From the NCBI RefSeq assembly GCF_001651805.1, contig NZ_CP015839.1, positions 3,472,001 through 3,536,000 of the forward strand: a DNA stretch of 64,000 nucleotides. Direction: 5' to 3'. A model generated the notes under the pieces. The model was not told the DNA's origin. It did not search any database and saw nothing but the letters and a program-made list of their open reading frames with translations. This document shows, piece by piece, positions 1 through 64,000 of the stretch (position 1 is the first letter of the stretch; every line of letters starts with the position of its first letter). The DNA comes from Marinobacterium aestuarii (GTDB taxonomy: Bacteria; Pseudomonadota; Gammaproteobacteria; Pseudomonadales; Balneatricaceae). The translations under genes and the position numbers were made by a program.

Positions 1-1202
1 CGCACCGCTGAAGCCTCGGCGGGTTCCGCATCCAGCAGCAGCATGCGAAATGACAGCGCCTCCAGCGGATCATTGGCCCCCCAGCGCACGGGTTCTGTCA
101 TGCTCAGCGCCCGCCAGCCCGGCGCCCGACGCTCAAGTTCACGCCTAAAGCGCACCGCAAAGCCGCGCCCGGTGCCTTCATATCCATGCACCGTGGAAGC
201 GAACAGAATGCGGCGAAAACGCGCCAGCAAGCCGCTGAGCACCGGCGCCGGAATAGCAGCGGCTTCATCCACCAGCAGCAGCTCAGCCTGGGCGCACAGC
301 GTGGCATCCGCCTGCAGCAGGCGCTCGGGTGCCAGGTAGCGCACCGAACCCCGTACATGACTGTAACAGCCCGCCTTGACCTCCCCCCCCGGCAATTGCG
401 CCTGCACGCGTTCAAAAAGTGCATCCAGCGCAGCCAAGGATGGGGCCGTTACCAGAATGTCACCGCCGTGTTGCTGCAGCCAGTGTGCTGCCGCCAGCCC
501 CAGGGCCGCACTCTTGCCACGCCCGCGATCCGCTGTCAGCACCAGGGGTACGGCATCGTTCAGCGCCTGCAGGATCTCGGTCACAGCCTGTTGCTGATCC
601 TGACTGCGAAAAGGCGCTACAGAGTACTTCAAAGAAGACATTTCAGAGGACGCGCTCGCCTGCAGGGCAAGCAGCCTGGCAGACAGGCTATGTACAGACG
701 AAAAATGCCCCCCAGGCAGTTCCTGGGGGGCATCTTGTAGCAGAGACAGGACCTGGCCGTCTGCCTGCAGCACCCGAATCAGATGCGTTACAAAGCGGTT
801 CCCTACGTCAGTGGACTCATAGGGCAAGGTCACCAGATTCTGGTGTTCAGGGTCATCAAACCGGCACCAGTGTGCGGCCGCAGGCGTCAGCAAAAACAGC
901 ACTCCACCTGCTCGCAGGGTACCGACACTCTGACCAAAGGCATTGGGATTGAAGCCCGCGTAAGCATCAAGCACCACGGCATCGGTTTCGCGCCCGAGCC
1001 AGCGCTGCACTTGGGGTGGCGCTGTTGCCTCGAATGGCGCGGGCGCCGCCTGGCCAATCCACAGCACCTGCTGCGCCTCTGTGGCCGCCAGCAGTGCAGC
1101 GACCTGTTGCTGCGCCCAGAGTACCTCACCCTGCAGCCATACCAGTTGGCGCCAGCACGCGCGGGCACTGACATCTGGCGGGGATTGCAGCAATTCGGAC
1201 AT
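1..1202 (-). CDS. tmcA: tRNA(Met) cytidine acetyltransferase TmcA, N-terminal ~400 residues (cut by window edge)
   Basis: Acetylates the wobble cytidine of elongator tRNA-Met using acetyl-CoA and ATP (known for the family). The minus-strand frame from the ATG at 1202 stays open to base 1, so only about 400 of the roughly 670 residues are present; the GNAT and C-terminal domains lie outside. Seen: an N-terminal DUF1726-like segment, then a RecD-like helicase/ATPase domain with a GRGRGKS P-loop at residues ~225-231, then LLVDEAAAIPAPVL as the Walker B region and a STVHGYEGTGRGF stretch typical of TmcA. Monocistronic here; metE downstream in the window lies on the same strand but behind it. A TACACT -10-like hexamer (plus positions 1268-1273) sits 66 bases upstream of the start without a good -35. 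Confidence 0.93.
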   Translation of the reverse strand, partial: MSELLQSPPDVSARACWRQLVWLQGEVLWAQQQVAALLAATEAQQVLWIGQAAPAPFEATAPPQVQRWLGRETDAVVLDAYAGFNPNAFGQSVGTLRAGGVLFLLTPAAAHWCRFDDPEHQNLVTLPYESTDVGNRFVTHLIRVLQADGQVLSLLQDAPQELPGGHFSSVHSLSARLLALQASASSEMSSLKYSVAPFRSQDQQQAVTEILQALNDAVPLVLTADRGRGKSAALGLAAAHWLQQHGGDILVTAPSLAALDALFERVQAQLPGGEVKAGCYSHVRGSVRYLAPERLLQADATLCAQAELLLVDEAAAIPAPVLSGLLARFRRILFASTVHGYEGTGRGFAVRFRRELERRAPGWRALSMTEPVRWGANDPLEALSFRMLLLDAEPAEASAV

Positions 1203-1320
1203 CAAGGGCTCCGGCAAACAGGGGACTGAAGCGCCGGCTGTCTTTGGCCGCCTGGCGCGGGTCCCCTAGTGTACCGATTTTACCCCCGCATCGCTGCCAG
1301 CCAGTGGTCAGAAATCGGCT

Positions 1321-3591
1321 TCAGAGACCGGCGCGCAGACGCTTTGCCGCCGCCACCATGTTCTCCAGGCTAGGCCCGACCTCTTCCCAGCCACGGGTCT
1401 TGAGGCCGCAGTCGGGGTTGACCCACAAACGCTCGGCTGGAATGCGTTCGGCGGCCTTTTTCATCAGCGCTTCCATCTGCGCCACCTCAGGCACATTGGG
1501 GCTGTGAATGTCGTAGACACCAGGCCCGATCTCGCTGGGGTATTCGAAGTCGATAAAGGCATCCAGCAGCGTCATGTTCGAGCGACTGGTTTCGATGGTA
1601 ATCACGTCCGCATCCATGGCCGCAATCGCCTCGATAATGCCGTTGAACTCCGAATAGCACATATGGGTGTGGATCTGGGTTTCAGGCGCCACACCACAGG
1701 CCGAAACACGAAACGCATAGACCGCCCAGTCGAGGTAGTGATCCCACTCGCTGCGCTTGAGGGGCAGACCCTCGCGAATGGCGGGCTCGTCGATCTGAAT
1801 GGCGGCGATACCGGCGGATTCAAGCTCGCAGACTTCGTCTCGCAGTGCCAGCGCCACCTGCAGGCAGGTTTGCTGCCGCGGCTGGTCGTCCCGTACAAAA
1901 GCCCACTGCAGCATGGTCACAGGCCCGGTCAGCATGCCCTTGACCGGTTTGGAAGTCAGCGACTGAGCATAGCGGCTCCACTGCACCGTCATGGCGGCAT
2001 CGCGGTAGACATCACCGTAGATGACCGGCGGCTTGACGCAGCGTGAGCCGTAGGACTGCACCCAGCCGTTCTGGCTGACGGCGTAGCCCTGCAGCAATTC
2101 ACCGAAGTACTCGACCATGTCGTTGCGCTCGGCTTCACCGTGCACCAGCATGTCCAGCCCGCACGTTTCCTGACGCAGAATGCAGTCGGCAATTTCAGCC
2201 TGCATGCGGGCAACATAGTCCGCCTCGCTCAGCTCGCCGCGGCGAAAGCCCGCCCGGGTCTGGCGAATGGCCGGGGTTTGCGGGAAAGAACCTATGGTCG
2301 TGGTGGGAAAGGCTGGCAGCTGCAGGCGTTCGCGCTGGCGTGGCGCCCGCTGCGCATATGCAAGACCCCGCTCGCCATCCTTGAGCGACAGACGCTGACA
2401 GCGCTGTTTGACACTCTCGCGGTGTACCCGGTCAGAGCTGCGCCGCCCCGCCAGGGCCAGGGCATTGTCCGCCAGCGCCGCCGCAACATTGCCGCCATTG
2501 AGTGACGCTTCCAGCAGCTGCAGCTCTTCGAGCTTTTGCACCGCATAGGCCATCCAGTTGCGCAGCTGTGCATCAAAGGCCGTCTCCTGGGCCAGATCCA
2601 CAGGCACATGCTGCAACGAACAGGAGCTCGCCAGCCAGAGACGATCACCCAGCTGTTCTGATACAGACTGCAACTCGTTCAACCGCGCCGACAGATCGGT
2701 TTTCCAGATATTGCGCCCATCCACCACACCCAGCGACAGCACCTGGTCATCACCCAGTTCGGCCAGCACACGGCGATACTCAAGCCCGCCGCGCACCGCG
2801 TCCAGATGAAACCCCTGCACCGGCAGTGACAGCGCCAGGCTGAGGTTATCCCCCAAGTTGCCGAAATAGGTGGTCAGCAGCAGTTTAGGCCCGGCCCCAG
2901 ACAGCGCCTGGTAAGCCGTTTCCAGCGCCTGCTGCCAGGCCGGCTCCAGCTCCTGCACCAGGATGGGTTCATCAATCTGCAGCCACTCCACGCCCTCGCG
3001 GGCCAGGATAGTGAACAGCTCGCCGTAGGCCTGCAGCAATGCGGGCAGCAGCTGCAGACGATCAAAGCTCTCGCCTGCGGATTTGGCCAGCCAGAGGTAG
3101 GTCACAGGCCCGATCAGCACCGGCTTGACGTCAAAGCCACCGGCTCTGGCTTCGGCAATTTCCGCCAGCAAGGTGTCAGGCGACAAAGTAAAACGCTGCT
3201 GCGCCTCGAGCTCCGGCACCAGGTAGTGATAGTTGGTATCGAACCACTTGGTCATTTCACAGGCACGTACCGCCGTACCCGACGGCGCCCGGCCGCGGGC
3301 CATGCGAAAGGCCGTATCAAAGCCATCGCTTGATCCATCCTGAAAACGCGCCGGAATCACACCCAGCAGGCAGGAATGGTCCAGCACCTGGTCATAGAGT
3401 GAGAAGTCATTCACGGTCACCCGCGCCTGACCCGCCTGCTGCTGCTGCGACCAGTTCTGCTGGCGAATGCGACTGCCCACCTGCAGCAACTGCTCCCGCG
3501 TGCTGCTGCCATTCCAGTAGGATTCGAGGGCGAACTTGAGCTCGCGCTGAGCGCCAATACGGGGAAAACCGAGTGTATGAGTGGTTGCCAT
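1321..3591 (-). CDS. metE: Cobalamin-independent methionine synthase MetE
   Basis: Transfers the methyl group of 5-methyltetrahydropteroyltri-glutamate to homocysteine, the last step of methionine synthesis without B12; cytosolic zinc enzyme. 756 residues from the ATG at 3591, against 753 in E. coli. I prefer 3591 to the ATG at 3600 because AAGGG directly abuts 3600 but is well spaced from 3591. Zinc ligands are visible: His643 and Cys645 in HTHMCYSEF, Glu667 in TIETSRS, Cys728 in [11 protein letters not shown], each exactly two residues beyond the E. coli positions 641/643/665/726. The N-terminal [15 protein letters not shown] motif is typical. A perfect TGAA-N5-TTCA palindrome upstream suggests MetR control with homocysteine. 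The neighbouring salvage genes feed the same methionine pool. Confidence 0.98.
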
Positions 3592-3680
3592 TGAATTCAT
3601 CCCTTAATGCAGCCGTTGAAGTGGCAGCCATTATGACGAAGCATGACAATTAGTTAAATTGATGTATTTTTTGATTTTAT

Positions 3681-3693
3681 TGAATAAAATTCA
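3681..3693. promoter_or_regulatory. MetR-type operator upstream of metE
   Basis: TGAATAAAATTCA fits the MetR consensus TGAA-N5-TTCA perfectly. It lies about 90 bases upstream of the metE start in an AT-rich stretch (3650-3710) within otherwise GC-rich DNA, the position expected for a LysR-type activator site. No metR gene is in the window. Confidence 0.7.
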
Positions 3694-3729
3694 TATTGAA
3701 ATGTACAGAGCCACTCCCCCGGCAGCGTT

Positions 3730-4335
3730 CTACTGACCCCAACGCCGGTGCGACTGATTGAGATAGGCCAGTTCCTGCTCCGTCGAGACCCGTTCAAGGG
3801 CAATATTGCGGTGGGGAAAGCGGCCAAACCGCAGAATCAGGTCACGGTGCTGATGGGCAAAATCCAGCGCATTATCAATCAGGCTGCGGTGCGCGCCATT
3901 GAGACTCTGGCGCAGGGACTCCAGCTGAGCCACATGCAGGTCCTGCGCTTCCAGCGACTCGGCATGCTCCAGCGGCATATAGAAAAACAGCCTTTCAGCG
4001 GTTTCCAGCGCAAGGTCGTGACCCAGAGTAATGCCCTGGCGACAGTTCTGCAGCGCCCGGGCATCACCGCCAAAGGCATCGGGCGTACCCCGGTAGATGC
4101 TGCGACTGAACTGATCGAGCAGCAGTATCAGCCCCAGTCGCCCCCGCGGGCTGCTGCTCCAGGCGTCAAGTTCGCCCCGCATGGCGCGGCGCACCAGAGC
4201 ACCAAAGAGCTCATCCAGCTGGCGATCATCCTCTTCACGCCCTTCCCACCAGAGCCGCTGTTTTGATTCACAGGCAACACCGTTTTGCAGCGGCCCGAAC
4301 CAGAACAACAGCACCTCCTCGATCTTCTCCGTCAT
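3730..4335 (-). CDS. DUF924 family protein
   Basis: 201-residue cytosolic protein of the DUF924 family, whose fold is TPR-like and whose function is unknown. Seen: the N-terminal VLLFWFGP motif, then LILLLDQFSRSIYRGTPDAF in the middle, the family's most conserved block, followed by a stretch of helices ending in GRFPHRNIALERVSTEQELAYL. GGTGGAG six bases before the ATG is a good ribosome site. It stands alone between metE (same strand, separate MetR-type promoter) and the repeat element at 4401-4826. No biochemical role is assigned. Confidence 0.85.
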   Translation of the reverse strand: MTEKIEEVLLFWFGPLQNGVACESKQRLWWEGREEDDRQLDELFGALVRRAMRGELDAWSSSPRGRLGLILLLDQFSRSIYRGTPDAFGGDARALQNCRQGITLGHDLALETAERLFFYMPLEHAESLEAQDLHVAQLESLRQSLNGAHRSLIDNALDFAHQHRDLILRFGRFPHRNIALERVSTEQELAYLNQSHRRWGQ

Positions 4336-4400
4336 GACTTACTCCACCTTATTGCCACAGCCAGTCTCTGGACTCAAAAGTATAGCGGGGCCCGGGGCAA

Positions 4401-4826
4401 GCAGCCTGTCGGACTTACCACTGATCTACTCGGCTCGGGCATCCTGCTTCGCTCTACCTCCTGCATCCATGCAGTCGTGCGGAAAAGCCGATTATTTCCG
4501 TTAAAGAGGGGGCATTTTTCGAGCTCTTTTTGACTCGTCGCAGGTTCCTCGGTCTGCGACCCCGCTAAAGCGGTTCTGTAATCTGTGTTCCAAGTGTTAA
4601 ATAGAACCACTATGCACAATCTACATCCCTGTAGCTTGCCCTGCGGGCAGCTAACGCTGTGCAAATCGGCTACCCTGCCGATTTGTCGCCTCAAAAGAAC
4701 TCCAAAACTGTCTCATTCAATCGCCGGGAGCGATTGAACGTGCAAACCCCGAAGGGGTGAAGCACAGGGATGTGCTGAACAAATCGGTCTTTCCCTCGCT
4801 ACGACCGGCCAAGTCCGACAGGCTGC
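4401..4826. repeat. MITE-like/dispersed element with 16-bp perfect terminal inverted repeats
   Basis: The sequence begins GCAGCCTGTCGGACTT (4401-4416) and ends with its exact reverse complement (4811-4826), giving a 426-base unit with no credible gene. Inside are further palindromes: CAAATCGGC/GCCGATTTG (about 4657-4685), an AATCGC..GCGATT hairpin near 4720-4736, ACATCCCTGT-type blocks near 4623 and 4768, and TGCATCCATGCA near 4464. A diverged copy of one end occurs at 22783-22803. No clear target-site duplication was seen. It fills most of the 4336-4973 intergenic gap. Confidence 0.65.
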
Positions 4827-4973
4827 GAGCGCAGCCGGATTATCAGCCTTGCTGCGATACTTTCCCCCCACCCTGATCTGTTCTACAGTGGTCGCGGCGT
4901 ACTGCGCCCTTATTTGTTCAGTAACCTTGTCTGCCAGTAACCCTGTCTGTCAGCAAAGAGGGGAACCCCACCG

Positions 4974-5774
4974 ATGCAACGACTGCTACTGATTGTGACT
5001 GTAGCGCTGGCCATTACCGCCGCCTGGCTGTTTCTTGCACCCCAGGAATCCACCGAGCCCACCGAGGTCGTTATCAGCGATCAGGAGCGCCAGCAGGCCC
5101 AATCCCATATAGAGCAGCTCACCGCCAATGCCGACCAGCCGATAGAGATAGGCCGCGCCAGCAGCTTTGTCAGCGCCAACCAGCTATTGCTGCTACCTGA
5201 AAACCAGGTGCTGTCGGACAACATAGAACTGGAAATGGAACTCAATGCAGACCTGATTGATGCCGCCGCAGCGACGGCCTATGCCGTAGACGTGCGTCCG
5301 TCCATCAAGCGCGATGATGCCGGTAGCCAGCAGCAGGCACTTTCCAGCGGCACCCTGCCCCAGCTCGCAGGACAGGTGACGCTGCAGGAGTTGCTCAGCA
5401 ATCCGGAACTGGCCAATGGCAAGATTTTTTACATCCACTCAGTGAACGAATTCGACAAGGAAGGACTCTGGGGAATCCTTAACAGCGGCCTGATCAATTC
5501 CTTTGCGCAAGGGTTGGAACTGCCCCGGGCGGGCGGCTCAATCCAGGTCGCCATTCCCCAGGATGCCGACGAACGGCTGCAGGACAGGCGCAGCTCCTTT
5601 CTGGGCAAGGTGCTGGATAACAAGGTCCGCGAAACCTATATCTACAACTATGAGCAGGGTTTAGTCGGGCTGAATCCCGACCTGATACATCCGGGCCAGC
5701 AACTGGTGGTGGTGACCTTCACCGAAGACGAGCTGGTGCAGATCTATCATCATTTCATGTCTGAGGGCCGCTAA
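4974..5774 (+). CDS. Secreted or membrane-anchored protein of unknown family
   Basis: 266 residues. I do not recognise the family. Residues 1-22 (MQRLLLIVTVALAITAAWLF) form a signal peptide or single membrane anchor, so the rest should be periplasmic. Residues ~25-55 are acidic and Gln-rich. The C-terminal part (about 125-266) looks folded: it includes IFYIHSVNEFDKEGLWGIL and ends with LNPDLIHPGQQLVVVTF, which resembles the turn-strand end of a LysM repeat, though I see no full LysM domain. AGGGG nine bases before the ATG is a good ribosome site. It lies just downstream of the repeat element and convergent with mtnK; no operon partner. Confidence 0.7.
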   Translation: MQRLLLIVTVALAITAAWLFLAPQESTEPTEVVISDQERQQAQSHIEQLTANADQPIEIGRASSFVSANQLLLLPENQVLSDNIELEMELNADLIDAAAATAYAVDVRPSIKRDDAGSQQQALSSGTLPQLAGQVTLQELLSNPELANGKIFYIHSVNEFDKEGLWGILNSGLINSFAQGLELPRAGGSIQVAIPQDADERLQDRRSSFLGKVLDNKVRETYIYNYEQGLVGLNPDLIHPGQQLVVVTFTEDELVQIYHHFMSEGR

Positions 5775-5856
5775 GGAGTTCCTCGAAACTATCCGCATCA
5801 CAGCCGTATTGTGACAGCGGCAGCCCTTGGACCACCGCTGTTCCCGCCGCTAAGTC

Positions 5857-7053
5857 TCAGTTGGCGCGCACAAACGCAATCAACGCATCAATGGTGCCAA
5901 ACTGGCCCCGCTGCATGATCATGGCGCGGCCGAGTTTGAGCACCTGACTCTCGGCCAGGGCGCGCTGCTGCGGATCCTCAATGGACTCCAGATCGGCCAC
6001 ATGGGCCAGCCCCAGAGTACGACGAATCATCTCGGTACCCGCATAGCCAATACTGTCGGCCAGCAGATCCGCCAGGTAGGACTCGCGATAGAGTGGCAGA
6101 TTGAGCGACGGATCCTGTGTCTTCTCTGTCATCAGGGAGTCAAAACGACCGGAAAAGGTATTCCAGAAGCCGGCAATGGTCTCCAGCAGCCAGTCCTGAT
6201 AGGCGCTGCGCTCGGCAGCTGAACCCGGCAGCTGTGCCTGACCGGCATAATTCAGCAACAGGTTGCCCAGCAGGCTACCGACATCAAAGCCGACAGGGCC
6301 AAAGTAGGCAAACTCCGGATCTATCACCTTGGTGCCCTCGGCACAGGCAAACACGGATCCGGAATGCAGGTCGCCGTGCAGCAGGGCTTCGGCGCAGGTC
6401 AAAAAGCGGTATTTAAGCCGCGCCACTTCCAGCTTCAGGGGCGTATCCTGCCACAGGGCTTCGGCCTCGTCCCACAGCAACGGGTTGATATTGTTGCGCT
6501 CGTGATCGCAGTACGGATCCCAGAAGAACAGATCTTCGGTAATCTTGCACAAATCCGGATTGATAAAGCGCCCCACCAACTCTTTCTTGCGGTGCGCATC
6601 CAGGTACAGATCCGAGGTGTGGAACAGGGTATCCGCCGTAAAGCGTCCCAGCTGTTCGGCCAGCAGCGGCAAGCGGGTTCGAGCGATCAGCGCATGGCGC
6701 AGGTTTTCATGGGCGCCTATGTCTTCCATCACTATGGCAAAACGCTCGGCATCGAAATGATACAGCCGGGGTACCAGGTCGGGACAGAACGCGGCTTCCT
6801 GCTGCAGTGCTTCGGCTTCGATGCGGATACGGTCCTGGGACAGCGGCCAGCCCTCGCCGATGATGCGGATATAATGCAGTGCCTGCTTGATGATCACACT
6901 GGTACCGTCGTCGGAATAAACGCGGTACACAAAATTGATATTGCCGTCGCCGATCTCTTCGACGCCCAGCGTAGCTCCGGCCTGAAACACGCCGGAATTG
7001 TCCCGCGCAAAGGCAATTACTTCGGCGTCGCTGGAAAACTTGCAGTCGGTCAT
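5857..7053 (-). CDS. mtnK: S-methyl-5-thioribose kinase MtnK
   Basis: Phosphorylates 5-methylthioribose (from MTA) to MTR-1-phosphate with ATP, entering the methionine salvage pathway; cytosolic. 398 residues, normal for MtnK. Seen: aminoglycoside-phosphotransferase-like kinase fold with the glycine loop region EIGDGNINFVYRV (~32-44), catalytic LLHGDLHSGSV (~229) and metal-binding KVIDPEFAYFGPVGFD (~246), all typical of MtnK. Divergent from mtnA with a 142-base shared intergenic region, so one control region could serve both. That region has direct TTTCATC/TTTTCATC repeats (about 7126-7141) but no operator I can name. Confidence 0.96.
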   Translation of the reverse strand: MTDCKFSSDAEVIAFARDNSGVFQAGATLGVEEIGDGNINFVYRVYSDDGTSVIIKQALHYIRIIGEGWPLSQDRIRIEAEALQQEAAFCPDLVPRLYHFDAERFAIVMEDIGAHENLRHALIARTRLPLLAEQLGRFTADTLFHTSDLYLDAHRKKELVGRFINPDLCKITEDLFFWDPYCDHERNNINPLLWDEAEALWQDTPLKLEVARLKYRFLTCAEALLHGDLHSGSVFACAEGTKVIDPEFAYFGPVGFDVGSLLGNLLLNYAGQAQLPGSAAERSAYQDWLLETIAGFWNTFSGRFDSLMTEKTQDPSLNLPLYRESYLADLLADSIGYAGTEMIRRTLGLAHVADLESIEDPQQRALAESQVLKLGRAMIMQRGQFGTIDALIAFVRAN

Positions 7054-7195
7054 GGTCTCTGCCCGTCAAATACAGTGTAAAAGCGCCTATTCTGGCAAAA
7101 ACGCCGGCGATTTGCTTACAGCAATTTCATCTATTTTCATCGCAGCCACTTTGCTATCGTATCGCACTCCTCAAGACAGCCAGTTGTGACTCGCC

Positions 7196-8215
7196 ATGAA
7201 AGACCTTATTTCCACCAGTTTGAAATACCAGCAGGGGCAGCTCTGGGTACTGGATCAGCACCAGCTGCCGGACCAGGAAAACTGGCTGGAATGCACCTCG
7301 GTGGAGGCCATGGTGGACATGATCCGCAAGCTGCAGATTCGCGGCGCCCCCCTGATCGGTATTGGCGCCAGCCTGCTGCTGGCTCATCTGGCCGAACAAG
7401 GCTGCGATACACCCGCGCTTGAGCAGGCCGCAGCCACCCTGCGCGACGCCCGCCCCACGGCGGTAAACCTGATGAACTGCATGGACCGCATGCTGGCTGC
7501 GCTGGCACAGCACGGCGTTAGCGCACTGACCGGCTGCGCCGAGGGCATCTTCGAGGAAGATATACAGCTGTGCCTGAACATGGCCCGCAATGGCGCCGCC
7601 CTGATTGCACCGGGCGCCCGCATCCTGACCCACTGCAACACCGGCAGCCTGGCCACCGCCGGCGTCGGGACTGCCATTGGCGTCATCGGTGAAGCTCACC
7701 GCCAGGGCAAGGGCATTCATGTCTACGTGGATGAAACCCGGCCGCTGCTGCAGGGTGGCCGGCTGACCTGCTGGGAAATGCGTCAGCTACAGGTGCCCTA
7801 TACGCTGATCTGCGACAGCATGGCCGCCATGCTCATGGCACAGGGCAAGATTGACTGCATTCTGGTGGGCTCCGACCGTATTGCCGCCAACGGCGACTTT
7901 GCCAACAAGGTGGGCACCTACTCGCTGGCGGTCAATGCCCAGTATCACCGGGTGCCGTTTTACGTGGTCGCGCCCTATACCACTGTTGACCCGCAGTGCC
8001 CGGACGGCAGCCAGATTCCCATTGAGCAGCGCCCTGCAGCGGAAGTTCAGGGCGTCAGCGGCAGCTTTGGCAAGGTGCGCTGGAGCCCGCAAGACGCCCA
8101 GGTATACAACCCGGCCTTTGATGTGACGCCGGCCAAACTGGTCACCGGCTGGATTCTGGATACAGAGGTACTGTCGCCACAGCAGGTTGAGGCCGGCGCC
8201 CTCAGCCGCCTCTAG
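7196..8215 (+). CDS. mtnA: S-methyl-5-thioribose-1-phosphate isomerase MtnA
   Basis: Isomerises MTR-1-phosphate to methylthioribulose-1-phosphate, the step after MtnK. 339 residues, eIF2B-like fold. Catalytic pair visible: Cys147 in [12 protein letters not shown] and Asp227 in [19 protein letters not shown]; the 80-residue gap matches the Cys160/Asp240 pair of the Bacillus enzyme. The N-terminal part carries the conserved [10 protein letters not shown] motif. Start ATG at 7196 has no clear Shine-Dalgarno sequence but matches the family's N-terminal length. Followed by a strong hairpin. The product is the substrate of MtnB, encoded about 4.5 kb downstream on the other strand. Confidence 0.97.
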
Positions 8216-8232
8216 ACAGATACCTATACCCC

Positions 8233-8264
8233 AAGTCTGACCGCCCCTGCGGCCGGTCAGACTT
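8233..8264 (+). terminator. Hairpin downstream of mtnA
   Basis: AAGTCTGACCG (8233-8243) pairs perfectly with CGGTCAGACTT (8254-8264) across a 10-base loop, starting 17 bases after the mtnA stop. No long U-run follows, so intrinsic termination is probable but not certain. Confidence 0.6.
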
Positions 8265-8632
8265 GCAGCTGATTATTCGCTCGAACATACCGGCTTCGTC
8301 TCCCACTGCGTATCCCCCAACTAGCTGCTCCCCTACTGTCTAGTCCCTGCCGGTCAGTCTCCCCCGCGTGTTGAGCCTCTATCGCGCCCCAGCTCGCCTG
8401 TCGCCAATAGCAAACACCGCAAGTCACTGAATTATATAAGTTTAACGAAACCAGACGAGCTACCCGTCTCCAATCGGCAACAGTTAACTGAAGCATTCCT
8501 CGCAATACGCTAACAACCAGGGCCACCGCAGCTAGAGGCTTTACTTAAACCACTGTTATATAAAGTATTTATTTTTCTGGCACGGATATCGCCAAAGACA
8601 TGGGAGACTTATCAAAAGGAAAGGAGATGTCC
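8265..8632. other. Intergenic region mtnA to EF-hand gene
   Basis: No convincing gene. The last 80 bases are AT-rich and hold a plausible sigma-70 promoter for the EF-hand gene (TTTACT, then TATATA about 16 bases later, near 8540-8565). Confidence 0.4.
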
Positions 8633-8884
8633 ATGCACCGTCTGGCCACACACAGCCTAGCCATGACCTTCACAGCGGTCCTGATTGCAGCATCCAGCAC
8701 TATCCATGCAGACCCGGTGCAAGAGCTGTTTAATGATCTGGATGCGGACAAGGATGGCAAGCTCAGCTGGCAGGAATCCATCACCTATGCGGATCTGAAA
8801 ACCTATTTCAGCTCCCTTGACGCCAATCAGGACGGCTATCTGTCGCCCTTCGAGTTTGGCGTTACGCCCCGGGCCCAAAGCTAG
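8633..8884 (+). CDS. Small secreted EF-hand protein
   Basis: 83 residues from the ATG at 8633, chosen because AAAGGAAAGGAG ends six bases before it; ATGs at 8600 and 8627 are badly placed. Residues 1-26 form a Sec signal peptide ending SSTIHA, then DPVQELF begins the mature protein. Two calcium-binding loops are visible: DADKDGKLSWQE (~38-49) and DANQDGYLSPFE (~64-75), both with Asp at positions 1, 3 and 5, Gly at 6 and Glu at 12. Expected to be a periplasmic calcium-binding protein; partner unknown. Stands alone with its own promoter region. Confidence 0.85.
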   Translation: MHRLATHSLAMTFTAVLIAASSTIHADPVQELFNDLDADKDGKLSWQESITYADLKTYFSSLDANQDGYLSPFEFGVTPRAQS

Positions 8885-9007
8885 CCTGCTAGCAAAATCG
8901 CAGCCGCCCCGGCAAGGCGCCAGAGCCCCGACACGCCTGTGTGACAGGCGGCGATTATGCGCTTGAAGCTGAACAGAATCGGGGGATGAACTTGATGCGA
9001 TGGCCCG

Positions 9008-9409
9008 CTAAAAGTCGATTGAATCCACCCAGAGTTGCTCTTCGGGATCCAGATACAACTGTTCATACAGCTTCATGGCCCAGTCTTCGCGGCCGATAAA
9101 GGTATCCAGCAGCGCAATGGCCAGCACACGGGCCGCCGGCGTCTGACTCCACACGGCCGTGGTGAGACAGCGCCAGTGATGCGGGTCGCGTTTTTTGGGG
9201 TGAATAATCTGGTGCATGCAAGCTTCACACAGCATGACGCAGTGTTCGAAATTGGCCTGCGCCTCCATCGGAGGCACTTCGAATACCTTGAGCCTGACGC
9301 CCTGGCGGTCACACAACTCGCAATGAGCGCCACAGCGTCGCACCAGATCCTTGCCAAAGACCGACAGCCCGTGCTGCCGCTCATGATACCTCTCCTGTCC
9401 GCGGGACAT
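9008..9409 (-). CDS. PhnA-like Cys4 zinc-ribbon protein
   Basis: 133 residues from the ATG at 9409, chosen because AGGGGG lies about seven bases upstream; an earlier in-frame start at 9442 has no such site. Seen: RRCGAHCELCDRQGV near the N-terminus and CVMLCEACMHQI about 35 residues later, giving a CxxC...CxxC zinc ribbon, followed by a conserved-looking HHWRCL segment and a helical acidic C-terminus. This layout resembles proteins labelled PhnA in gammaproteobacteria, which have no proven phosphonate role, and more loosely an HNH-like zinc fold. Monocistronic. Function unknown. Confidence 0.6.
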   Translation of the reverse strand: MSRGQERYHERQHGLSVFGKDLVRRCGAHCELCDRQGVRLKVFEVPPMEAQANFEHCVMLCEACMHQIIHPKKRDPHHWRCLTTAVWSQTPAARVLAIALLDTFIGREDWAMKLYEQLYLDPEEQLWVDSIDF

Positions 9410-9522
9410 CACCGTATCCCCCTGTAAAAAAGTCTGTCTCAAGCATAGACCAGCCAGGAGCTAGCGGCGTCACGGGCGCCGCGTAAAACCCTAATATTTA
9501 TCAGCACAGCCTGCGCGAAAGA

Positions 9523-11289
9523 TTAGAATCCCCGCGCCGACGAGGTACTGCGCCTGGGGTCAGCACCACCATAGAAGGTGCCATCCTCAGCTACCATAAT
9601 GCTCTGAATTGCCCCCATGGCGGCCTGTTGCGACACTTTGTGCCCCATACCCTCGAGCAGCTTCACCGTATCGGGACTGATGCCCTCCTCCACCCGGATT
9701 TCATCCGGCAGCCACTGGTGGTGCACCCGCGGCGCGTTCACCGCCGCCTGAATATTGAGGTTGTGGTCGATCACATTCATCAGCACCTGCAGCGTGGTGG
9801 TAATGATGCGCGACCCGCCGGGGCTGCCGGTCACCAAGAAGTTCTTGCCATCCTTTTGCACTATGGTAGGTGACATGGAGCTGAGCATGCGCTTGCCAGG
9901 TTCAACCTTGTTTGCCTCACCCCCCAGCAGCCCATAGGCATTGGGTACACCGGGCTTGGCACTGAAGTCATCCATCTCGTTGTTCAGCAAAAAGCCGGCG
10001 CCATCCACCACTATGTGCGAGCCGTAGCTGAAGTTGATGGTGTAGGTGTTGGACACCGCATTGCCAAATTTGTCGACCACCGAAAAATGCGTGGTCTCGT
10101 TGCTCTCGTAGGGCACCGGATTGCCGGGCTTGAGGCTGGCGCTGTCAGTGGCTTTTTGCGGGTCAATGGTGGCCCGCAGCTCGGCGGCATAATCCTTAGA
10201 CGTCAGTCCCGCCACCGGCACCTTGACGAAGTCCGTATCGCCCAGGTATTCGGAGCGATCGGCGTAGGCGCGCTTCATGGATTCGGCCATCAGATGAATA
10301 GTCGCCGCCGAGTTATGCCCCGTTTCTGCGATGGGGTAGGCTTCCAGCATGTTAAGAATCTGCACCACATGGGTACCGCCGGAGCTCGGCGGGCTCATGG
10401 AGTAGACATCATAGCCACGGTAGTTACCGTGCACTGGCTTGCGAATCGCCGGGGCATAGTTTTTCAGATCATCAAGGCTGATCAGACCACCGCCAGCTTG
10501 CATCTGCGCCACTATAAGATCGGCGGTTTCACCTTCATAAAAACCTTTTACACCCTGGGCCGCAATGCGCTTGAGCGTGGCCGCCAGATCCTTCTGCACA
10601 AACCGCTCACCGGCTTTATACAAGCTGCCATCCGACTTGAAGAACACCTTGGCGCTGGACTCGAACTGACGCAGCTTGTCGGCCCGCTCGCCGATACCGT
10701 CGCTGAATCGCGACGGTATTATAAAGCCGTCCTCGGCCAGCCGGATCGCCGGTGCCAACGCATCAGCCAGTGACAAAGTGCCGTATTTTTCCAGCGCCAG
10801 CGCCAGACCCGCCACTGTGCCCGGCACACCGGCCGCCTTGTGGGAGTAACGGCTCAGCTCACTGTCGGCATTGCCGTCCTTGTCCAGAAACATGTCGCGC
10901 GTGGCGCCCGCGGGCGCCTTTTCGCGGTAATCGATCGCCACAACCTCGCCAGCCGTTTCAGAGGACACCAGCATAAAGCCGCCACCGCCGATATTGCCCG
11001 AGCGCGGCTGTGTGACCGCCAGCGCAAAGGCCGCCGTAACGGCGGCATCAATGGCGTTGCCGCCGTTTTCGAGTACTTTCAGGGCTTCGTCTGTGGCCAG
11101 GTAATGGCTCGTCACCACCATGCCGTTGCGGGCATCGACCGGCACACTGCGATCGCCCTCCAGAATGGCTGCGGCCTGAACGGCGGCGGTCGGCAACAGG
11201 CACACCGAGGCTCCGAGCAGCAATGAAGCCAGGGCGACACGGCCCTGAATGACGGACATTGAATTTCTTAATCTGATGGGGAGGTGCAT
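9523..11289 (-). CDS. ggt: Gamma-glutamyltransferase (glutathione hydrolase)
   Basis: Periplasmic Ntn-hydrolase that cleaves the gamma-glutamyl bond of glutathione and related compounds. 588 residues, the normal length. An N-terminal signal sequence (hydrophobic core ~18-35, cleavage near VQAAA) is visible. Autocleavage should occur before Thr400 in NETTHFSVVDKFGNAVS, freeing the small subunit with the catalytic Thr; the oxyanion and substrate motif LSSMSPTIV and PGGSRIITT follow. ATG 11289 has AAGG eight bases upstream; an internal ATG at 11259 is possible. It may supply cysteine or glycine from external glutathione, but no link to the flanking mtn genes is shown. Confidence 0.95.
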   Translation of the reverse strand: MHLPIRLRNSMSVIQGRVALASLLLGASVCLLPTAAVQAAAILEGDRSVPVDARNGMVVTSHYLATDEALKVLENGGNAIDAAVTAAFALAVTQPRSGNIGGGGFMLVSSETAGEVVAIDYREKAPAGATRDMFLDKDGNADSELSRYSHKAAGVPGTVAGLALALEKYGTLSLADALAPAIRLAEDGFIIPSRFSDGIGERADKLRQFESSAKVFFKSDGSLYKAGERFVQKDLAATLKRIAAQGVKGFYEGETADLIVAQMQAGGGLISLDDLKNYAPAIRKPVHGNYRGYDVYSMSPPSSGGTHVVQILNMLEAYPIAETGHNSAATIHLMAESMKRAYADRSEYLGDTDFVKVPVAGLTSKDYAAELRATIDPQKATDSASLKPGNPVPYESNETTHFSVVDKFGNAVSNTYTINFSYGSHIVVDGAGFLLNNEMDDFSAKPGVPNAYGLLGGEANKVEPGKRMLSSMSPTIVQKDGKNFLVTGSPGGSRIITTTLQVLMNVIDHNLNIQAAVNAPRVHHQWLPDEIRVEEGISPDTVKLLEGMGHKVSQQAAMGAIQSIMVAEDGTFYGGADPRRSTSSARGF

Positions 11290-11420
11290 ATGAACATCCT
11301 TGAATGACTACTGTTCTGCGGGTCCGCATTCACGGACAGCCCACAGTGTAGTCACAGGGCTGCACAAGCGGCAACGCCAGGGATATTTTCAGCCAGGGGA
11401 AGACGCACAGCGCCGGGCAA

Positions 11421-11456
11421 AGCCACCGGCGGCATCCGCAGATGCTACCGGTGGCT
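11421..11456 (-). terminator. Hairpin downstream of mtnD
   Basis: AGCCACCGG (11421-11429) and CCGGTGGCT (11448-11456) form a perfect 9-bp stem with an 18-base loop, 25 bases after the mtnD stop on the minus strand. The following minus-strand bases are only weakly T-rich. Confidence 0.45.
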
Positions 11457-11481
11457 GCCGGCTATTCAGACAGCCAGATGC

Positions 11482-12024
11482 TCAGTCAAACTTGGGGAAC
11501 TGTTCGGCGATGCTCGAACCGGTAAAGTTCGCCACCCAGCCGGCCGGATCATTGAACAGGCGAATGGCGGAAAAGCGTGGTTCAGGCCCCATATCGAACC
11601 AGTGGGTGCTATTGGCCGGCACTGAAATCAAATCATCCTTGCAGCACAGCACCTGGTAGACCTTGGCATCGACATGCAGATAGAACATGCCCTCACCGGC
11701 GACGAAGAAGCGTACTTCGTCTTCGCTGTGCGTATGTTCGGCCAGGAATTTCTGGCGGAACTCATCCTTTTGCGGATGATCGGCTGACATATTGACCACA
11801 TCCACGGTGACATAGCCGCCACTGCGCTTGAGGTCATCGATCTGGCGACTATAGGCAGCGATAATCTCGTCACCGCTCATCTGCGGAGTGACTTCGCAGG
11901 CCGCCTGCCAGCGCTCGAAATTGACGCCAATACCCGCCAGTATCTCGCTGATGCGCTCGCCCTGAACACTGTGCAACAGCACCTGCTGCGGATTGTCGTC
12001 GGCATAGACCGTTATGGCACTCAT
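11482..12024 (-). CDS. mtnD: Acireductone dioxygenase MtnD
   Basis: Oxidises the acireductone made by MtnC, to ketomethylthiobutyrate and formate with iron (or CO-releasing chemistry with nickel). 180 residues from ATG 12024, which has AAGGA upstream and gives the standard MSAITVY start; the upstream extension is non-homologous. Cupin metal ligands are visible as His97, His99, Glu103 (THSEDEVRFFV) and His141 (STHWFDMG), one position off the Klebsiella enzyme. Last gene of mtnBCD, 47 bases after mtnC, followed by a hairpin. Confidence 0.97.
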   Translation of the reverse strand: MSAITVYADDNPQQVLLHSVQGERISEILAGIGVNFERWQAACEVTPQMSGDEIIAAYSRQIDDLKRSGGYVTVDVVNMSADHPQKDEFRQKFLAEHTHSEDEVRFFVAGEGMFYLHVDAKVYQVLCCKDDLISVPANSTHWFDMGPEPRFSAIRLFNDPAGWVANFTGSSIAEQFPKFD

Positions 12025-12071
12025 GGTGTTTTCCTTACCGCTGTTTGCAGAGAGAGGTTTGCAGATAAAGT

Positions 12072-12749
12072 TTACAGGGAAATATCGTCGAAATTGGAGA
12101 CCCACTCGTGGCCCGGTGCCACAGGTCGCTCGGCGCGGGCCACCAGCCGTGTGTGCATGCCGGCCGCGCGCGCGGCATCCAGCTCCTGTTCGATATCGGA
12201 CAGAAACAGGATTTCATCCGCAGCACAGCCAATACGGGAAACGATGGCACTGTAGGACTGGGCTTCGCGCTTGGGGCCCGTGGTGGTATCGAAGTAGCCA
12301 CTGAACAGTGGTGTCAGATCGCCGTAGTCGCTGTAGCCGAAAATCAGCTGCTGGGCCTTGATCGAGCCAGAGGAGAATACATAGAGCTCGATTCCCTGGC
12401 CGTGCCACTGCTGCAACAGGCGGTGAGCATCCTCATACAGGTGGCCCCGGAAATCCCCCTGCTGATAGCCCTGCACCCAGATCAGCCCCTGCAATGCCTT
12501 GAGCGGCGTCACCTTGAGGTCCTGCTCAATCCAGTGACGAAAGGCGCCGATCAGGCTTTCCAGATCGGCTGCAGGATCTTTCAGTTCGCCGCGCGCCTGC
12601 TCCAGAATGGCCTGTACCGCGCTCTCATCGGCGTGGGCACGCAGGTAATCCGCCAGACGTTCATAGGCGTAGGGAAACAGTACCCGATGCACGAAGGCGA
12701 TATCGGTGGTGGTGCCTTCAATGTCGGTCAGTATGGCTTTGATGGTCAT
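12072..12749 (-). CDS. mtnC: Enolase-phosphatase E1 MtnC
   Basis: HAD-superfamily enzyme that enolises and dephosphorylates diketomethylthiopentyl-1-phosphate to acireductone. 225 residues, typical for MtnC. Seen: motif I AILTDIEGTTTDIAFV with Asp9 and Glu11, motif II FSSGS (~116-120), and motif III/IV FLSDIEQELDAARAAGM near the C-terminus. Its ATG overlaps the mtnB stop by four bases (ATGA), indicating translational coupling. The substrate comes directly from MtnB and the product goes to MtnD. Confidence 0.97.
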   Translation of the reverse strand: MTIKAILTDIEGTTTDIAFVHRVLFPYAYERLADYLRAHADESAVQAILEQARGELKDPAADLESLIGAFRHWIEQDLKVTPLKALQGLIWVQGYQQGDFRGHLYEDAHRLLQQWHGQGIELYVFSSGSIKAQQLIFGYSDYGDLTPLFSGYFDTTTGPKREAQSYSAIVSRIGCAADEILFLSDIEQELDAARAAGMHTRLVARAERPVAPGHEWVSNFDDISL

Positions 12750-13360
12750 GGTGCGACTCCCAGACGCTTCAGTTCAAGCTGGCAGGCAAACAGAAATTCA
12801 AGCCCTTCCAGGTGACGCCGCGCCTCCGCCATATCACGTCCCCAGGCATAGAGCCCGTGACCCCGCACCAGCAGCCCCCAGGACAGCGCGCCCTGCTGCC
12901 AGCGCTGCGCCACTGTCTGCGCCAGTGCCTGCATGTCCTGGGTGTTATCGAAGATGGCGATACGAATGGCGGCATCATGGGTCTGATTGCCGCTGAGGGA
13001 CTTCTGCATTTCAAGCTGTTCAATACCCAGCCAGTCGCCAGGGCTTGTCAGCGACAGTACAGTCGCGCTGACCGAATGGGTGTGCAGCACGGCACCTATC
13101 TTCGAGTCGAGCTGATACAGCTGGGTATGCAGCAGGGTTTCGGCAGAAGGCTTGAGGGTCGAATCCAGTGCGGCACCGGCCAGATCTACACGCAGCAGAT
13201 CGGCCTCGCACAGATGTCCCTTGTGCCGCCCCGAGGCGGTGATCAGCACCTCGCCGGCGCCATCGCGCAGTGAAAAGTTGCCGCCGGTGGCCGGGCACCA
13301 GCCCTGGGCGTCGATCCAGCGACCGGCATCAATGATACTCTGGGGGTGACTATTGCTCAT
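12746..13360 (-). CDS. mtnB: Methylthioribulose-1-phosphate dehydratase MtnB
   Basis: Class II aldolase-fold zinc enzyme that dehydrates methylthioribulose-1-phosphate. 204 residues from the ATG at 13360 (MSNSHPQSII); the longer frame up to 13405 lacks family similarity. Zinc ligands His93 and His95 in VLHTHSVSAT are visible, and the conserved TGGNFSLRD and TASGRHKG blocks lie at ~25-33 and ~41-48. First gene of the mtnBCD operon. A TACACT -10-like hexamer (plus 13445-13450) lies about 85 bases upstream. A single AGACGTCT octamer occurs farther upstream (13530-13537), matching a MetJ half-operator, but it is unpaired. Confidence 0.95.
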   Translation of the reverse strand: MSNSHPQSIIDAGRWIDAQGWCPATGGNFSLRDGAGEVLITASGRHKGHLCEADLLRVDLAGAALDSTLKPSAETLLHTQLYQLDSKIGAVLHTHSVSATVLSLTSPGDWLGIEQLEMQKSLSGNQTHDAAIRIAIFDNTQDMQALAQTVAQRWQQGALSWGLLVRGHGLYAWGRDMAEARRHLEGLEFLFACQLELKRLGVAP

Positions 13361-13835
13361 TGCGGGCCTGTGATTAGGGATTGAACACAGCGGGATAGCA
13401 CGCACCAGCGCACAGGCTGCAGCGCCCCGCCTGACAGGCCCGCTAGTGTAAGGGATTTGAACGATGGAACGAAGCCTGAATAAGGCACCGCCTCAGCAAG
13501 GATATAAATCGGCGGAGGAACAGATCACAAGACGTCTGCGCAGAGCAACGCAGATCGCTTTTCGGCAGCAGGCAAGGAAAGGGGCAGGCGCTCGGCCTAC
13601 CCCTTCAAGCCGGAACAATGCCGGCAAAAGGCCCATAAAAGGGCAATTGGTGTTTGGTACACCTGCCTTGTGAAGTCGCCCTATTAACGATCAAAATTCG
13701 TACAGGCGCCACAGACATGGTTCCAGTATAGCGCCACCCTCAGCGCCGTTCGTGAAACCTTTTCAAGCAGGCGTTTTAATCGCCCCACAGCACTCCGCCA
13801 AGTACCTCAAACCCCACACCGTCAGCCTTTTTTCG
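13361..13835. other. Intergenic region between mtnB and the omega-amidase gene
   Basis: No credible gene; a 69-codon open frame at 13464-13673 has low-complexity composition. It holds a run of hairpins: 13579-13605 (11-bp stem with one wobble), 13609-13625 (GCCGG/CCGGC) and a GGTGT/ACACC hairpin near 13650. The first is oriented suitably to end transcription of the upstream amidase gene. Confidence 0.4.
13579..13605 (-). terminator. Hairpin possibly terminating the aminotransferase-amidase operon
   Basis: On the minus strand AAGGGGTAGGC pairs with GCCTGCCCCTT (one G-T wobble) around a 5-base loop, followed by TCC. It lies about 230 bases after the amidase stop, farther than usual. Confidence 0.4.
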
Positions 13836-14654
13836 CTACAGGTCCGCAAGCTCGAAAGCATCGGCGTCTTCCCAGGCCGGAAAGGCCTCGCGAAATGCCG
13901 TTAGCGCCGCAGCACTCAGCGTTGTAGTGGCAACGAAAGACTCACCGGCGGGCTTATCCAGCACCGCCTGGCCCTTGAAGTCCACCAGCATGGAGTCGCC
14001 GCTGTAGTCATAACCCTTGCCATCCTGACCCACCCGGTTGACGCCGGCCACGTAACAGAGGTTTTCGATGGCACGCGCCTGCAGCAGCACGCGCCAGGGA
14101 TGGCGTCGTGCCGCCGGCCAGTTGGCCACGCAGAGCAACAGGTCATAGTCATTGCGGTTGCGCAGAAACACCGGGAAGCGCAGGTCATAGCAGACCGAGG
14201 GCAGAATCCGCCAGCCGCGGTATTCGATCAGTGCCCGGCAGGCACCGGCTTCATAGTGCTGATGCTCGTTGGCCATGCGAAACAGGTGCCGCTTGTCGTA
14301 CTGATGCACCTGGCCTTCGGGGGTGACAAACAGCAGCCGATTCACATACCCCTGGGCCCTTTGCGTCACCACAGAGCCGCACAGAGCCGCACCCAGCAAC
14401 GCCGCCTGCTGGCGCATCCAGTTCAGAGTCGGCCCCTGCTCGGGTTCGGCCAGGCCTTCGGGTGCCATGGTAAAACCGGTGGTAAACATTTCCGGCAGCA
14501 CCACCAGGTCGGTCGTGCCGGCCAGGGGCGCCAGCAGCGTCTCGAACAGCTGCCAGTTAGCGGCGGGGTCCTGCCAGTGCAGTTCGGTTTGCACCAGGCT
14601 GATCCGAAGGTCCTGCACTGGGTTCACACCGTGCGTAGTGCTTAGATTTTGCAT
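13836..14654 (-). CDS. YafV-type omega-amidase (nitrilase superfamily)
   Basis: 272 residues from ATG 14654; the longer frame overlaps the upstream gene. The nitrilase triad is visible: Glu55 in VVLPEMFTTGF, Lys121 in QYDKRHLFRMANEHQ, Cys155 in LPSVCYDLRFPVFLRN. This variant is the YafV/omega-amidase type that hydrolyses alpha-ketoglutaramate (and ketosuccinamate). The start overlaps the aminotransferase stop by 13 bases, so the two are co-translated. Inference: the aminotransferase uses glutamine to turn ketomethylthiobutyrate into methionine, and this enzyme removes the resulting ketoglutaramate, making the last salvage step irreversible. This is the role proposed for MtnU in other bacteria. 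Confidence 0.9.
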   Translation of the reverse strand: MQNLSTTHGVNPVQDLRISLVQTELHWQDPAANWQLFETLLAPLAGTTDLVVLPEMFTTGFTMAPEGLAEPEQGPTLNWMRQQAALLGAALCGSVVTQRAQGYVNRLLFVTPEGQVHQYDKRHLFRMANEHQHYEAGACRALIEYRGWRILPSVCYDLRFPVFLRNRNDYDLLLCVANWPAARRHPWRVLLQARAIENLCYVAGVNRVGQDGKGYDYSGDSMLVDFKGQAVLDKPAGESFVATTTLSAAALTAFREAFPAWEDADAFELADL

Positions 14655-15790
14655 AGCCGCGTCGCCGCCTCCCGCAGAGTGTCCTCGCCCTTGGCAAAAC
14701 AGAAGCGTACCAGCCTGCGCTGCATCGGCTGCTGGCAGAAAACCGAGACCGGAATGCTCGCGACACCGGCTTCGCGCGTCAGCCATTTGGCAAATTCGGT
14801 ATCGGGCAGATCGCTGATGGCGCTGTAATCCGCCAGCTGAAAATAGGTGCCTAGTGCCAGGCTCAAGCCGAAACGACTCGGTGCCATCAATTCGCTGAAC
14901 AGGTCGCGCTTGGCCTGGTAGAAGGCCGGCAGCTCAAGATAATGCTCGGGCGCATCCAGCATAAAATCCGCCAGCCCAAGTTGCGCCGGCGTCATGGTGC
15001 TGAACGTCAGGTACTGGTGCACCTTGCGAAACTCCGCACTCAGGGGCGCAGGCGCAATGCAGTAGCCCAGTTTCCAGCCGGTGGCATGGTAAGTCTTGCC
15101 GAACGAGGACACCACAAAACTGCGCTGCGCCAGCTCCCGATGACACAGCAGACTTTGATGGGCAGCACCGTCAAATACAATGTGCTCGTAGACCTCATCG
15201 CCAATCAGCAGAATATCGGTATCGCGCACCAGCGCGGCAAGGCGCTCAAGGTCTTCGCTACCGAACACACTGCCGGTGGGGTTGTGCGGCGTATTGATCA
15301 CGATCATGCGGGTACGGGGGTTGATCGCATCCGCCAGGCGGTTCCAGTCGATACTGAAATCCTGCTCATCCAGTGGCAGATGCACCGCCTTGCCACCATT
15401 GAGTTCGATGGCAGGTTCATAGCTGTCGTAACAGGGATCGAACAGGATGACTTCATCGTCGCGCCGCACCACGGCGCTGATGGCCGCGAACAGGGCCTCG
15501 GTGGCGCCGGAGGTCACGGTCACTTCGGTGTCCATGCAGGGCCTGTGACCGTAGAGGCGTTCGCACTTGAGGGCGATGGCCTCGCGTAACGCCGGCACGC
15601 CGGTCATGGGCGCATACTGATTGGCGCCGCTGTTGATATGGTGGGTGACCCGTTCACGCAGGGCAGCGGGGGCATCAAAATCGGGAAAGCCCTGGGACAG
15701 ATTGATGGCGCCGGTGGCATTGGCCAGCTGGGACATCTCGGTGAAGATGGTTGTTCCGACCTTCGGCAGTTTGGTCTCGGGATACCGCAT
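14642..15790 (-). CDS. YbdL-type methionine aminotransferase (methionine salvage transaminase)
   Basis: PLP enzyme of the class I fold, 382 residues (E. coli YbdL 386). Seen: LSQGFPDFD near residue 31, Asn-Pro motif VINTPHNPTGSVF (~165-177), GDEVYEHIVFDG (~197-208) and the PLP lysine Lys232 in SSFGKTYHATGWKLGY. YbdL-type enzymes prefer methionine, histidine and phenylalanine and transaminate ketomethylthiobutyrate. Placed with mtnK, A, B, C and D within 10 kb and fused translationally to an omega-amidase gene, it most likely does the MtnE step. The next gene upstream, 120 bases away, belongs to the zinc operon. Confidence 0.9.
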   Translation of the reverse strand: MRYPETKLPKVGTTIFTEMSQLANATGAINLSQGFPDFDAPAALRERVTHHINSGANQYAPMTGVPALREAIALKCERLYGHRPCMDTEVTVTSGATEALFAAISAVVRRDDEVILFDPCYDSYEPAIELNGGKAVHLPLDEQDFSIDWNRLADAINPRTRMIVINTPHNPTGSVFGSEDLERLAALVRDTDILLIGDEVYEHIVFDGAAHQSLLCHRELAQRSFVVSSFGKTYHATGWKLGYCIAPAPLSAEFRKVHQYLTFSTMTPAQLGLADFMLDAPEHYLELPAFYQAKRDLFSELMAPSRFGLSLALGTYFQLADYSAISDLPDTEFAKWLTREAGVASIPVSVFCQQPMQRRLVRFCFAKGEDTLREAATRLCKI

Positions 15791-15910
15791 TGTTCAGGCT
15801 CTTGTGGCGACGGAAATTGCAGCGAAGTGTACCTTAGCCGCCCCGACAGCGACCAGCGTCACCGACAAGACCAACCTTCAGCCTGCGTCGCTACTCAATC
15901 AATCAGCACA

Positions 15911-16840
15911 TCAGAAAATCAGCAGATGCAGCATGCCGCGCAACAGCATACCCGCCAGCGCACCCCAGACCGCCGCCCGTGCCACGCGCCCGACACGCTT
16001 TCCCGCCGCCGTCATGATAGCCACGCCGGCCAGATCCAGCGGGTTGGTGACAAAGCCCGCCATGCGGTTAAGGTCGGCAGCACTGATCAGGCCCTGATTC
16101 ATCAGATCCAGCACGACCCCCATAAAGGCCGTGCCGCCGGCGATGAACTTGGTGACGATGGGCAGAACCGCGGCCTCCGGCAACCCCAGCAAGGCCAGCA
16201 GCGGCGCCAGCACCGCGCTGATCAGCGTAATGGCGCCACTGGCCTGGAGTGTATACACAAAGCACAGTGCCAGAATCAGTATCGGCAGTGAGGCCAGCGC
16301 AATCTTCATGCCCTCCTGGCCACCTTCGGCCAGAATTTCAATGGTGCCGCGCCGCTCACCGGGCACTATCACCGGTACTTCCACCGCAGGCTCAGAAGCT
16401 GAGGCCCGCGCCAGCAGATAGTAGGTCACACTGGCGGCGAAAAGACCGCCAATCACTGAGGTCGCCATGATCACCGGCAGGTTCAGCCCGACCGACAGCA
16501 TCGGAAACACCACATTGGCCTGGGACATGGTCAGCACCATGGCCAGGGTGGCCGCGATATGGCGCGACGAGGTGCCATTGCGGTCCATCAACGCCAGTGT
16601 CGCCACCGGGGCCGAAAAGCTCACCAGCAGCAATTTGACCATGGCAAAGATGCCCAGCCCCGGCAGACCGAAAATACGCAGCACCGGCGCCAACGCATTG
16701 GCCACCCAGGCCAGTACGCCGCGGGCTTCCAGCAGTTTCATCAGCGCCAGCATCACCACCATGATGGGCAGCAGAACATAGAGTGCAAGCTCGATACCGG
16801 TACGACCGGCCTGCATAATGACGCTGACTATTGAATCCAT
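15911..16840 (-). CDS. Nucleoside-recognition (gate) domain membrane protein
   Basis: 309 residues with about eight hydrophobic segments arranged as two related halves, each with the gate-domain pattern seen in SpmA/SpmB-like and nucleoside transporter proteins: LPIMVVMLALMKLLEARG (~24-41) and its counterpart around LPEAAVLPIVTKFIAGGTAFMG (~236-257). Inner membrane. It is the last gene of the minus-strand run starting at the ZrgA-like gene, 51 bases after the DUF3299 gene, with AGGGG at good spacing. Substrate unknown; the context suggests a metal-related export or uptake function, but this is inference. Confidence 0.8.
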   Translation of the reverse strand: MDSIVSVIMQAGRTGIELALYVLLPIMVVMLALMKLLEARGVLAWVANALAPVLRIFGLPGLGIFAMVKLLLVSFSAPVATLALMDRNGTSSRHIAATLAMVLTMSQANVVFPMLSVGLNLPVIMATSVIGGLFAASVTYYLLARASASEPAVEVPVIVPGERRGTIEILAEGGQEGMKIALASLPILILALCFVYTLQASGAITLISAVLAPLLALLGLPEAAVLPIVTKFIAGGTAFMGVVLDLMNQGLISAADLNRMAGFVTNPLDLAGVAIMTAAGKRVGRVARAAVWGALAGMLLRGMLHLLIF

Positions 16841-16891
16841 GCTTAGCCCCTGATCATGCTGCCCGCTCGCGGGACCAACGCCACTGGTGGT

Positions 16892-17428
16892 TTACTCGGT
16901 GTACGGCTCTATGCGATAAGCCTCTATGCTGTAGCCCGACGCTGCGACCTCGTGGGCGAAGCTCTCCACCTTGAGGGTGCCGGTAATCCAGACCGCATCG
17001 AACAGGTTTCTCACATTGGTACCGGGTTCAAAGCGGGTCAGGATGATCTGATTGGAAGGCGGTGGCGGGGTGTGGATACAGGCACCAAAATAGGGCACCA
17101 GGAAAAACTCGGTGACCTTCTGCCCTACCCCGTCCAGCGGAACCACAAAGCCAGGAATGCGCACCATTTTGCCATCGAGTTCCGGCACCACCGGTGCCGA
17201 CTGCAATGCCTGCATCATGTCGTCGAGCTTCTGCTGCGCCCGGGGATCGAAATCTTCCAGATCACCAAAGTCCTGATTGCCGTACACCTGCTCGAAGGTG
17301 AAATCCGGCGGCATAAGCGCGTCCCACTCCAGCGCCTCGACCTCCTGGCCATTGAGGGTTTCCAGCGCCCAGAGCGGCGGGCTCAGGGTCAGCAACAACG
17401 CCACAAACGCCGTAACAACGATTTTCAT
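16892..17428 (-). CDS. DUF3299 family periplasmic protein
   Basis: 178 residues with a signal peptide (hydrophobic residues 4-21, cleavage near LWA). The mature part matches the DUF3299 pattern: KMVRIPGFVVPLD (~87-99), then EFFLVPYFGACIHTPPPPSNQIIL (~107-130) with a conserved Cys-His pair, and a C-terminal GYSIEAYRIEPY. The Cys/His motif could bind a metal. It begins 10 bases after the permease stop, in the middle of the Zrg-type operon, and is predicted to be a periplasmic helper for the transporter. Exact function not known. Confidence 0.85.
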   Translation of the reverse strand: MKIVVTAFVALLLTLSPPLWALETLNGQEVEALEWDALMPPDFTFEQVYGNQDFGDLEDFDPRAQQKLDDMMQALQSAPVVPELDGKMVRIPGFVVPLDGVGQKVTEFFLVPYFGACIHTPPPPSNQIILTRFEPGTNVRNLFDAVWITGTLKVESFAHEVAASGYSIEAYRIEPYTE

Positions 17429-17438
17429 AGAACGCCTT

Positions 17439-18698
17439 TCATATACGAATAGTCATGCCATCGGCCAGCGAATAGCGGTATGCCCGCCAGCCCGGAATCA
17501 GGCCCGTGAGTATACCGGCTGCCTGCACCAGTGCGAGGAAAATCCATTGCCGGGCGCTGGGCAGCGACAGGTCCAGCTGCAGCCCGAGCCACTGGGCAAA
17601 CAGCGGCTGGCTCAGCGCAATACCCAGATACAGCAGCGCCATGCCCAGCACCGATCCCAGCAGCGTCAGCAAGGTCGCCTCGAAGGTCAGCAGCGACAAC
17701 AGCTGCCAGGGGCGCGCCCCCAGGGATCGCAAAATGGCGATCTCGCGCCGACGCTCATTCAGGCTCCCCAGCAGTACCGTCAGCAGGCCGGCCAGGCCGC
17801 TGAACACCACGGCCACGGAAATCACCAACAGCGCCTGCTCGGCCACACCCATCAGACTCCAGAGTTCGGCCAGCGCCACCCCGGGCAGGATCGCCTGCAG
17901 CGGCTCCTTGCGGTAATTATTGATCGAGCGCTGCAGCGCGAAGGTCGACATTCTGGACTTGAGCCCCACCATAAAGGCCGTGAGCTCGGTGGGTGTCAGG
18001 TCCTGCTCACGGGCGTCCTCGGCGGACACCGTCTGCCCCGGCAGTTTGACACCCGCCTGCCAGTCCAGATGAATCGCCTGGATCGCCTGCGGGCTGACCA
18101 TCAGGGTACGGTCTATGGGGGTTGCGGTGGGCGCCAGAATACCGACAACGCGAAACGGCTTGTCGTCATGTTTCACGAAGCTGGTATTGCCCATGCCATG
18201 GGCGATCACGACTTCCTGGCCCAGCTGATAGCCCAGTTCACGCGCCACCTGGGCCCCGAGCACGACCTCGAACAGGTCGTCAAACGACTGACCGGCACTG
18301 AAGGCAAGGCTACGGTCACGGGCGTAGCGGTAATGACGAAAGTAATCGCCGTTGGTCCCGAGTACGCGAAAGCCGCGGTGCGAATCGCCCAGCAGCAGCG
18401 GAATGGTCCATTCCACCTGCGGATGTGCCGCTATGCTGCGGTAGCTGTCCCAGCCGACATTGTTGCTGGCATTGCCGATATGAAACACCGAATAGAGCAG
18501 CAGCTGCGTCTGCCCGGTGCGCGCCCCCACAATCAGGTCGGTTCCGGACAGGGTATTGGCAAAACTGGTGCGCGTCTCGGTGCGAATCTGCTCTACGCCG
18601 ATCAGCAACATCACGCTGATGGCGATCGTCAGCACCGTCAGGGCCGCACTGCCAGCACGGTTTCTGAGGCTTTTCAGCGCCAGGGACAACATCGCCAT
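17439..18698 (-). CDS. ABC transporter permease, FtsX/MacB type, of the Zrg-like zinc system
   Basis: 419 residues. Layout typical of the MacB/FtsX permease family: one N-terminal membrane helix (AALTVLTIAISVMLLIGV, ~18-35), a ~220-residue periplasmic domain, and three C-terminal helices (~275, ~320 and ~375). Its ATG shares one base with the ATPase stop (TGATG), so the two are co-translated. Family members usually work in mechanotransmission or lipoprotein handling rather than classical import; here the neighbouring His-rich ZrgA-like protein and a Zur-type site indicate zinc. Inner membrane. Confidence 0.88.
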   Translation of the reverse strand: MAMLSLALKSLRNRAGSAALTVLTIAISVMLLIGVEQIRTETRTSFANTLSGTDLIVGARTGQTQLLLYSVFHIGNASNNVGWDSYRSIAAHPQVEWTIPLLLGDSHRGFRVLGTNGDYFRHYRYARDRSLAFSAGQSFDDLFEVVLGAQVARELGYQLGQEVVIAHGMGNTSFVKHDDKPFRVVGILAPTATPIDRTLMVSPQAIQAIHLDWQAGVKLPGQTVSAEDAREQDLTPTELTAFMVGLKSRMSTFALQRSINNYRKEPLQAILPGVALAELWSLMGVAEQALLVISVAVVFSGLAGLLTVLLGSLNERRREIAILRSLGARPWQLLSLLTFEATLLTLLGSVLGMALLYLGIALSQPLFAQWLGLQLDLSLPSARQWIFLALVQAAGILTGLIPGWRAYRYSLADGMTIRI

Positions 18699-19399
18699 CA
18701 GAGGGCCTCCCGCGGGTGCACTGTTTCCAGCACCAGGGTGCGATCAAAACGCGGCGCCAGGGCCGCATCGTGACTGACAAAGAGCAGCGTGGTGCCCTGC
18801 CCGGCGCACTCCTGCAACAGCAGGTCGACAAAGGCATCCCGGCTGTGGGCATCCAGTGCCGAGGTCGGCTCATCGGCGATGATGATTTCAGGCCCACCCA
18901 TGAGCGCCCGCGCCGCAGCCACCCGCTGTTGCTGCCCGATAGACAACTGCGATACCTGGCGGCCCCAGAGCTCCGGTTGCGTCAGTTGCAGGCGCTGCAG
19001 CAGCCGCACCGCTTCGTCCTCCAGCGATGGCGCCCGCGCCAGTACCCGCTGCCGGCGCACGCTGGAGAAATGACAGGGCAGCAGCACATTTTCCAGCACC
19101 GACAGATAGGGCAGCAGATTAAACAGCTGAAAGATCACGCCCAGATGATCGGCGCGAAAGCGATCACGGGCCGCAGCCCCCAGCTCCTGCATCGACTGGC
19201 CCAGCAGCCGGATCTGCCCCCGGTTTGGCACCACAATGCCCCCCATCAGGCTCAGCAGCGTACTCTTGCCACTGCCGGAGCGCCCCTGCACGAACAGCCT
19301 CTCGCCGCGCTGCACGGTAAGCTCGGCAATATCGAGCACATCCGTGCCCTGGCGCCAGGCAAAGCCAAGGCGGTCAATTTCAATCGCGGGTGATTGCAC
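18698..19399 (-). CDS. ABC transporter ATPase of the Zrg-like zinc system
   Basis: 233 residues, LolD/MacB-type ATPase. Walker A GRSGSGKST (39-47), signature LSIGQQQRVAAARAL and Walker B IIIADEPTSALD are intact, and SHD completes the switch. GTG start at 19399 sharing a base with the upstream TAG stop (TAGTG). It energises the permease encoded directly downstream. The operon order ZrgA-ATPase-permease-DUF3299-gate protein points to zinc acquisition. Confidence 0.92.
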   Translation of the reverse strand: MQSPAIEIDRLGFAWRQGTDVLDIAELTVQRGERLFVQGRSGSGKSTLLSLMGGIVVPNRGQIRLLGQSMQELGAAARDRFRADHLGVIFQLFNLLPYLSVLENVLLPCHFSSVRRQRVLARAPSLEDEAVRLLQRLQLTQPELWGRQVSQLSIGQQQRVAAARALMGGPEIIIADEPTSALDAHSRDAFVDLLLQECAGQGTTLLFVSHDAALAPRFDRTLVLETVHPREAL

Positions 19400-20085
19400 T
19401 AGCGCAGTCCGATGTCGGTATTGTGGGAATCCAGTGTCAGCGCCCGCTGGCCATCCGCTGTAATCATGCGGACATCCAGGGTTTCAAGGCCGGGAAAGCG
19501 GGCAAAAAATGCGAGGCTGATGCTCGTCAGTTTTTCCGGCGCCGTGCAGTGAAACGCGTAGCTGACCTCAAAATCGGTGTGCGCTCGCCCAGCTTCACCC
19601 TGCCCTTCGGGCTCATGTGCGTGTGTGTCGTCGTGGCCGTGCTCATCTTCGCGGACATGTTCCTCTGCGTGATCATGCTCCGCAGCTTCGGACCGCCCTC
19701 CTATATCCAGTAGCGCCTGCTTTACCTCGGCATGTCTGAGCGTGCAACCCGCTGCCGCGTCAAGCTTGATCATCTGCTCTGCCTGGTGCAGACCTTCGAG
19801 CGCTGTTTCCACCGCCAGACGCTCAGGAGCGCTGCGGGCGCGGTGCTCAAAGCCCACCAGGTTCATGGCCGGTGAGTACAATTGCAACATAAGCGCGGCC
19901 CCATCCAGCACCAGGTCCAGCTGCGCAGCGCCATGGGCATGACCGTCGTACTGCTGTTCAAACCCCGCCGCATGACTCACACTCGTGCCGTCTGCCGCGC
20001 TCACAGCCATGCTCGGCACAAGTCCCGCAACAGCCGCCGCCATGACAAACCCCAGCCTTGTCCGTATCCCGTTTTTCCTGTTCAT
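19399..20085 (-). CDS. zrgA: ZrgA-like zinc-binding protein (DUF2796)
   Basis: 228 residues from ATG 20085 (MNRKNGIR), which places a signal peptide (~9-32) directly at the N-terminus. The mature N-terminus has the family motif YDGHAHGAAQLDLVLDG. The middle carries a His/Asp/Glu-rich stretch (EHDHAEEHVREDEHGHDDTHAHE region, about 128-150), a likely zinc-loading site, followed by the DFEVSYAFHCTAPEKL motif. DUF2796 is the ZrgA family, part of a second zinc uptake system in Vibrio cholerae (established). First gene of a five-gene operon, with a Zur-type palindrome 64-78 bases upstream of the start. Confidence 0.88.
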   Translation of the reverse strand: MNRKNGIRTRLGFVMAAAVAGLVPSMAVSAADGTSVSHAAGFEQQYDGHAHGAAQLDLVLDGAALMLQLYSPAMNLVGFEHRARSAPERLAVETALEGLHQAEQMIKLDAAAGCTLRHAEVKQALLDIGGRSEAAEHDHAEEHVREDEHGHDDTHAHEPEGQGEAGRAHTDFEVSYAFHCTAPEKLTSISLAFFARFPGLETLDVRMITADGQRALTLDSHNTDIGLR

Positions 20086-20148
20086 CTGTATATCCGATTC
20101 CAGCCCGTCTCCGGTCGCCACGGCAAACCGGTGTTAAATTTCGACAAA

Positions 20149-20163
20149 TGTTACGATATAACA
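20149..20163. promoter_or_regulatory. Zur-type operator upstream of zrgA
   Basis: TGTTACGATATAACA within AAATGTTACGATATAACAAA closely fits the gammaproteobacterial Zur consensus (AAATGTTATA-N-TATAACATTT). It lies upstream of zrgA and about 110 bases from ycjX on the other strand, so repression of zrgA by zinc-loaded Zur is likely. Confidence 0.7.
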
Positions 20164-20271
20164 AAACAATAATCTAGCCGGCATACGCCTGTACCCCAGA
20201 CGCCGCCGGTGGCAGTATTAGGCCCTGACAGACTCCACTCCAACCGCGCCTTGCAGGAAGCTTCCGCCACC

Positions 20272-21705
20272 ATGTCGAACGCCTTTATCCGCCGCACTCG
20301 CGCGCGCAGCGAGCAGCTCAGCCGCCAGGCCGGCATCCAGCTGGACCGCCTGCGCGATCGGCGCCTGTGTATTGGCGTTACCGGCCTGAGTCGCAGTGGC
20401 AAGTCCACCTTTATCACCAGCCTGGCCAATCAGCTGCTGCAGCACAAAAACGCCAGTTTACCGGGGTTTTCACCGGTACTGAGCGGCCAGCTGATAGATG
20501 TGCGCCTGCATCCGCTCGAAACAGAAGGCCTGGCCACCTTCCCGTATCAGGGCGGCTGGGATCGGCTCTGCAGCCAGCCCCCGGCCTGGCCCGAGCCCAC
20601 CCGCGACACCAGTGGCTGCCTGCTGGAACTGCGCCTGAAACAAAAGGCCGGACGCCTGAATCCCTTCGCCCGGGATCATTTTTCCCTCTGGCTCGAAATA
20701 CGCGACTATCCCGGCGAGTGGCTGCTGGACCTGCCCCTGCGCGAACTCAGCTTTCGCGACTGGAGCCTGGAATGCGCCCACTTATATGCACAGGAACCCC
20801 GTGCGTCTCTGGCGCCACAGCTGCTCGCCGCACTGGCAAAACTGGATCCGCTGGCCGATATGATCCCGGCACAGCTGGAAAAGTTGCAACGGGATTTTTG
20901 CGCCTTTCTCGGCGCCTGCAAGGAACAGGGGCTAAGCCAGCTGCAACCGGGGCGTTTTCTGTTGCCAGGGCGCGATGATGACCCGCAGCTGCTGGCATTT
21001 GTGCCCGCGCTCAACCTGACAGACCTGAGTGACGAGCAACTCAAAGGCGCGAGCAAAACGAGCTGGTACGCCATGCTGCGAAAAGGCTATCAACGCTATG
21101 TCAGTGAACTGGTCGAGCCCTTCTACAAGCACTTTTTCAGCCGCATCGACCGCCAGCTGGTGCTGGTCGACGTGGTGCAGGCGCTCAATGGCGGGCCGGC
21201 CCACATCGATGACATGCGCGCCGCCCTGACCCGCATCACCGACAGCTTTCATTACGGCCAGCAGAGCCGCCTGCTGCAACTCTTTCGCCCCCGCATCGAC
21301 CGCGTACTCTATGCCGCGACCAAGATTGACCAGGTCATCTCGGATGATCACGAGGCGGTGCGCAGCTTTCTGGCAAGTCTGGTCAGCGACGCCTATCGCC
21401 ACGCCGAATACGACGGCATAGCGCCATCCTGCGAGGCCACCTCGGCGGTGCGCTGTTCCCGTGAAGTGGATGCCGGCGGCGATCGCGCCATTTCGGGTCT
21501 GAATGCGCAGGGCCAGCCCATCGGCTATGTACATCCGCGCTTTCCGAGCCGCCTGCCTGAGCCCGAGCACTGGCAGCAACTGATGGACTGGCGCATTCCT
21601 GCACTGCAGCCCCCGGTCGGCCTGTCTGCACGTAACGGCGATGCCATTCCCCATATACGCCTGGATACCGTGCTTAATCTGTTATTGGGAGACAAATGCC
21701 TGTGA
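20272..21705 (+). CDS. ycjX: YcjX family P-loop NTPase
   Basis: 477 residues from ATG 20272 (AGGAAG upstream). Clear similarity to E. coli YcjX: LCIGVTGLSRSGKSTFITSLANQLL with Walker A lysine at residue 44, LEIRDYPGEWLLDLPL (~142-157), QPGRFLLPG, RIDRQLVLVDVVQALNGGP, SFHYGQQSRL and the C-terminal IPHIRLDTVLNLLLGDK. A GTPase/ATPase linked to the phage-shock (psp) neighbourhood in enterobacteria; its cellular role is unsettled. Its end overlaps ycjF by 10 bases, so they form an operon. Confidence 0.95.
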   Translation: MSNAFIRRTRARSEQLSRQAGIQLDRLRDRRLCIGVTGLSRSGKSTFITSLANQLLQHKNASLPGFSPVLSGQLIDVRLHPLETEGLATFPYQGGWDRLCSQPPAWPEPTRDTSGCLLELRLKQKAGRLNPFARDHFSLWLEIRDYPGEWLLDLPLRELSFRDWSLECAHLYAQEPRASLAPQLLAALAKLDPLADMIPAQLEKLQRDFCAFLGACKEQGLSQLQPGRFLLPGRDDDPQLLAFVPALNLTDLSDEQLKGASKTSWYAMLRKGYQRYVSELVEPFYKHFFSRIDRQLVLVDVVQALNGGPAHIDDMRAALTRITDSFHYGQQSRLLQLFRPRIDRVLYAATKIDQVISDDHEAVRSFLASLVSDAYRHAEYDGIAPSCEATSAVRCSREVDAGGDRAISGLNAQGQPIGYVHPRFPSRLPEPEHWQQLMDWRIPALQPPVGLSARNGDAIPHIRLDTVLNLLLGDKCL

Positions 21706-22781
21706 ACCGCAACTCCGATAGCCCAGAGGCCCGCGCGGCCCGACAGTTTCAGCCAGAGAACCCCTCAGCTGAGCCCGAAGCGCCGCCGCGCCGCGCGCGG
21801 CAGTTCGTCCCCGAGGCAGAGGCCCAGCTCGACGCCGTTCCCAGCGCCATTACCGCAACCGAAACCCGCGACGGCGCGCCTGATTTTGCGCAACTGCAGC
21901 TCGAGCGCATACCGGTACGCGGCCTGCGTGCCCTGGGGCTCGGCCTGCTGGCACTGGTACTGGTCATCGCCGGCGCCGAACTGATACAGCTGTTCAGTGC
22001 TGCGCGTGAGGCCCACTGGCTCATCGCCACCGCACTGGGCGCACTGATGGCTGGCGTGGGACTGCTGGCACTGCGTTCGCTGTTCTCCTTCCTGGGCGCA
22101 CGCAGGAGCCTGGATCGACTCAACGGCCTGCGCCAGCTGGCTGATCGGCTGTCGGGGCGACGCAGTAACGGCCGCAGCAAGGCGCTGTTGCAGTCGATGC
22201 AAGGCTTCTACAGCAACAAGCCCCAGGCCGCCCTGCTCGACAAGGCTCTGACAACACTGCCGGATTACAGCGATGACGTCGAAGCCCTGAGGCACCTGGA
22301 TCAGCACTTTGTGCAAAAGCTCGACCAGAGCGCCATGCAGATAGTCTCGCGCTACAGCGCCCAGACCGGCGCCGCCGTTGCGATCAGCCCCTGGGCTGCG
22401 CTCGATATGCTGCTGGCACTGTGGCGCAGTATCAGCATGATTGACGCCATCGCCCAGGTATACGGCGTGGCGCCTTCCCTGCCCACTCGACTCAAACTGC
22501 TGCGCCAGGTGCTGCAGCAGCTCAGTTTTGTCGGCGCCAGCGAAATCACCATTGATCAGCTATCGGGGGATCTGGGCGGTGCCGCTCTGACCGGCGTTGT
22601 CAGCGCCCGGGCAGGTCAGGGCCTTGGCGCGGGCATACTCTCGGCGAGACTGGGGCTGGCCGCCATGCGAGCGCTGCGCCCATTGCCCTTTGCCCCGGAC
22701 CAGCAACCGGGTCTGCGCACTCTGCTGCGCCCATTGATCGAGCGACTAAAGCAACGCTTTACGGGCACGAAAGGCAGCTAA
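21696..22781 (+). CDS. ycjF: YcjF family membrane protein (TIGR01620/DUF697)
   Basis: 361 residues. Residues 1-60 are acidic, Pro/Ala-rich and likely cytosolic. Two membrane helices (GLRALGLGLLALVLVIAGAEL ~74-94 and LIATALGALMAGVGLLALRSL ~110-130) are followed by a soluble DUF697-like domain with VAISPWAALDMLLALWRSISMIDAIAQVYG (~229-258) and a C-terminal GLGAGILSARLGLAAM helix. This is the YcjF layout, and it directly follows ycjX as in E. coli. Likely the membrane partner of the NTPase. A copy of a dispersed repeat end begins two bases after the stop. Confidence 0.93.
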   Translation: MPVNRNSDSPEARAARQFQPENPSAEPEAPPRRARQFVPEAEAQLDAVPSAITATETRDGAPDFAQLQLERIPVRGLRALGLGLLALVLVIAGAELIQLFSAAREAHWLIATALGALMAGVGLLALRSLFSFLGARRSLDRLNGLRQLADRLSGRRSNGRSKALLQSMQGFYSNKPQAALLDKALTTLPDYSDDVEALRHLDQHFVQKLDQSAMQIVSRYSAQTGAAVAISPWAALDMLLALWRSISMIDAIAQVYGVAPSLPTRLKLLRQVLQQLSFVGASEITIDQLSGDLGGAALTGVVSARAGQGLGAGILSARLGLAAMRALRPLPFAPDQQPGLRTLLRPLIERLKQRFTGTKGS

Positions 22782-22782
22782 G

Positions 22783-22803
22783 AGGCTGTCGGGCTTGGCC
22801 GGG
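22783..22803. repeat. Solo end of the dispersed repeat found at 4401-4826
   Basis: AGGCTGTCGGGCTTGGCCGGG matches 18 of 21 bases of the reverse complement of 4805-4824 plus one flanking base. No second end is recognisable before the next gene, so this is a remnant or independent short repeat. Confidence 0.5.
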
Positions 22804-22882
22804 TAGGCTGGAATGAGCCTGCACATTCCGACAACCATCGCACAGCGATAGCGCTCGTCGCTTTGGATAAAAGCCGGCGACC

Positions 22883-23158
22883 TCAGCCGGCAATCAGCTC
22901 CAGCTTGCGCTTGCGGGCCATGCGCTTGATCTGCCACTCCCGGCGCTGCGCTTCGGCACGCCCTTCAAGCTGTTCATGCCAGAGCAGTTCTACCGGGCGA
23001 CGGGCACGGGTGTAGCGCGCCCCGAGGCGATTATCGCCATTGTGCTCACGCAGACGACGCTGCGGATCCGTGGTTACACCTGTATAGAGGCTGCCATCGG
23101 CACAGGCCAGAATATAGACAAACCAGCACGACTCGCTCAAGACAGCATCCCCTTTCAT
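22883..23158 (-). CDS. GIY-YIG endonuclease domain protein
   Basis: 91 residues from the ATG at 23158; a GTG at 23191 is less likely. A single GIY-YIG domain of the UvrC-like small type (YhbQ family): WFVYILACADGSLYTGVTTD (~12-31) supplies the two Tyr motifs, RRLREHN follows with Arg and His, then ARYTRARRPVELLWHEQLEGRAEAQRREWQIKRM with the catalytic Glu. The C-terminus is Lys/Arg-rich. Cellular target unknown. Divergent from trmN6. Confidence 0.92.
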   Translation of the reverse strand: MKGDAVLSESCWFVYILACADGSLYTGVTTDPQRRLREHNGDNRLGARYTRARRPVELLWHEQLEGRAEAQRREWQIKRMARKRKLELIAG

Positions 23159-23271
23159 TGGCAGCTGCCATTGTTGTGAAATCGTCGGCACTATTCAAGC
23201 CAGCGCCTGCCCAGCAGCCCGCGAATGAATTATCATGCCCGCTCCCCCGGCAGAACCCCCACAGGACACCC

Positions 23272-24015
23272 ATGGCCCGCCGTCGCAACAGCTATTTTCA
23301 GTGCCGTGAATTTCGTATTGAACAGGCCAACTGCGCCATGAAGGTCACGACAGACGCCAGCCTGCTGGGCGCCTGGGCACCGCTGGAACGGGCGCGGCGG
23401 CTGCTGGATATTGGCACAGGGACCGGCCTGCTTGCCCTCTTCGCCGCCCAGCGTTGCCAGGCACAGATCCATGCCATCGAACTGGACCCCGCGGCCGCGC
23501 AGGAGGCACGCGTTAACTTCGCAGCCTCCCCCTGGTCCGATCGGCTGCACCTGAGGGAAGCGGACATCCGCAGCCTGCCCGCGAGCCAGGACTACGATGC
23601 CATCCTCTGCAATCCGCCCTTTTTCAGCGACTCCACCCGCAACAGTTGTGAGCGCCTGGCCCAGGCTCGCCACAATGACGCTCTGCCACTGGCCGACCTG
23701 ATACAGGCCATCGACGGCTTGCTGAGCAAGGATGGCCGCGCCTGGCTCCTGCTGCCCCTGCCCGAATGCGAGCTGCTGATAGCGGCACTGCCTGCAACGC
23801 AGCTCCACCCAAGACACAGGCTCTGGGTCAGTTCCTGCACGGGAGACAGCCCGCACCGGGTGATACTGCAGCTGGAAAAACAGCCAGGCCCCTGCACCGC
23901 GCAGCAACTAACCCTCTATACCGAACATCCGCTGCACAGCCCTGAGGCGGCCAGGCTGTTCGAACCCTATTACACCCACTTGCGGCGTGCGGATGCTGGC
24001 GACCAGAACAAATAA
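23272..24015 (+). CDS. trmN: tRNA1(Val) (adenine-37-N6)-methyltransferase TrmN6
   Basis: 247 residues from ATG 23272 (AGGA upstream). SAM-dependent Rossmann methyltransferase: motif I LLDIGTGTGLLALFAAQR (~44-61), HAIELDP (~67-73) and the N6-adenine motif NPPFF (114-118). The N-terminal FQCREFRIEQANCAMKVTTDASLLGAWAPL is the TrmN6/YfiC signature and distinguishes it from PrmC or RsmC. Modifies A37 of tRNA-Val1. Single gene divergent from the GIY-YIG gene. Confidence 0.95.
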   Translation: MARRRNSYFQCREFRIEQANCAMKVTTDASLLGAWAPLERARRLLDIGTGTGLLALFAAQRCQAQIHAIELDPAAAQEARVNFAASPWSDRLHLREADIRSLPASQDYDAILCNPPFFSDSTRNSCERLAQARHNDALPLADLIQAIDGLLSKDGRAWLLLPLPECELLIAALPATQLHPRHRLWVSSCTGDSPHRVILQLEKQPGPCTAQQLTLYTEHPLHSPEAARLFEPYYTHLRRADAGDQNK

Positions 24016-24179
24016 AAACCAATTAAAAGCATATTAATAATAAATACGTGCATTAAATTAGAAAAAGCTGCACTCTTTTGCCCTCACGCAACTCTATAAT
24101 GACACACAACACTCAATACCGAGCGCGCCTTGCGTCAGCAACGACAGCGAGACCCAGCACCGCTGCCCCCGGAGACAGC

Positions 24180-24665
24180 ATGTCAGTACACAAGTTGGAT
24201 CGCACCGATCGCAGAATTCTCGAACTGCTGCAGCAGGATGCACGTCTGTCGGTGGCCGACATTGCCGAGCAGGTCGGCCTGTCGGCGACGCCCTGCAGCC
24301 GACGCATCAAGCGCCTGGAAGACAGCGGCTATGTGGCGCGTCAGGTCGTTATTCTGGACCCGGCCAAAATTGGCCTGCCCATGACGGTGCTGGTGCATAT
24401 ATCGCTGGAAGCCCAGACACAGGAAAAACTGCGCAGTTTTGAAGCCACCGTCAGCGAACTGGCGGAAGTGATGGAGTGCTACCTAATTACCGGCAGCACG
24501 GCGGACTATGTTCTCAAGGTGGTGGTACCGGACCTGGATCACTATCAGCAATTGCTGCTGAATGAACTGACTGCGATTGCCGGTGTGCGGTCGATCATTT
24601 CGAATTTCGTGCTGCGCCAGCCCGTGGATCGTACGGCCTATTCACTCGATCACCTCGCCCGATAG
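24180..24665 (+). CDS. Lrp/AsnC family transcriptional regulator
   Basis: 161 residues from ATG 24180, which has GGAG six bases upstream. N-terminal winged HTH (LDRTDRRILELLQQDARLSVADIAEQVGLSATPCSRRIKRLEDSGYV, ~5-51) and C-terminal RAM/AsnC effector domain (MECYLITGSTADYVLKVVVPDLDHY, ~101-125). Probably binds an amino acid; no divergent target is adjacent, so its regulon cannot be deduced. Upstream DNA is strikingly AT-rich (24010-24070), suggesting a promoter there. Confidence 0.93.
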   Translation: MSVHKLDRTDRRILELLQQDARLSVADIAEQVGLSATPCSRRIKRLEDSGYVARQVVILDPAKIGLPMTVLVHISLEAQTQEKLRSFEATVSELAEVMECYLITGSTADYVLKVVVPDLDHYQQLLLNELTAIAGVRSIISNFVLRQPVDRTAYSLDHLAR

Positions 24666-24729
24666 CAGCAGGACGTCACGCGCCCAAGTGGCGGATGGCG
24701 GGCAACGGCCTGCTGGGCAACGCGAAAAA

Positions 24730-25119
24730 TCAGAGTTCGTCGATCTGGCGTTTCAGGTCTTCAATCTTGCGGGCAACAACCTTTTCAAGGTGATCCAGCT
24801 CTTCGAGCAGCAATTCCTTGCGGTCCAGTGAACTCTTTTCCTGGGCCACCAGCTGATCCAGCTCGGCAACGGCGCGCAGGTAGTAGGGCGAGGATTCGGT
24901 TGTAGCACGGTAAGGTACCAGGCCGTCGCTGACCTTTACGTTCTTGTGCAGACGCTTGAATTTGAATTTCTTGCTCTTGGCAAACCACTCACCCTGATGG
25001 CGGTGGAAGTAGAGTTTCAGAATATCCACATCACCCTCTATGCGGGTGCTGTAACGCTCGATATCCTGAAAGTCTTCAACGCCCATGGCCGTCAAGGTCT
25101 CAAACTTCTTCGCGCGCAT
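24730..25119 (-). CDS. DUF3461 family protein
   Basis: 129 residues. The N-terminal FETLTAMGVEDFQDIERYSTRIEGDVDILKLYFHR stretch is the signature of DUF3461. The middle is basic (KSKKFKFKRLHKNVKV) and the C-terminal 45 residues are a predicted coiled coil (LVAQEKSSLDRKELLLEELDHLEKVVARKIEDLKRQI). Cytosolic. Function unknown; common in Pseudomonas-like and Oceanospirillales genomes. Confidence 0.9.
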   Translation of the reverse strand: MRAKKFETLTAMGVEDFQDIERYSTRIEGDVDILKLYFHRHQGEWFAKSKKFKFKRLHKNVKVSDGLVPYRATTESSPYYLRAVAELDQLVAQEKSSLDRKELLLEELDHLEKVVARKIEDLKRQIDEL

Positions 25120-25469
25120 ACTGTCCGAGGCTCCCGATCAGGCCCATGTAAAGTTGCCACCAGTATAATCCTTTTGAGCCACGGATTGCGCTCTTCCTGC
25201 AGCCCTTTGCATGGCGTTTTTCGCACCAAGCAGCAGTGCCGATATTGTCTATACTTTGCTCAGCTAGGCAGGGACATTTCGCTCCAGTACGCAACTGATT
25301 ATCCAATGCAGTTTCCCGGCTGCTTCTAGCCCGGTGCACTTGCGCCGACAGCGTTCTCAAAGTGTTACATCAAAAACACAGGATGTTCGATGCGAACACG
25401 ACCGGGACTGCGCGCGTCCCTAGACCGCCGGGTATTCCGACTTACTCAATTCGTTGACAGGGCCTTTAC
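25120..25469. other. Intergenic region, no gene seen
   Basis: No supported gene. It contains a perfect 15-base palindrome TGTTCG-ATG-CGAACA (25384-25398), 72 bases before the next start, which could be an operator; no regulator can be assigned. Confidence 0.4.
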
Positions 25470-25874
25470 ATGGACTGCAAAACTTCCGGACTCACCGCCA
25501 CCACTATTCTGCGCACCCTGGATACCCATCCCGGCGCCGAATGGGTAAACATTCCCTATCGCTGCCCGTTCAACAACACCCATTCCAGCCTGCCGTTGAT
25601 CTCCGATCGCATGGCTGAGCGCATCCGCTTTAACCTCCCCTTTGCCGCCAGCACCCTTGAAATTCGTGCTCTGGCGGCGCTCTGTGGCGGCAAACTGTAT
25701 CAGGACGATTTGGTGATGCTGCTCGGCGGAGACGAAGACGACAGCGAAGAGGCCATTGAAGCCCTGCATCAGCGTGGCCTCATTGCTCTTTGTGAAACCC
25801 ATCATGTGCGCCACTGGCTGCTAGCCATCCCGGCGTTCGAGCAACAACTGAGACGCGAACTGGACAGCGCTTGA
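25470..25874 (+). CDS. Hypothetical protein
   Basis: 134 residues; family not recognised. AGGG eight bases before the ATG and normal codon use support it as real. No signal peptide or membrane segment. Features: VNIPYRCPFNNTHSSLPLISDRMAERIRFNLPF (~26-58), which has one Cys, and an acidic GGDEDDSEEAIEAL stretch (~90-103) before a helical C-terminus. The C-terminal half could be a winged-helix-like fold, but I would not assign it. Convergent with the DUF1285 gene. Confidence 0.6.
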   Translation: MDCKTSGLTATTILRTLDTHPGAEWVNIPYRCPFNNTHSSLPLISDRMAERIRFNLPFAASTLEIRALAALCGGKLYQDDLVMLLGGDEDDSEEAIEALHQRGLIALCETHHVRHWLLAIPAFEQQLRRELDSA

Positions 25875-25891
25875 TGGTTGGCAGCCTCCTG

Positions 25892-26452
25892 CTACAGCCG
25901 GCCCAGGGAAAAACGCTCACCACAGCTGTACACCACCAACTCTTCACCCCCATCGGCGGCGGACTCTGTCGCCGCCATCTCGACCAGCTGATAAAACAGA
26001 TTACGTCCGACGCGGCCCCACATACCAAAACGTACTTCCAGCTCTGGCGCCGGTTCATCGCTGCCGGGCCACGACAGCACACGCAACGGGTGAGCGGGGC
26101 CCGCCACAATCTGATCTCCCGTTTTGCTAGTGAAGTGAAGTTCAGGGCCTGCGTCGGTATGAACCTGCTCAAGACTCACGAACTGGAACGGCAGGTCATC
26201 CACCTGAATGCCCACTTTTTCGACTGGCGTTTTCAGGAAATAACGCCCTTCTTCCTGCCAGAGTACGCGGGAAAACAGCCGCACCATAGGCGCCCGACCA
26301 ATGGGGGTACCCATGTAATACCAGGTGCCATCGCGGCCGATACGCATGTCGATGTCGCCGCAGAAGTCAGGATTCCAGCGTTCCAGCGGACCGATACCGT
26401 CACCCTGTTGCTGCAGCGCCCGATGGGCTTCATTGAGGTCAAATCCAGTCAT
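25892..26452 (-). CDS. DUF1285 family protein
   Basis: 186 residues from ATG 26452. Matches DUF1285: PLERWNPDFCGDIDMRIGRDGTWYYMGTPIGRAPMVRLFSRVL (~22-64) is the conserved N-terminal half, and RYFLKTPVEKVGIQVDDLPF (~70-89) follows. The C-terminus has FGMWGRVGRNLFYQLVEMA. Members with solved structures form a two-domain beta fold; function unknown. Cytosolic. Divergent from the MetF-like gene. Confidence 0.88.
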   Translation of the reverse strand: MTGFDLNEAHRALQQQGDGIGPLERWNPDFCGDIDMRIGRDGTWYYMGTPIGRAPMVRLFSRVLWQEEGRYFLKTPVEKVGIQVDDLPFQFVSLEQVHTDAGPELHFTSKTGDQIVAGPAHPLRVLSWPGSDEPAPELEVRFGMWGRVGRNLFYQLVEMAATESAADGGEELVVYSCGERFSLGRL

Positions 26453-26623
26453 GGCAGGGGCTCCCGGCGTTTTAAAGTGCCTACAAAAAGGGCTAATAGG
26501 ACTGCAGATTAATATCATTCAACATCAGTGTAAAAGATTTCACCTTATAACCTAATTACATGAAATTCACTCACTGTTAGACTTATCCGCACTTAATTGA
26601 CAGAACATACGGCCCAACGCGCT

Positions 26624-27577
26624 ATGAGCATATCCTTACAACAGAAGTTCTCCGATCCCAGCCGAGGCGTCTATTTCGTCGGAACCACGCCGCCACGGGA
26701 CAATACGGAGCCTGAGAAAGTGACGGATATCGCCGACAAGCTGCTCGCCCGTCTGCGCCAGATCGATTACGACGGCCTGATTGTCTATGACATTCAGGAT
26801 GAAAGCAGCCGCACCAGCAAGCCGCGCCCGTTCCCCTATATGCAGACCCTGGACCCGCGCGAATACTCAAGCCTGCTGCGCACGCGCTCCAACCACGCCA
26901 TCATCACCTACAAGAGCGTCGCCCAGCGCGATCGCGCCGATTTCGAGCGCTGGCTCGAAGAGTCCCGCAACCAGTACGACGTGCAGGACATGGTACTGGT
27001 TGGCAGCCCCTCATCGGACGGTGACATTCAGCTGTCCCTGCCCAAGGCCTATGAAGCGCTGCAACAGCATCCGCTGGACTTTCACCTGGGCGGCGTCACC
27101 ATCGCCGAGCGCCACGCCAGCAAGGGCAACGAACACCTGCGACTGCTGGCCAAGACTGAACAGGGCTGCCAGTTCTTTATCTCCCAGGCGGTTTACAACG
27201 CCCAGGCGACGATCGACCTGCTCAGCAGCTATGCCCGCGAATGCCGCAGCCGCGGTGTGGCTCCGCAACGCATTATCCTGACCTTCACGCCCTGCGGCAG
27301 CGCCAAGACGCTGGAGTTTATGCAATGGCTGGGCATTTCGGTGCCCGATGCAACCCGCTGGCGCATTCTGGATGCCACCAACCCCCTGGCCGAGTCCATC
27401 CGGGTGTGTCGCAGTAACCTGGACCAGATTCTGGACTCCGTGGCGGACCTTGGCATTCCGCTGGGGCTGAACATCGAAAGCCTGACCAACCGCAAGGACG
27501 AGATCGATGCGTCCATCCGTCTGTTCAAGCTGCTGAAGGCCACGCTGGACCTGAAACTGGCCGAACAGCAGCTCTGA
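26624..27577 (+). CDS. Methylenetetrahydrofolate reductase-like protein
   Basis: 317 residues from ATG 26624; no good ribosome site is seen, and a TTG at 26597 is an alternative. TIM-barrel flavoprotein-like sequence of the MTHFR superfamily, shown by LPKAYEALQQHPLDFHLGGVTIAERHASKGNEHLRLLAKTEQGCQFFISQAVYNAQATIDLL, where the family's G-V-x-x-x-E...K...GA.FF.TQ pattern is recognisable. It is more distant from E. coli MetF than usual and lacks an obvious N-terminal catalytic Glu in the standard context. Its role in folate metabolism is therefore inferred only. It stops four bases from the convergent protease gene. Confidence 0.7.
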   Translation: MSISLQQKFSDPSRGVYFVGTTPPRDNTEPEKVTDIADKLLARLRQIDYDGLIVYDIQDESSRTSKPRPFPYMQTLDPREYSSLLRTRSNHAIITYKSVAQRDRADFERWLEESRNQYDVQDMVLVGSPSSDGDIQLSLPKAYEALQQHPLDFHLGGVTIAERHASKGNEHLRLLAKTEQGCQFFISQAVYNAQATIDLLSSYARECRSRGVAPQRIILTFTPCGSAKTLEFMQWLGISVPDATRWRILDATNPLAESIRVCRSNLDQILDSVADLGIPLGLNIESLTNRKDEIDASIRLFKLLKATLDLKLAEQQL

Positions 27578-27581
27578 GAAG

Positions 27582-28358
27582 TTACTGCTGCGGCGTCGGG
27601 GTCGCGCTACTGGCGGCGGCCTCGCTGTCGAGCCGCTGCAGCAGCGTCTGCAGTTCCTGATAACGTTCAGGTTCCCACAGGATGAGCTGGCGCTCATAGT
27701 CGATGCGATAGCGCACACTCATCAGAAAATCCATGCCCAGCAAGCCATCCGACCCAACCGCCGGGCCCTGGTGCTCAATCACCATGGCGCGCACATTGGT
27801 CGGCCTATAGGGGCCGATCTCAATGCGGTCAAAGCTCACCAGTTCCGTATTGATACTGCCACCGCCCGCCACTCGCGCCTGACCGCCGGGCTGGGTGGCA
27901 TAGTTCAGCCCCGCCAGCGCACTCTTGTGAAACACCGTATTGGTAGCGCCGGTATCCAGCACCATCTCGGTTTTGGCCTTGCGCCCGCCATAGACCACCG
28001 TCACCGGCACCACCACACGGTTGCTGCCGACCTTGACCGGTGTTTCACTCTCGCGCAGCAACTTCTCCAGCGTGCTGCGCTGACGGCCAATATCCGCATC
28101 CCGTTGCCGCTCGGCCCGGGCTGCGGACTGCTCTGGCGCCTCCTCAGGACTCGGCACCGCCTGGCGACGTGTTTCCACCTGATCACGAAACTGTTGCGGC
28201 ACCCTGGAAAGGCTGTCGACAAAGACCTGGCGCCCGCGCTCATCCACATACTTGTAGATTTCGGCCTGCACCGCAGCCGACAGCAGGGCCCCAAGCATCA
28301 GCGCCATGCCTATAAGACCAGCCCTAACCTCCGCCTGCCTTTTACTGTAAACCTGCAT
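27582..28358 (-). CDS. Secreted retropepsin-like aspartic protease with N-terminal DUF4124
   Basis: 258 residues. Signal peptide (~12-31, AAVQA), then a DUF4124 domain (IYKYVDERGRQVFVDSLSRVP, ~34-54), a Glu/Arg-rich linker (~60-105), and a clan AA single-lobe aspartic protease domain with catalytic VLDTGATNTVFH (Asp135) and the second conserved segment GSDGLLGMDFL (~202-212). Single-lobe enzymes act as homodimers. Periplasmic; target unknown. Next gene upstream (yciH) is 37 bases away, perhaps co-transcribed. Confidence 0.88.
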   Translation of the reverse strand: MQVYSKRQAEVRAGLIGMALMLGALLSAAVQAEIYKYVDERGRQVFVDSLSRVPQQFRDQVETRRQAVPSPEEAPEQSAARAERQRDADIGRQRSTLEKLLRESETPVKVGSNRVVVPVTVVYGGRKAKTEMVLDTGATNTVFHKSALAGLNYATQPGGQARVAGGGSINTELVSFDRIEIGPYRPTNVRAMVIEHQGPAVGSDGLLGMDFLMSVRYRIDYERQLILWEPERYQELQTLLQRLDSEAAASSATPTPQQ

Positions 28359-28395
28359 AGTTCACCCTCCAGGCGTTAGGTGTTGGCTCCGCCGC

Positions 28396-28770
28396 CTAGC
28401 CGCCGGCCAGCTTGACCTTAAAGCCATCCTGTTCCAGCGCCAGCTTGAGGCGTTCGCGATGATCGCCCTGAATTTCGATAACACCGTCCTTGCAGGCGCC
28501 GCCCGTGCCGCAGAGCTTTTTCAGCTTTTTGCCCAGCTGCCGGAGTTCAGCCTCGGCCAGCGGCACGCCTGTTACCGTGGTCACACCCTTGCCCTTGCGG
28601 CCCGAGGTTTCCCGGCGAATGCGCACTACGCCATCCAGGGCGGCCAGACGCTGGGCGTCTTCCAGCTCTGCGCAGATACAGTCAGCGACCGCTTTGCGGC
28701 AGCCAGGGCAGCTATCGCCATGTTCGGTTGAATATACCAGTCCGCTAAGCTGGTCGCGCAGTGAAGCCAT
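28396..28770 (-). CDS. yciH: SUI1/eIF1-like translation factor YciH
   Basis: 124 residues. N-terminal part has a CPGCRKAVADCIC cysteine cluster; the C-terminal SUI1 domain shows VRIRRETSGRKGKGVTTVTGVPL (~46-68) and KKLKKLCGTGGACKDGVIEIQGDHRERL (~80-107), the eIF1-type RNA-binding motif. YciH helps start-codon selection in vitro in E. coli; physiological role modest. Ends 13 bases downstream of the dGTPase gene, so probably the second gene of that unit. Confidence 0.93.
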   Translation of the reverse strand: MASLRDQLSGLVYSTEHGDSCPGCRKAVADCICAELEDAQRLAALDGVVRIRRETSGRKGKGVTTVTGVPLAEAELRQLGKKLKKLCGTGGACKDGVIEIQGDHRERLKLALEQDGFKVKLAGG

Positions 28771-28783
28771 GAACAGATCCCCT

Positions 28784-30106
28784 TTATGGATTCAGGCCGC
28801 CCACCTGACGGGCGAGATAAGTGGCGTAATTGTCCGTCATCCCGCCGATGAAATCGAGCGCACGGCGGTAGGCATCGTAGAGCGGCAACTGCGGCAAGGG
28901 CGCATGAATCCCCATCAGGCTGATGATCTTCTCGCTACGATAGCCCAGTCCACTGGCACCCTTTAAGTGCTGATCATGCACCGCCCGGCAGAAGGCTTCG
29001 AGCAGCACACCCAGGCTGCCGTAGGCACCCACCTCAAGTTCCGTCTTGCGGGTGTCGGGAAAGACCCGGGTTTTCGCCAGCTGCTTGGCGCGCTGCAGAC
29101 CCTCGCGCACGCCGGCATCGCCATCGGCCAGCAACTCGCCGCGGTAGTCTCCGGCCATGATGGCGGCATAGTTGCGACTAAAGGCGCTCAACGCCGAGTC
29201 GATCATGTTTTCCATCGCCGTACCGCGCAGCGCCGAGATCTTGCGCCGCGCCGATGCCTGGGTCGCAAACAGGCTATCGTCGTATTCAAGCTCCCCGCAC
29301 AGTTGCAGCAGAATCGGCTTGACCTCGTCAAAACTGAGAATGTTCAGCTCGATAGCATCCTCCAGATCGAGAATGGCGTAGCAGATATCATCCGCCGCCT
29401 CCATCAGCCAGGTCAGCGGGTGGCGACTCCACCAGTGTTCCCCCAGAGGTATAAGCCCCAGCGACTGCCCCAGTTTGTCGAGGATCACCCGCTCGCTCTG
29501 AAAGCTGCTGAACTTGCCCTTGGCCGTGGCACGTTCCACCGTCCAGGGATATTTCAGCAGTGTCCCCAGGGTCGGGTAGGTCAAGCGCAGGCCACCATCC
29601 AGCAGGTGATTCTCGATCCGCGTAACCACTCGAAAGCCCTGGGCATTGCCCTCGAAGGTTTCCAGATCGGCGCGTTCGGCCGGGGCCAGCGACTGGGTCA
29701 GATCACGGCTGGTCTGACTGCGGAACCAGTCCCGGATGGCATATTCGCCAGCGTGCCCGAAGGGGGGATTACCGATATCGTGGGCCAGACAGGCAGACTG
29801 CACTATGGTGCCCAGATCATGGGGACTGATCCAGGCCGGCAGTTGATCCGCGATCAGCTCGCCAACACGAATTCCCAGAGTGCGCCCCACGCTGCCGACT
29901 TCAATGGAGTGCGTCAGGCGAGTATGAATATGGTCGTTCAGCGCCAGCGGATGCACCTGTGTCTTGCGGCCCAGACGACGAAAGGCACTGCAGAAAACAA
30001 TGCGGTCATTGTCCTTGTGAAAGTGACTGCGCCCGATCTCCTCTGGGCTTACCTGCTCATGACCATAACGCTGCGCGGTCAAGAGTCGGTCCCATTGCAT
30101 TGTCAT
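28784..30106 (-). CDS. dGTPase-family deoxynucleotide triphosphohydrolase
   Basis: 440 residues from ATG 30106, chosen over upstream ATGs because GGAGG lies about eight bases before it. HD-domain enzyme: FRRLGRKTQV, HTRLTHSIEVGSVGRTLG (His66) and CLAHDIGNPPFGHAGEYAI with the HD pair at 109-110 form the metal site. Cleaves dNTPs to nucleoside and triphosphate. Length and the MQWDRLLTAQRYG start fit the Dgt class of about 440 residues found in many gammaproteobacteria rather than the 505-residue E. coli Dgt. Confidence 0.93.
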   Translation of the reverse strand: MTMQWDRLLTAQRYGHEQVSPEEIGRSHFHKDNDRIVFCSAFRRLGRKTQVHPLALNDHIHTRLTHSIEVGSVGRTLGIRVGELIADQLPAWISPHDLGTIVQSACLAHDIGNPPFGHAGEYAIRDWFRSQTSRDLTQSLAPAERADLETFEGNAQGFRVVTRIENHLLDGGLRLTYPTLGTLLKYPWTVERATAKGKFSSFQSERVILDKLGQSLGLIPLGEHWWSRHPLTWLMEAADDICYAILDLEDAIELNILSFDEVKPILLQLCGELEYDDSLFATQASARRKISALRGTAMENMIDSALSAFSRNYAAIMAGDYRGELLADGDAGVREGLQRAKQLAKTRVFPDTRKTELEVGAYGSLGVLLEAFCRAVHDQHLKGASGLGYRSEKIISLMGIHAPLPQLPLYDAYRRALDFIGGMTDNYATYLARQVGGLNP

Positions 30107-30489
30107 TACGCACGCCTCCAAAGATTCCATGGTTCGCTGTTCCCCGCTCCTTTCTTCCCCCGATAGCGCCGCGGCCCCAAGCCTGGATACAAGCGCGGCC
30201 GGCGGCACATCTATCGAGTATACCCCGGCGCCCAGGCCTGCGCGTCCTGCGTGGCCCGCCGACACATTCGAAAGCCTTGCACGGAACTTAATTCAAACAG
30301 CAGTTTCCAACAGCTGAACCTGAGATAAATCAGGCGTTCACCCGTCCCCCGGACGAATAACGGCCGTTACAGACCGGGTTTGCGGGCCGCGCGGCTCAGG
30401 ATCGGCGTTCGAATGCAGCCCGCTAAAGCAGTCAGCAGGAGCCGCTACTTCCTCAGGGACGGGCACCACAGCGCAGGGACAACACCACT
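30107..30489. other. Divergent intergenic region between dGTPase and MNIO genes
   Basis: No gene seen in any frame. In particular there is no small Cys-containing precursor (DUF2282/BufA type) before the DUF692 gene. A short CCTGA/TCAGG hairpin lies near 30319-30334. Confidence 0.5.
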
Positions 30490-31338
30490 ATGCGTGAGAC
30501 TATCCACTGGAGTCTTGCCGGCACGGGAGTAGGCCTGAAAAGCTGCCATCTTGATGACATCATCAACGCAGGCGAGGATATTCGCTGGCTTGAAATCCTG
30601 CTGGACCACCACCTCGTCAAGGGTGGCGCGGCACTGCACAGCCTCGAACGCCTGCGCTGCAACTACCCGCTAACCCTGCACGGCGCCGGCCTCGCCCTGG
30701 GCTCCTGTGCGCCGCTGGACATGCACTACCTCAGCCGCATCAAGCAGATGGCCAATCACCTGGATGCCAGCTGGATATCCGACCATGTCTCCTTCGGCCC
30801 CCTGGGGCACTGCTTCAGCCATGAACTTCTGCCCCTGCCCTACACCGAGGAAGCACTGGATCATATCTGCACGCGCATCCGTCAGGTGCAGGAATTCCTC
30901 GGCCGGCGCATCCTGCTGGAAAATCCCGCCGGCTACCTGAGCTTTAGCCATTCCACCATCAGCGAAGGCGAGTTTCTGGCCGAAATGGCGCAACGGGCCG
31001 ACTGCTACCTGCTGCTGGATATTAATAACTGCTATGTGACCCAGTACAACCTGGGGATTGATGCGCAGCAAACCCTGGCGCGGCTGCCGGCCAGCCGGGT
31101 ACGTGAAATTCATCTGGCAGGCTTCGATGACCGGGATACCTATCTGCTGGATGGCCACAACAGCCCGGTGCATGAGCCGGTCTGGGCGCTGTATGAACAG
31201 GCCCAGCAGCTTTTTACCGCCACCCCGACCCTGATTGAATGGGAGCACGATATCCCATCGTTGCCCGTCATTCTGGCTGATGTCAGTCGCGCCCAGCAGA
31301 TCATGCAGCAATGCATCCATGCTCGAAGGCAATACTGA
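30490..31338 (+). CDS. DUF692 family multinuclear iron oxidase (MNIO, BufB-like)
   Basis: 282 residues, TIM-barrel. DUF692 enzymes (MbnB, BufB, TglH) use a two- or three-iron centre to oxidise cysteines of ribosomal peptides. Candidate metal ligands are all in place: His64 (LTLHG), His99 (SDHVSFG), Glu144 (LLENPAGY), Asp177 (LLDINN), His208 (REIHLAGF), Asp221 and His223 (LDGHNSPVHEPVW) and Glu250 (LIEWEHDIPSL). The stop overlaps the next start (TGATG). No precursor peptide gene is visible next to it, unlike typical bufferin operons. AGGGAC about ten bases before the ATG. Confidence 0.93.
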   Translation: MRETIHWSLAGTGVGLKSCHLDDIINAGEDIRWLEILLDHHLVKGGAALHSLERLRCNYPLTLHGAGLALGSCAPLDMHYLSRIKQMANHLDASWISDHVSFGPLGHCFSHELLPLPYTEEALDHICTRIRQVQEFLGRRILLENPAGYLSFSHSTISEGEFLAEMAQRADCYLLLDINNCYVTQYNLGIDAQQTLARLPASRVREIHLAGFDDRDTYLLDGHNSPVHEPVWALYEQAQQLFTATPTLIEWEHDIPSLPVILADVSRAQQIMQQCIHARRQY

Positions 31339-32129
31339 TGCGGCTCGCCGACCTGCAGGCGGCGCTGAGGGCTGAAATGGATGGCACACCCAATACCGAA
31401 TTGCGCCAGCTCGTTACCAGTTCAAGCCTTGCGCCCGAGCAGTGCCTGCAGCTCTATCGGGACTTGCTGGCCCGTGCTCGTGCTCAGGCTCTGCAGCAAC
31501 TTTACCCGGTCACCGCACGCCTGCTGGGGCCGCACCTCTTTGCTGTCCTGAGCCAGCAATATGGCCAGCATCTGGCCAACAGTGACAACAACGAGGACTT
31601 CGGCAGCGGCTTTGCACAGCGCCTGGAGCAGTACACACAACGGCAGGACAACCTGCAACATCTGCAGTTTCTGCCGGAGCTCGCCACACTGGAATGGACA
31701 CTGCACCTTGCCTGGTGCGCCGGCGATGACCCGCCGCTGAATTTCGATTCCCTGGTGTATGTACCTGAGTCCGAGCAGTACCGGCTGCGCCTGGTACCCA
31801 GCCAGGCACTGCGGCTGCTACGCTGCAGCTGGCCGGTGCTGGAAATCTGGCACAGCTATCAGCACGGCAACAGCACCGAGCTGCACTTGAATCATCATCC
31901 GCAATGGCTGTGCGTGTATCGACAGCTAGACAGCCCTCGAGCGGAGCCTCTGAGCGATACACAGGCATGCCTGCTGAACGGCATCCTGCGTGGTGACACC
32001 CTGTACCAGTTAGGGCGCGCCGTGCCGGACATCAATCAGCACCTGAGCACGCTGATCTCCCGCCGCTGGATCACCCACTTCGCACTGCCGCCGGATATCA
32101 CCACGGCGGGTGATTCCCTCAACCCGTAA
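31338..32129 (+). CDS. DUF2063 family RiPP-recognition partner (BufC-like)
   Basis: 263 residues from ATG 31338, coupled to the DUF692 gene by TGATG. N-terminal DUF2063 domain: RLADLQAALRAEM, LQLYRDLLARARAQALQQLYPVTARLLG (~33-60), FGSGFAQRLEQY (~82-93), then a C-terminal part with YQLGRAVPDINQHLSTLISRRWITHF, which may be a winged helix. In bufferin systems BufC binds the precursor and presents it to BufB. The pair without a precursor suggests the substrate is encoded elsewhere. Convergent with the photolyase gene (two bases between stops). Confidence 0.9.
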   Translation: MRLADLQAALRAEMDGTPNTELRQLVTSSSLAPEQCLQLYRDLLARARAQALQQLYPVTARLLGPHLFAVLSQQYGQHLANSDNNEDFGSGFAQRLEQYTQRQDNLQHLQFLPELATLEWTLHLAWCAGDDPPLNFDSLVYVPESEQYRLRLVPSQALRLLRCSWPVLEIWHSYQHGNSTELHLNHHPQWLCVYRQLDSPRAEPLSDTQACLLNGILRGDTLYQLGRAVPDINQHLSTLISRRWITHFALPPDITTAGDSLNP

Positions 32130-32131
32130 GA

Positions 32132-33508
32132 TCAACCCGCCGCCTTGTAACTGGCAAGCGCGGCTGCGCGTGCCTGCGGATAATCGATGATCGGTTTTAA
32201 GCCCCGCGCGGCACTGCTGCTCACCGGATCCTGGCGCTGACGCGCCGGCAGCGGTGAAAGCTCCGGCAGCCAGTGGCAGACGAACTCGTCCTGCGGGTCG
32301 AAACGCTGCGCCTGGCGCAGCGGGCTGAAAATACGAAAATAAGGCGCCGCATCCGCCCCCACAGACGCGCTCCACTGCCAGCCGCCAAGGTTAGAGGCAA
32401 AGTCACCGTCAATCAGCTGCTGCATGAAAAACTCAGCCCCCAGACGCCAGTCCACCCCCAGCAACTTGGTGAGAAAGGAGGCTGTCACCATGCGCAGGCG
32501 ATTATGCATCCAGCCGGTGGTCAGCAGCTGGCGCATGGCGGCATCGACGATAGGAAAGCCGGTCTCGCCGCGGCACCAGGCGGCAAAGCGTTCGGGCCGC
32601 GCCTGCCACTGAATCCGCGCCTCCACCTCGGGCCTGAAAGGCGCCAGACGGTTAAGGTCGGTGAAAGCCACCAGCAGATGCCGATAAAACTCGCGCCAGA
32701 TCAGCTCAGTCACCCACTGGCTTTCGAGCCAGCTTTCACCCAGGCGCCGCTGCGCCACGTTCAGACACTGGCGCACCGACAGCTGACCGGTATTCAGATA
32801 GGCCGACAGTGACGAGGTCGCCGCCAGCGCCGGAAAATCACGCTGCTCGCCATAGAGACCCAGATCTGTCTCAGCGAACCGGTACAGGCGCGCCGCAGCC
32901 TGCTCCTCGCCCGTGGGCCAGAGTTGCCGGTCATAAGGTTCGCCCAGCAACGGAATCGGATCACTGACAATATCCAGCGGCAGCTGGCGCAAAGGCGCCG
33001 GCAGGCACGCCAGATCACGCCGCAGCATCTCCCTGCGCCAGACACGGCTAAAGGGCGTAAACACCTTGAAAGGCTCAGCCTTGGCGCTCTGCACCGAGCC
33101 TGGTTCCAGCAGCAGATCGCCATGGCAGCCTTCACAGCGCAGCCCGGCACCACGCAGCACACGCTTGACCTCGCGATCACGGCGGCGCTCATTGAGCGGA
33201 TACTCGTAATTGAAATAAAGCCCCTGTGCCTGTACCTCGCGGCACAGCTTGAGCAGGGCCTGGGGGCAGTCGCCGTAGTCATCGACCTTGAGTACCCGCA
33301 GCGCAATATTGCGTGCCGCCAGATCATCGGCCAGGGATTGCAGCGCATCGCGCCAGAAAGCGATCTTGCGCGGCGCATCGCCGTGGCGCTGCCACTGCAC
33401 CGGTGTCAATACCACCACCGCCAGCAGGGGCTGACCCAGAGCCGCCGCCCCATGCAGCGCCTGATTGTCCGTCAGGCGCAGATCATTGCGAAACCAGATC
33501 AGGTTCAT
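32132..33508 (-). CDS. phrB: Deoxyribodipyrimidine photolyase (class I CPD)
   Basis: 458 residues (E. coli 472). Repairs UV cyclobutane dimers with FADH and blue light. N-terminal antenna domain NLIWFRNDLRLTDNQALHGAAAL; C-terminal FAD domain with GETGFPIVDAAMRQLLTTGWMHNRLRMVTASFLTK and DFASNLGGWQWSASVGADAAPYFRIFSP. The GGW tryptophan and the preceding Asn equivalent to E. coli Asn378 are kept; the later FNP motif is FSP here. Its start overlaps the upstream YbgA-like stop (ATGA). Co-transcribed with the ECF sigma/ChrR pair, so light-stress inducible by inference. Confidence 0.95.
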   Translation of the reverse strand: MNLIWFRNDLRLTDNQALHGAAALGQPLLAVVVLTPVQWQRHGDAPRKIAFWRDALQSLADDLAARNIALRVLKVDDYGDCPQALLKLCREVQAQGLYFNYEYPLNERRRDREVKRVLRGAGLRCEGCHGDLLLEPGSVQSAKAEPFKVFTPFSRVWRREMLRRDLACLPAPLRQLPLDIVSDPIPLLGEPYDRQLWPTGEEQAAARLYRFAETDLGLYGEQRDFPALAATSSLSAYLNTGQLSVRQCLNVAQRRLGESWLESQWVTELIWREFYRHLLVAFTDLNRLAPFRPEVEARIQWQARPERFAAWCRGETGFPIVDAAMRQLLTTGWMHNRLRMVTASFLTKLLGVDWRLGAEFFMQQLIDGDFASNLGGWQWSASVGADAAPYFRIFSPLRQAQRFDPQDEFVCHWLPELSPLPARQRQDPVSSSAARGLKPIIDYPQARAAALASYKAAG

Positions 33509-34476
33509 ATGTAGTTACGCAGCCCCAGCTTGTAGGGGTGGGGATCCAGGTAGGATTGCTGCTTGATGTAATCAGAGCCGTAGCGCTTGAGATAATGGCG
33601 CAGCAGCGTGAGTGGCACCACCAGATGCACCTCGCCACGGTGATACTCGGCCACGCTGTCGAGGATCTCCTGCTTGCACTCAGCGTCTATGGCCTTTTTC
33701 AGGTAGCCAAACACGTGCATCAGCACATTAACCTGACTGTTGCGTGTGGCGCAGTGACTCATGTGCTCCATAAAGCCGTTGATATAGGTCTTCATGGCGA
33801 CCTCGATGGGCTCGCTATGGGCTTGCGCCAGGTAACGCCCCAGAATGCGGTAGCCTTCATAGCTGTGCGCCATCAGCAGGTACTTGCTCTGGCTGTGGAA
33901 TTGCAGCAGCGCATGGTAGCTTTGCTCTGTTTCCACCTGCTGTTTCCAGCGGTGCAGCGCGAACACCCGGGCAATGAAATTCTCCCGCAGCACAGGGTCA
34001 TTCAGGCGTCCCTCTTCCTCGACCGGCAGCAAGGGGTTGGCCCGCATCAGCGCATCGATAAAAATACCGCGCCCGGCACCATTGGGCATGCCGTTGGGGT
34101 GATACACCTTGACCCTTTCCATGCCACAGCTGGGCGACCCCTTGATAACGATATAACCGCACATGTCCGGCAATGCCGCGGCGACCGAGCGGCCTTGCTC
34201 GGCCAGCGCCGCTGTTACATCCAGCGACGGATCCTTCGTGCCCAGGGCTTGTGGACGCGCAGCATCGCCCACCAGGCGAATGGGTTCTCGGGGCACCCCA
34301 AGGCCGACGGCAAGCTCCGGGCAAAAGGGCTTGAAGCTGAAACAATCAGACAGCACATCCAGGCAGTACAGCGAGCGCTTGTGGCCGCCGTTATAGCGCA
34401 CCTTCTCGCCCATCAGGCAGGCGCTAATGCCAATGGGAATGCGCTGCGCTTGTGTATCGACTGCCACGTCACTCAT
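33505..34476 (-). CDS. ybgA: YbgA-like protein (DUF523 plus DUF1722)
   Basis: 323 residues. N-terminal DUF523 (ISACLMGEKVRYNGGHKRS ~17-35, CPELAVGLGVPREPIRLV ~53-70, IVIKGSPSCGMERVKVY ~110-126) with conserved cysteines, and C-terminal DUF1722 (FHSQSKYLLMAHSYEGYRILGRYLA ~190-214 and LVVPLTLLRHYLKRYGSDYIKQQSYLDPHP). In many bacteria this gene sits beside photolyase, as in E. coli ybgA-phrB; function unproven. 20 bases after the chrR-like gene, overlapping phrB by four bases. Confidence 0.93.
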   Translation of the reverse strand: MSDVAVDTQAQRIPIGISACLMGEKVRYNGGHKRSLYCLDVLSDCFSFKPFCPELAVGLGVPREPIRLVGDAARPQALGTKDPSLDVTAALAEQGRSVAAALPDMCGYIVIKGSPSCGMERVKVYHPNGMPNGAGRGIFIDALMRANPLLPVEEEGRLNDPVLRENFIARVFALHRWKQQVETEQSYHALLQFHSQSKYLLMAHSYEGYRILGRYLAQAHSEPIEVAMKTYINGFMEHMSHCATRNSQVNVLMHVFGYLKKAIDAECKQEILDSVAEYHRGEVHLVVPLTLLRHYLKRYGSDYIKQQSYLDPHPYKLGLRNYI

Positions 34477-34496
34477 GCCTGATCCCTCTTAAACTC

Positions 34497-35150
34497 TTAA
34501 AGCCCGATAAACGGCTGTACCAGCCGGCCCATTAACCCACTGAAGCGCAGGGGCGCATCCGTGGCGATCAGACAGATGCAGTCCTCGCCACTGTCACTGA
34601 TCGGCTGATGTGAGATCTGCTCATCCAGATCGGCCACATCGCCGGCCTGAAAGCGCCCCAGTTCGTCACTGTAAGAACCGCGCAGTATCAAGGTCAGTTC
34701 ATTGCCACGGTGGCTATGGTGCGGCACCGACAGGCCGGGCGCGATGCGCAGCAGGCGCGTGGCACCGGGGCCGCCGAGGCGCAAATCCAGCTGGCGCACA
34801 CCCGGTACCAGGGTACGCCAGTCCAGTTCATCCAGCGGTTTTTTCAGGTACTGCGCCAGCGGCGCCGGTATGTCTGCGTCCAGCACAGCGGGCCGCGGCG
34901 TCCGCGCTTGCGGTACACCGGCATCGGTTTCCAGCAATGCCAGCACCTGATCCAGCGCATCCGGCGCCAGTGCAACCGGTGTCAGCTCCTCAAGCAGGGC
35001 GCCGCCCACCGCTTCCGCCTGGCGTACCCGCACCTGGCAATGAGCACAGCGATCAATATGACTGGCAACCAGCAGCGACATGCCTTCAGACAGCGAGCCC
35101 GCCGCATACACCAGCAGGGTCGCATCATCGAGATGGTGACGAATGTTCAT
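34497..35150 (-). CDS. chrR: ChrR-type cupin anti-sigma factor
   Basis: 217 residues from ATG 35150 (GGGGAG upstream). N-terminal zinc anti-sigma domain: HLDDATLLVYAAGSLSEG then SHIDRCAHCQVRV, giving the H-x3-C-x2-C zinc motif that binds the sigma factor. C-terminal cupin domain (~115-205) with VPHHSHRGNELTLILRGSYSDELGRFQAGD and SHQPISDSGEDCICLIATD, the ChrR part that senses singlet oxygen. Start overlaps the sigma gene stop by four bases. Known logic: singlet oxygen causes ChrR to release the sigma factor. Confidence 0.94.
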   Translation of the reverse strand: MNIRHHLDDATLLVYAAGSLSEGMSLLVASHIDRCAHCQVRVRQAEAVGGALLEELTPVALAPDALDQVLALLETDAGVPQARTPRPAVLDADIPAPLAQYLKKPLDELDWRTLVPGVRQLDLRLGGPGATRLLRIAPGLSVPHHSHRGNELTLILRGSYSDELGRFQAGDVADLDEQISHQPISDSGEDCICLIATDAPLRFSGLMGRLVQPFIGL

Positions 35151-35719
35151 GATGACTCCCCCCATACCTGTTTGAGTTTCTCGAATCCCAGGCGCAGCCG
35201 ACTCTTGACGCTGCCCAGCGGTATCCCTATGGCCTGGGCAATTTCCGAATGGCTGCGCCCCTCGTAGTAAGACAGATACAACACCTGGGCCTGGGCCTCC
35301 GGCAGGGTGCGAATGGATTCGGCCATGCGCGTTGCCAGCACCGCATGCTCGCCGGCATGCTGCTCATCCGGGTCGGGCTCGTCCACATCCAGCTCATAAA
35401 ACTGAATCTTCTCGCGGCGCAGGCGATCAATGCACAGGTTGCGCGCAAGCCTGAAAATCCAGGTACTGGCATTCGCCTTGGCCGGATCGAACATGTGGGC
35501 CTTGCGCCACACCGACAGCAGGGCTTCCTGCGCCAGCTCCTCGGCATTCGCAGGCGTCATGCCCAAACGGATGATGTAGGCTTTTACCCGCGGAGCAAAG
35601 TGCTCGAACAGCCGGCCATACTCGGCCTTGTCCCGCGACTGGCCGAGCGCCGCCAGGCAGGCACTCCACTCCTCTTTCACAGGGGGAGCCTGTTTGAATA
35701 AAGAGATGACTGCAGCCAC
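35147..35719 (-). CDS. ECF sigma factor of the RpoE-ChrR (ECF11) type
   Basis: 190 residues. Region 2: FEHFAPRVKAYIIRLGMTPANAEELAQEALLSVWRKAHMFDPAKANASTWIFRLARNLCIDRLRR (~39-104). Region 4: RTLPEAQAQVLYLSYYEGRSHSEIAQAIGIPLGSVKSRLRLGFEKL (~139-184). Partnered with the co-translated ChrR-like gene, it is the R. sphaeroides RpoE type that controls the singlet-oxygen response. It probably drives its own operon: a TGATCC-N16-CGTA site lies upstream on the minus strand. Two more similar sites precede the adjacent gene sets. Confidence 0.95.
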   Translation of the reverse strand: MAAVISLFKQAPPVKEEWSACLAALGQSRDKAEYGRLFEHFAPRVKAYIIRLGMTPANAEELAQEALLSVWRKAHMFDPAKANASTWIFRLARNLCIDRLRREKIQFYELDVDEPDPDEQHAGEHAVLATRMAESIRTLPEAQAQVLYLSYYEGRSHSEIAQAIGIPLGSVKSRLRLGFEKLKQVWGESS

Positions 35720-35758
35720 ATCGCCTCCGGACGTTTTTGATTGTTCATTGTCCTGCTA

Positions 35759-35784
35759 TACGTAGATGCGGTGTGGATGGATCA
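35759..35784 (-). promoter_or_regulatory. ECF-type promoter of sigma-chrR-ybgA-phrB
   Basis: Minus strand reads TGATCC (plus 35779-35784), 16 bases, CGTA (plus 35759-35762), about 40 bases upstream of the sigma gene. TGATCC is the known -35 element for RpoE-ChrR sigma factors. Confidence 0.65.
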
Positions 35785-35817
35785 GTGCAAAAAAGGACAG
35801 ATAAAACCAACCGCCGC

Positions 35818-35844
35818 TGATCTGAATGTCTGGCCATCTTCGTA
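35818..35844 (+). promoter_or_regulatory. ECF-type promoter of the FAD oxidoreductase-DUF1365-cfa-MFS operon
   Basis: TGATCT (35818-35823), 17 bases, CGTA (35841-35844), 31 bases before the oxidoreductase ATG. It resembles the sigma operon's own promoter and is divergent from it. Confidence 0.55.
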
Positions 35845-35875
35845 CAGGGAGCTCAAAGATGCAAAGGAACAGGCC

Positions 35876-37231
35876 ATGAACATTCAGGCGATACGCCCAC
35901 TCAGGATCGCAGTCATAGGCTCGGGCATTTCGGGGCTGTCCAGCGCCTGGCTGCTCAGCCAGCAACACCAGGTCACGCTGTTCGAAAAGGATGACCGCCT
36001 GGGCGGTCACTCCAATACAATCGATGTGACCCAGGGTAGCAGCAGTGTTGCCGTGGATACCGGCTTTATCGTCTACAACCCGGTCAACTACCCCAACCTG
36101 GTGCGTTTTTTCGACACCCTGGGTGTTCAAAGCCGCGAAACCGAAATGTCCTTCGGAGTCTCGCTGGATGAAGGCCGGCTCGAATACAGCGGCACCGGTC
36201 TGCCTGGGTTGCTGGCGCAAAAACGCAACCTGGCGCGCCCCCGTTTCTGGTCCATGCTGCTGGACCTGTCACGCTTTTACCGCGAAGCGCCCCACTACTG
36301 CGACGACCCGGACACCGCCAGCCTGACCCTGGGCGAACTGCTGCAACGCGAGCGCTATGGCACTGCCTTTATCCAGGATCACTTGCTGCCCATGGGTGCC
36401 GCTATCTGGTCAACGCCGGTGGACCTGATGCTGCAATACCCGGCACTGGCCTTCCTGCGCTTTTGTCAGAACCATGGCCTGGTTCAGCTCAACGACCGCC
36501 CCCAGTGGCGCACCGTCAAGGGCGGCAGCCGCAGCTATGTAAGCAAGATCGAAGCCGGCCTGCGCCGACGCGGCGAGGTGCGCCTCAACAGCCATATCCG
36601 CCGTATTGTGCGCAGTGAAGGTAAAATCGTACTGGAATTCCTGCACGGTGAACGGGAAACCTTCGACCATGTCGTCCTGGCCTGCCATGCCAATCAGGCA
36701 CTGCAACTACTGCACGCCCCCAGCACCCTGGAGCAGAAACTGCTGGGTGCATTCAGCTATCAGCGCAACCGCGCCGTGCTGCATTCAGACTCCAGCCTGA
36801 TGCCCCGCAGCAAGGCCGCCTGGGCCAGCTGGAATTACCTGGCGGCACAGCAGCACAGCGGCCAGCGGGAAGTCTCCGTAAGCTACTGGATGAACCGGCT
36901 GCAGCATCTGCCGGATACCTTGCCGCTGTACGTGACGCTGAATCCGCTGCGCGAACCCGAGCCCGGCACCGTGCACCGCAGCTTCCTGTACGATCATCCC
37001 ACCTTCTCGCTGGCCGCCCTGGACGCACAAAAACAGCTGTGGGATCTGCAGGGCCAGCAAAACACCTGGTTTTGCGGCGCCTACTTTGGTTACGGCTTCC
37101 ATGAAGACGGCCTGCAGGCCGGTCTTGCCGTGGCGGAAGAGCTGGGCGGGCGTCCGCGCCCCTGGACACTGGATACGCCCAATCACCGTATCCACGTGAA
37201 CCGAAAAGCCCGTCAGGGCATGCCTGCATGA
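35876..37231 (+). CDS. FAD-dependent amine-oxidase-like oxidoreductase
   Basis: 451 residues from ATG 35876 (AAGGA upstream). Dinucleotide-binding motif RIAVIGSGISGLSSAWLLSQ (~9-28), then FEKDDRLGGHSNTIDV, and the C-terminal FAD contact CGAYFGYGFHEDGLQAGLAVAEELG (~409-433). This protein family is always found beside DUF1365 and a cyclopropane synthase-like methyltransferase in RpoE-ChrR regulons; its substrate is not settled but probably an unsaturated fatty acyl chain. First gene of a four-gene operon, ATGA overlap with the next. Confidence 0.9.
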   Translation: MNIQAIRPLRIAVIGSGISGLSSAWLLSQQHQVTLFEKDDRLGGHSNTIDVTQGSSSVAVDTGFIVYNPVNYPNLVRFFDTLGVQSRETEMSFGVSLDEGRLEYSGTGLPGLLAQKRNLARPRFWSMLLDLSRFYREAPHYCDDPDTASLTLGELLQRERYGTAFIQDHLLPMGAAIWSTPVDLMLQYPALAFLRFCQNHGLVQLNDRPQWRTVKGGSRSYVSKIEAGLRRRGEVRLNSHIRRIVRSEGKIVLEFLHGERETFDHVVLACHANQALQLLHAPSTLEQKLLGAFSYQRNRAVLHSDSSLMPRSKAAWASWNYLAAQQHSGQREVSVSYWMNRLQHLPDTLPLYVTLNPLREPEPGTVHRSFLYDHPTFSLAALDAQKQLWDLQGQQNTWFCGAYFGYGFHEDGLQAGLAVAEELGGRPRPWTLDTPNHRIHVNRKARQGMPA

Positions 37232-38070
37232 GCCTGTCGGCACTCTATTTCGGCCATGTCTTGCATCACCGCCTGCTGCCGCGTGTGCACCGGTTTCGCT
37301 ATGGCGTGATGGCGCTGCTGCTGGATCTGGACCAGCTTGACGTACTGCACCTGCGTTTGCGCCTGTTCTCCCACAACCGTTTTAACCTCTACGCCTTTTA
37401 CGACCGCGATCACGGCGACGGCACAGCCACGGGCCTGAAAACGCAGATACAGCAGCTGCTCGCACACCAGGACATTCATCTGGGCGGCGGTAAAATCCTG
37501 CTGCTGTGCTACCCCCGCATTCTGGGCTTCGTGTTCAACCCGCTGAGTGTCTATTACTGCTACGACGCCCAGGCCAAGCTCAAGGCCATTCTGTACGAGG
37601 TCAGCAATACCTTTGGCGAACGCCACAGCTATCTGCTGCCAGTCAGCAACAGCGCCCAGCTTATGCACGAGGTCGACAAGTGCTTCTATGTATCGCCGTT
37701 CATGCCGCAGGACTGTCGCTACCGCTTCAGGATGCAGCCGCCCGACACGCGCATCGGTGTACATATCGAACAACGTCATGCCGATGCACTGACGTTTCGC
37801 GCCAGCTTCAGCGGTGCACGCCGTCCCCTGAGCGACCGCACCCTGCTGCAGGCCTGCCTGCGCTATCCGCTGATGACGCTGAAAGTTGTAGCAGGCATCC
37901 ACTGGGAAGCCCTACGCCTGTGGTGCAAGGGCCTGCGCATTCAGCCCAAACCGGCGCCCCCCACCCATAGCCTGACGCGGGCCTGGGTGCCGGACAGCGC
38001 CGCGGCACAGACCACAGCCTTAAGCTTAAAAAAGCGTAATGAGGGAGAAAACGCCCATGAAACCCACTGA
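37228..38070 (+). CDS. DUF1365 family protein
   Basis: 280 residues. Family motifs: LYFGHVLHHRLLPRVHRFRYGVMALLLDLD (~6-35), LLCYPRILGFVFNPLSVYYCYDAQAKLKAILYEVSNTFGERHSYLLP (~91-137) and FYVSPFMPQDCRYRFRM (~152-168). Contains several His and Tyr in these motifs, but no known catalytic site. Cytosolic or membrane-associated. Coupled to the oxidoreductase by ATGA and overlapping cfa by 14 bases, so the three proteins likely act on the same lipid substrate. Confidence 0.93.
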   Translation: MSLSALYFGHVLHHRLLPRVHRFRYGVMALLLDLDQLDVLHLRLRLFSHNRFNLYAFYDRDHGDGTATGLKTQIQQLLAHQDIHLGGGKILLLCYPRILGFVFNPLSVYYCYDAQAKLKAILYEVSNTFGERHSYLLPVSNSAQLMHEVDKCFYVSPFMPQDCRYRFRMQPPDTRIGVHIEQRHADALTFRASFSGARRPLSDRTLLQACLRYPLMTLKVVAGIHWEALRLWCKGLRIQPKPAPPTHSLTRAWVPDSAAAQTTALSLKKRNEGENAHETH

Positions 38071-39325
38071 GTTTCGCCTTGCGACTGAACTGCCCCACCT
38101 GGCCGATTCCGTCAAGACCGGCTGGTTCAATCGGCTGTGCGTGCGCATTCTGGCACGCTGGCTGGCACGCATGGAGTTCGGCCATCTGGATCTGGTGCTG
38201 CCCGATGGTCAGTGGATTCGCGTTGGCAACCAGGACAACCCCCAGGTGCGGGCCGAGGTTCGCCTGCACAGCCTGCGCCCGCTGCGCCGACTGCTGCGCG
38301 GTGGCCAGATAGGCTGGGCCCAAGGCTACATGGCAGGCGAGTGGGACAGCCCGGACATCAGTGCCCTGATACTCTGGGCACTGGGCAACGAGGCCAACTT
38401 TGGCCGACTTGACCAGGGTTTTGCCCTGAGCGCCGGGCTGCACCGCCTGTCACACCTGACAAGGCGTAACAGCCGTCGTGGCAGCCGGCGCAACATCGCC
38501 TACCACTATGATCTGGGCAACGACTTCTATCGGCTCTGGCTCGACCCCGGCATGACCTATTCCTCGGCCCTCTTTGCCGACCCGCAGCAGAGCCTGGAGC
38601 AGGCGCAGCAAAACAAGTACCGGCGCATCTGTGATCTGCTCCAGCTTGAGCCCGGCCAGCAGGTGCTGGAAATTGGCTGCGGCTGGGGCGGCTTTGCCGA
38701 AACCGCCGCCAGGGACTATGGCAGCCAGGTCAGTGGAATTACCCTGTCCCAGGAGCAACTGGCCTGGTCCCGGGAACGCATCGCCAAACAAGGGCTGGAG
38801 TCACAGTGCAGCTTCTCCCTGACCGATTATCGCGACCTCGATACCCGGGTCGATCGCATCGCATCCATAGAGATGTTCGAAGCCGTGGGTGAGGAAAACT
38901 GGCCCGAGTATTTCACCCAGATAAAGCGCAGCCTCAAACCCGGCGGCCTGGCACTGCTGCAAATCATCAGTATTGAGGATGATCGCTTTGATGGCTACAG
39001 ACGCAGTGCCGACTTTATTCAGCGCTACATTTTCCCCGGCGGCATGCTGCCAAGCCGTGCCCGCCTGCAGCAGGAGATCAGCCACGCCGGGCTCGAGCTG
39101 GTACAGCAGGAGCAGTTCGGTGAGGACTACGCCCTGACGCTGACGCTCTGGCGCGACGCCTTTTTGCAGCAGTGGCCACAGATTGAGGCGCAGGGATTCG
39201 ATGAGCGTTTCAAACGCATGTGGCTCTATTATCTGGGTTACTGCGAAGGCGGCTTTCGCCACGGCGCCATTGATGTCGGCCTCTACCTGATTCGCGCAGA
39301 ACAGGACGCTACTGCGGCCGCATGA
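38057..39325 (+). CDS. cfa: Cyclopropane-fatty-acyl-phospholipid synthase family methyltransferase
   Basis: 422 residues from ATG 38057 (GGGAG upstream), against 382 for E. coli Cfa. Seen: NIAYHYDLGNDFYRLWLDPGMTYSSALF (~152-179), SAM motif VLEIGCGWGGFAETAA (~205-220), IEMFEAVGEENWPEYF (~273-288) and FIQRYIFPGGMLPS (~322-335). Adds a SAM-derived methylene to unsaturated acyl chains in membrane phospholipids. In Rhodobacter the homologous gene is RpoE-ChrR controlled, consistent with the ECF promoter here. Its stop overlaps the MFS start by four bases. Confidence 0.93.
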   Translation: MKPTEFRLATELPHLADSVKTGWFNRLCVRILARWLARMEFGHLDLVLPDGQWIRVGNQDNPQVRAEVRLHSLRPLRRLLRGGQIGWAQGYMAGEWDSPDISALILWALGNEANFGRLDQGFALSAGLHRLSHLTRRNSRRGSRRNIAYHYDLGNDFYRLWLDPGMTYSSALFADPQQSLEQAQQNKYRRICDLLQLEPGQQVLEIGCGWGGFAETAARDYGSQVSGITLSQEQLAWSRERIAKQGLESQCSFSLTDYRDLDTRVDRIASIEMFEAVGEENWPEYFTQIKRSLKPGGLALLQIISIEDDRFDGYRRSADFIQRYIFPGGMLPSRARLQQEISHAGLELVQQEQFGEDYALTLTLWRDAFLQQWPQIEAQGFDERFKRMWLYYLGYCEGGFRHGAIDVGLYLIRAEQDATAAA

Positions 39326-40695
39326 ACGCCCGCCCGCCACTGACACAGGCGACCCTCTGGCGCTACAGCGCCCTGGGGCTGCCGCAGGCCCTGCCCACGG
39401 TCGCGGTCTATGTACTGCTGCCAACCTGGTACGCCGAAGAGGTCGGCCTGAGCCTGGTTCAGATCGGGGTTATCCTGCTGCTGACACGGCTGTTCGATGT
39501 GATCACAGACCCGCTGGTCGGCATCTTCATGGACCGCCACCCCCGGGTGCGCCTGACCTCACTGACACTCACCGGCGGGTTGATCTGCGCCCCTGCGCTG
39601 CTGCTCCTGGTCAACCCCTTTGTGCACCAGCCCGCCGCCAGTCTGCTGTTCTCTCTGGTGCTGCTCTACGCCGGCTGGACGCTGATACAGATCCCCTATC
39701 TGGCCTGGCTGCCGCGGCTGCACCCCGACAGCCGGGAGCGCAACCGCGCCACCGCCTATCGTGAGGCTCTGGCCCTGTGCGGGCTGGTACTCTCAGCCGC
39801 CCTGCCCGTACTGCTGGGACTCGCAGGCCTTGGCCTGCAGCAATCCCTCAATGCCCTGGTGATACTCGCCATAGCGGCCGGGTTCGTCGCCCTGCAGGCG
39901 CTGCGTGGCCTGGCCCAGCCCCGGGTGCCAACCCAGGCTTTGCCTAAAGTACCGCTGAAAGCCTCACACAAAGCGAGGGCGGACAGCCTTTGTGCACGAC
40001 AGCCATCACTGTTTCGCGACAATCGGCTGGCGCTGCGCCTGCTGCTGAGCTGGTTCATAAACGGCCTGGCCAATGGCTTTCCCGCCATTCTGTTTCCGCT
40101 CTTCGTCACCGCCTATCTGGACGCAAACAACCAGGCCCGGGCGCTCTATATACTGCTGTACTTTGCCGCCGCCATTCTGTCGCTGCCGCTGTGGCAGTAT
40201 CTGACCCTAAAGGTCTCGCGGGCACGGCTCTGGTGTCTGGCCATGCTGGCCGCCATCCTCGCATTTGGGTGTGCCCCGCTGCTGTCTGCCGACACCGCGC
40301 TCTGGTTTATTCCTATTTGCCTGATTACCGGCACGGCACTGGGGGCCGATCTGACACTGCCCCATGTGATGCAGGCAGAAGTCTCGGACTGGGATCGCTA
40401 TCGCTTTGGTGCCGAACGCAATGCCAGCCTGTTTGCCTGCTGGAACATGGCAACCAAGCTGGCGCTGGGACTCTCGGCGGGTTGCGCCTTCGTCTTGCTG
40501 GGCGCGGGCGGTTTCGACGCGGCTGCAAGCGGCGCCCAGCCGCTGTGGCTGCTGGCGCTGCTCTATGCCCTTGTACCCTGCACCTGCAAGGCCATTGCCA
40601 TAGCCCTGCTATGGAATTTTCCGCTGAGTCAGCGACGCCATCAGGCCATACAAAGGCGCCTCGCCCGGCGCCAGGAGGGAGTTGAAGCTGCCTGA
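39322..40695 (+). CDS. MFS/GPH-type transporter of the photo-oxidative operon
   Basis: 457 residues with about 12 hydrophobic segments. The loop RLFDVITDPLVGIFMDRHPRVRLTS (~54-78) is the motif of glycoside-pentoside-hexuronide/sodium-type symporters, and a second copy-like segment lies near residue 270. C-terminus is basic (RRHQAIQRRLARRQEG). Substrate unknown; its place as the last gene of the cfa operon suggests export or uptake of a lipid or head group, inferred only. Convergent with the SnoaL-like gene after a 66-base gap. Confidence 0.88.
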   Translation: MNARPPLTQATLWRYSALGLPQALPTVAVYVLLPTWYAEEVGLSLVQIGVILLLTRLFDVITDPLVGIFMDRHPRVRLTSLTLTGGLICAPALLLLVNPFVHQPAASLLFSLVLLYAGWTLIQIPYLAWLPRLHPDSRERNRATAYREALALCGLVLSAALPVLLGLAGLGLQQSLNALVILAIAAGFVALQALRGLAQPRVPTQALPKVPLKASHKARADSLCARQPSLFRDNRLALRLLLSWFINGLANGFPAILFPLFVTAYLDANNQARALYILLYFAAAILSLPLWQYLTLKVSRARLWCLAMLAAILAFGCAPLLSADTALWFIPICLITGTALGADLTLPHVMQAEVSDWDRYRFGAERNASLFACWNMATKLALGLSAGCAFVLLGAGGFDAAASGAQPLWLLALLYALVPCTCKAIAIALLWNFPLSQRRHQAIQRRLARRQEGVEAA

Positions 40696-40761
40696 GGGTG
40701 TTATATGCAAGACATTATCGCCATGATCCGCACCTGCGTTAACGTCTGCCCGGCTTAAATG

Positions 40762-41214
40762 TCAGGCGCCCCTACCGCTGGCAGAGATGCGTTTTTTAAT
40801 CAGCCGCAACAGGCGGCCAAGCAATGGCAGGCGTTCATACAAGGCGCCTGCATCCCAGTAATCGACATGGCTGGCAATACGCCCATCCGTGTCGAACACC
40901 AGGCGCGAGACCCCTTCCACCTGCCAGAGGCCCAGGCCCGGCAAACCGGCACTGAAGGTCCAGAGGATATAGCCGCTGTTATCGTCCACCGACCAGTGCT
41001 GCACGCTAAAGCGCGGCTGCGTGGCACGGCTGAACATGTCTTCAAGCACCTGCCTTACCCCCGCCACACCCCGCACATCATTAAAGGGATCCTGAAAACG
41101 CACTGATTCGCTGAGCAAGGGCTCTAGCTGCGCGATAGTGTCAGGGCTCAGCTGTTCGAACAGTGCCACGTATCGGGCGCAGGTCTGGGCAGGTGTCATA
41201 GACGCGTAATCCAT
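40762..41214 (-). CDS. SnoaL/NTF2-like protein
   Basis: 150 residues, cystatin-like alpha+beta barrel expected. Seen: TCARYVALFEQLSPDTIAQLEPLLSESVRFQDPFNDVRGVAGVRQVLEDMF (~11-61), characteristic of the NTF2-like family in RpoE-ChrR clusters, and VSRLVFDTDGRIASHVDYWDAGALYERLPLLGRLLRLIKKR at the end. No catalytic residue can be assigned. Last gene of a DUF6134-SDR-SnoaL operon, its start overlapping the SDR stop by 19 bases. Confidence 0.85.
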   Translation of the reverse strand: MDYASMTPAQTCARYVALFEQLSPDTIAQLEPLLSESVRFQDPFNDVRGVAGVRQVLEDMFSRATQPRFSVQHWSVDDNSGYILWTFSAGLPGLGLWQVEGVSRLVFDTDGRIASHVDYWDAGALYERLPLLGRLLRLIKKRISASGRGA

Positions 41215-41963
41215 CGGACAAGTGGAAAGTAAACAGAGTATGGCAACAGGCGCAACAGCTTGAGGCCGAACACAAAGCGCCAGGGAAAGGCGATCTCAAA
41301 ATGCCGCTTCTCCAGGCCCTGGATAATGCGCCCGGCAGCATCCTCCGCTTCCAGCAGAAATGGCATCGGGAAGCTATTTTGATCGGTCAGGGGGGTGCGC
41401 ACGAAACCCGGATTTATCAGACTCAGCGCTATGCCCGTGCCCTTGAGGTCCAGTTGCAGCGCTTCAGCGAAATTGATCAGCGCCGCCTTGCTGGCACCAT
41501 AGGCACTGGCCGTCGGCAGGCCCCGATACCCCGCTACCGAGGCGGTAATCGCCAGCTGACCCGATCCGTGCCTGCGCATGCGCTCAAGCAGGGGTACGGC
41601 GATATTCACCACCCCCATGTAGTTCAGCCGCATAAGGGACTCAAACGCCGCCACCTCGAATGCCTCCAGCGCCAGGGCACGGTGGCTGCCGGCATTCAGT
41701 ACCGCCAAAGTAACAGGGCCGCGCTCGGCTTCGATCTGCGCCAGAGTTGCGGCACAGGCGGCCGTGTCGGTGACATCCAGCGGATAGGGCCAGAGCTCGC
41801 CCGCAAGCCCCTGAGCCTGGTGCACCAGATTCTCGAGTGCTGCGACACCGCGGGCGCTGATGGCAACGGTGCAGCCCCTGCGAGCCAGCGCCAGCGCCAG
41901 GGCAGCGCCTATGCCGGTGGAGGCGCCTGTTATCCAGACAACGGACCAGTCAGTTTTTGACAT
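41196..41963 (-). CDS. Short-chain dehydrogenase/reductase
   Basis: 255 residues. Cofactor motif VVWITGASTGIGAALALALARRG (~8-30), NAG at ~90-92, catalytic Ser in ITASVAGYRG, YGASK (Tyr-x-x-x-Lys, ~154-158) and the PGFVRTPLTD loop. Classical SDR with NADP preference likely from the arginines near the first strand. Substrate unknown. Middle gene of the ECF-regulated operon; overlaps both neighbours (34 bases upstream, 19 downstream). Confidence 0.92.
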   Translation of the reverse strand: MSKTDWSVVWITGASTGIGAALALALARRGCTVAISARGVAALENLVHQAQGLAGELWPYPLDVTDTAACAATLAQIEAERGPVTLAVLNAGSHRALALEAFEVAAFESLMRLNYMGVVNIAVPLLERMRRHGSGQLAITASVAGYRGLPTASAYGASKAALINFAEALQLDLKGTGIALSLINPGFVRTPLTDQNSFPMPFLLEAEDAAGRIIQGLEKRHFEIAFPWRFVFGLKLLRLLPYSVYFPLVRWITRL

Positions 41964-42694
41964 ACAGCATTCCTGCTCCAGAGAGGTTCAGTGGTGGCGG
42001 TCGACACCGCCGCAAGGTCGCGGGGGTACAGACGGATAACAGAGCCATCCCGTGCTGAAAATTCCAGCCCGCGCCACAGGCCCTCAGTGTCATACCAGAC
42101 CCTTGTGTCGGCCAGGTCGCCACCCAGCAGATAACGATCAGCCTCGACCTCGCCGCCCGCCAGCGGGATGCTGTCACGGCCCTCAAGGGTCACATCAAGC
42201 GCACTGGTACCGCCGGTGAGGGTATTGAGCAGCTGTGACTCATGCAGCACCGCGACATTCCAGTGATTGCTCGGCAGCAGGTTGCGGGTCAGACGCAGCA
42301 GCCCCTGGGGGCCATCGACTTCAAGCCGGCCCGCCCTTGTATCGCCATCAATGCGCGACTGTTCGGCACCATCCTCAATCTGCACCCGCAGCGCATCAAG
42401 CCTGTCGGCCTGCCACCATTCGATGGCGCTGTAGCGATAGCGGTAGTCAAACCAGAGCGCAATGGGCAGCTGCAAATCCATCATGATATCCACCCGCAGG
42501 CGCTCCGACTCCCGGGAGAAGGCCACACAGTGCGTGCCTATGACAGCACCGTTACGCTTTACCTCAAATGCCAGCGACGCCGGCACCCCCGCTGTCTGGG
42601 TCATTGTCGCCTGCGCCTGGGCCGCTGCACCCAGCAGCATTAGCGCCAGTAACCAACCCGCTTTGTCCAACCACCGTACTGCACGCCCGTTCAT
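41930..42694 (-). CDS. DUF6134-type periplasmic protein
   Basis: 254 residues from ATG 42694, which has GGAACAGG upstream. Signal peptide (~10-29, ending AAAQAQA). The mature part is a beta-rich sequence: LAFEVKRNGAVIGTHCVAFSRESERLRVDIMMDLQLPIALWFDYRYRYSAIEWWQADRL (~41-98), then DALDVTLEGRD and GGEVEADRYLLGGDLADTRVWYDTEGLWRGLEFSARDGSVIRLYPRDL. This resembles DUF6134 proteins. It may be a periplasmic lipid-handling protein by its lipocalin-like length and context. First gene of the operon, 32 bases from an ECF-type promoter. Confidence 0.7.
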   Translation of the reverse strand: MNGRAVRWLDKAGWLLALMLLGAAAQAQATMTQTAGVPASLAFEVKRNGAVIGTHCVAFSRESERLRVDIMMDLQLPIALWFDYRYRYSAIEWWQADRLDALRVQIEDGAEQSRIDGDTRAGRLEVDGPQGLLRLTRNLLPSNHWNVAVLHESQLLNTLTGGTSALDVTLEGRDSIPLAGGEVEADRYLLGGDLADTRVWYDTEGLWRGLEFSARDGSVIRLYPRDLAAVSTATTEPLWSRNAVCQKLTGPLSG

Positions 42695-42725
42695 AACCTG
42701 TTCCAACTGTAAGTCCGGTTGTGCA

Positions 42726-42752
42726 TACGCAAAACAGGCGCCATCGGATTCA
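42726..42752 (-). promoter_or_regulatory. ECF-type promoter of the DUF6134-SDR-SnoaL operon
   Basis: Minus strand reads TGAATCC (plus 42746-42752), 16 bases, CGTATG with its CGTA at plus 42726-42729, starting 32 bases upstream of the ATG at 42694. Spacing and elements match the other two sites of the cluster. Confidence 0.6.
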
Positions 42753-42921
42753 TGCCCACCATTGTGCCGCGGCCTTATAAATAAGCGCCCTTGACGTTGC
42801 ACTGCAGCACAGGCTTCAATACGGTTGCTTAGACAGCGGCGTGACACAAGCACCGCCCCCATAGACACATCGGGACCGCAGCCCCGCCCTTGCCGTCCCG
42901 GGCAACGGAAAGACAGCAACC

Positions 42922-43536
42922 ATGAAACAGTTTTTGCGTAATACAGCCCTGTGCTGCAGCCTGATCGCCGGCCTCAGCGTGCTGCCGGTACAGGCAGGCC
43001 CCCTGGTACAGATGCAAACCAGCGCCGGTAATCTGGAAATCGAACTCTTTCAAGACCAGGCCCCAAAAACCGTGGCCAACTTTCTGCAATATGTCGAGGA
43101 AGGCTTCTACAACGGCTCCATCTTTCACCGCGTGATTCCAGGCTTCATGATCCAGGGCGGCGGTTTTACCGAAGACATGCAGAAAAAACAGACCCGCGCC
43201 CCCATCGAAAATGAGTCGAATAACGGTCTCAGCAATCTTGCCGGCACCCTCGCCATGGCCCGTACCAATGACCCGCACAGTGCCACCGCACAGTTTTTCA
43301 TCAACAGCGTCGATAACCCAAGACTTGATGCCCGGGGTAGCCAGCACGGCTATGCGGTCTTTGGCCGGATCGTCAAGGGAATGGATGTGGTGAGCGATAT
43401 CAGTGACACCCCCACCACTGTGCGCGCGTCACACCGCGATGTGCCCACGACACCGATCGTTATTCTGGGCATAAAACCCCTGCCCACAGAAACAGAAACA
43501 GAAACGCCCCGGCAACAGGATACCGGGGCGCAATAG
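42922..43536 (+). CDS. Periplasmic cyclophilin-type peptidyl-prolyl isomerase
   Basis: 204 residues. Signal peptide (~7-27, ending VQA), then a cyclophilin domain: GNLEIELFQDQAPKTVANFLQYVEEGFYNGSIFHRVIPGFMIQGGGFTEDM (~37-87), NNGLSNLAGTLAMART (~100-115), ATAQFFINSVDN (~122-133) and YAVFGRIVKGMDVVSDIS. The catalytic FHRVIPGFMIQGG is intact. The last 20 residues are Thr/Glu-rich and end over a GC hairpin. PpiA-type folding helper. Divergent from the DUF6134 operon. Confidence 0.95.
   Translation: MKQFLRNTALCCSLIAGLSVLPVQAGPLVQMQTSAGNLEIELFQDQAPKTVANFLQYVEEGFYNGSIFHRVIPGFMIQGGGFTEDMQKKQTRAPIENESNNGLSNLAGTLAMARTNDPHSATAQFFINSVDNPRLDARGSQHGYAVFGRIVKGMDVVSDISDTPTTVRASHRDVPTTPIVILGIKPLPTETETETPRQQDTGAQ
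43505..43530 (+). terminator. Hairpin inside the 3' end of the cyclophilin gene
   Basis: CGCCCCGG (43505-43512) and CCGGGGCG (43523-43530) form a perfect 8-bp stem with a 10-base loop just before the stop codon, facing the convergent copper ATPase gene. No U-run follows. Confidence 0.4.
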
Positions 43537-43556
43537 GCTGAGCTTAAGCGAGACAG

Positions 43557-45797
43557 TTAGTACAGCTTGATCCAGCGTAGCCGGTTGGCGTTGCTGACCA
43601 CGGTCACCGATGACAGCGCCATGGCGGCACCGGCGATTGCCGGATTGAGCAGCATGCCGGTAAAGGGGAACAGCAGCCCGGCGGCCACCGGAATGGCGAC
43701 GCTGTTGTAAACAAAGGCGCCAAACAGGTTCTGCTTGATGTTGCGCACCGTGGCACGGGACACCGCTATGGCTTCCACCACCCCGGACAGCGCCCCGCTC
43801 ATCAGCGTGACATCGGCGGTATCGATCGCAATGTCGGTACCTGTGCCTATGGCGTAGCCAATATCGGCCTGGGCCAGTGCCGGCGCATCATTGATGCCGT
43901 CACCCACCATGGCGACGATCTCGCCGGCCGCCTGCAACTCGCTGATCTTGGCCTGCTTTTGCTCCGGCCTGACACCTGCGAATACCTGGTCGATACCCAC
44001 TTCCCGCCCCACGGCCTCGGCACTGCGCTGGTTGTCTCCCGACAGCATTACGACCCGCAGCCCCATGGCGCGCAGCTGGGCAATGGCCTCTGCCGACCCC
44101 GCCTTGACGGGATCCGCCACCGCAAACAGCGCCTGCGCCTGGCCATCCACCGCCATGAACACCAGGGAGCGAGCCTGGGCACTCCAGTGCTCGGCTTTTT
44201 CCTCCAGCGTGCTGTAATCAATGCCCAGCTGGGCCAGCCAGGCCGCATTGCCCAGCAGTATGTCATGCCCGTCGATGCGGGCCTGCACGCCCGCGCCGGA
44301 AACGGCTTCAAACGCCTCGGGCTCCATGCCCCGCGCCGCTGTGCCGGCCTGCTCGCTGGTATAGCGAGCCATGGCCTGTGCCAGCGGATGCTCGGAGCGC
44401 CGCTCTATCACATGGGCCCAGCGCAGCAGTTCATCGCGGCGCGACTCATCCAGCATGAGTACATCCGTCACCGCCGGGTGACCTTCGGTAATGGTGCCGG
44501 TCTTGTCCAGCACCAGGGTGGTGATATCCTGCGCCCGCTGCAGGGCTTCACCGTTGCGGATCAGGATGCCGCGCCCGGCGGCACGGCCGACGCCGACCAT
44601 CACCGACATCGGCGTTGCCAGGCCCAGGGCACAGGGACAGGCGACAATCAGCACCGTCATCAGGGTTACCAGTGCATAGGTATAACGGGGCTCAGGACCG
44701 AACCACCACCACACCAGCCCGGTCACCAGCGCCAGCACAATCACCACCGGCACAAAGATCCCGGCGATGCGATCCGCCAGCCGGCCCAGCGCAGGCTTGC
44801 TGTTCTGCGCCTGACGCACGGTATCGACAATCTGCGCCAGTACCGTCTGGCGGCCGACATGGGTGACTTCCATCAGCAGGCTGCCATTGCCATTGAGGGT
44901 GCTGCCGACAAGAGTATCACCGGCGGCCTTGCTCACCGGTATGGGCTCGCCGGTCAGCATGGACTCGTCGATTCGGCTGCTGCCATCGACGACCTTGCCA
45001 TCCACCGGAATGCGTTCACCCGGGAAGATCCGCACCTGGTCTCCCGGCACCAGCAGCGCCACCGGCACTTCGGTTTCCTCGCCATCACGCACACGCCGCG
45101 CGGTGCGGGGCTGCAGATCCAGCAGCTTGCGAATGGCATCCGAGGTTTGGCCACGGGCACGGGATTCCAGCGCCTGGCCCAGCAGGATAAAGCCCAGAAT
45201 CATCACCGCGGCCTCGTAATACAGATGCCGCGCCTCGGCCACCAGCAGCTCGGGCGCAATAACCGCCACCATCAGCAATATGCTGGAATAAAGCCAGGCC
45301 GCCCCGGTACCCAGGGCAATCAGCGTGTCCATATTGAGATTGCGCTGTACGATGGAACGCCAGCCGCCACGGTAGATATTGCCGGCGCAGAACACCATCA
45401 CCGCCAGCGTCAGTAGCCCCATGGCCAGGGCTTCAATACGCCCGGCCGTGGTGGTGATATCCGGCATCCAGCCCAGAAGGCCCGCCACCATCATGGCGCT
45501 GCCCAGCGCCAGCGCAATCAGACTGCGGTGCAGTACCTTGCGATAGTGCTGCTGCTCGGCCCTGCGCACCTGCTCCTGATCGTTTTCATCCTCAACCAGC
45601 ATGGCGTCGTAACCCGCTGCGCGGATGGAGTCGATAATGCGGCCAGGCTCGATGTCAGCCTGCACCGTGGCACTGCGATCAGCAAAATTGATGGCGAAAG
45701 CCTGAATGCCCTCTTCAGACTGCAGCGCCTTGTCGATAGTCCGCACACAAGCCGCACAGGACACGCCCTGCAATGCGAACTGGTGAATGCTGCTCAT
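43557..45797 (-). CDS. copA: Copper-exporting P1B-type ATPase
   Basis: 746 residues. One N-terminal HMA domain with [11 protein letters not shown] (Cys14, Cys17), eight membrane helices, transport motif CPC at 387-389 ([12 protein letters not shown]), phosphorylation DKTGT with Asp431, SEHPLAQAM, and [16 protein letters not shown] hinge. The CPC and the YN/MxxS-type C-terminal helices ([24 protein letters not shown]) indicate Cu(I) specificity. Exports copper to the periplasm. The HMA chaperone gene lies five bases upstream and is co-transcribed. Confidence 0.95.
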
Positions 45798-45802
45798 GAT
45801 TG

Positions 45803-46012
45803 CTATTCCTCCAGCCTGGCGTTGTAGCCCGCATCCTGGATCAGATCAATGATCGCCTCACTGCTGGCCGCGGTGCGCACGATAACGGTTTTGCTTGCCA
45901 GGTCGAACTCTGCCGAGGCGACTTCACCGGAGGCGGCAAAACGGGTTTCGATGGTTTTTACGCAACCCCCACAGGAAACGCCAACCAGATTAAAGTGATA
46001 TTCGTGTGTCAT
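45803..46012 (-). CDS. HMA-domain copper chaperone (CopZ-like)
   Basis: 69 residues from ATG 46012 ([25 protein letters not shown]); an upstream ATG at 46075 would add an unrelated tail. A single ferredoxin-like HMA domain with CGGC at 14-17, the metal-binding loop, and the usual beta-alpha-beta layout. Likely delivers Cu(I) to the ATPase encoded five bases downstream. Upstream, a promoter with an overlong spacer suggests MerR/CueR-type control. Confidence 0.9.
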
Positions 46013-46055
46013 GGGGAACCTCGCGTTATTAACAGTATGGATGACCTTCGAAGAC

Positions 46056-46087
46056 ATCATAAACCCTAAACCCAACTACAGAGTCAA
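46056..46087 (-). promoter_or_regulatory. Long-spacer promoter of the copper operon (MerR-type)
   Basis: Minus strand: TTGACT (plus 46082-46087), 19-20 bases, TATGAT/TTATGA (plus 46056-46062). A 19-20 bp spacer is the hallmark of CueR-type MerR regulators. A degenerate inverted repeat (ACTCTGTAGT / AACCCTAAAC) lies between; no regulator gene is in the window. Confidence 0.4.
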
Positions 46088-46267
46088 GACTCAAGGCACA
46101 CTTTTTAATAAACGCAGTCCAGCCAACAACACCACACTCAAAACGGCGAATTAATCTTGCAAGCGCTGAACAGAAAGACGGAGGAAGGTGCTTGAGCGGC
46201 AACAGGAAAACCAGCAAAAAACAGCGAGGAACAGGAATATATGAGCAGACAGGACGGGGCCTGCGGC

Positions 46268-46723
46268 CTAGCGCAGCAACGCTACATAGGCGCCGGTCAT
46301 GCGCATGGCCACACGCTCACCCTGGCAGACTTCAATCGCCAGATCCAGCCGCGCCCGACCCCGCGATCTGAGCCTGTCAAGAAAAGCATCAATAGCGGGC
46401 GAATCCGGCAATTGTGTGCGGGCAATAAAGTCCGCATCCACCGGTAACAGGTACTTCAGCTGGCTGTCCGCGATCACCAGATCGCAGTCCAGCCCCTGCT
46501 CACTCAGCAGCAGTGTAATGAGTGACCAGCCACAGAGGGTCGCCAGTGTCGCCTGGGAGCCGCCAAAGCCGGTGCCCTTGTCGTTGACATTGGGCCCCAG
46601 TGCCGCCGGAATCACCAGCTGCTGCCCATCGTAATCAAACGACCCCAGCCCCATATGATTGAGCAGCGGTATCTGGCCCAGCAACCAGTGCTGAAAATCA
46701 GCAATGTCTGTCGGGCCCTTCAT
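46268..46723 (-). CDS. YiiD C-terminal-type thioesterase
   Basis: 151 residues from the ATG at 46723 (an ATG four codons upstream overlaps the nitroreductase end). Hotdog fold: LLNHMGLGSFDYDGQQLVIPAALGPNVNDKGTGFGGSQATLATLCGWSLI (~18-67) is the YiiD_C (PF09500-type) signature, with VIADSQLKYLLPVD and the final MRMTGAYVALL strand. Substrate unknown; possibly an acyl-CoA or acyl-ACP. Follows the nitroreductase with about one base between stop and start, so co-translated. Confidence 0.85.
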   Translation of the reverse strand: MKGPTDIADFQHWLLGQIPLLNHMGLGSFDYDGQQLVIPAALGPNVNDKGTGFGGSQATLATLCGWSLITLLLSEQGLDCDLVIADSQLKYLLPVDADFIARTQLPDSPAIDAFLDRLRSRGRARLDLAIEVCQGERVAMRMTGAYVALLR

Positions 46724-46724
46724 C

Positions 46725-47285
46725 TCAGGCGCCATCCCAGCGATGCACAAAATCTGCAGGCTCCAGCGCCTGGGTGGTGCGCTGGCGGCTCGGCGTACCC
46801 AGGTAGACATAGCCCACCAGGGATTCGTGCTCGGCCAGCCCCAAACCCTGCAACACCAGCGGATCATAGGCGGGGCTCCCGGTGCGCCACATGGCACCGA
46901 CGCCCAAGGCATGGGCAGCCGTGACGATATTGTTGGCGGCGCAGCCCGCGGATATCAGCTGTTCAATCTGCGGCACCTTCGGGTGCTCGCGGGTGGCAGC
47001 AATGACCACCACCACCATGGGAGCACGGCACGGCGCCTTGAACAGCTTGTCGCCCCGCTCCGGTGCCAGTTGCGGATCTTGCGCCCTGGCGCCTGCCAGA
47101 AACAGCGCTCCCAGACGCTCCAGCCCTTCGCCTTCGATCACCAGGAAGCGCCAGGGCTGGATACCGCCGTGATCCGGTGCCCGCAGCGCGGCGCGAAACA
47201 TCTGCTCCAGCTGCTCGGCAGTAGGGCCCGGCGCCTCAAGCAGCGGAATTGATACGCGGTTGATCAATGCATCCAGTGCATCCAT
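46725..47285 (-). CDS. YdjA-like nitroreductase
   Basis: 186 residues, FMN-dependent fold. Very similar to E. coli YdjA: MDALDALINRVSIPLLEAPGPTAEQLEQM, RAPDHGGIQPWRFLVIEGEG (~36-55), APCRAPMVVVVIAATREHPKVPQIEQLISAGCAANNIVTAAHALG (~87-131) and GAMWRTGSPAYDPLV. Reduces nitro or quinone compounds with NAD(P)H; natural substrate unknown. It and the thioesterase gene form a two-gene unit. Confidence 0.93.
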   Translation of the reverse strand: MDALDALINRVSIPLLEAPGPTAEQLEQMFRAALRAPDHGGIQPWRFLVIEGEGLERLGALFLAGARAQDPQLAPERGDKLFKAPCRAPMVVVVIAATREHPKVPQIEQLISAGCAANNIVTAAHALGVGAMWRTGSPAYDPLVLQGLGLAEHESLVGYVYLGTPSRQRTTQALEPADFVHRWDGA

Positions 47286-47318
47286 GGAATAAGTTCTCCT
47301 AATAGGGGCGCGAAGGGG

Positions 47319-48146
47319 TTACTGCCGGTCCAGCCTAAGGTTGGGGGCTTCGCCCGGCTGGCTGCTACGATAGGGGTTGATATCCAGCCCGCCGCGGCGC
47401 ACATAGCGGGCATACACACTGAGCGACTCGGGGCGACACTGCTGCCAGATATCCATAAAGATATTCTCGACGCACTGCTCGTGAAAATCTCCGTGTTCGC
47501 GGTACGACACCAGATAGCGCAGCAGGCCTTCGCGGTCGATCTGCGGGCCTGTGTAGCTCACCTGAATACTGGCCCAGTCTGGCTGGCCCGTGACCGGACA
47601 GTTGGACTTGAGCAGATGACTGTAGAGGCTCTCGGTAACTGCATTTTCGCCGGCACAGAGCAGCTCGGGCGCAGGCTGATAATGCTCGATCTCCACATCC
47701 AGCTCATCGATACAGCGGCCCTCGAAAGCGCCGATCGGCGCAGCGGCATCGGGTTCAATCAGTCGCACTCCAACTGCTGCGCCTGCCGCGGCGGACAAAT
47801 CCCGCACCATCAGCGCAGCAACCTCGGCCTCGCTGTCAAAGCGGCTCAGGTTGAAGGAGTTCAGATAGAGCTTGAACGACTTGGATTCAATGATATGGCT
47901 GGAACTGGCGGGAATACGGAACTCCGCCAAACGCACCAGCGGTTTGCCCCGGCCATTGAGCCAGGACACCTCGTAGGCATTCCAGATGTCTTCGCCGGCA
48001 AACGGCAGGCTGGTCTGATCGATGCCCCGCTTTTGCCAGTTGAGATTGCGCGCGATCGGGTAGAGCTGACCGGCGTCGTAGGTATTCACATAGGCGGTGC
48101 CCTGCCCCAGCGGGGACTGGTACAAAACCTGATCTTCATGACTCAA
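47319..48146 (-). CDS. queF: NADPH-dependent 7-cyano-7-deazaguanine reductase QueF
   Basis: Reduces preQ0 to preQ1 in queuosine synthesis, cytosolic. 275 residues, long bimodular type as in E. coli (282). Catalytic Cys183 in LLKSNCPVTGQPDWASI, His-Glu motif with EQCVENIFMDIW (~236-247), and the NADPH motif ESKSFKLYLNSFN (~87-99) are present. Its start overlaps the ABC permease stop by four bases, an unusual partner. Confidence 0.97.
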   Translation of the reverse strand: MSHEDQVLYQSPLGQGTAYVNTYDAGQLYPIARNLNWQKRGIDQTSLPFAGEDIWNAYEVSWLNGRGKPLVRLAEFRIPASSSHIIESKSFKLYLNSFNLSRFDSEAEVAALMVRDLSAAAGAAVGVRLIEPDAAAPIGAFEGRCIDELDVEIEHYQPAPELLCAGENAVTESLYSHLLKSNCPVTGQPDWASIQVSYTGPQIDREGLLRYLVSYREHGDFHEQCVENIFMDIWQQCRPESLSVYARYVRRGGLDINPYRSSQPGEAPNLRLDRQ

Positions 48147-48916
48147 GAGCGGATCCCCTTGCCTTTTTGCAACAGGTACAAAGAATAGCTGAACAGCACT
48201 GCGATCACCGCCAGCAGCATGCTGAAGGCAAAGACAATGTTGATGTCACTGACGCCCAGAATACCGTAGCGGAAGGTATTCACCATATACAGAATGGGGT
48301 TCAGCATCGACACGCCCTGCCAGAATTCCGGCAGCAGCTGAATCGAATAGAAGACGCCACCCAGGTAGGTCAGGGGTGTCAGTATAAAGGTCGGCACTAT
48401 GGAAATATCATCGAAGGAATTGGCGTAGATCGCATTGATAAAGCCGCCCAGCGAAAACAGCACCGCGGTCATCAGCACGATACTGATGGTCACAAAGAGG
48501 TGATGCACCTGCAGGTCGGTAAAGAACAGCGACAGCAGGGTCACGATCAGGCCCACGCCGACCCCACGCGCAACGCCACCCACCACATAGCCACAGAGGA
48601 TAATCCAGTTGGGAATGGGTGATACCAGCAATTCCTCGACATTGCGCTGGAACTTGGTGCCGTAGAAGGACGACACTACATTGCCATAGGAGTTCGTGAT
48701 CACGGACATCATGATCAGGCCTGGCACTATGTATTCCATGTAATCGAAGCCGCCCATCTCACCAATGCGACTGCCGATCAGGTTGCCGAATATAATGAAA
48801 TACAGCGTCATGGTGATGGCTGGCGGCAACAGCGTCTGCGGCCAGATACGCATGAATCGGCGTATTTCCTTGACGACTATCGTCCAGAAAGCAATTAATA
48901 GCTCCCGCGGTTTCAT
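48143..48916 (-). CDS. yadH: ABC-2 type transporter permease (YadH-like)
   Basis: 257 residues, six membrane helices. Begins with FWTIVVKEIRRFMRIWPQTLLPPAITMTLYFIIFGNLIGSRIG (~11-53), ending LYLLQKGKGIRS. Close to E. coli YadH. Forms an exporter with the ATPase encoded upstream (94-base gap). Substrate unknown. queF follows with an ATGA overlap. Confidence 0.92.
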   Translation of the reverse strand: MKPRELLIAFWTIVVKEIRRFMRIWPQTLLPPAITMTLYFIIFGNLIGSRIGEMGGFDYMEYIVPGLIMMSVITNSYGNVVSSFYGTKFQRNVEELLVSPIPNWIILCGYVVGGVARGVGVGLIVTLLSLFFTDLQVHHLFVTISIVLMTAVLFSLGGFINAIYANSFDDISIVPTFILTPLTYLGGVFYSIQLLPEFWQGVSMLNPILYMVNTFRYGILGVSDINIVFAFSMLLAVIAVLFSYSLYLLQKGKGIRS

Positions 48917-49010
48917 GCACTCTCCTGATTAAACGTGAATCGATTACTCGCCCTGGGCGTGCATTACTAACAGCGCCCCAAGTCTGCAGCGGCGGACATT
49001 TCAAAAGGGC

Positions 49011-49946
49011 TCAGGCGCTTTTCTCGTCCTTGAGATTTTTGTCCACCAGACTGACGAACAGCTCTTCCAGCCGGTTGGCCTTGTTGCGCATGCTTTGCAC
49101 TTCAATGCGCTGCTGCGACAGCTCGGCGAAGAGCCCGCTCAGACCCTGATTTTTTTCCACATCCACCACCAGCGTATGATCGTCTTCAAGCCGTGCCTCA
49201 TATCCGTTCAGTGCCGGCAGGCTGCCCTGGGGCGGGTCTATGTCCAGAATAAACGTCTCGGTATTGAGCTGCTGCAACAGCGCCTTGATACTGGTGTTCT
49301 TGACGATGCGGCCATGGTCGATAATCGCAATGTTGCGACACAGGCTCTCGGCTTCTTCCAGATAGTGGGTGGTCAGAATGATGGTGGTGCCGGCACGGTT
49401 AATGTCCTGCAGGAAGGCCCACATGGAACGACGCAGCTCTATATCCACACCCGCCGTGGGCTCATCCAGAATCAGCACCCTGGGCTCGTGTACCAGCGCC
49501 CTGGCAATCATCAGGCGGCGCTTCATGCCGCCGGAAAGCATGCGCGATACCTGATTGCGCTTGTCCCAGAGGCCGAGCTTTTTCAGATAGTACTCCGCCC
49601 GCTCCCGCGCAAGACGCGGCGCTATGCCGTAATACCCCGCCTGGGTGGTGACTATATCCATCACCTTCTCAAACTGGTTGAAATTGAACTCCTGCGGCAC
49701 CACGCCAAGGCACATCTTGGCCTGGGCGTGGGCCTTGTCCAGACTGTGACCAAAGACCTCCACATCCCCCGAGCTCTTGTTGACCAGCGAGGATACGATG
49801 CCCAGGGTGGTGGACTTGCCGGCGCCATTAGGCCCCAGCAGCGCAAAGAAGTCGCCCTGCTGCACTTCCAGTGAGATGCCCTTGAGCGCCTCAAAGCCGT
49901 TGCCGTAGGTTTTACAAAGATTGCGTATCGATAGCGCAGCGGTCAT
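49011..49946 (-). CDS. yadG: ABC transporter ATPase (YadG-like)
   Basis: 311 residues. Walker A LLGPNGAGKST (36-46), signature SRMLSGGMKRRLMIARALVHEP (~138-159), Walker B VLILDEPTAGVDIELR (~161-176) and TTHYLEEAESLCR switch. The C-terminal ~80 residues include a helix EVQSMRNKANRLEELFVSLV, typical of YadG/daunorubicin-type ATPases. Partner is the YadH-like permease. Confidence 0.94.
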   Translation of the reverse strand: MTAALSIRNLCKTYGNGFEALKGISLEVQQGDFFALLGPNGAGKSTTLGIVSSLVNKSSGDVEVFGHSLDKAHAQAKMCLGVVPQEFNFNQFEKVMDIVTTQAGYYGIAPRLARERAEYYLKKLGLWDKRNQVSRMLSGGMKRRLMIARALVHEPRVLILDEPTAGVDIELRRSMWAFLQDINRAGTTIILTTHYLEEAESLCRNIAIIDHGRIVKNTSIKALLQQLNTETFILDIDPPQGSLPALNGYEARLEDDHTLVVDVEKNQGLSGLFAELSQQRIEVQSMRNKANRLEELFVSLVDKNLKDEKSA

Positions 49947-50207
49947 GTATTCATCCTGTCTGTTCGGCCTGCGGGAGCCGCTGATGGGGTGTCGACAGGC
50001 CCATGGGGCCTGGATGCGCCTTGCAGCTGCAGGTGCGACGGCTTCAGAGGCTCTCTATATGCGGCCAAAGGGGCTCAATTTCAACCTCGAAACGCCTTGC
50101 AAAGAGGCCCATACCCTTGCCACGCCATGCAAAATCGCGCTGAAGAATGCTCGCCCCGGCCCCATCCTTTGCTAAAATAGCGCCCCTTCAACCGAGGGTA
50201 GCCACCG

Positions 50208-50606
50208 ATGATTGCCGATTATCACCAGTTCCAGCTCAATCTGCTCAAAGTCGCCAGCAACAACCTGCTGCGCCAGGCGCCATTCAACCTGGAAGAGCTG
50301 GGGGAAAACGAGATCGAGTTTCAGCAGCAGCTGATCGCCCTGGTGGCAGACCTTGAGCACATGCGCGGGGATTATATCGAATCCGGCCAGCAAATTCTGT
50401 CCCGTCTGGTACGACATTACCCCGACCTGGTGCCATTGGTGCCCCGGGACCTGTTCTGGCTCTTTGGTGGCGAGCTGCTGCATTTCATGCCGGACGACGA
50501 AATCGAGATATTCCAGCAGCTGGATGAACAACGCTACGCCGCAGAAACCGCCGGTGAAAGCTTCAATTACGAAGAGTCCCGCGCACGGCTGCTGGGCCTG
50601 AACTGA
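50208..50606 (+). CDS. PA2817 family protein
   Basis: 132 residues. Resembles the conserved Pseudomonas PA2817 family (sometimes called dehydrogenase without evidence): LVADLEHMRGDYIESGQQILSRLVRHYPDLVPLVPRDLFWLFGGELLHFMPDDEIEIFQQLDE (~43-105). Acidic, alpha-helical, no cofactor motif. Cytosolic. AGGG nine bases before the ATG. Function unknown. Confidence 0.8.
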   Translation: MIADYHQFQLNLLKVASNNLLRQAPFNLEELGENEIEFQQQLIALVADLEHMRGDYIESGQQILSRLVRHYPDLVPLVPRDLFWLFGGELLHFMPDDEIEIFQQLDEQRYAAETAGESFNYEESRARLLGLN

Positions 50607-51000
50607 CAGACGGAAAGACCGACAACAACCGATCCCAGCAAGGCTCGGGAAAATAGCGGCGCGACGGAACGGACCCAGCGCGCCACTATGGCATTTGAGT
50701 TCGAACCCGGGCATGGTCTTGCCTGGGTGATCAAAAACAGCTCCCGCGTACGACCTGCACCATGCTGCCTGGTTTTCCTTGCCCCTGCGCAGCGCAATTA
50801 TCTGCCCAGGACCTTCACCTGTATCAACAGATTGAAGCCCACCCGTTCAAACATCTGTTTAAATATTTGAACCCCCCTGCCTCTGCGACTAGTCTTTACC
50901 CCACTCAATAGCCATGGACAGCCATCCGCAAAATAGAAAAATGTGAAAAAACAGAAAATACACGTCTGATAATTCACAATAACTTCAAAGGGAATTGAAT
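50607..51000. other. Upstream region of the LodA-type operon
   Basis: No gene seen. The right half is AT-rich and holds a candidate operator/promoter (50845-50895), leaving a leader of about 100 bases before the haem protein gene. Confidence 0.5.
50845..50872. promoter_or_regulatory. Inverted-repeat operator with overlapping sigma-70 promoter
   Basis: GTTCAAA (50845-50851) and TTTGAAC (50866-50872) form a perfect 7-base inverted repeat with a nested AAACA/TGTTT. The right arm contains TTGAAC, followed 17 bases later by TAGTCT (50890-50895), so a regulator bound here would cover the -35 element of the promoter for the operon at 51001. Confidence 0.5.
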
Positions 51001-52362
51001 ATGAAAAACCGATTTTCAGTTGGGATACTGAGCGTCGCTGTGCTGCTGTCACTGACCAGTTTTTCAGCCACCGCGGCGCAATCCGGCTCCCACCCGGACG
51101 ACAACTGCAGCGCCATCGACGGCTGGTTTCCCCATAACCAGACACCTGAGCCCGACAGCGCAGATTTCACCGCCGATTCGGCCTGCTCCTTTCACCGCTG
51201 GTCCTGGCAGATGTTTCTATGGCTGACGCAGGAGGTCGAGGGCAAGCCGCGCTTCCTCTCTTTCCAGTCGCCCTACACACTGCTGAACCTCGACAACCGC
51301 ACCAGCATGCTGCCCCGGCTGGAAAAATCGGGCTCGCCCAGAGCGCTGGATGAATATCTCCAGGCCGGCACCGAAGGCATCATGATCGATCAGAATGGAC
51401 GGGCGCTTTATTATTCCCAGTACCTGAACGACACCTTTGTATCCTTTATTCAGGACCAGAAGCTGCTCGATCCCGACGTCGTCCGGCAGTTCGACCCGCA
51501 CACTCCCTTCCCGGTTGAAACACTGGAACTCAAGGCATCCTGGAAAGTCGTGATGCCGGGTGAAAGCACGGCTGGATTTTTCACCATGCCATCGTCCGTC
51601 TATAAACTGGTCAACAAGGATGGCGTCATTGTTGTCGACGACACCCAGCCGATCGACGCCACTTTGGCACTGGTGGGTTTCCATATCGGCGGCGTGGTCA
51701 AGGACCATCCGGAGATGATCTGGGCCACCTTCGAGCATAAGGACAATGCCCCCGATGTACCGGCCACATTCGATGCCAATACCCTGATATCCGACCGGGA
51801 CTGGACCTTCTACCAGGCCAACACGCCCTATTCGGGCTGCAACATCAACCCCGCCAAATCCGTCGAACTCAAGCTGGACGAGGCCACCCAGACCCTGACG
51901 CCGATCACCCAGGTCTGCCGCCGCTATGCCTTTGGCAACGACCCCAACCAGACGACGCAGAGCGTCCCGACCAACATTGCCGACGTCAAGCGCCTGAACA
52001 GCAGCGTGCTGTCGCAACTGTCCGGCGAGGATGTCTGGTCCAACTATTTCCAGGTAGGCGCCATCTGGTTTGCACCCGGTGCCACGCTTGAACCCAATAT
52101 GGCCCTGGCGACCGATACCGAGGGCGGCAAGCAGCTGTTGACCGGCTCGCTGAAGCTGTCCAATGCGGCGGTCGAAACCTTCACCCAGTCCCAGAGCACG
52201 ATGAACAACTGCTTTCGTTGCCATAACACCCTGCACCGCTTTCCCCCGAACACCTCCCTCGACCCGCTGCCGGGTCTCAACCTGAATATCAGCCACGCGT
52301 TCGTGAATCTGTATTTCTGGTCTCAGGAGCTGGCACAGCAGAAAAAGGCCGGCACCAACTAG
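51001..52362 (+). CDS. Secreted protein with a single CxxCH haem motif, partner of the LodA-like enzyme
   Basis: 453 residues from ATG 51001 (GGGA nine bases before). Signal peptide ~5-28 (LSVAVLLSLTSFSATAA). Then CSFHRWSWQMFLWLTQEVEGKPRF (~61-84), a motif shared with a family of large secreted mono- or dihaem-like proteins, and one c-type haem site CFRCH at 404-408 near the C-terminus. Three or four other Cys lie in the N-terminal quarter (DDNCSAID, DSACSFH). Not a classical cytochrome. It sits 61 bases before the LodA-like gene on the same strand; inference: it accepts electrons from the quinone enzyme or assists its export. Confidence 0.75.
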   Translation: MKNRFSVGILSVAVLLSLTSFSATAAQSGSHPDDNCSAIDGWFPHNQTPEPDSADFTADSACSFHRWSWQMFLWLTQEVEGKPRFLSFQSPYTLLNLDNRTSMLPRLEKSGSPRALDEYLQAGTEGIMIDQNGRALYYSQYLNDTFVSFIQDQKLLDPDVVRQFDPHTPFPVETLELKASWKVVMPGESTAGFFTMPSSVYKLVNKDGVIVVDDTQPIDATLALVGFHIGGVVKDHPEMIWATFEHKDNAPDVPATFDANTLISDRDWTFYQANTPYSGCNINPAKSVELKLDEATQTLTPITQVCRRYAFGNDPNQTTQSVPTNIADVKRLNSSVLSQLSGEDVWSNYFQVGAIWFAPGATLEPNMALATDTEGGKQLLTGSLKLSNAAVETFTQSQSTMNNCFRCHNTLHRFPPNTSLDPLPGLNLNISHAFVNLYFWSQELAQQKKAGTN

Positions 52363-52423
52363 ACCCATCGCCTGCGCCTATACCGGGCCTTAGCATCTTC
52401 ATCGAATTACAGGGTGTACCCTT

Positions 52424-54478
52424 ATGAGCAACAGCATTTTTCGAATTCATCCCGCCATCAATTTCGGCCGTGTCGGCAACAGCGATGACTACTACCTGGC
52501 ACCGGAAACCGCCGCCGGTGAAGTGCTGGACAAAACCAGCGGACTCTTTGGCGGACTGCCGATCCAGCCCGGGACTGAAGATACGCCCATCGACGCCCAG
52601 GCCTTTCGCGACGCCAGCCAGAATGTCGTGCGCCAGGCCGCGCGCTATCGCATCTATGCCTACGACGCCCTGCAACAGCGCTACCCGTCCGAGGATCCCG
52701 GGCGCGAAATCCGGATAGGCGATTGCATCGACGGCAAGACGATCACCGATATTGTCTGGACCGTTCATCTGGCCAACAAGAAAAACAACAACTTCAAAAT
52801 CACCAGCAGCAATGGCCAGGAGGAAGGTATCGATGCTTACCAGGATAACGCTACCCCGCCGCTGCGAAACCCCAGCTACGGCAATGACCTGGGCGATGCA
52901 ACCCGGCGTACCCGGCTGGTGATCGATGCAGGCCCCCGCGCCATCCGTTCGACGGATGCACAGCAGGTGATCAGGTTCAGCGCGGACTCGCCCTGCAGCC
53001 ATGCCGACGCCCAGGGAACCATTCAGCCGCTGCCCGACTACCCGCTAAGCTTTCCGGGCGATCATTTCGACAACCTCAATCCTGAACTGGGCTGCATCAA
53101 ATCGCTCGGCGATCTGAGGATAGAGGCGGGTACCGGCCGGCTGATCGTGGCCGGCGGCTTCGGCGAGGCCTTCTCCTTTGTCGATGCCAGCGGCGAAAAA
53201 CCCACACTGAAAGATGCCATCGACAACGACGGCTGGTTCGACGATGTCGCGGATGGCCCGGTGGAGGCCGTGATCCTGTTTGATGACGGCTCCGCGGTCA
53301 GCGCCACCGGCGCCTGGTTCGTCTCCACGGACCCTGCCTATGCGCCGCAAACCCGCAACGTGGTGTCGACCTGGGACGATGTCTTCAGCACCTGGGTCGA
53401 GGAGCTGGCACTGATCCCTTCGCTGTTCAGCAATGGCCAGTACAATGCCGATTACCCGGCCTCCTTCAATCAGGATATCCTGCCGGTATTTCACGGCGCC
53501 TTTCTGCAGCGCTGGAATACCAGCCTCCCGGCACAGGGCGTACAGGGCCACAACTGGGTCGCCGCGATCAAGCCGTCCGACGACCCTAAAGCCAAGATTC
53601 CCAACTTCCAGTCGCTGATTCGCGACCCCAACGCCAGCGAAGAAGACAGCCAGGGCGTGAAGATGCCCCTGGCCCTGGGCGATGCGCAGAAAAGCTTTCT
53701 GTCACTCACCCGCACCCAGTACTTTCTGATGATGCAGTGGTACAACGGCAAAAGCCTGGAATCGGGTGCACCGCTGGGGGCCGGCGAAAAGCTCGACCGG
53801 GTGGTGCTGGAAAACTGCCTGGGCGGGCGCTACTCCCCCGGTATCGACCTTACGTTCATCGTGCGGGATATCAACCTGTACCAGCAGCAGTGGCAGGGAA
53901 GCACCGGGCCACTGCGCATCAACCGCAAGCCGCTGAACTATGCCACCAGCACTCAGGGCCAGCCCTTTCTGGATGTCGGCTATATACCGCTGCGCAGCAC
54001 CCAGGTCGAGCCCGGCGATCTGAGCAAGTTCATGTCCCAGCCCTGGCACACGGACTACAACAGTTGCGCCGTGCACACGCCGGATCCCAATCCGTCGGAC
54101 AACAATACCCTGTACTGGTCATGGCCTGCGCAGCGGCCGGTGCAGGTGTATCCCGTGGGCGCCTGCACCTTCGATGCGCAACGCAAGGTCTGGAACCTGG
54201 GCGGACAGGTGTTCAGCATCCGGGGCGACGGCGAGGGCGCACAGAACGGCACCCACACCAATCTGCCGCAGAACGAGGGGCGCTATCAGCAATATATCGA
54301 CTTCATGCATAACTGGCACAAAACCGGCTTTATCATCCAGGGCAGCCAGATCAAGGACGACCAGGGCGGCGACTACGGCAGTGACAAGTTCCTCGAAGTC
54401 GCAAGCCTGTACAGCGCCAATGGCGATATAGTGCAGCCCTGGCCCACGTCGGTAACACCGACAAAGCCGGATGCCTGA
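52424..54478 (+). CDS. LodA/GoxA-like cysteine tryptophylquinone oxidoreductase
   Basis: 684 residues (LodA of Marinomonas 726). LodA-type enzymes oxidise a primary amine of an amino acid at a Cys-Trp quinone made by post-translational crosslink, giving peroxide. The N-terminus IFRIHPAINFGRVGNSDDYYLAPE is typical. Crosslink candidates: Cys465 in LENCLGGRYSPGID and Trp565 or Trp567 in LYWSWPAQRPVQVYP, about 100 residues apart. No signal peptide. AGGG about ten bases before ATG. The flavoprotein gene follows at once, as lodB does in known operons. Substrate (lysine, glycine or other) cannot be told. Confidence 0.88.
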   Translation: MSNSIFRIHPAINFGRVGNSDDYYLAPETAAGEVLDKTSGLFGGLPIQPGTEDTPIDAQAFRDASQNVVRQAARYRIYAYDALQQRYPSEDPGREIRIGDCIDGKTITDIVWTVHLANKKNNNFKITSSNGQEEGIDAYQDNATPPLRNPSYGNDLGDATRRTRLVIDAGPRAIRSTDAQQVIRFSADSPCSHADAQGTIQPLPDYPLSFPGDHFDNLNPELGCIKSLGDLRIEAGTGRLIVAGGFGEAFSFVDASGEKPTLKDAIDNDGWFDDVADGPVEAVILFDDGSAVSATGAWFVSTDPAYAPQTRNVVSTWDDVFSTWVEELALIPSLFSNGQYNADYPASFNQDILPVFHGAFLQRWNTSLPAQGVQGHNWVAAIKPSDDPKAKIPNFQSLIRDPNASEEDSQGVKMPLALGDAQKSFLSLTRTQYFLMMQWYNGKSLESGAPLGAGEKLDRVVLENCLGGRYSPGIDLTFIVRDINLYQQQWQGSTGPLRINRKPLNYATSTQGQPFLDVGYIPLRSTQVEPGDLSKFMSQPWHTDYNSCAVHTPDPNPSDNNTLYWSWPAQRPVQVYPVGACTFDAQRKVWNLGGQVFSIRGDGEGAQNGTHTNLPQNEGRYQQYIDFMHNWHKTGFIIQGSQIKDDQGGDYGSDKFLEVASLYSANGDIVQPWPTSVTPTKPDA

Positions 54479-54502
54479 GTGCATCAGGGGGGCGATGGCA
54501 GC

Positions 54503-55663
54503 ATGAACGCGCGCGATAGCACCCGGCTACCCACCGCCATTATAGGCGCCGGGCCCGCCGGGCTCGCCACCGCGATTTCGCTGCAGCAGCAAGGCTATCC
54601 GTGCCCCCTGCTGCTGTTCGATGCAGGGCGGGGACTGTCCCCCCGAATAGGCGAATCCATCCCGCCGGCAGCGACACCCCCATTAAAAGACCTGTTGGGC
54701 CCCGCGGCAGCGCAGCATCTGGCGCGGCACCTGGTCTGCCCCGGCAGCATGTCGGTCTGGAACAGCGAACAGCCGGGGCACAACGACTTTCTGTATGATC
54801 TGTCAGGCCAGGGTTACCACCTGGACCGGGCCCTGTTTGAGCAGCAGCTCAGCCAGGGTGTGGACTGGCGCGGCATAGAACACTACCAGGGATACCGCCT
54901 GCTGCGCGCAGAATCCCGGGAACCGGGCTACGACCTGGTGTTTCGCACCCCGGACGCGCGCGAGGAAAGCGTCCGGGCGGGCTTCGTGGTCGATGCTACT
55001 GGCCCGGCGTCGGTGTTTGCGCGCAAAACAGGCATCGCGCGGAATCTGCTGGATGAAGTGCTGTTTGCCTGCGCGCGCTTTACCCTGCCCGACAACAGCG
55101 CTGGCCTGCAGCATTCACTTATCGAAGCGACCGCAAACGGCTGGTGGTATGGGGCACGGCTGCCGGACAATCAAATGATCCTGACACTCTGTTCGGACCG
55201 CGCGCTGATCAAGCAGCAGCGGTATCAGCAACCCTGGGCCTGGCTCGACGCACTCCAGCAGACAACCTGGCTGCGCCATCAGATTCCCGCCTGCATTAGC
55301 CAGGCGGCGGCCGAAACACTCGATATACTGTTGCGGCCGGCCTTCTCGTCGATCCTGTCCGCCGTCGCCGGCGACCGCTGGCTGGCCGTGGGCGATGCCG
55401 CCGCCTGCTATGATCCGATCTCGTCCGCCGGCATCACCAAGGCCCTGCTGCAGGGACAGCAGGCCGCTGCCGCCATGGTGCAGTACGCGCAATCGGGGGA
55501 AGGCACAGCCCTGGCCGACTACCAGGACCAGGTGTTTGCGGATTTCAATCAGTATGCCGGGGTTCGGCGACAGCTATATCACGGCGAGACACGCTTCTGG
55601 AACGCGCCCTTCTGGCGACGACGACGCGGCGACATCAAGGATAGTCCGCTGGCGCGCACTTAG
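54503..55663 (+). CDS. LodB-like FAD-dependent maturation protein
   Basis: 386 residues from ATG 54503, 24 bases after the LodA-like stop; a GTG at 54479 is possible, but a G-rich ribosome site (54486-54491) fits the ATG better. FAD motif TAIIGAGPAGLATAISLQQQG (~11-31), RIGESIPPAATPPLKDLL (~47-64), and VGDAAACYDPISSAGITKALLQGQQAA (~295-321), the pattern of LodB/GoxB and halogenase-like flavoproteins. Needed in the known systems to form the quinone in the partner. Convergent with the DUF3565 gene, sharing stop-codon bases. Confidence 0.88.
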   Translation: MNARDSTRLPTAIIGAGPAGLATAISLQQQGYPCPLLLFDAGRGLSPRIGESIPPAATPPLKDLLGPAAAQHLARHLVCPGSMSVWNSEQPGHNDFLYDLSGQGYHLDRALFEQQLSQGVDWRGIEHYQGYRLLRAESREPGYDLVFRTPDAREESVRAGFVVDATGPASVFARKTGIARNLLDEVLFACARFTLPDNSAGLQHSLIEATANGWWYGARLPDNQMILTLCSDRALIKQQRYQQPWAWLDALQQTTWLRHQIPACISQAAAETLDILLRPAFSSILSAVAGDRWLAVGDAAACYDPISSAGITKALLQGQQAAAAMVQYAQSGEGTALADYQDQVFADFNQYAGVRRQLYHGETRFWNAPFWRRRRGDIKDSPLART

Positions 55664-55869
55664 TCACAGCGGTCCACCGGCGCGCCCTGATCACATTTTT
55701 TGCACTCCAGTTCGCAGCCCAGCTTTGACGCCCGCCCCTGTTCGGTGATTACCCAGGGGCGACTTACCCAGGGCGGGTTATGTCGTACGTGCTGAAAATG
55801 TCCGCAGGCCAGCTGCGCCACCCAGTCACCGAGCTCATCCAGGTGATAGCCCGTAATTGGCTGTTTCAT
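55660..55869 (-). CDS. DUF3565 family protein
   Basis: 69 residues. PITGYHLDELGDWVAQLACGHFQHVRHNPPWVSRPWV (~4-40) is the DUF3565 signature with a conserved Cys-Gly-His, and C-terminal CELECKKCDQG adds further cysteines, suggesting a zinc site. Function unknown. Its start overlaps the sensor kinase stop by four bases (ATGA), so it is translated with it, though the pair has no obvious functional link. Confidence 0.88.
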   Translation of the reverse strand: MKQPITGYHLDELGDWVAQLACGHFQHVRHNPPWVSRPWVITEQGRASKLGCELECKKCDQGAPVDRCD

Positions 55870-57830
55870 GCAAGCTCAGTCGCGGGATTCAGCGGCAGCT
55901 CAAAGCTAAAGCAGGCACCTTCTCCCGGCGTACTGATGCAATTGAGGGTGCCACCATGCTTTTCCACAATTTCCTTGGTGATCGCAAGCCCAAGCCCGGT
56001 GCCGCCTTTTTGCCGCGTATCGGAGGAATCCGCCTGGGAAAATCTCTCAAAAATGCGCGCCTGAAACTCAAGCGCAACCCCGGGGCCGTTATCGGACACA
56101 CTGACCCGCACCCGCTCAGCCAGCACACGGCTTTCAATCCGAACCTCTCCTGCGTCGGGGGAGTACTTGATGGCATTGGACAGCAGGTTCGACATCACCT
56201 GCATCAGCCGGCTCTCAACCCCCAGCACGCGGGTGTCAGCACCCTCGCCGGGGTGCCAGAGGATGTGCACGCCATATTTGCCCGCATAGCCCTGCATGGA
56301 GGCGACAGCCTTGTCGATCAGAGTTTCGAGCGATAGCGGATGCAGCTGGAAGTTGTTATTGGTGAGCTGAAGCTTGTTGATATCCAGCAGGTCATTGATC
56401 AGCTGCTCCAGCCGGTGACTGTTGTCATAGGCGATCTGCAGCATCCGCTGTGCCGGCGCCGGCACCTCGCCCAGCTTGTTGCCGACAATCAGGCCAAGCG
56501 CCCCCTTGATGGACGTCAGGGGCGTACGCAGCTCATGACTGACCGTGGAAATGAACTCATCCTTCATGCGCTCGACTTTCCTGCGCTCGCTGACATCATT
56601 GAAAACAACCACAGAGCCCACCACAAGGCCATCTTTTTTCAGTGGTGTGCGGGTGTACTCCACCGGATAGCTTGAACCGTCCCGGCGCCAGAACTGCTCA
56701 CCCTGCACCCGGTACACCTCGTCCAGGGGCTCCGTACCTGAGCCTTTAGCCCTGGTGGCCGGCACGCCTGGCTGAATCAGCGCACCCATATGAGCCCCCA
56801 GCAGTTCCTCGGCACCGTATCCGAGAATCTGACAGGCAGCCGGGTTCGAGAAAGTGACACAGCCCTCCAGATCCAGACCGTAAATGCCTTCACCGACGGC
56901 ATTCAGCAGCAGGCGATTGTGCCGCTCGGACGCCTGCAGCGCATGGGTCGATTCACTGATGCGCCAGGCCAGCAGCATCACCAGCACCAGCAGCATGACC
57001 GAGGTGATAGATGATATCAGTGCCGCCGCATAGGCTCTGGGCAGCCAGCCGGCCGAGATCGCGTAGACAGCCCCGCCCACCAGTATAAAAGGCAACAGCA
57101 GCGCCAATGGAATGGCCTTCCTGACGATCAGGCTGCCAATACCCTCACCTACCAGTAAAGAAAAGAAACCTGAATCCGTGCGCCTGATAATCACCAGAGT
57201 GCCCAGCAGGACAAAACAGACCAGGGTTTGCAGCGAGGTAACGGTAAAGGAGGACTGGCTGAACAGCTGCGACGCCTTGAAGCTGTAGCCGGCAATAATG
57301 ATCAGTATCATGGCGCCCATGGCGATACTCAGGCTATCAGCGGCTCTGTTGCGCCAAGGGCCCCGCAGACTGGACTCGGCAACGAGTATCAGCCCGACAA
57401 CCAGAAACAGCAGGGCCGTCTGCAGGGACATGCGCCCCGGCAGATCGGCCGCCGTATCGGCCGCCAGCAGGGTATCGAGCCCGAAGGTCCGTCCGCTCAG
57501 GTGCCCCAGCAAGGCGGTGCCGGACAGTAGCAGCACCAAAAATGCACAGAGGCAGGCCGCGCCACGCCGCAACCGATTGGGGTGCAGCCCGCCCAGCTGG
57601 TAATTCCCCAGGCACAGCAGAAACGCCAGCGCCGTGTTGGCCTTCATCAGGAACCAGTCACCGGGCAACTGCGCGCCCACCCAGGGCAGCAGCCAGCCCA
57701 GCAGTACCGGCGTCGCTATCGCCAGCATCAATACAATACAGGTCAGCTTGACGGTACCTAGCAACCTATACTGCGGCGCTGCAGACCGGACCGAAGGCTC
57801 AGTTGCGGCATCTGAGATATGCATACTCAA
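55866..57830 (-). CDS. Membrane-bound PAS sensor histidine kinase (orphan)
   Basis: 654 residues. The N-terminal ~290 residues hold about eight hydrophobic segments (MASE-like sensor). A PAS domain follows (~300-410: NRLLLNAVGEGIYGLDLEGCVTFSNPAACQILGYGAEELLG). HisKA with phospho-acceptor His432 in VSHELRTPLTSIKGALGLI, HATPase with SNLLSNAIKYSPDAGEV (N box), DNGPGV and GGTGLGLAI (G boxes). No response regulator gene is nearby. Signal unknown. Its upstream flank is the terminal-inverted-repeat element at 57954-58223. Confidence 0.93.
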   Translation of the reverse strand: MSMHISDAATEPSVRSAAPQYRLLGTVKLTCIVLMLAIATPVLLGWLLPWVGAQLPGDWFLMKANTALAFLLCLGNYQLGGLHPNRLRRGAACLCAFLVLLLSGTALLGHLSGRTFGLDTLLAADTAADLPGRMSLQTALLFLVVGLILVAESSLRGPWRNRAADSLSIAMGAMILIIIAGYSFKASQLFSQSSFTVTSLQTLVCFVLLGTLVIIRRTDSGFFSLLVGEGIGSLIVRKAIPLALLLPFILVGGAVYAISAGWLPRAYAAALISSITSVMLLVLVMLLAWRISESTHALQASERHNRLLLNAVGEGIYGLDLEGCVTFSNPAACQILGYGAEELLGAHMGALIQPGVPATRAKGSGTEPLDEVYRVQGEQFWRRDGSSYPVEYTRTPLKKDGLVVGSVVVFNDVSERRKVERMKDEFISTVSHELRTPLTSIKGALGLIVGNKLGEVPAPAQRMLQIAYDNSHRLEQLINDLLDINKLQLTNNNFQLHPLSLETLIDKAVASMQGYAGKYGVHILWHPGEGADTRVLGVESRLMQVMSNLLSNAIKYSPDAGEVRIESRVLAERVRVSVSDNGPGVALEFQARIFERFSQADSSDTRQKGGTGLGLAITKEIVEKHGGTLNCISTPGEGACFSFELPLNPATELA

Positions 57831-57953
57831 AATCCCTTTTATTCAGCGCCAGACTTCAGCGTTATAGATCAAAACTGTAACCATACGAGGTGGTGCAAAA
57901 GAGCCGCCGCGTTTCCCGACAGGCGGCATTGTTCCACGGCCGCGATCCTGCGG

Positions 57954-58223
57954 CTAGTGTACTGCTTCGCCCTAATGGGTGCTTATAGAGCCCGCCAATT
58001 CGTGTCCGGCAAGGCGCCGTTCGCCGGTAATGTGGGGCTCTTGCCAAGAGCGGCAACGCAGCTGGGCGCGAATTGGCGCGCTCCCTGCGGGCGAGCCGCC
58101 AGAAGGCCGTCCGCGGTGTTGCATTTCCTCGACATAGGCCCACTATGCCTTCGAAAATGCGCCGTGCGGCCCACCTCCTGGCGACTCGCTAAAAGCGCCT
58201 CTAAGAGCGAAGCAGTACACTAG
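57954..58223. repeat. MITE-like element with 17-bp perfect terminal inverted repeats
   Basis: CTAGTGTACTGCTTCGC (57954-57970) is the exact reverse complement of the last 17 bases (58207-58223). Unit length 270 bases, no credible gene. Each end begins with CTAG, so CTAG may be a target duplication, with 13-bp repeats inside; YTAR-type targets are known for IS5-family elements. The left-outside flank is the sensor kinase promoter region; the right end overlaps the permease stop codon (58220-58222). Confidence 0.7.
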
Positions 58224-59998
58224 AGCGGCCAGACCAGCAATATCAGCGGCACCGCCAGCAGCACAATCAGAATTTCCAGCGGCAACCCCATGCGCCAGTA
58301 ATCCCCGAAGGCGTATCCGCCGGGACCCAGCACCAGGGTGTTGGACTGATGCCCGATCGGGGTCAAAAAGGCACAGGATGCACCTACGGCCACGGCCATG
58401 AAAAACGGATCCGGACTGACGCCCAGCCCCATGGCGATACCGTAGGCCAGCGGCGCCATGATCACGGCCGTGGCCGCATTGTTGATAATGTCCGACAGGA
58501 ACATGGTCACCACCAGCACCAGGCCGATGACCAGATACACCGGAATACCCTCGGTCAGGGCCAGTACTTCTGCGGCCAGCAACTGCGTAAGCCCCGTACT
58601 CTGCAGTGCCGAGCCCACCGGAATCATGGCCGAGAGCAGGATGATCACCGGCCAGTCGATGGCATCATACAGATTGCGCACCGGCAGAATTTCGAGCAGC
58701 AGATAGACCACAACGGCAAGAAAAAACACGACCGCCAGCGGCAACACCTTGGCAACGCCCAGCGCAATGGCCACGGCAAAGATGGTCAGTGCGATGGCAA
58801 TTTTTTTCGGCTGCCCCAGACTGAGATTCCGCTCAGCCAGCGGAATCATGCCCAGTTCACTGAGCTGTTCATCAACATCATCGGCAGCGCCCTGCAACAG
58901 CAGAATATCGCCGGCCTGGAACTGCTCGCGCCGCAGCCGCCTGCGAATCTGCTGCCCTTCCCGGGCCAGGCCGACCAGCGCCAGGGAACTGCCGCTGCGC
59001 CTGCGCAAAAAGGGCACATCGCGCCCCTCCAGCACCGAACCTCTCTTGATAACCCCCTCCACCAGGGTGAGGTCGCCCTGGGTCAGCTCGGCAAATTTCT
59101 TGTCGGCACTGGTGATCAGCTCCAGATCGTTCTTGTCGAGCAAAGGCTGAATCTCCGACGGATCGGCCTGCAGAATCAGAATATCGCCGGCATTGAGCCG
59201 CTGTCCCGGACGCATCGACAGCGTCTTGCCATGGCGATGCGCCACACCTACCACCTCGATGCTGCCGTCATCCAGACCGTCGATATCCTCCACCGGCCGG
59301 CCCACCAAACCGGAATCTGCGGTCACTATCACTTCGGTCAGGTATTCATCAATGGCAAACAGCTGCTCGGGCGAGCTGCGCTTGAGGCGTGCCGCCGGTA
59401 TCAGGCGCCAGCCCAGCAGCGTGATAAAGAGCACACCGATGATGGCGATGGCCACCCCCACCGGGGAGAAATCAAACATGTTGAATGATTCTCCGCTCAC
59501 CTCGGCCCGCATCATGGCAATAATAATATTGGGTGGCGTACCTATGGCCGTGGTCATGCCCCCCAGAATACTGCCAAAGGCCAGCGGCATCAGTATCAGC
59601 GCCGGCGAGCGCTGATGCTTGCTGCAGGTCGCCAGCGCAACGGGCAGCATCAGCGCCAGCGCCCCCACGTTGTTCATAAAGGCGGACGCCACCGTCACGA
59701 CCGAGGTCATAATCAGAATATGGCTGAGCGGATGCTCGGTATAGGGCAGGATTTTCTGTACGATCAGGTCCACCACACCGGAGCGGCGCAGTGCATCGGA
59801 GATCACCAGCACCGCCGCCACCGTTACCACCGCCGGGTGGCCGAAACCTGCAAACGCATCTTCAGCCGTCACCAGGCCGGCAAGCACGCACAGCCCCAGT
59901 GCGATCGCAGCCACCACATCATGGCGATACTTCCCCCAGACAAAGAGTACCAAGGTCGCCAGCAGGATGGCGGAGATAAGCCACTGTTCAAAATTCAA
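58220..59998 (-). CDS. SLC13-family anion permease with TrkA-C domains
   Basis: 592 residues. N- and C-terminal membrane domains (~1-190 and ~390-592) of the SLC13/ArsB superfamily with LMPLAFGSILGGMTTAIGTPPNIIIAMM (~135-162) and the partner TPIGHQSNTLVLGPGGYAFGDYW (~557-579), split by a central cytosolic part with two TrkA-C (RCK_C) domains (about 205-290 and 295-385), a layout common in bacterial dicarboxylate or sulfate permeases. Stop codon formed inside the terminal CTAG of the neighbouring repeat. Substrate not predicted. Confidence 0.9.
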   Translation of the reverse strand: MNFEQWLISAILLATLVLFVWGKYRHDVVAAIALGLCVLAGLVTAEDAFAGFGHPAVVTVAAVLVISDALRRSGVVDLIVQKILPYTEHPLSHILIMTSVVTVASAFMNNVGALALMLPVALATCSKHQRSPALILMPLAFGSILGGMTTAIGTPPNIIIAMMRAEVSGESFNMFDFSPVGVAIAIIGVLFITLLGWRLIPAARLKRSSPEQLFAIDEYLTEVIVTADSGLVGRPVEDIDGLDDGSIEVVGVAHRHGKTLSMRPGQRLNAGDILILQADPSEIQPLLDKNDLELITSADKKFAELTQGDLTLVEGVIKRGSVLEGRDVPFLRRRSGSSLALVGLAREGQQIRRRLRREQFQAGDILLLQGAADDVDEQLSELGMIPLAERNLSLGQPKKIAIALTIFAVAIALGVAKVLPLAVVFFLAVVVYLLLEILPVRNLYDAIDWPVIILLSAMIPVGSALQSTGLTQLLAAEVLALTEGIPVYLVIGLVLVVTMFLSDIINNAATAVIMAPLAYGIAMGLGVSPDPFFMAVAVGASCAFLTPIGHQSNTLVLGPGGYAFGDYWRMGLPLEILIVLLAVPLILLVWPL

Positions 59999-60195
59999 GC
60001 TGAAACTCCCTGTTCACAGGCCTCTGATGATAGAGCACCGCAGGGGGAATAAACAGGCAAAGCACTATTGCGACCCTCCAGCTGACACCGTCTCGCGCCC
60101 TGGAAAATCAAACATCGGCAGCGCTGTTCGAAGGTAACCGGTATCGCGCAAGCGCTAGCGGTTGCCACCAAAGACCCCGGATCTAACAGCAGACT

Positions 60196-60372
60196 TCATG
60201 ACGCCAGCTCCTGCCACAGACGTTCATTGCGCTGAAGCTCGAGCGCCATGGGGTCGACACCTATATCTTTCAGCGTATGCCGATCCAGTAACGGTACTGC
60301 CGTATGCCTGGCCCAGCACCGAGGCTGATGCCAGGATTTCAAGTGTTGGATAACAGATTTGAGAAATTTCAT
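60196..60372 (-). CDS. DUF1127 microprotein
   Basis: 58 residues, ATG 60372 to TGA 60198-60196. GGGAGACAGTT before the ATG is a strong ribosome site. The C-terminal YjiS/DUF1127 motif LDRHTLKDIGVDPMALE (~29-45) is clear, preceded by a basic amphipathic N-terminus (MKFLKSVIQHLKSWHQ). Cytosolic, typically small RNA-binding or phosphate-response proteins; role here unknown. It stands alone between the permease and the acyl-CoA dehydrogenase-like gene. Confidence 0.85.
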   Translation of the reverse strand: MKFLKSVIQHLKSWHQPRCWARHTAVPLLDRHTLKDIGVDPMALELQRNERLWQELAS

Positions 60373-60466
60373 AACTGTCTCCCGATACTAGTTGTGTCAG
60401 GGGCTGGACTCATGACCAGGTCACTTGCCCTGCCCCTCTAGGGACGCTTGTCAGGCCAGTCAGATT

Positions 60467-61603
60467 TCAGAATGCCTGAGTGGGGGGTTCTTTTCCCATG
60501 GCCAGTGAGCCGGTGAACAGATGCTGGCGTTTCTCCTGCAGCGGATGGAAATGGGATGCCATCACATCACGCAGCAGGTTTTCGATACCATTGCCGCGCA
60601 TAAAGCCCCGGCCGCCACTGGCCTCCAGAGCCTTGGCGGTCACCCCCTTGCAGGCCTCGGCAACCAGGGTTTTGCGTTTGACCACCTCATTGACGGTTGC
60701 CAGGTCCGCACTGAAGCCGAACTCGTCGACGATATCGATCATGCTGTTCAGTGCGACCTCGGCGCAGGTCAATGCGTTCTCCATCTCACCGAGCAGATAG
60801 GGTGTTACCGGATCCAGGCTGCTGCGGCACAGATCACGCGTACGTCTTGCCGCCTCGCGGGCCGTGCCGTAGTACACCGACATGATCAGAGGCAGCGCCA
60901 CCGGCAGTACCACGCACCACATCAGGTGGAAATCCCCCCGGGGACGGCGCACCACTATACTGGCCTCAGGAACAAAGACATTTTCCAGGCTGACGCTGTT
61001 CGAACCCGAACCGCGCATGCCCAGCGGCGTCCAGTTATCAAGCACCTTGACCCCCTCGGTGCCCAGCGGTACCGGAAAATGCAATACCTGCCAGCCCTGC
61101 GCAGGGTCCTCGTAGGGCGCCGACGTCACCAGCACATCGCCGGCCGGCGAGCCGCTGGCAAAATGCTTGACGCCATTGAAGATAAAACCGCCTTCCGTTT
61201 TCTCGAGCTGACCGTTCGATGCCAGCCAGTCCCCGGCGCCGGTACTGACCAGCACCAGCTCCCGGGCAGCCACCTTTTCAAGCACCGCCTGACCCGGACG
61301 GCCATTCAGGTGGTTGTAGCGATTGGCCGCCACTATGTGCTGGTGCATGGAACAGGCCAGCGCCGTGGAGGGATGCAGTGCGGCCAGCTCCCTCAGGAAG
61401 CTGCATAGATCCCGGTAGCCGTGGCCAGCCCCGCCCAGCGCCTCGGGCACCAGCGCCGAAAAGATTTTTTCCTGCTGCAAGAGTGCGTAATTTTCCTCGG
61501 AAAACCGCTCGGCCTGCTCTGCCGCCTCACCATTTTCCGCAATCTGTCCGCCGATTCGTTCCAGTGTTTCAGCCAGACGGGGGTTAAGTGCTAGTGATTT
61601 CAT
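60467..61603 (-). CDS. Acyl-CoA dehydrogenase-family flavoprotein, probably a flavin-dependent monooxygenase
   Basis: 378 residues. Acyl-CoA dehydrogenase fold: LVPEALGGAGHGYRDLCSFLRELA (~51-74), GVKHFASGSPAGD (~144-156) and DNWTPLGMRGSGSNSVSLENVFVP (~189-212). The C-terminus is FHPLQEKRQHLFTGSLAMG rather than the usual EGT end, resembling DszC/SfnC-type monooxygenases that use reduced flavin. A flavin reductase is encoded 114 bases upstream on the same strand, forming a two-component system. Substrate unknown (sulfonate, thiophene or aromatic are possible). Confidence 0.85.
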   Translation of the reverse strand: MKSLALNPRLAETLERIGGQIAENGEAAEQAERFSEENYALLQQEKIFSALVPEALGGAGHGYRDLCSFLRELAALHPSTALACSMHQHIVAANRYNHLNGRPGQAVLEKVAARELVLVSTGAGDWLASNGQLEKTEGGFIFNGVKHFASGSPAGDVLVTSAPYEDPAQGWQVLHFPVPLGTEGVKVLDNWTPLGMRGSGSNSVSLENVFVPEASIVVRRPRGDFHLMWCVVLPVALPLIMSVYYGTAREAARRTRDLCRSSLDPVTPYLLGEMENALTCAEVALNSMIDIVDEFGFSADLATVNEVVKRKTLVAEACKGVTAKALEASGGRGFMRGNGIENLLRDVMASHFHPLQEKRQHLFTGSLAMGKEPPTQAF

Positions 61604-61717
61604 CGGATTATCTCCTCGATTTGTTTTTCTTTTGCAGGACTGATCGCGTCAGCCAAAGAGAGTCGTTACACAATAGCGCCAGAGTCTTGCCCGCGCGGCT
61701 GGATCGTCCAGCCCGCG

Positions 61718-62239
61718 TCAGGCCAGCTGCTGCTCAGCGTCCAGGTTAGTGAAACGCCCGGCGGCGAAAACCAGCGGATGCGCATCGCCCTGCTCAACAT
61801 GCAGCACCTCACCCACCAGCATCAGGTGGTCGCCCAAGGGCACAAAACGGTACAGCTTGCAGCTAATCCAGGCACAGGCATCGGCGATCAACAGCGGCGC
61901 GTCCTCACCGCCTTCAGGCCCTGGCCGACAATCAAGGCCGGCAAACTTGTCTATGCCGCGAGTAGCGAAACGCTTTGCCAGTGCAGCCTGCTGCAGACTC
62001 AACACCGACAGACTGAAGAAGCGGCAATGGGCAAAATCAGCGAAGCTGGCAGCCTTCAGATCAAGGCACCAGCCCAGCAACGGTGGATCAAGAGAGATTG
62101 AAACCAGGCTGTTGATCGTCATGCCCCTGGGCTGTTTATCAAGACCCGTGGCCGTTACCACCGATACGCCGGTTGGATAGGTGCTCAGCGTCTTGCGTAG
62201 ATCGCTGCTATCAATAGGCCTTTTTATTATTCTGCACAT
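61718..62239 (-). CDS. Flavin reductase (two-component monooxygenase partner)
   Basis: 173 residues, DIM6/NTAB fold. LRKTLSTYPTGVSVVTATGLDKQPRGMTINSLVSISLDPPLLGWCLD (~14-60) is the HpaC/flavin-reductase signature, with FFSLSVLSLQQAALAKRFA (~73-91). Start ATG has GGAGG eight bases before. Supplies reduced FMN or FAD to the oxygenase encoded downstream. Divergent from the HxlR regulator, with candidate operators between. Confidence 0.9.
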   Translation of the reverse strand: MCRIIKRPIDSSDLRKTLSTYPTGVSVVTATGLDKQPRGMTINSLVSISLDPPLLGWCLDLKAASFADFAHCRFFSLSVLSLQQAALAKRFATRGIDKFAGLDCRPGPEGGEDAPLLIADACAWISCKLYRFVPLGDHLMLVGEVLHVEQGDAHPLVFAAGRFTNLDAEQQLA

Positions 62240-62330
62240 GATGGCGCCTCCGGTTTACTCTGTAACTTGCATGCTGTTCAGGTTAATCCACCGGGGCTTT
62301 TTATAATGCTTCAAAAACAGCAGGAACCAG

Positions 62331-62361
62331 CTACAGTTTTTGTAGCAACTAACTACTGTAG
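62331..62361. promoter_or_regulatory. Twin CTAC/GTAG palindromes between flavin reductase and HxlR genes
   Basis: CTACAGTTTTTGTAG (62331-62345, 5-base arms) and CTACTGTAG (62353-62361, 4-base arms) lie in the 179-base divergent region. They are candidate binding sites for the HxlR-type regulator encoded at 62419. Confidence 0.5.
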
Positions 62362-62418
62362 ATAAAGCTGACTACCGGAAAACCTGACCTGCCAGGCTGT
62401 CTAAACAAGGGGTACACC

Positions 62419-63114
62419 GTGAGCTATTACCAATTTTGCCCCATTGCCAAAGCCATGGAAGTGCTGGGCGAACGCTGGACTCTGCTGCTGGTAAGGGAAC
62501 TGCTGATGGGCTCGACCCGGTTCAACGCCTTTCAGCGCGGACTCTGTCAAATGTCACCGAGCCTGCTGACCAAGCGCCTGGGAAGCCTTGAGGAAGCCGG
62601 ACTTATAGTGCGCAAACGCATTCCAGGTCAGCGGGGATTCGAGTATTTTCCGACCGAGGCCTGCAGGGACCTGATGCCCGTCATCGAACAGATCGGTCAC
62701 TGGGGCATGCGCTGGGCGCGCAATCAGCTCATCGAAGAGGATTATGACCTCGAACTGCTGATGATCTATCTGCAACGCAGCATCTGTCCAGACCGGCTGA
62801 TCGGCAATGAAACCGTTATTCGCTTCAACTTCAAAGACGTCAAGGAGTACCCCAGCTGGTGGATAGTCGTGAAGGGAGCGGATGTCGATGTCTGTGTGCA
62901 TGATCCCGGCAAAGAGGTGGATGTGTATTTCAACGTCGGCCTGAAAACCATGTGCCAGTTGTGGATGGGCGACATCAGCTACAAAAGGGCTATTTCCGAG
63001 GGACGGCTGCAACTGGTGGGGCATTCCGAGCTGACCAAGCATGTCGAGCACTGGCTCAAACCAAGCATTTTCGCCGGCATCCCGGACGCCCGGGAGATCA
63101 TGGAACCCGCCTGA
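62419..63114 (+). CDS. HxlR-family regulator with C-terminal SCP2-like domain
   Basis: 231 residues; GTG start with AAGGGG six bases upstream. N-terminal winged helix HxlR domain: CPIAKAMEVLGERWTLLLVRELLMGSTRFNAFQRGLCQMSPSLLTKRLGSLEEAGLIVR (~7-65), with the conserved Cys at position 7. The C-terminal half (~125-220) is unusual in HxlR proteins and looks like a SCP2-type lipid-binding domain (RFNFKDVKEYPSWWIVVKGADVDVCVHDPGKEVDVYFN). Divergent from the oxygenase-reductase pair, so it is probably their ligand-responsive regulator. Confidence 0.9.
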   Translation: MSYYQFCPIAKAMEVLGERWTLLLVRELLMGSTRFNAFQRGLCQMSPSLLTKRLGSLEEAGLIVRKRIPGQRGFEYFPTEACRDLMPVIEQIGHWGMRWARNQLIEEDYDLELLMIYLQRSICPDRLIGNETVIRFNFKDVKEYPSWWIVVKGADVDVCVHDPGKEVDVYFNVGLKTMCQLWMGDISYKRAISEGRLQLVGHSELTKHVEHWLKPSIFAGIPDAREIMEPA

Positions 63115-63205
63115 GAAACGGGGAGCGGACGGATGCTTGTCGGGCCTGTATTGATCTGCGGCGCATAATGACGACCCCCGGTATCATCCAATTCCCCGGC
63201 GACGC

Positions 63206-64000
63206 CTATTCCGAACTCCCGTGTTGATCCACGAAGTCCCACAGGGCCAATGGGTCTAGCGGGCGGCTGTAGTAATAACCCTGGATGTGGTGACAGCCGT
63301 GCTTGAGCAGAAAGTCGAGCTGCTCGCTGGTTTCCACACCTTCGGCCAGCACCCCAATGCCCAGACTGCGGCACATCACGATAATCGCCTTGACGATCGC
63401 CTCGTCATCCCTGTCCTTGCCTATGTCGCGTACAAAGCTCTGATCTATTTTCAGGGTGTTGATGGGCAAGCGTTTAAGGTAACTCAGTGAGGAGTAACCG
63501 GTGCCGAAATCATCCATCGACAGGCTGATACCCCGCTCGCGCAATTGAATCAGCTTGCTGATGGTCAGCTCCGGCTGGCGAATCACGAAGCTTTCAGTGA
63601 TTTCCAGATCAAGCAGGGTCGGCGGCAAACCTGAATGCGCCAGCGCAGCGTCTACCTCCTGCAACAGACCCTCGTGGGCTATTTGCGGACCGGCAAGATT
63701 CACCCCCAGGCGAATCGGAATCATGCCCTCACCTTGCCACTGCGCCATTTGCCGACAGGCCTCGTTCAACACCCAGCGCCCCAGCGGCACAATCAGCCCC
63801 ATTTCCTCGGCCAGCGGAATAAAGCGCCCGGGGGACACAGCACCAAACTCGGGATGCTGCCAGCGCACCAGCGCCTCCATGCCACAGACAAGGCCACTGA
63901 GGGCATCCACCTTGGGTTGATACTGCAGGGTAAAATCGCCCCTATCCGTTGCCCGACGCAACTCGTTGCCCAGCGCAAAGCGCTCTACCCGCACACTGCC
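63206..64000 (-). CDS. EAL-domain c-di-GMP phosphodiesterase, C-terminal part (cut by window edge)
   Basis: The frame runs off the right edge of the window, so only the C-terminal ~264 residues are present. EAL domain: MEALVRWQHPEFGAVSPGRFIPLAEEMGLI, VNLAGPQ, LDLEITES, SMDDFGTGYSSLSYLKRLPINTLKIDQSFVRDI, GIGVLAEGVETSEQLDFLLKHGCHHIQGYYYSRPL. Catalytic Glu and metal-binding Asp residues (EAL, ES, DDFG, ExVE) are conserved, so it should hydrolyse c-di-GMP. The sequence before the domain (RFALGNELRRATDRGDFTLQYQP) is typical of the linker after GGDEF, so a GGDEF-EAL protein is likely. Confidence 0.93.
   Translation of the reverse strand, partial: GSVRVERFALGNELRRATDRGDFTLQYQPKVDALSGLVCGMEALVRWQHPEFGAVSPGRFIPLAEEMGLIVPLGRWVLNEACRQMAQWQGEGMIPIRLGVNLAGPQIAHEGLLQEVDAALAHSGLPPTLLDLEITESFVIRQPELTISKLIQLRERGISLSMDDFGTGYSSLSYLKRLPINTLKIDQSFVRDIGKDRDDEAIVKAIIVMCRSLGIGVLAEGVETSEQLDFLLKHGCHHIQGYYYSRPLDPLALWDFVDQHGSSE

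Follow-up and report, generated by a model that had tools for sequence, protein, structure and literature searches.

A conserved single-haem c-type protein is encoded beside a LodA-like CTQ enzyme in Marinobacterium aestuarii and may be its catalytic partner

The window analysed here is a 64,000-nucleotide stretch of the Marinobacterium aestuarii genome (NZ_CP015839.1, positions 3,472,001 to 3,536,000). It contains three co-oriented genes, which encode an exported protein with a single c-type haem motif (hereafter HAEM), a LodA-family protein and a LodB/GoxB-like flavoprotein (Table 1). A first-pass annotation had described a signal-peptide protein with one CxxCH directly upstream of LodA-like and LodB genes on the same strand, and this arrangement is indeed present. 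The ATG at 51001 is preceded by AAGGGA; the listed open reading frame opens at an alternative start, TTG 50995. In the window translations CxxCH occurs once in HAEM and is absent from the LodA-like protein.

Table 1. Genes and residues of the three-gene locus (positions are those of the window).
Feature	Position	Strand	Basis or remark
HAEM, exported single-haem c-type protein	51001..52362	+	453 aa from ATG 51001, stop 52362
Signal-peptide region of HAEM, ~residues 1-26	51001..51078	+	read from sequence, hydrophobic signal-type N-terminus
Lys178 of HAEM	51532..51534	+	aligned to P460 cross-link lysine (Lys70/Lys78/Lys106) by hhalign and P460 HMM
His228 of HAEM	51682..51684	+	P460 distal-carboxylate position in low-probability hhalign alignment; NsP460 chains differ at that residue
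CFRCH haem c attachment motif of HAEM, residues 404-408	52210..52224	+	sequence
LodA-family CTQ protein, 684 aa	52424..54478	+	PF17990 and PF18417 over cut-off
Asp544 of LodA-like protein (LodA Asp512)	54053..54055	+	alignment; 92/92 LodA rows
Cys548 of LodA-like protein, CTQ cysteine (LodA Cys516)	54065..54067	+	alignment; 92/92 LodA rows
Trp567 of LodA-like protein, CTQ tryptophan (LodA Trp581)	54122..54124	+	alignment; 92/92 LodA rows
LodB/GoxB-like flavoprotein	54479..55663	+	start GTG 54479 or ATG 54503; NCBIfam scores

Both LodA Pfam domains were detected in the LodA-like protein above their cut-offs: PF17990 (E = 9.7e-49, 166.7 bits, cut-off 26.3) and PF18417 (E = 2e-34, 118.9 bits, cut-off 25). 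A profile built from six relatives matched LodA in the PDB (3weu) at E 5.4e-63. The protein fell under both NCBIfam equivalog cut-offs (LodA, 205 of 600 bits; GoxA, 136 of 750 bits), and the label 'LodA/GoxA-like' given to it earlier is therefore the correct wording. The cysteine and tryptophan of the cysteine tryptophylquinone (CTQ) cofactor are present in every row of a 92-row LodA alignment, from which the truncated L066 was left out. For the LodB-like protein the best NCBIfam models were maturase_LodB (233 bits, cut-off 400) and GoxB (204 bits, cut-off 400), both below cut-off; QhpG scored 158 bits (cut-off 240). The locus thus resembles the LodA/LodB lysine epsilon-oxidase of Marinomonas mediterranea (group IA) in its two LodA Pfam domains, its CTQ Cys/Trp and Asp, and the LodB-type flavoprotein encoded directly downstream. 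It differs in carrying an additional upstream haem gene and in sequence: M. mediterranea LodA is ~30% identical to L049, a close homologue of the window protein on which identity was measured, and the window protein lies far below the LodA cut-off.

The three-gene order was looked up across genomes, as the first-pass annotation had proposed, using 81 LodA genes from 79 named loci. A HAEM homologue lies immediately upstream of lodA in 43 of the 81 and one gene further away in 4 more. Directly adjacent pairs are tightly spaced (gap ≤ 110 bp in 45 of 47 pairs from the whole set), and HAEM homologues upstream of lodA occur in several phyla. Because the same order recurs in so many genomes, we regard HAEM–LodA–LodB as a real module and chance neighbours as ruled out. 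Absence of the haem protein beside other lodA-like genes of the clade had been named in advance as evidence against electron transfer from the enzyme to the haem. No such absence is seen in the near clade, the supported 24-row LodA clade of the window, where all 24 have a HAEM gene; in the wider clade many loci have a PF12902 gene instead. These data support HAEM as a conserved companion of the window's LodA clade. Since the pair recurs in many other bacteria, HAEM and the LodA-like enzyme probably act together, and they probably serve a chemistry that is not yet described.

The partners found in other operons are informative. For 24 of the 81 LodA genes there is a PF12902-type partner gene (VioB-type, ferritin-like) and no HAEM gene. 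Two more sister operons, L092 and L109, carry both; strict exclusion was consequently rejected, and the two proteins are not required to do the same job. In two other loci LodA is fused at its C-terminus to PF14518. PF12902 or HAEM genes also adjoin homologues of the N-half of VioB (VioB-N): among the seven with readable neighbours, HAEM stands beside four and a ferritin-like gene beside three. The curated VioB model aligns to the VioB-N homologue of L041 up to model position 581 of 1003. A wider VioB-N search gave hits in 2 of 369 genomes, both on contigs of 3-4 kb that are too short to show neighbours. PF12902 is itself absent from the families listed for 61 HAEM members. The filling of the HAEM slot by PF12902 beside both LodA and VioB-N suggests that the iron partner is catalytic rather than a plain electron carrier, and a companion that is usually a haem or ferritin-like protein points to a second chemical step. 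VioB has been described as a haem b protein with catalase activity (PMC9705886, available text). Peroxide data from Chromobacterium violaceum were rejected as evidence on the HAEM type, as the LodA of the C. violaceum-like genomes groups in a different clade, with PF12902 next to it; two other Chromobacterium genomes do carry a LodA of the long clade. PMC12605379, whose subject is a flavin enzyme, was set aside.

The window HAEM has no Pfam or NCBIfam family match at E ≤ 1. Lys178, His228 and CxxCH are nevertheless invariant in all 90 homologues aligned, and among methionines fit to serve as an axial ligand none is invariant or nearly so. A heuristic for export signals, which also flags 17 of 77 LodB proteins used as a check, was positive for 60 of 64 HAEM homologues vs none of 86 LodA proteins. 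HAEM is thus predicted to be exported and LodA to lack a signal, and any direct hand-over between them must account for this.

Three lines of evidence, weak but concordant, place the HAEM family near cytochrome P460/c'-beta: sub-threshold PF16694 matches, Foldseek ranking and alignment of the cross-link lysine. Among Pfam families matched below threshold, PF16694 recurred most often, in 14 of 61 members, with a best E of 0.0028. The best score among the 61, 18.5 bits, misses the curated cut-off of 27, and plain membership of the P460 family was therefore rejected; in five of the seven members for which PF16694 coordinates were available, the best-matching part is confined to the CxxCH region. 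With a first model, Foldseek returned P460/c'-beta structures at rows 1, 3-6, 8, 10-12 and 23. A second model, of a distant member, gave P460/c'-beta at row 1, with P460 once in 50 rows. For the first model no row reached E ≤ 0.001 and TM per target was ~0.3; P460/c'-beta ranked first in both models, at E ≥ 0.09. The probability given by hhalign for HAEM against P460 was 12%. A local P460 HMM scored up to 9.4 bits on the family vs 0.5 bits on 61 reversed and 1.4 bits on 305 shuffled copies, which do not control for the CxxCH common to both families, and 10 of its 12 best domains cover the lysine strand. At the sequence level, Lys178 aligns with the lysine that cross-links the P460 haem, and none of the 90 homologues lacks it. 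The motif FPxG....K is kept exactly in 25 of 61 members; the window protein has FPVE where the P460 motif is FPxG. PDB sequence searches gave weak P460 matches with a smaller HAEM alignment; with a larger one these disappeared, leaving just an unrelated pilin and matches driven by CxxCH. HAEM further resembles P460/c'-beta in its one CxxCH, placed C-terminally, in the beta strands of its model and in a strand that bears the cross-link lysine position. HAEM is however much longer (~450 aa vs ~150-200), with a long insert ahead of CxxCH, and where hydroxylamine-oxidising cytochrome P460 has a distal carboxylate (Glu96/Asp102) a low-probability hhalign alignment puts His228.

We tentatively propose, as a possibility that falls somewhat short of probable, that the module is a CTQ amine or amino-acid oxidase, matured by the LodB-like flavoprotein and provided with a dedicated catalytic haem partner. 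This rests on the conserved order of the three genes, on CTQ residues that are all in place, on the invariance of Lys, His and CxxCH in the HAEM family, and on the presence of HAEM or PF12902 in one slot in two gene contexts. HAEM would be a large enzyme of the P460 fold whose haem is open and reactive; Lys178 might be cross-linked to this haem, and His228 might serve as its distal base. The LodA-like enzyme would oxidise its substrate with O2 to an imine or aldehyde and H2O2. HAEM would then act on what LodA releases: it would use or remove the peroxide and might also oxidise or couple the imine, much as VioB or RebD follows VioA or RebO. Several observations weigh against a catalytic partner: the P460 link lies below curated cut-offs and the window HAEM lacks a Pfam match; the occurrence of HAEM next to GMC enzymes that have an SLDH-type small subunit points towards an electron acceptor; and HAEM is exported while LodA is signal-free, with HAEM and PF12902 not strict alternatives. 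The fuller version, in which a CTQ enzyme and a P460-type lysine-cross-linked haem with distal His carry out extracytoplasmic VioA/VioB-like imine or peroxide chemistry, with HAEM and the ferritin-like protein as mostly alternative parts, we consider rather doubtful as a whole.

Alternatively, HAEM could accept electrons from the CTQ enzyme, and the pair would then be a QHNDH-like quinohaemoprotein dehydrogenase that feeds the respiratory chain. We consider this unlikely, although it is the strongest competitor. An exported protein with one c-type haem does adjoin the CTQ enzyme, and QHNDH joins CTQ to a haem subunit (PMC7876137, available text). In both systems CTQ and c-type haem are encoded together, and the window LodB-like protein also matches QhpG. 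In QHNDH, however, the alpha subunit carries two haems and the small gamma subunit contains thioether cross-links (PMC7876137, same text), whereas the window has one haem and a 684-aa LodA; no two-haem subunit was found, given the CxxCH counts of HAEM and the LodA-like protein. The HAEM family itself keeps electron transfer alive. In Azospirillum ramasamyi the genes that follow a homologue encode a small subunit of the PF12318 type and a GMC oxidoreductase, L040 has a similar set, and by analogy this position beside GMC enzymes with a small subunit of the SLDH (sorbitol-dehydrogenase) type suggests a cytochrome-subunit role. The coexistence of HAEM and PF12902 in L092 and L109 also favours an acceptor. 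Against it stand the PF12902 genes in many sister operons and the PF14518 fusion, the lack of a conserved methionine ligand (although invariant His228 could serve), the signal-free LodA and the low potentials of wild-type P460/c'-beta ligand-binding haems, -205 to -424 mV (PMC11928373, section 6). The proposal of the first-pass annotation that electrons pass to a c-type haem finds partial support, by analogy, in the cytochrome-subunit place that HAEM takes beside GMC/SLDH-type enzymes. Its suggestion that the enzyme is a dehydrogenase and not an oxidase is not supported, given the apparent resemblance of HAEM to P460/c'-beta ligand-binding haems and the non-cytochrome PF12902 in the same slot.

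A purely protective HAEM, which would remove the H2O2 of LodA as a catalase or peroxidase and make no product, appears improbable. Some group III LodA proteins are fused to domains with a catalase fold (PMC4417212, section 7), and within the P460 group a ferryl species and peroxidase-like activity have been described for NeCP-beta (PMC11928373, available text). The cross-linked NeP460, in contrast, is described there as lacking this activity, which K70A gains, and Lys178 is invariant in HAEM; moreover, only lodA and lodB are given for the lod operon of M. mediterranea (PMC4417212, available text). Least probable of all is a maturation factor that completes CTQ as MauG does TTQ: haem proteins take part in building TTQ and may complete the CTQ of QHNDH (PMC7876137, available text) and the HAEM gene lies within an apparent operon, but family members also adjoin GMC flavoenzymes and tyrosinase cassettes, neither of which is known to use a tryptophylquinone, the factor reported to be needed for LodA is LodB (PMC4417212, available text), and PF12902 occupies the HAEM slot in sister operons.

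An oxidase with a catalytic haem partner is best compared with VioA/VioB and RebO/RebD, where an amino-acid oxidase is paired with a haem enzyme that couples imines, the oxidase gene likewise stands beside that of an iron partner and VioB carries PF12902. The parallel is incomplete, as VioA is a flavoenzyme and the window HAEM is exported and has no PF12902 match. Peroxide generation has been reported to involve a Caulobacter relative of group IB (PMC4417212, section 9), which may or may not be of the HAEM type; this is a further point against the dehydrogenase reading. The link to that group runs through Oceanospirillum beijerinckii, whose LodA proteins fall into groups IB and III (PMC4417212, Table 2). 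We found two LodA genes there, one in a 977-aa frame, as expected for a group III catalase fusion; the HAEM-type protein, L053, should therefore be group IB. In the available text of that survey (Campillo-Brocal et al. 2015) no upstream haem gene is shown, and its main text has 'cytochrome' nowhere and 'heme' once, for the catalase-fold domains.

LodA-like enzymes are widespread, and several groups were uncharacterised according to the 2015 survey (PMC4417212, available text); their gene partners provide a handle on the role of the window's clade. As a haem family HAEM is still unnamed, and one Lys and one His are strictly invariant in it. A pairing of CTQ with a P460-type lysine-linked haem, two self-made cofactors, would be one of which we know no description. 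The question is now framed as an oxidase with a product-using haem versus a dehydrogenase with a haem acceptor, and the connection drawn here among CTQ enzymes, haems of the P460 kind and coupling enzymes of the VioB type is testable.

The three genes lie where the first-pass annotation had placed them, and the upstream protein that it had described as signal-peptide-like with one CxxCH does have a hydrophobic N-terminus and a single CFRCH (residues 404-408). Its start codon is preceded by AAGGGA, which resembles a ribosome-binding site, and neither Pfam nor NCBIfam matched the protein at E ≤ 1. The LodA-like protein clears the cut-off for both LodA Pfam domains by a wide margin and fails the NCBI equivalog cut-offs for both LodA and GoxA. 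Alignment via a close LodA homologue equates its Cys548, Trp567 and Asp544 with LodA Cys516, Trp581 and Asp512, positions kept in 92 of 92 LodA rows (one truncated row, L066, excluded). Judged from sequence, the CTQ residues of the window's protein are intact.

Genes of the haem-LodA-LodB module, as open reading frames read from the sequence
Gene	Start	End	Strand	Product
Haem gene	51001 (ATG)	52362	+	453 aa
LodA-like gene	52424	54478	+	684 aa
LodB-like gene	54479 (GTG) or 54503 (ATG)	55663	+	

The haem-LodA-LodB module is real and conserved. Named GTDB genomes were searched with six LodA proteins and the best 80 of the 215 relatives were used, so the locus sample leans towards the query. With L073 left out (its LodA is truncated; it also carries the haem gene upstream), 79 loci with 81 classified LodA genes remained. 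In this sample from the best 80 of 215, the search for the three-gene order across genomes that the first-pass annotation had called for found the haem gene directly upstream of lodA in 43 of 81 cases, one short ORF further away in two (L081, L106) and ahead of a PF12902 gene that precedes lodA in two more (L092, L109). Of the 81, 24 have a PF12902-type partner and lack the haem gene, nine have neither partner and one is cut by a contig end; PF12902-type, the VioB-type ferritin-like alternative, means similarity to L036 or to a profile of such proteins, Pfam having been run on L035 only. Two pairs of rows are identical (L035/L122 and L032/L056). At L081 (6998-10946), two overlapping tandem LodA-like genes lie downstream of an aberrant 652-aa haem homologue. 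In the window's order, 15 of 293 genomes have a haem-protein homologue (E ≤ 1e-5), 11 have LodA and 8 have both (Fisher p 8e-10); neither occurs in the 11 other genomes of the window's family. Four of the order's 14 LodA genes, the window's among them, directly adjoin a haem gene, and one further gene, of a different LodA clade, lies ∼ 3 kb from a haem gene on the opposite strand. Neighbourhoods were mapped for 12 of the 14; near the other two, the homologue search gives no haem match.

In a quick 97-row LodA tree, the window's protein falls within a supported clade of 24 rows. Absence of the haem gene beside other lodA genes of this clade, which had been named as evidence against the electron-transfer idea, was not seen, the partner being haem in 24 of 24. 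The larger long-LodA clade (85 rows) has 48 haem partners, 26 of PF12902 type, 2 of both, 8 other and 1 cut. Both labels cluster on the tree, none of 500 shuffles reaching as low a value for haem or for PF12902, and at least three changes between haem and PF12902 are needed if L092 and L109 are given single labels, or two if both are set aside; the slot has therefore switched a few times. This sister pair, from Burkholderia lata (L092:2398-6995) and a Burkholderiales MAG (L109:4489-6974), has the haem gene, the PF12902-type gene and lodA in a row, and the two partners can thus co-occur. In Okeania (L083:2335-10573), PF12902-LodA and haem-LodA pairs stand in tandem, the second LodA belonging to a different clade. 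Two loci (L100:7001-10711 and L130:6980-10756) encode a LodA of ∼ 1240-1260 aa whose C-terminal part is a PF14518 (Haem_oxygenas_2) iron-enzyme domain; neither a haem gene nor a PF12902-type gene was found there. PF14518 and catalase-fold fusions are reported for other LodA-like proteins (PMC4417212, section 7). Four Janthinobacterium/Rugamonas loci with a LodA of the same clade (L105, L111, L112, L113) have a small gene (∼ 120 aa) directly upstream of lodA, with both the haem and the PF12902-type gene absent beside it. On the haem-family tree (78 rows), the LodA neighbourhood needs four changes, all four forced by supported branches, so gain or loss of the pairing has recurred; given the long branches, the precise count is uncertain.

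Many further members of the haem family lack an adjoining partner that could be recognised, and some adjoin GMC flavoenzyme genes, as at L209 (GMC-like). On an Azospirillum ramasamyi plasmid (L243:4539-8380), the haem homologue is followed by an SLDH-type (sorbitol dehydrogenase) small subunit, with PF12318 just above cut-off, and a GMC oxidoreductase. The same order occurs at L040 (4697-8635), where the small protein resembles the Azospirillum one and has no Pfam match. In both, the haem homologue is placed as if standing in for the usual cytochrome subunit. A cassette of tyrosinase, a 580-600 aa protein without Pfam match and a haem homologue recurs at L043, L202 and in Paracoccus denitrificans PD1222 (L237:1035-6050). 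Elsewhere, haem homologues lie directly upstream of homologues of the first ∼ 580 residues of VioB (L041, two at L042, and Gloeothece L242); the L041 protein matches the curated VioB model at 1.4e-12 and one L042 protein at 8e-5, the second L042 protein and L242 being tied to VioB through L041 only. On three plasmids, a gene annotated as ferritin-like comes after the VioB-N homologue instead (Pfam-checked in the first only), and VioB itself has the PF12902 part fused on. The LodA operons and VioB-N neighbourhoods together therefore have haem and PF12902 sharing a slot in two unrelated contexts. In Chromobacterium (L230:4716-8896 of genome G313; L229:5246-8741 of G303), a PF12902 gene upstream of lodA-lodB lies beside violacein genes including VioB; in one genome, VioB and VioC genes adjoin the PF12902 gene, lodA and lodB.

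Lys178, His228, Tyr349 and the CxxCH residues are kept in 90 of 90 distinct aligned haem proteins, and Trp181 in 89 (the alignment comprises 78 plus 10 new proteins, L081 and the second L042 copy; an L201 copy, the second Eilatimonas copy (L135) and most plasmid matches lie outside it). The haem family is probably related to the cytochrome P460/c'-beta group. A confident AlphaFold2 model (pLDDT 87.5, pTM 0.87) gave no Foldseek match at E ≤ 0.001, and P460 or c'-beta proteins made up 10 of the first 23 rows (best E 0.092); for the distant member L041 (pLDDT 81.5), row 1 was P460 (E 0.10), the sole one among the 50 matches listed. Among sub-threshold Pfam matches, PF16694 is the most frequent (14 of 61 members), the best missing the cut-off (E 0.0028, 18.5 bits vs 27); in the seven members with coordinates, it matches best over the CxxCH region in five and over the lysine strand in two. 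Across the 61 haem proteins, the top score of an HMM from 11 P460 proteins was 9.4 bits, against ≤ 0.5 for 61 reversed and ≤ 1.4 for 305 shuffled controls, and 10 of the 12 best domains fell on the lysine strand. An hhalign alignment paired the P460 FPxG....K strand with the Lys178 strand (E 0.0025, probability only 12%). The same 12%-probability alignment put the distal-carboxylate position, identified from two PDB NsP460 chains differing at the residue taken as 131 (residue roles as given in section 6 of PMC11928373), on His228. Exact FPxG....K occurs in 25 of 61 members; the window reads FPVE. Three of the 61 match the mannan-binding domain PF12151 (best E 4.5e-9), and some homologues may thus carry an extra binding domain. 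Outside the window, the same genome also has a gene for a cytochrome P460 family protein of ordinary size (G000:C1:2319960-2320361, L153).

The module's members belong to known kinds or are close to them. As far as searched, the unit is undescribed: no description of a haem partner of LodA was found in the open-licence PMC literature searched, supplements being outside the scope. The lodA-PF12902 association is partly known, because PMC4417212 mentions such genes next to fungal lodA. Through Oceanospirillum beijerinckii, the haem-type LodA should belong to group IB, which, according to section 9 of that paper, includes a Caulobacter protein reported as involved in peroxide generation. Caulobacter has LodA_N and PF12902 matches, and the solved ferritin-like protein 3hl1, of Caulobacter origin according to a passage in PMC9705886, is close to the PF12902 partner (2.4e-84); the peroxide report bears on group IB and is not usable for the haem type.

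That the haem protein accepts electrons from the CTQ enzyme, making it a dehydrogenase as the first-pass annotation had supposed, is possible and not the best-supported reading. The GMC and SLDH contexts favour electron transfer, for which quinohaemoprotein amine dehydrogenase is a precedent, but the slot is shared with PF12902, the family lacks a conserved methionine ligand, and the wild-type potentials given for the P460 group in PMC11928373 are low (-205 to -424 mV). The predicted compartments also disagree: an export heuristic that over-calls, since it flagged 17 of 77 LodB proteins too, was positive for 60 of 64 haem homologues, 0 of 86 long-clade LodA and 0 of 27 PF12902-type proteins. 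In M. mediterranea, LodA is secreted and LodB stays inside, as stated in PMC2855505, and LodA may therefore still reach the haem protein. We propose instead that the haem protein or PF12902 partner would act chemically on the LodA oxidase products, imine or peroxide. VioB/RebD-type enzymes take the imine of an amino-acid oxidase and couple it, according to passages in PMC9705886 and PMC10851217, and the former describes VioB with haem b and catalase activity. Although softened because two operons hold both genes, the alternation of c-haem and ferritin-like partners fits a chemical step on these products better than it fits electron delivery to the respiratory chain.
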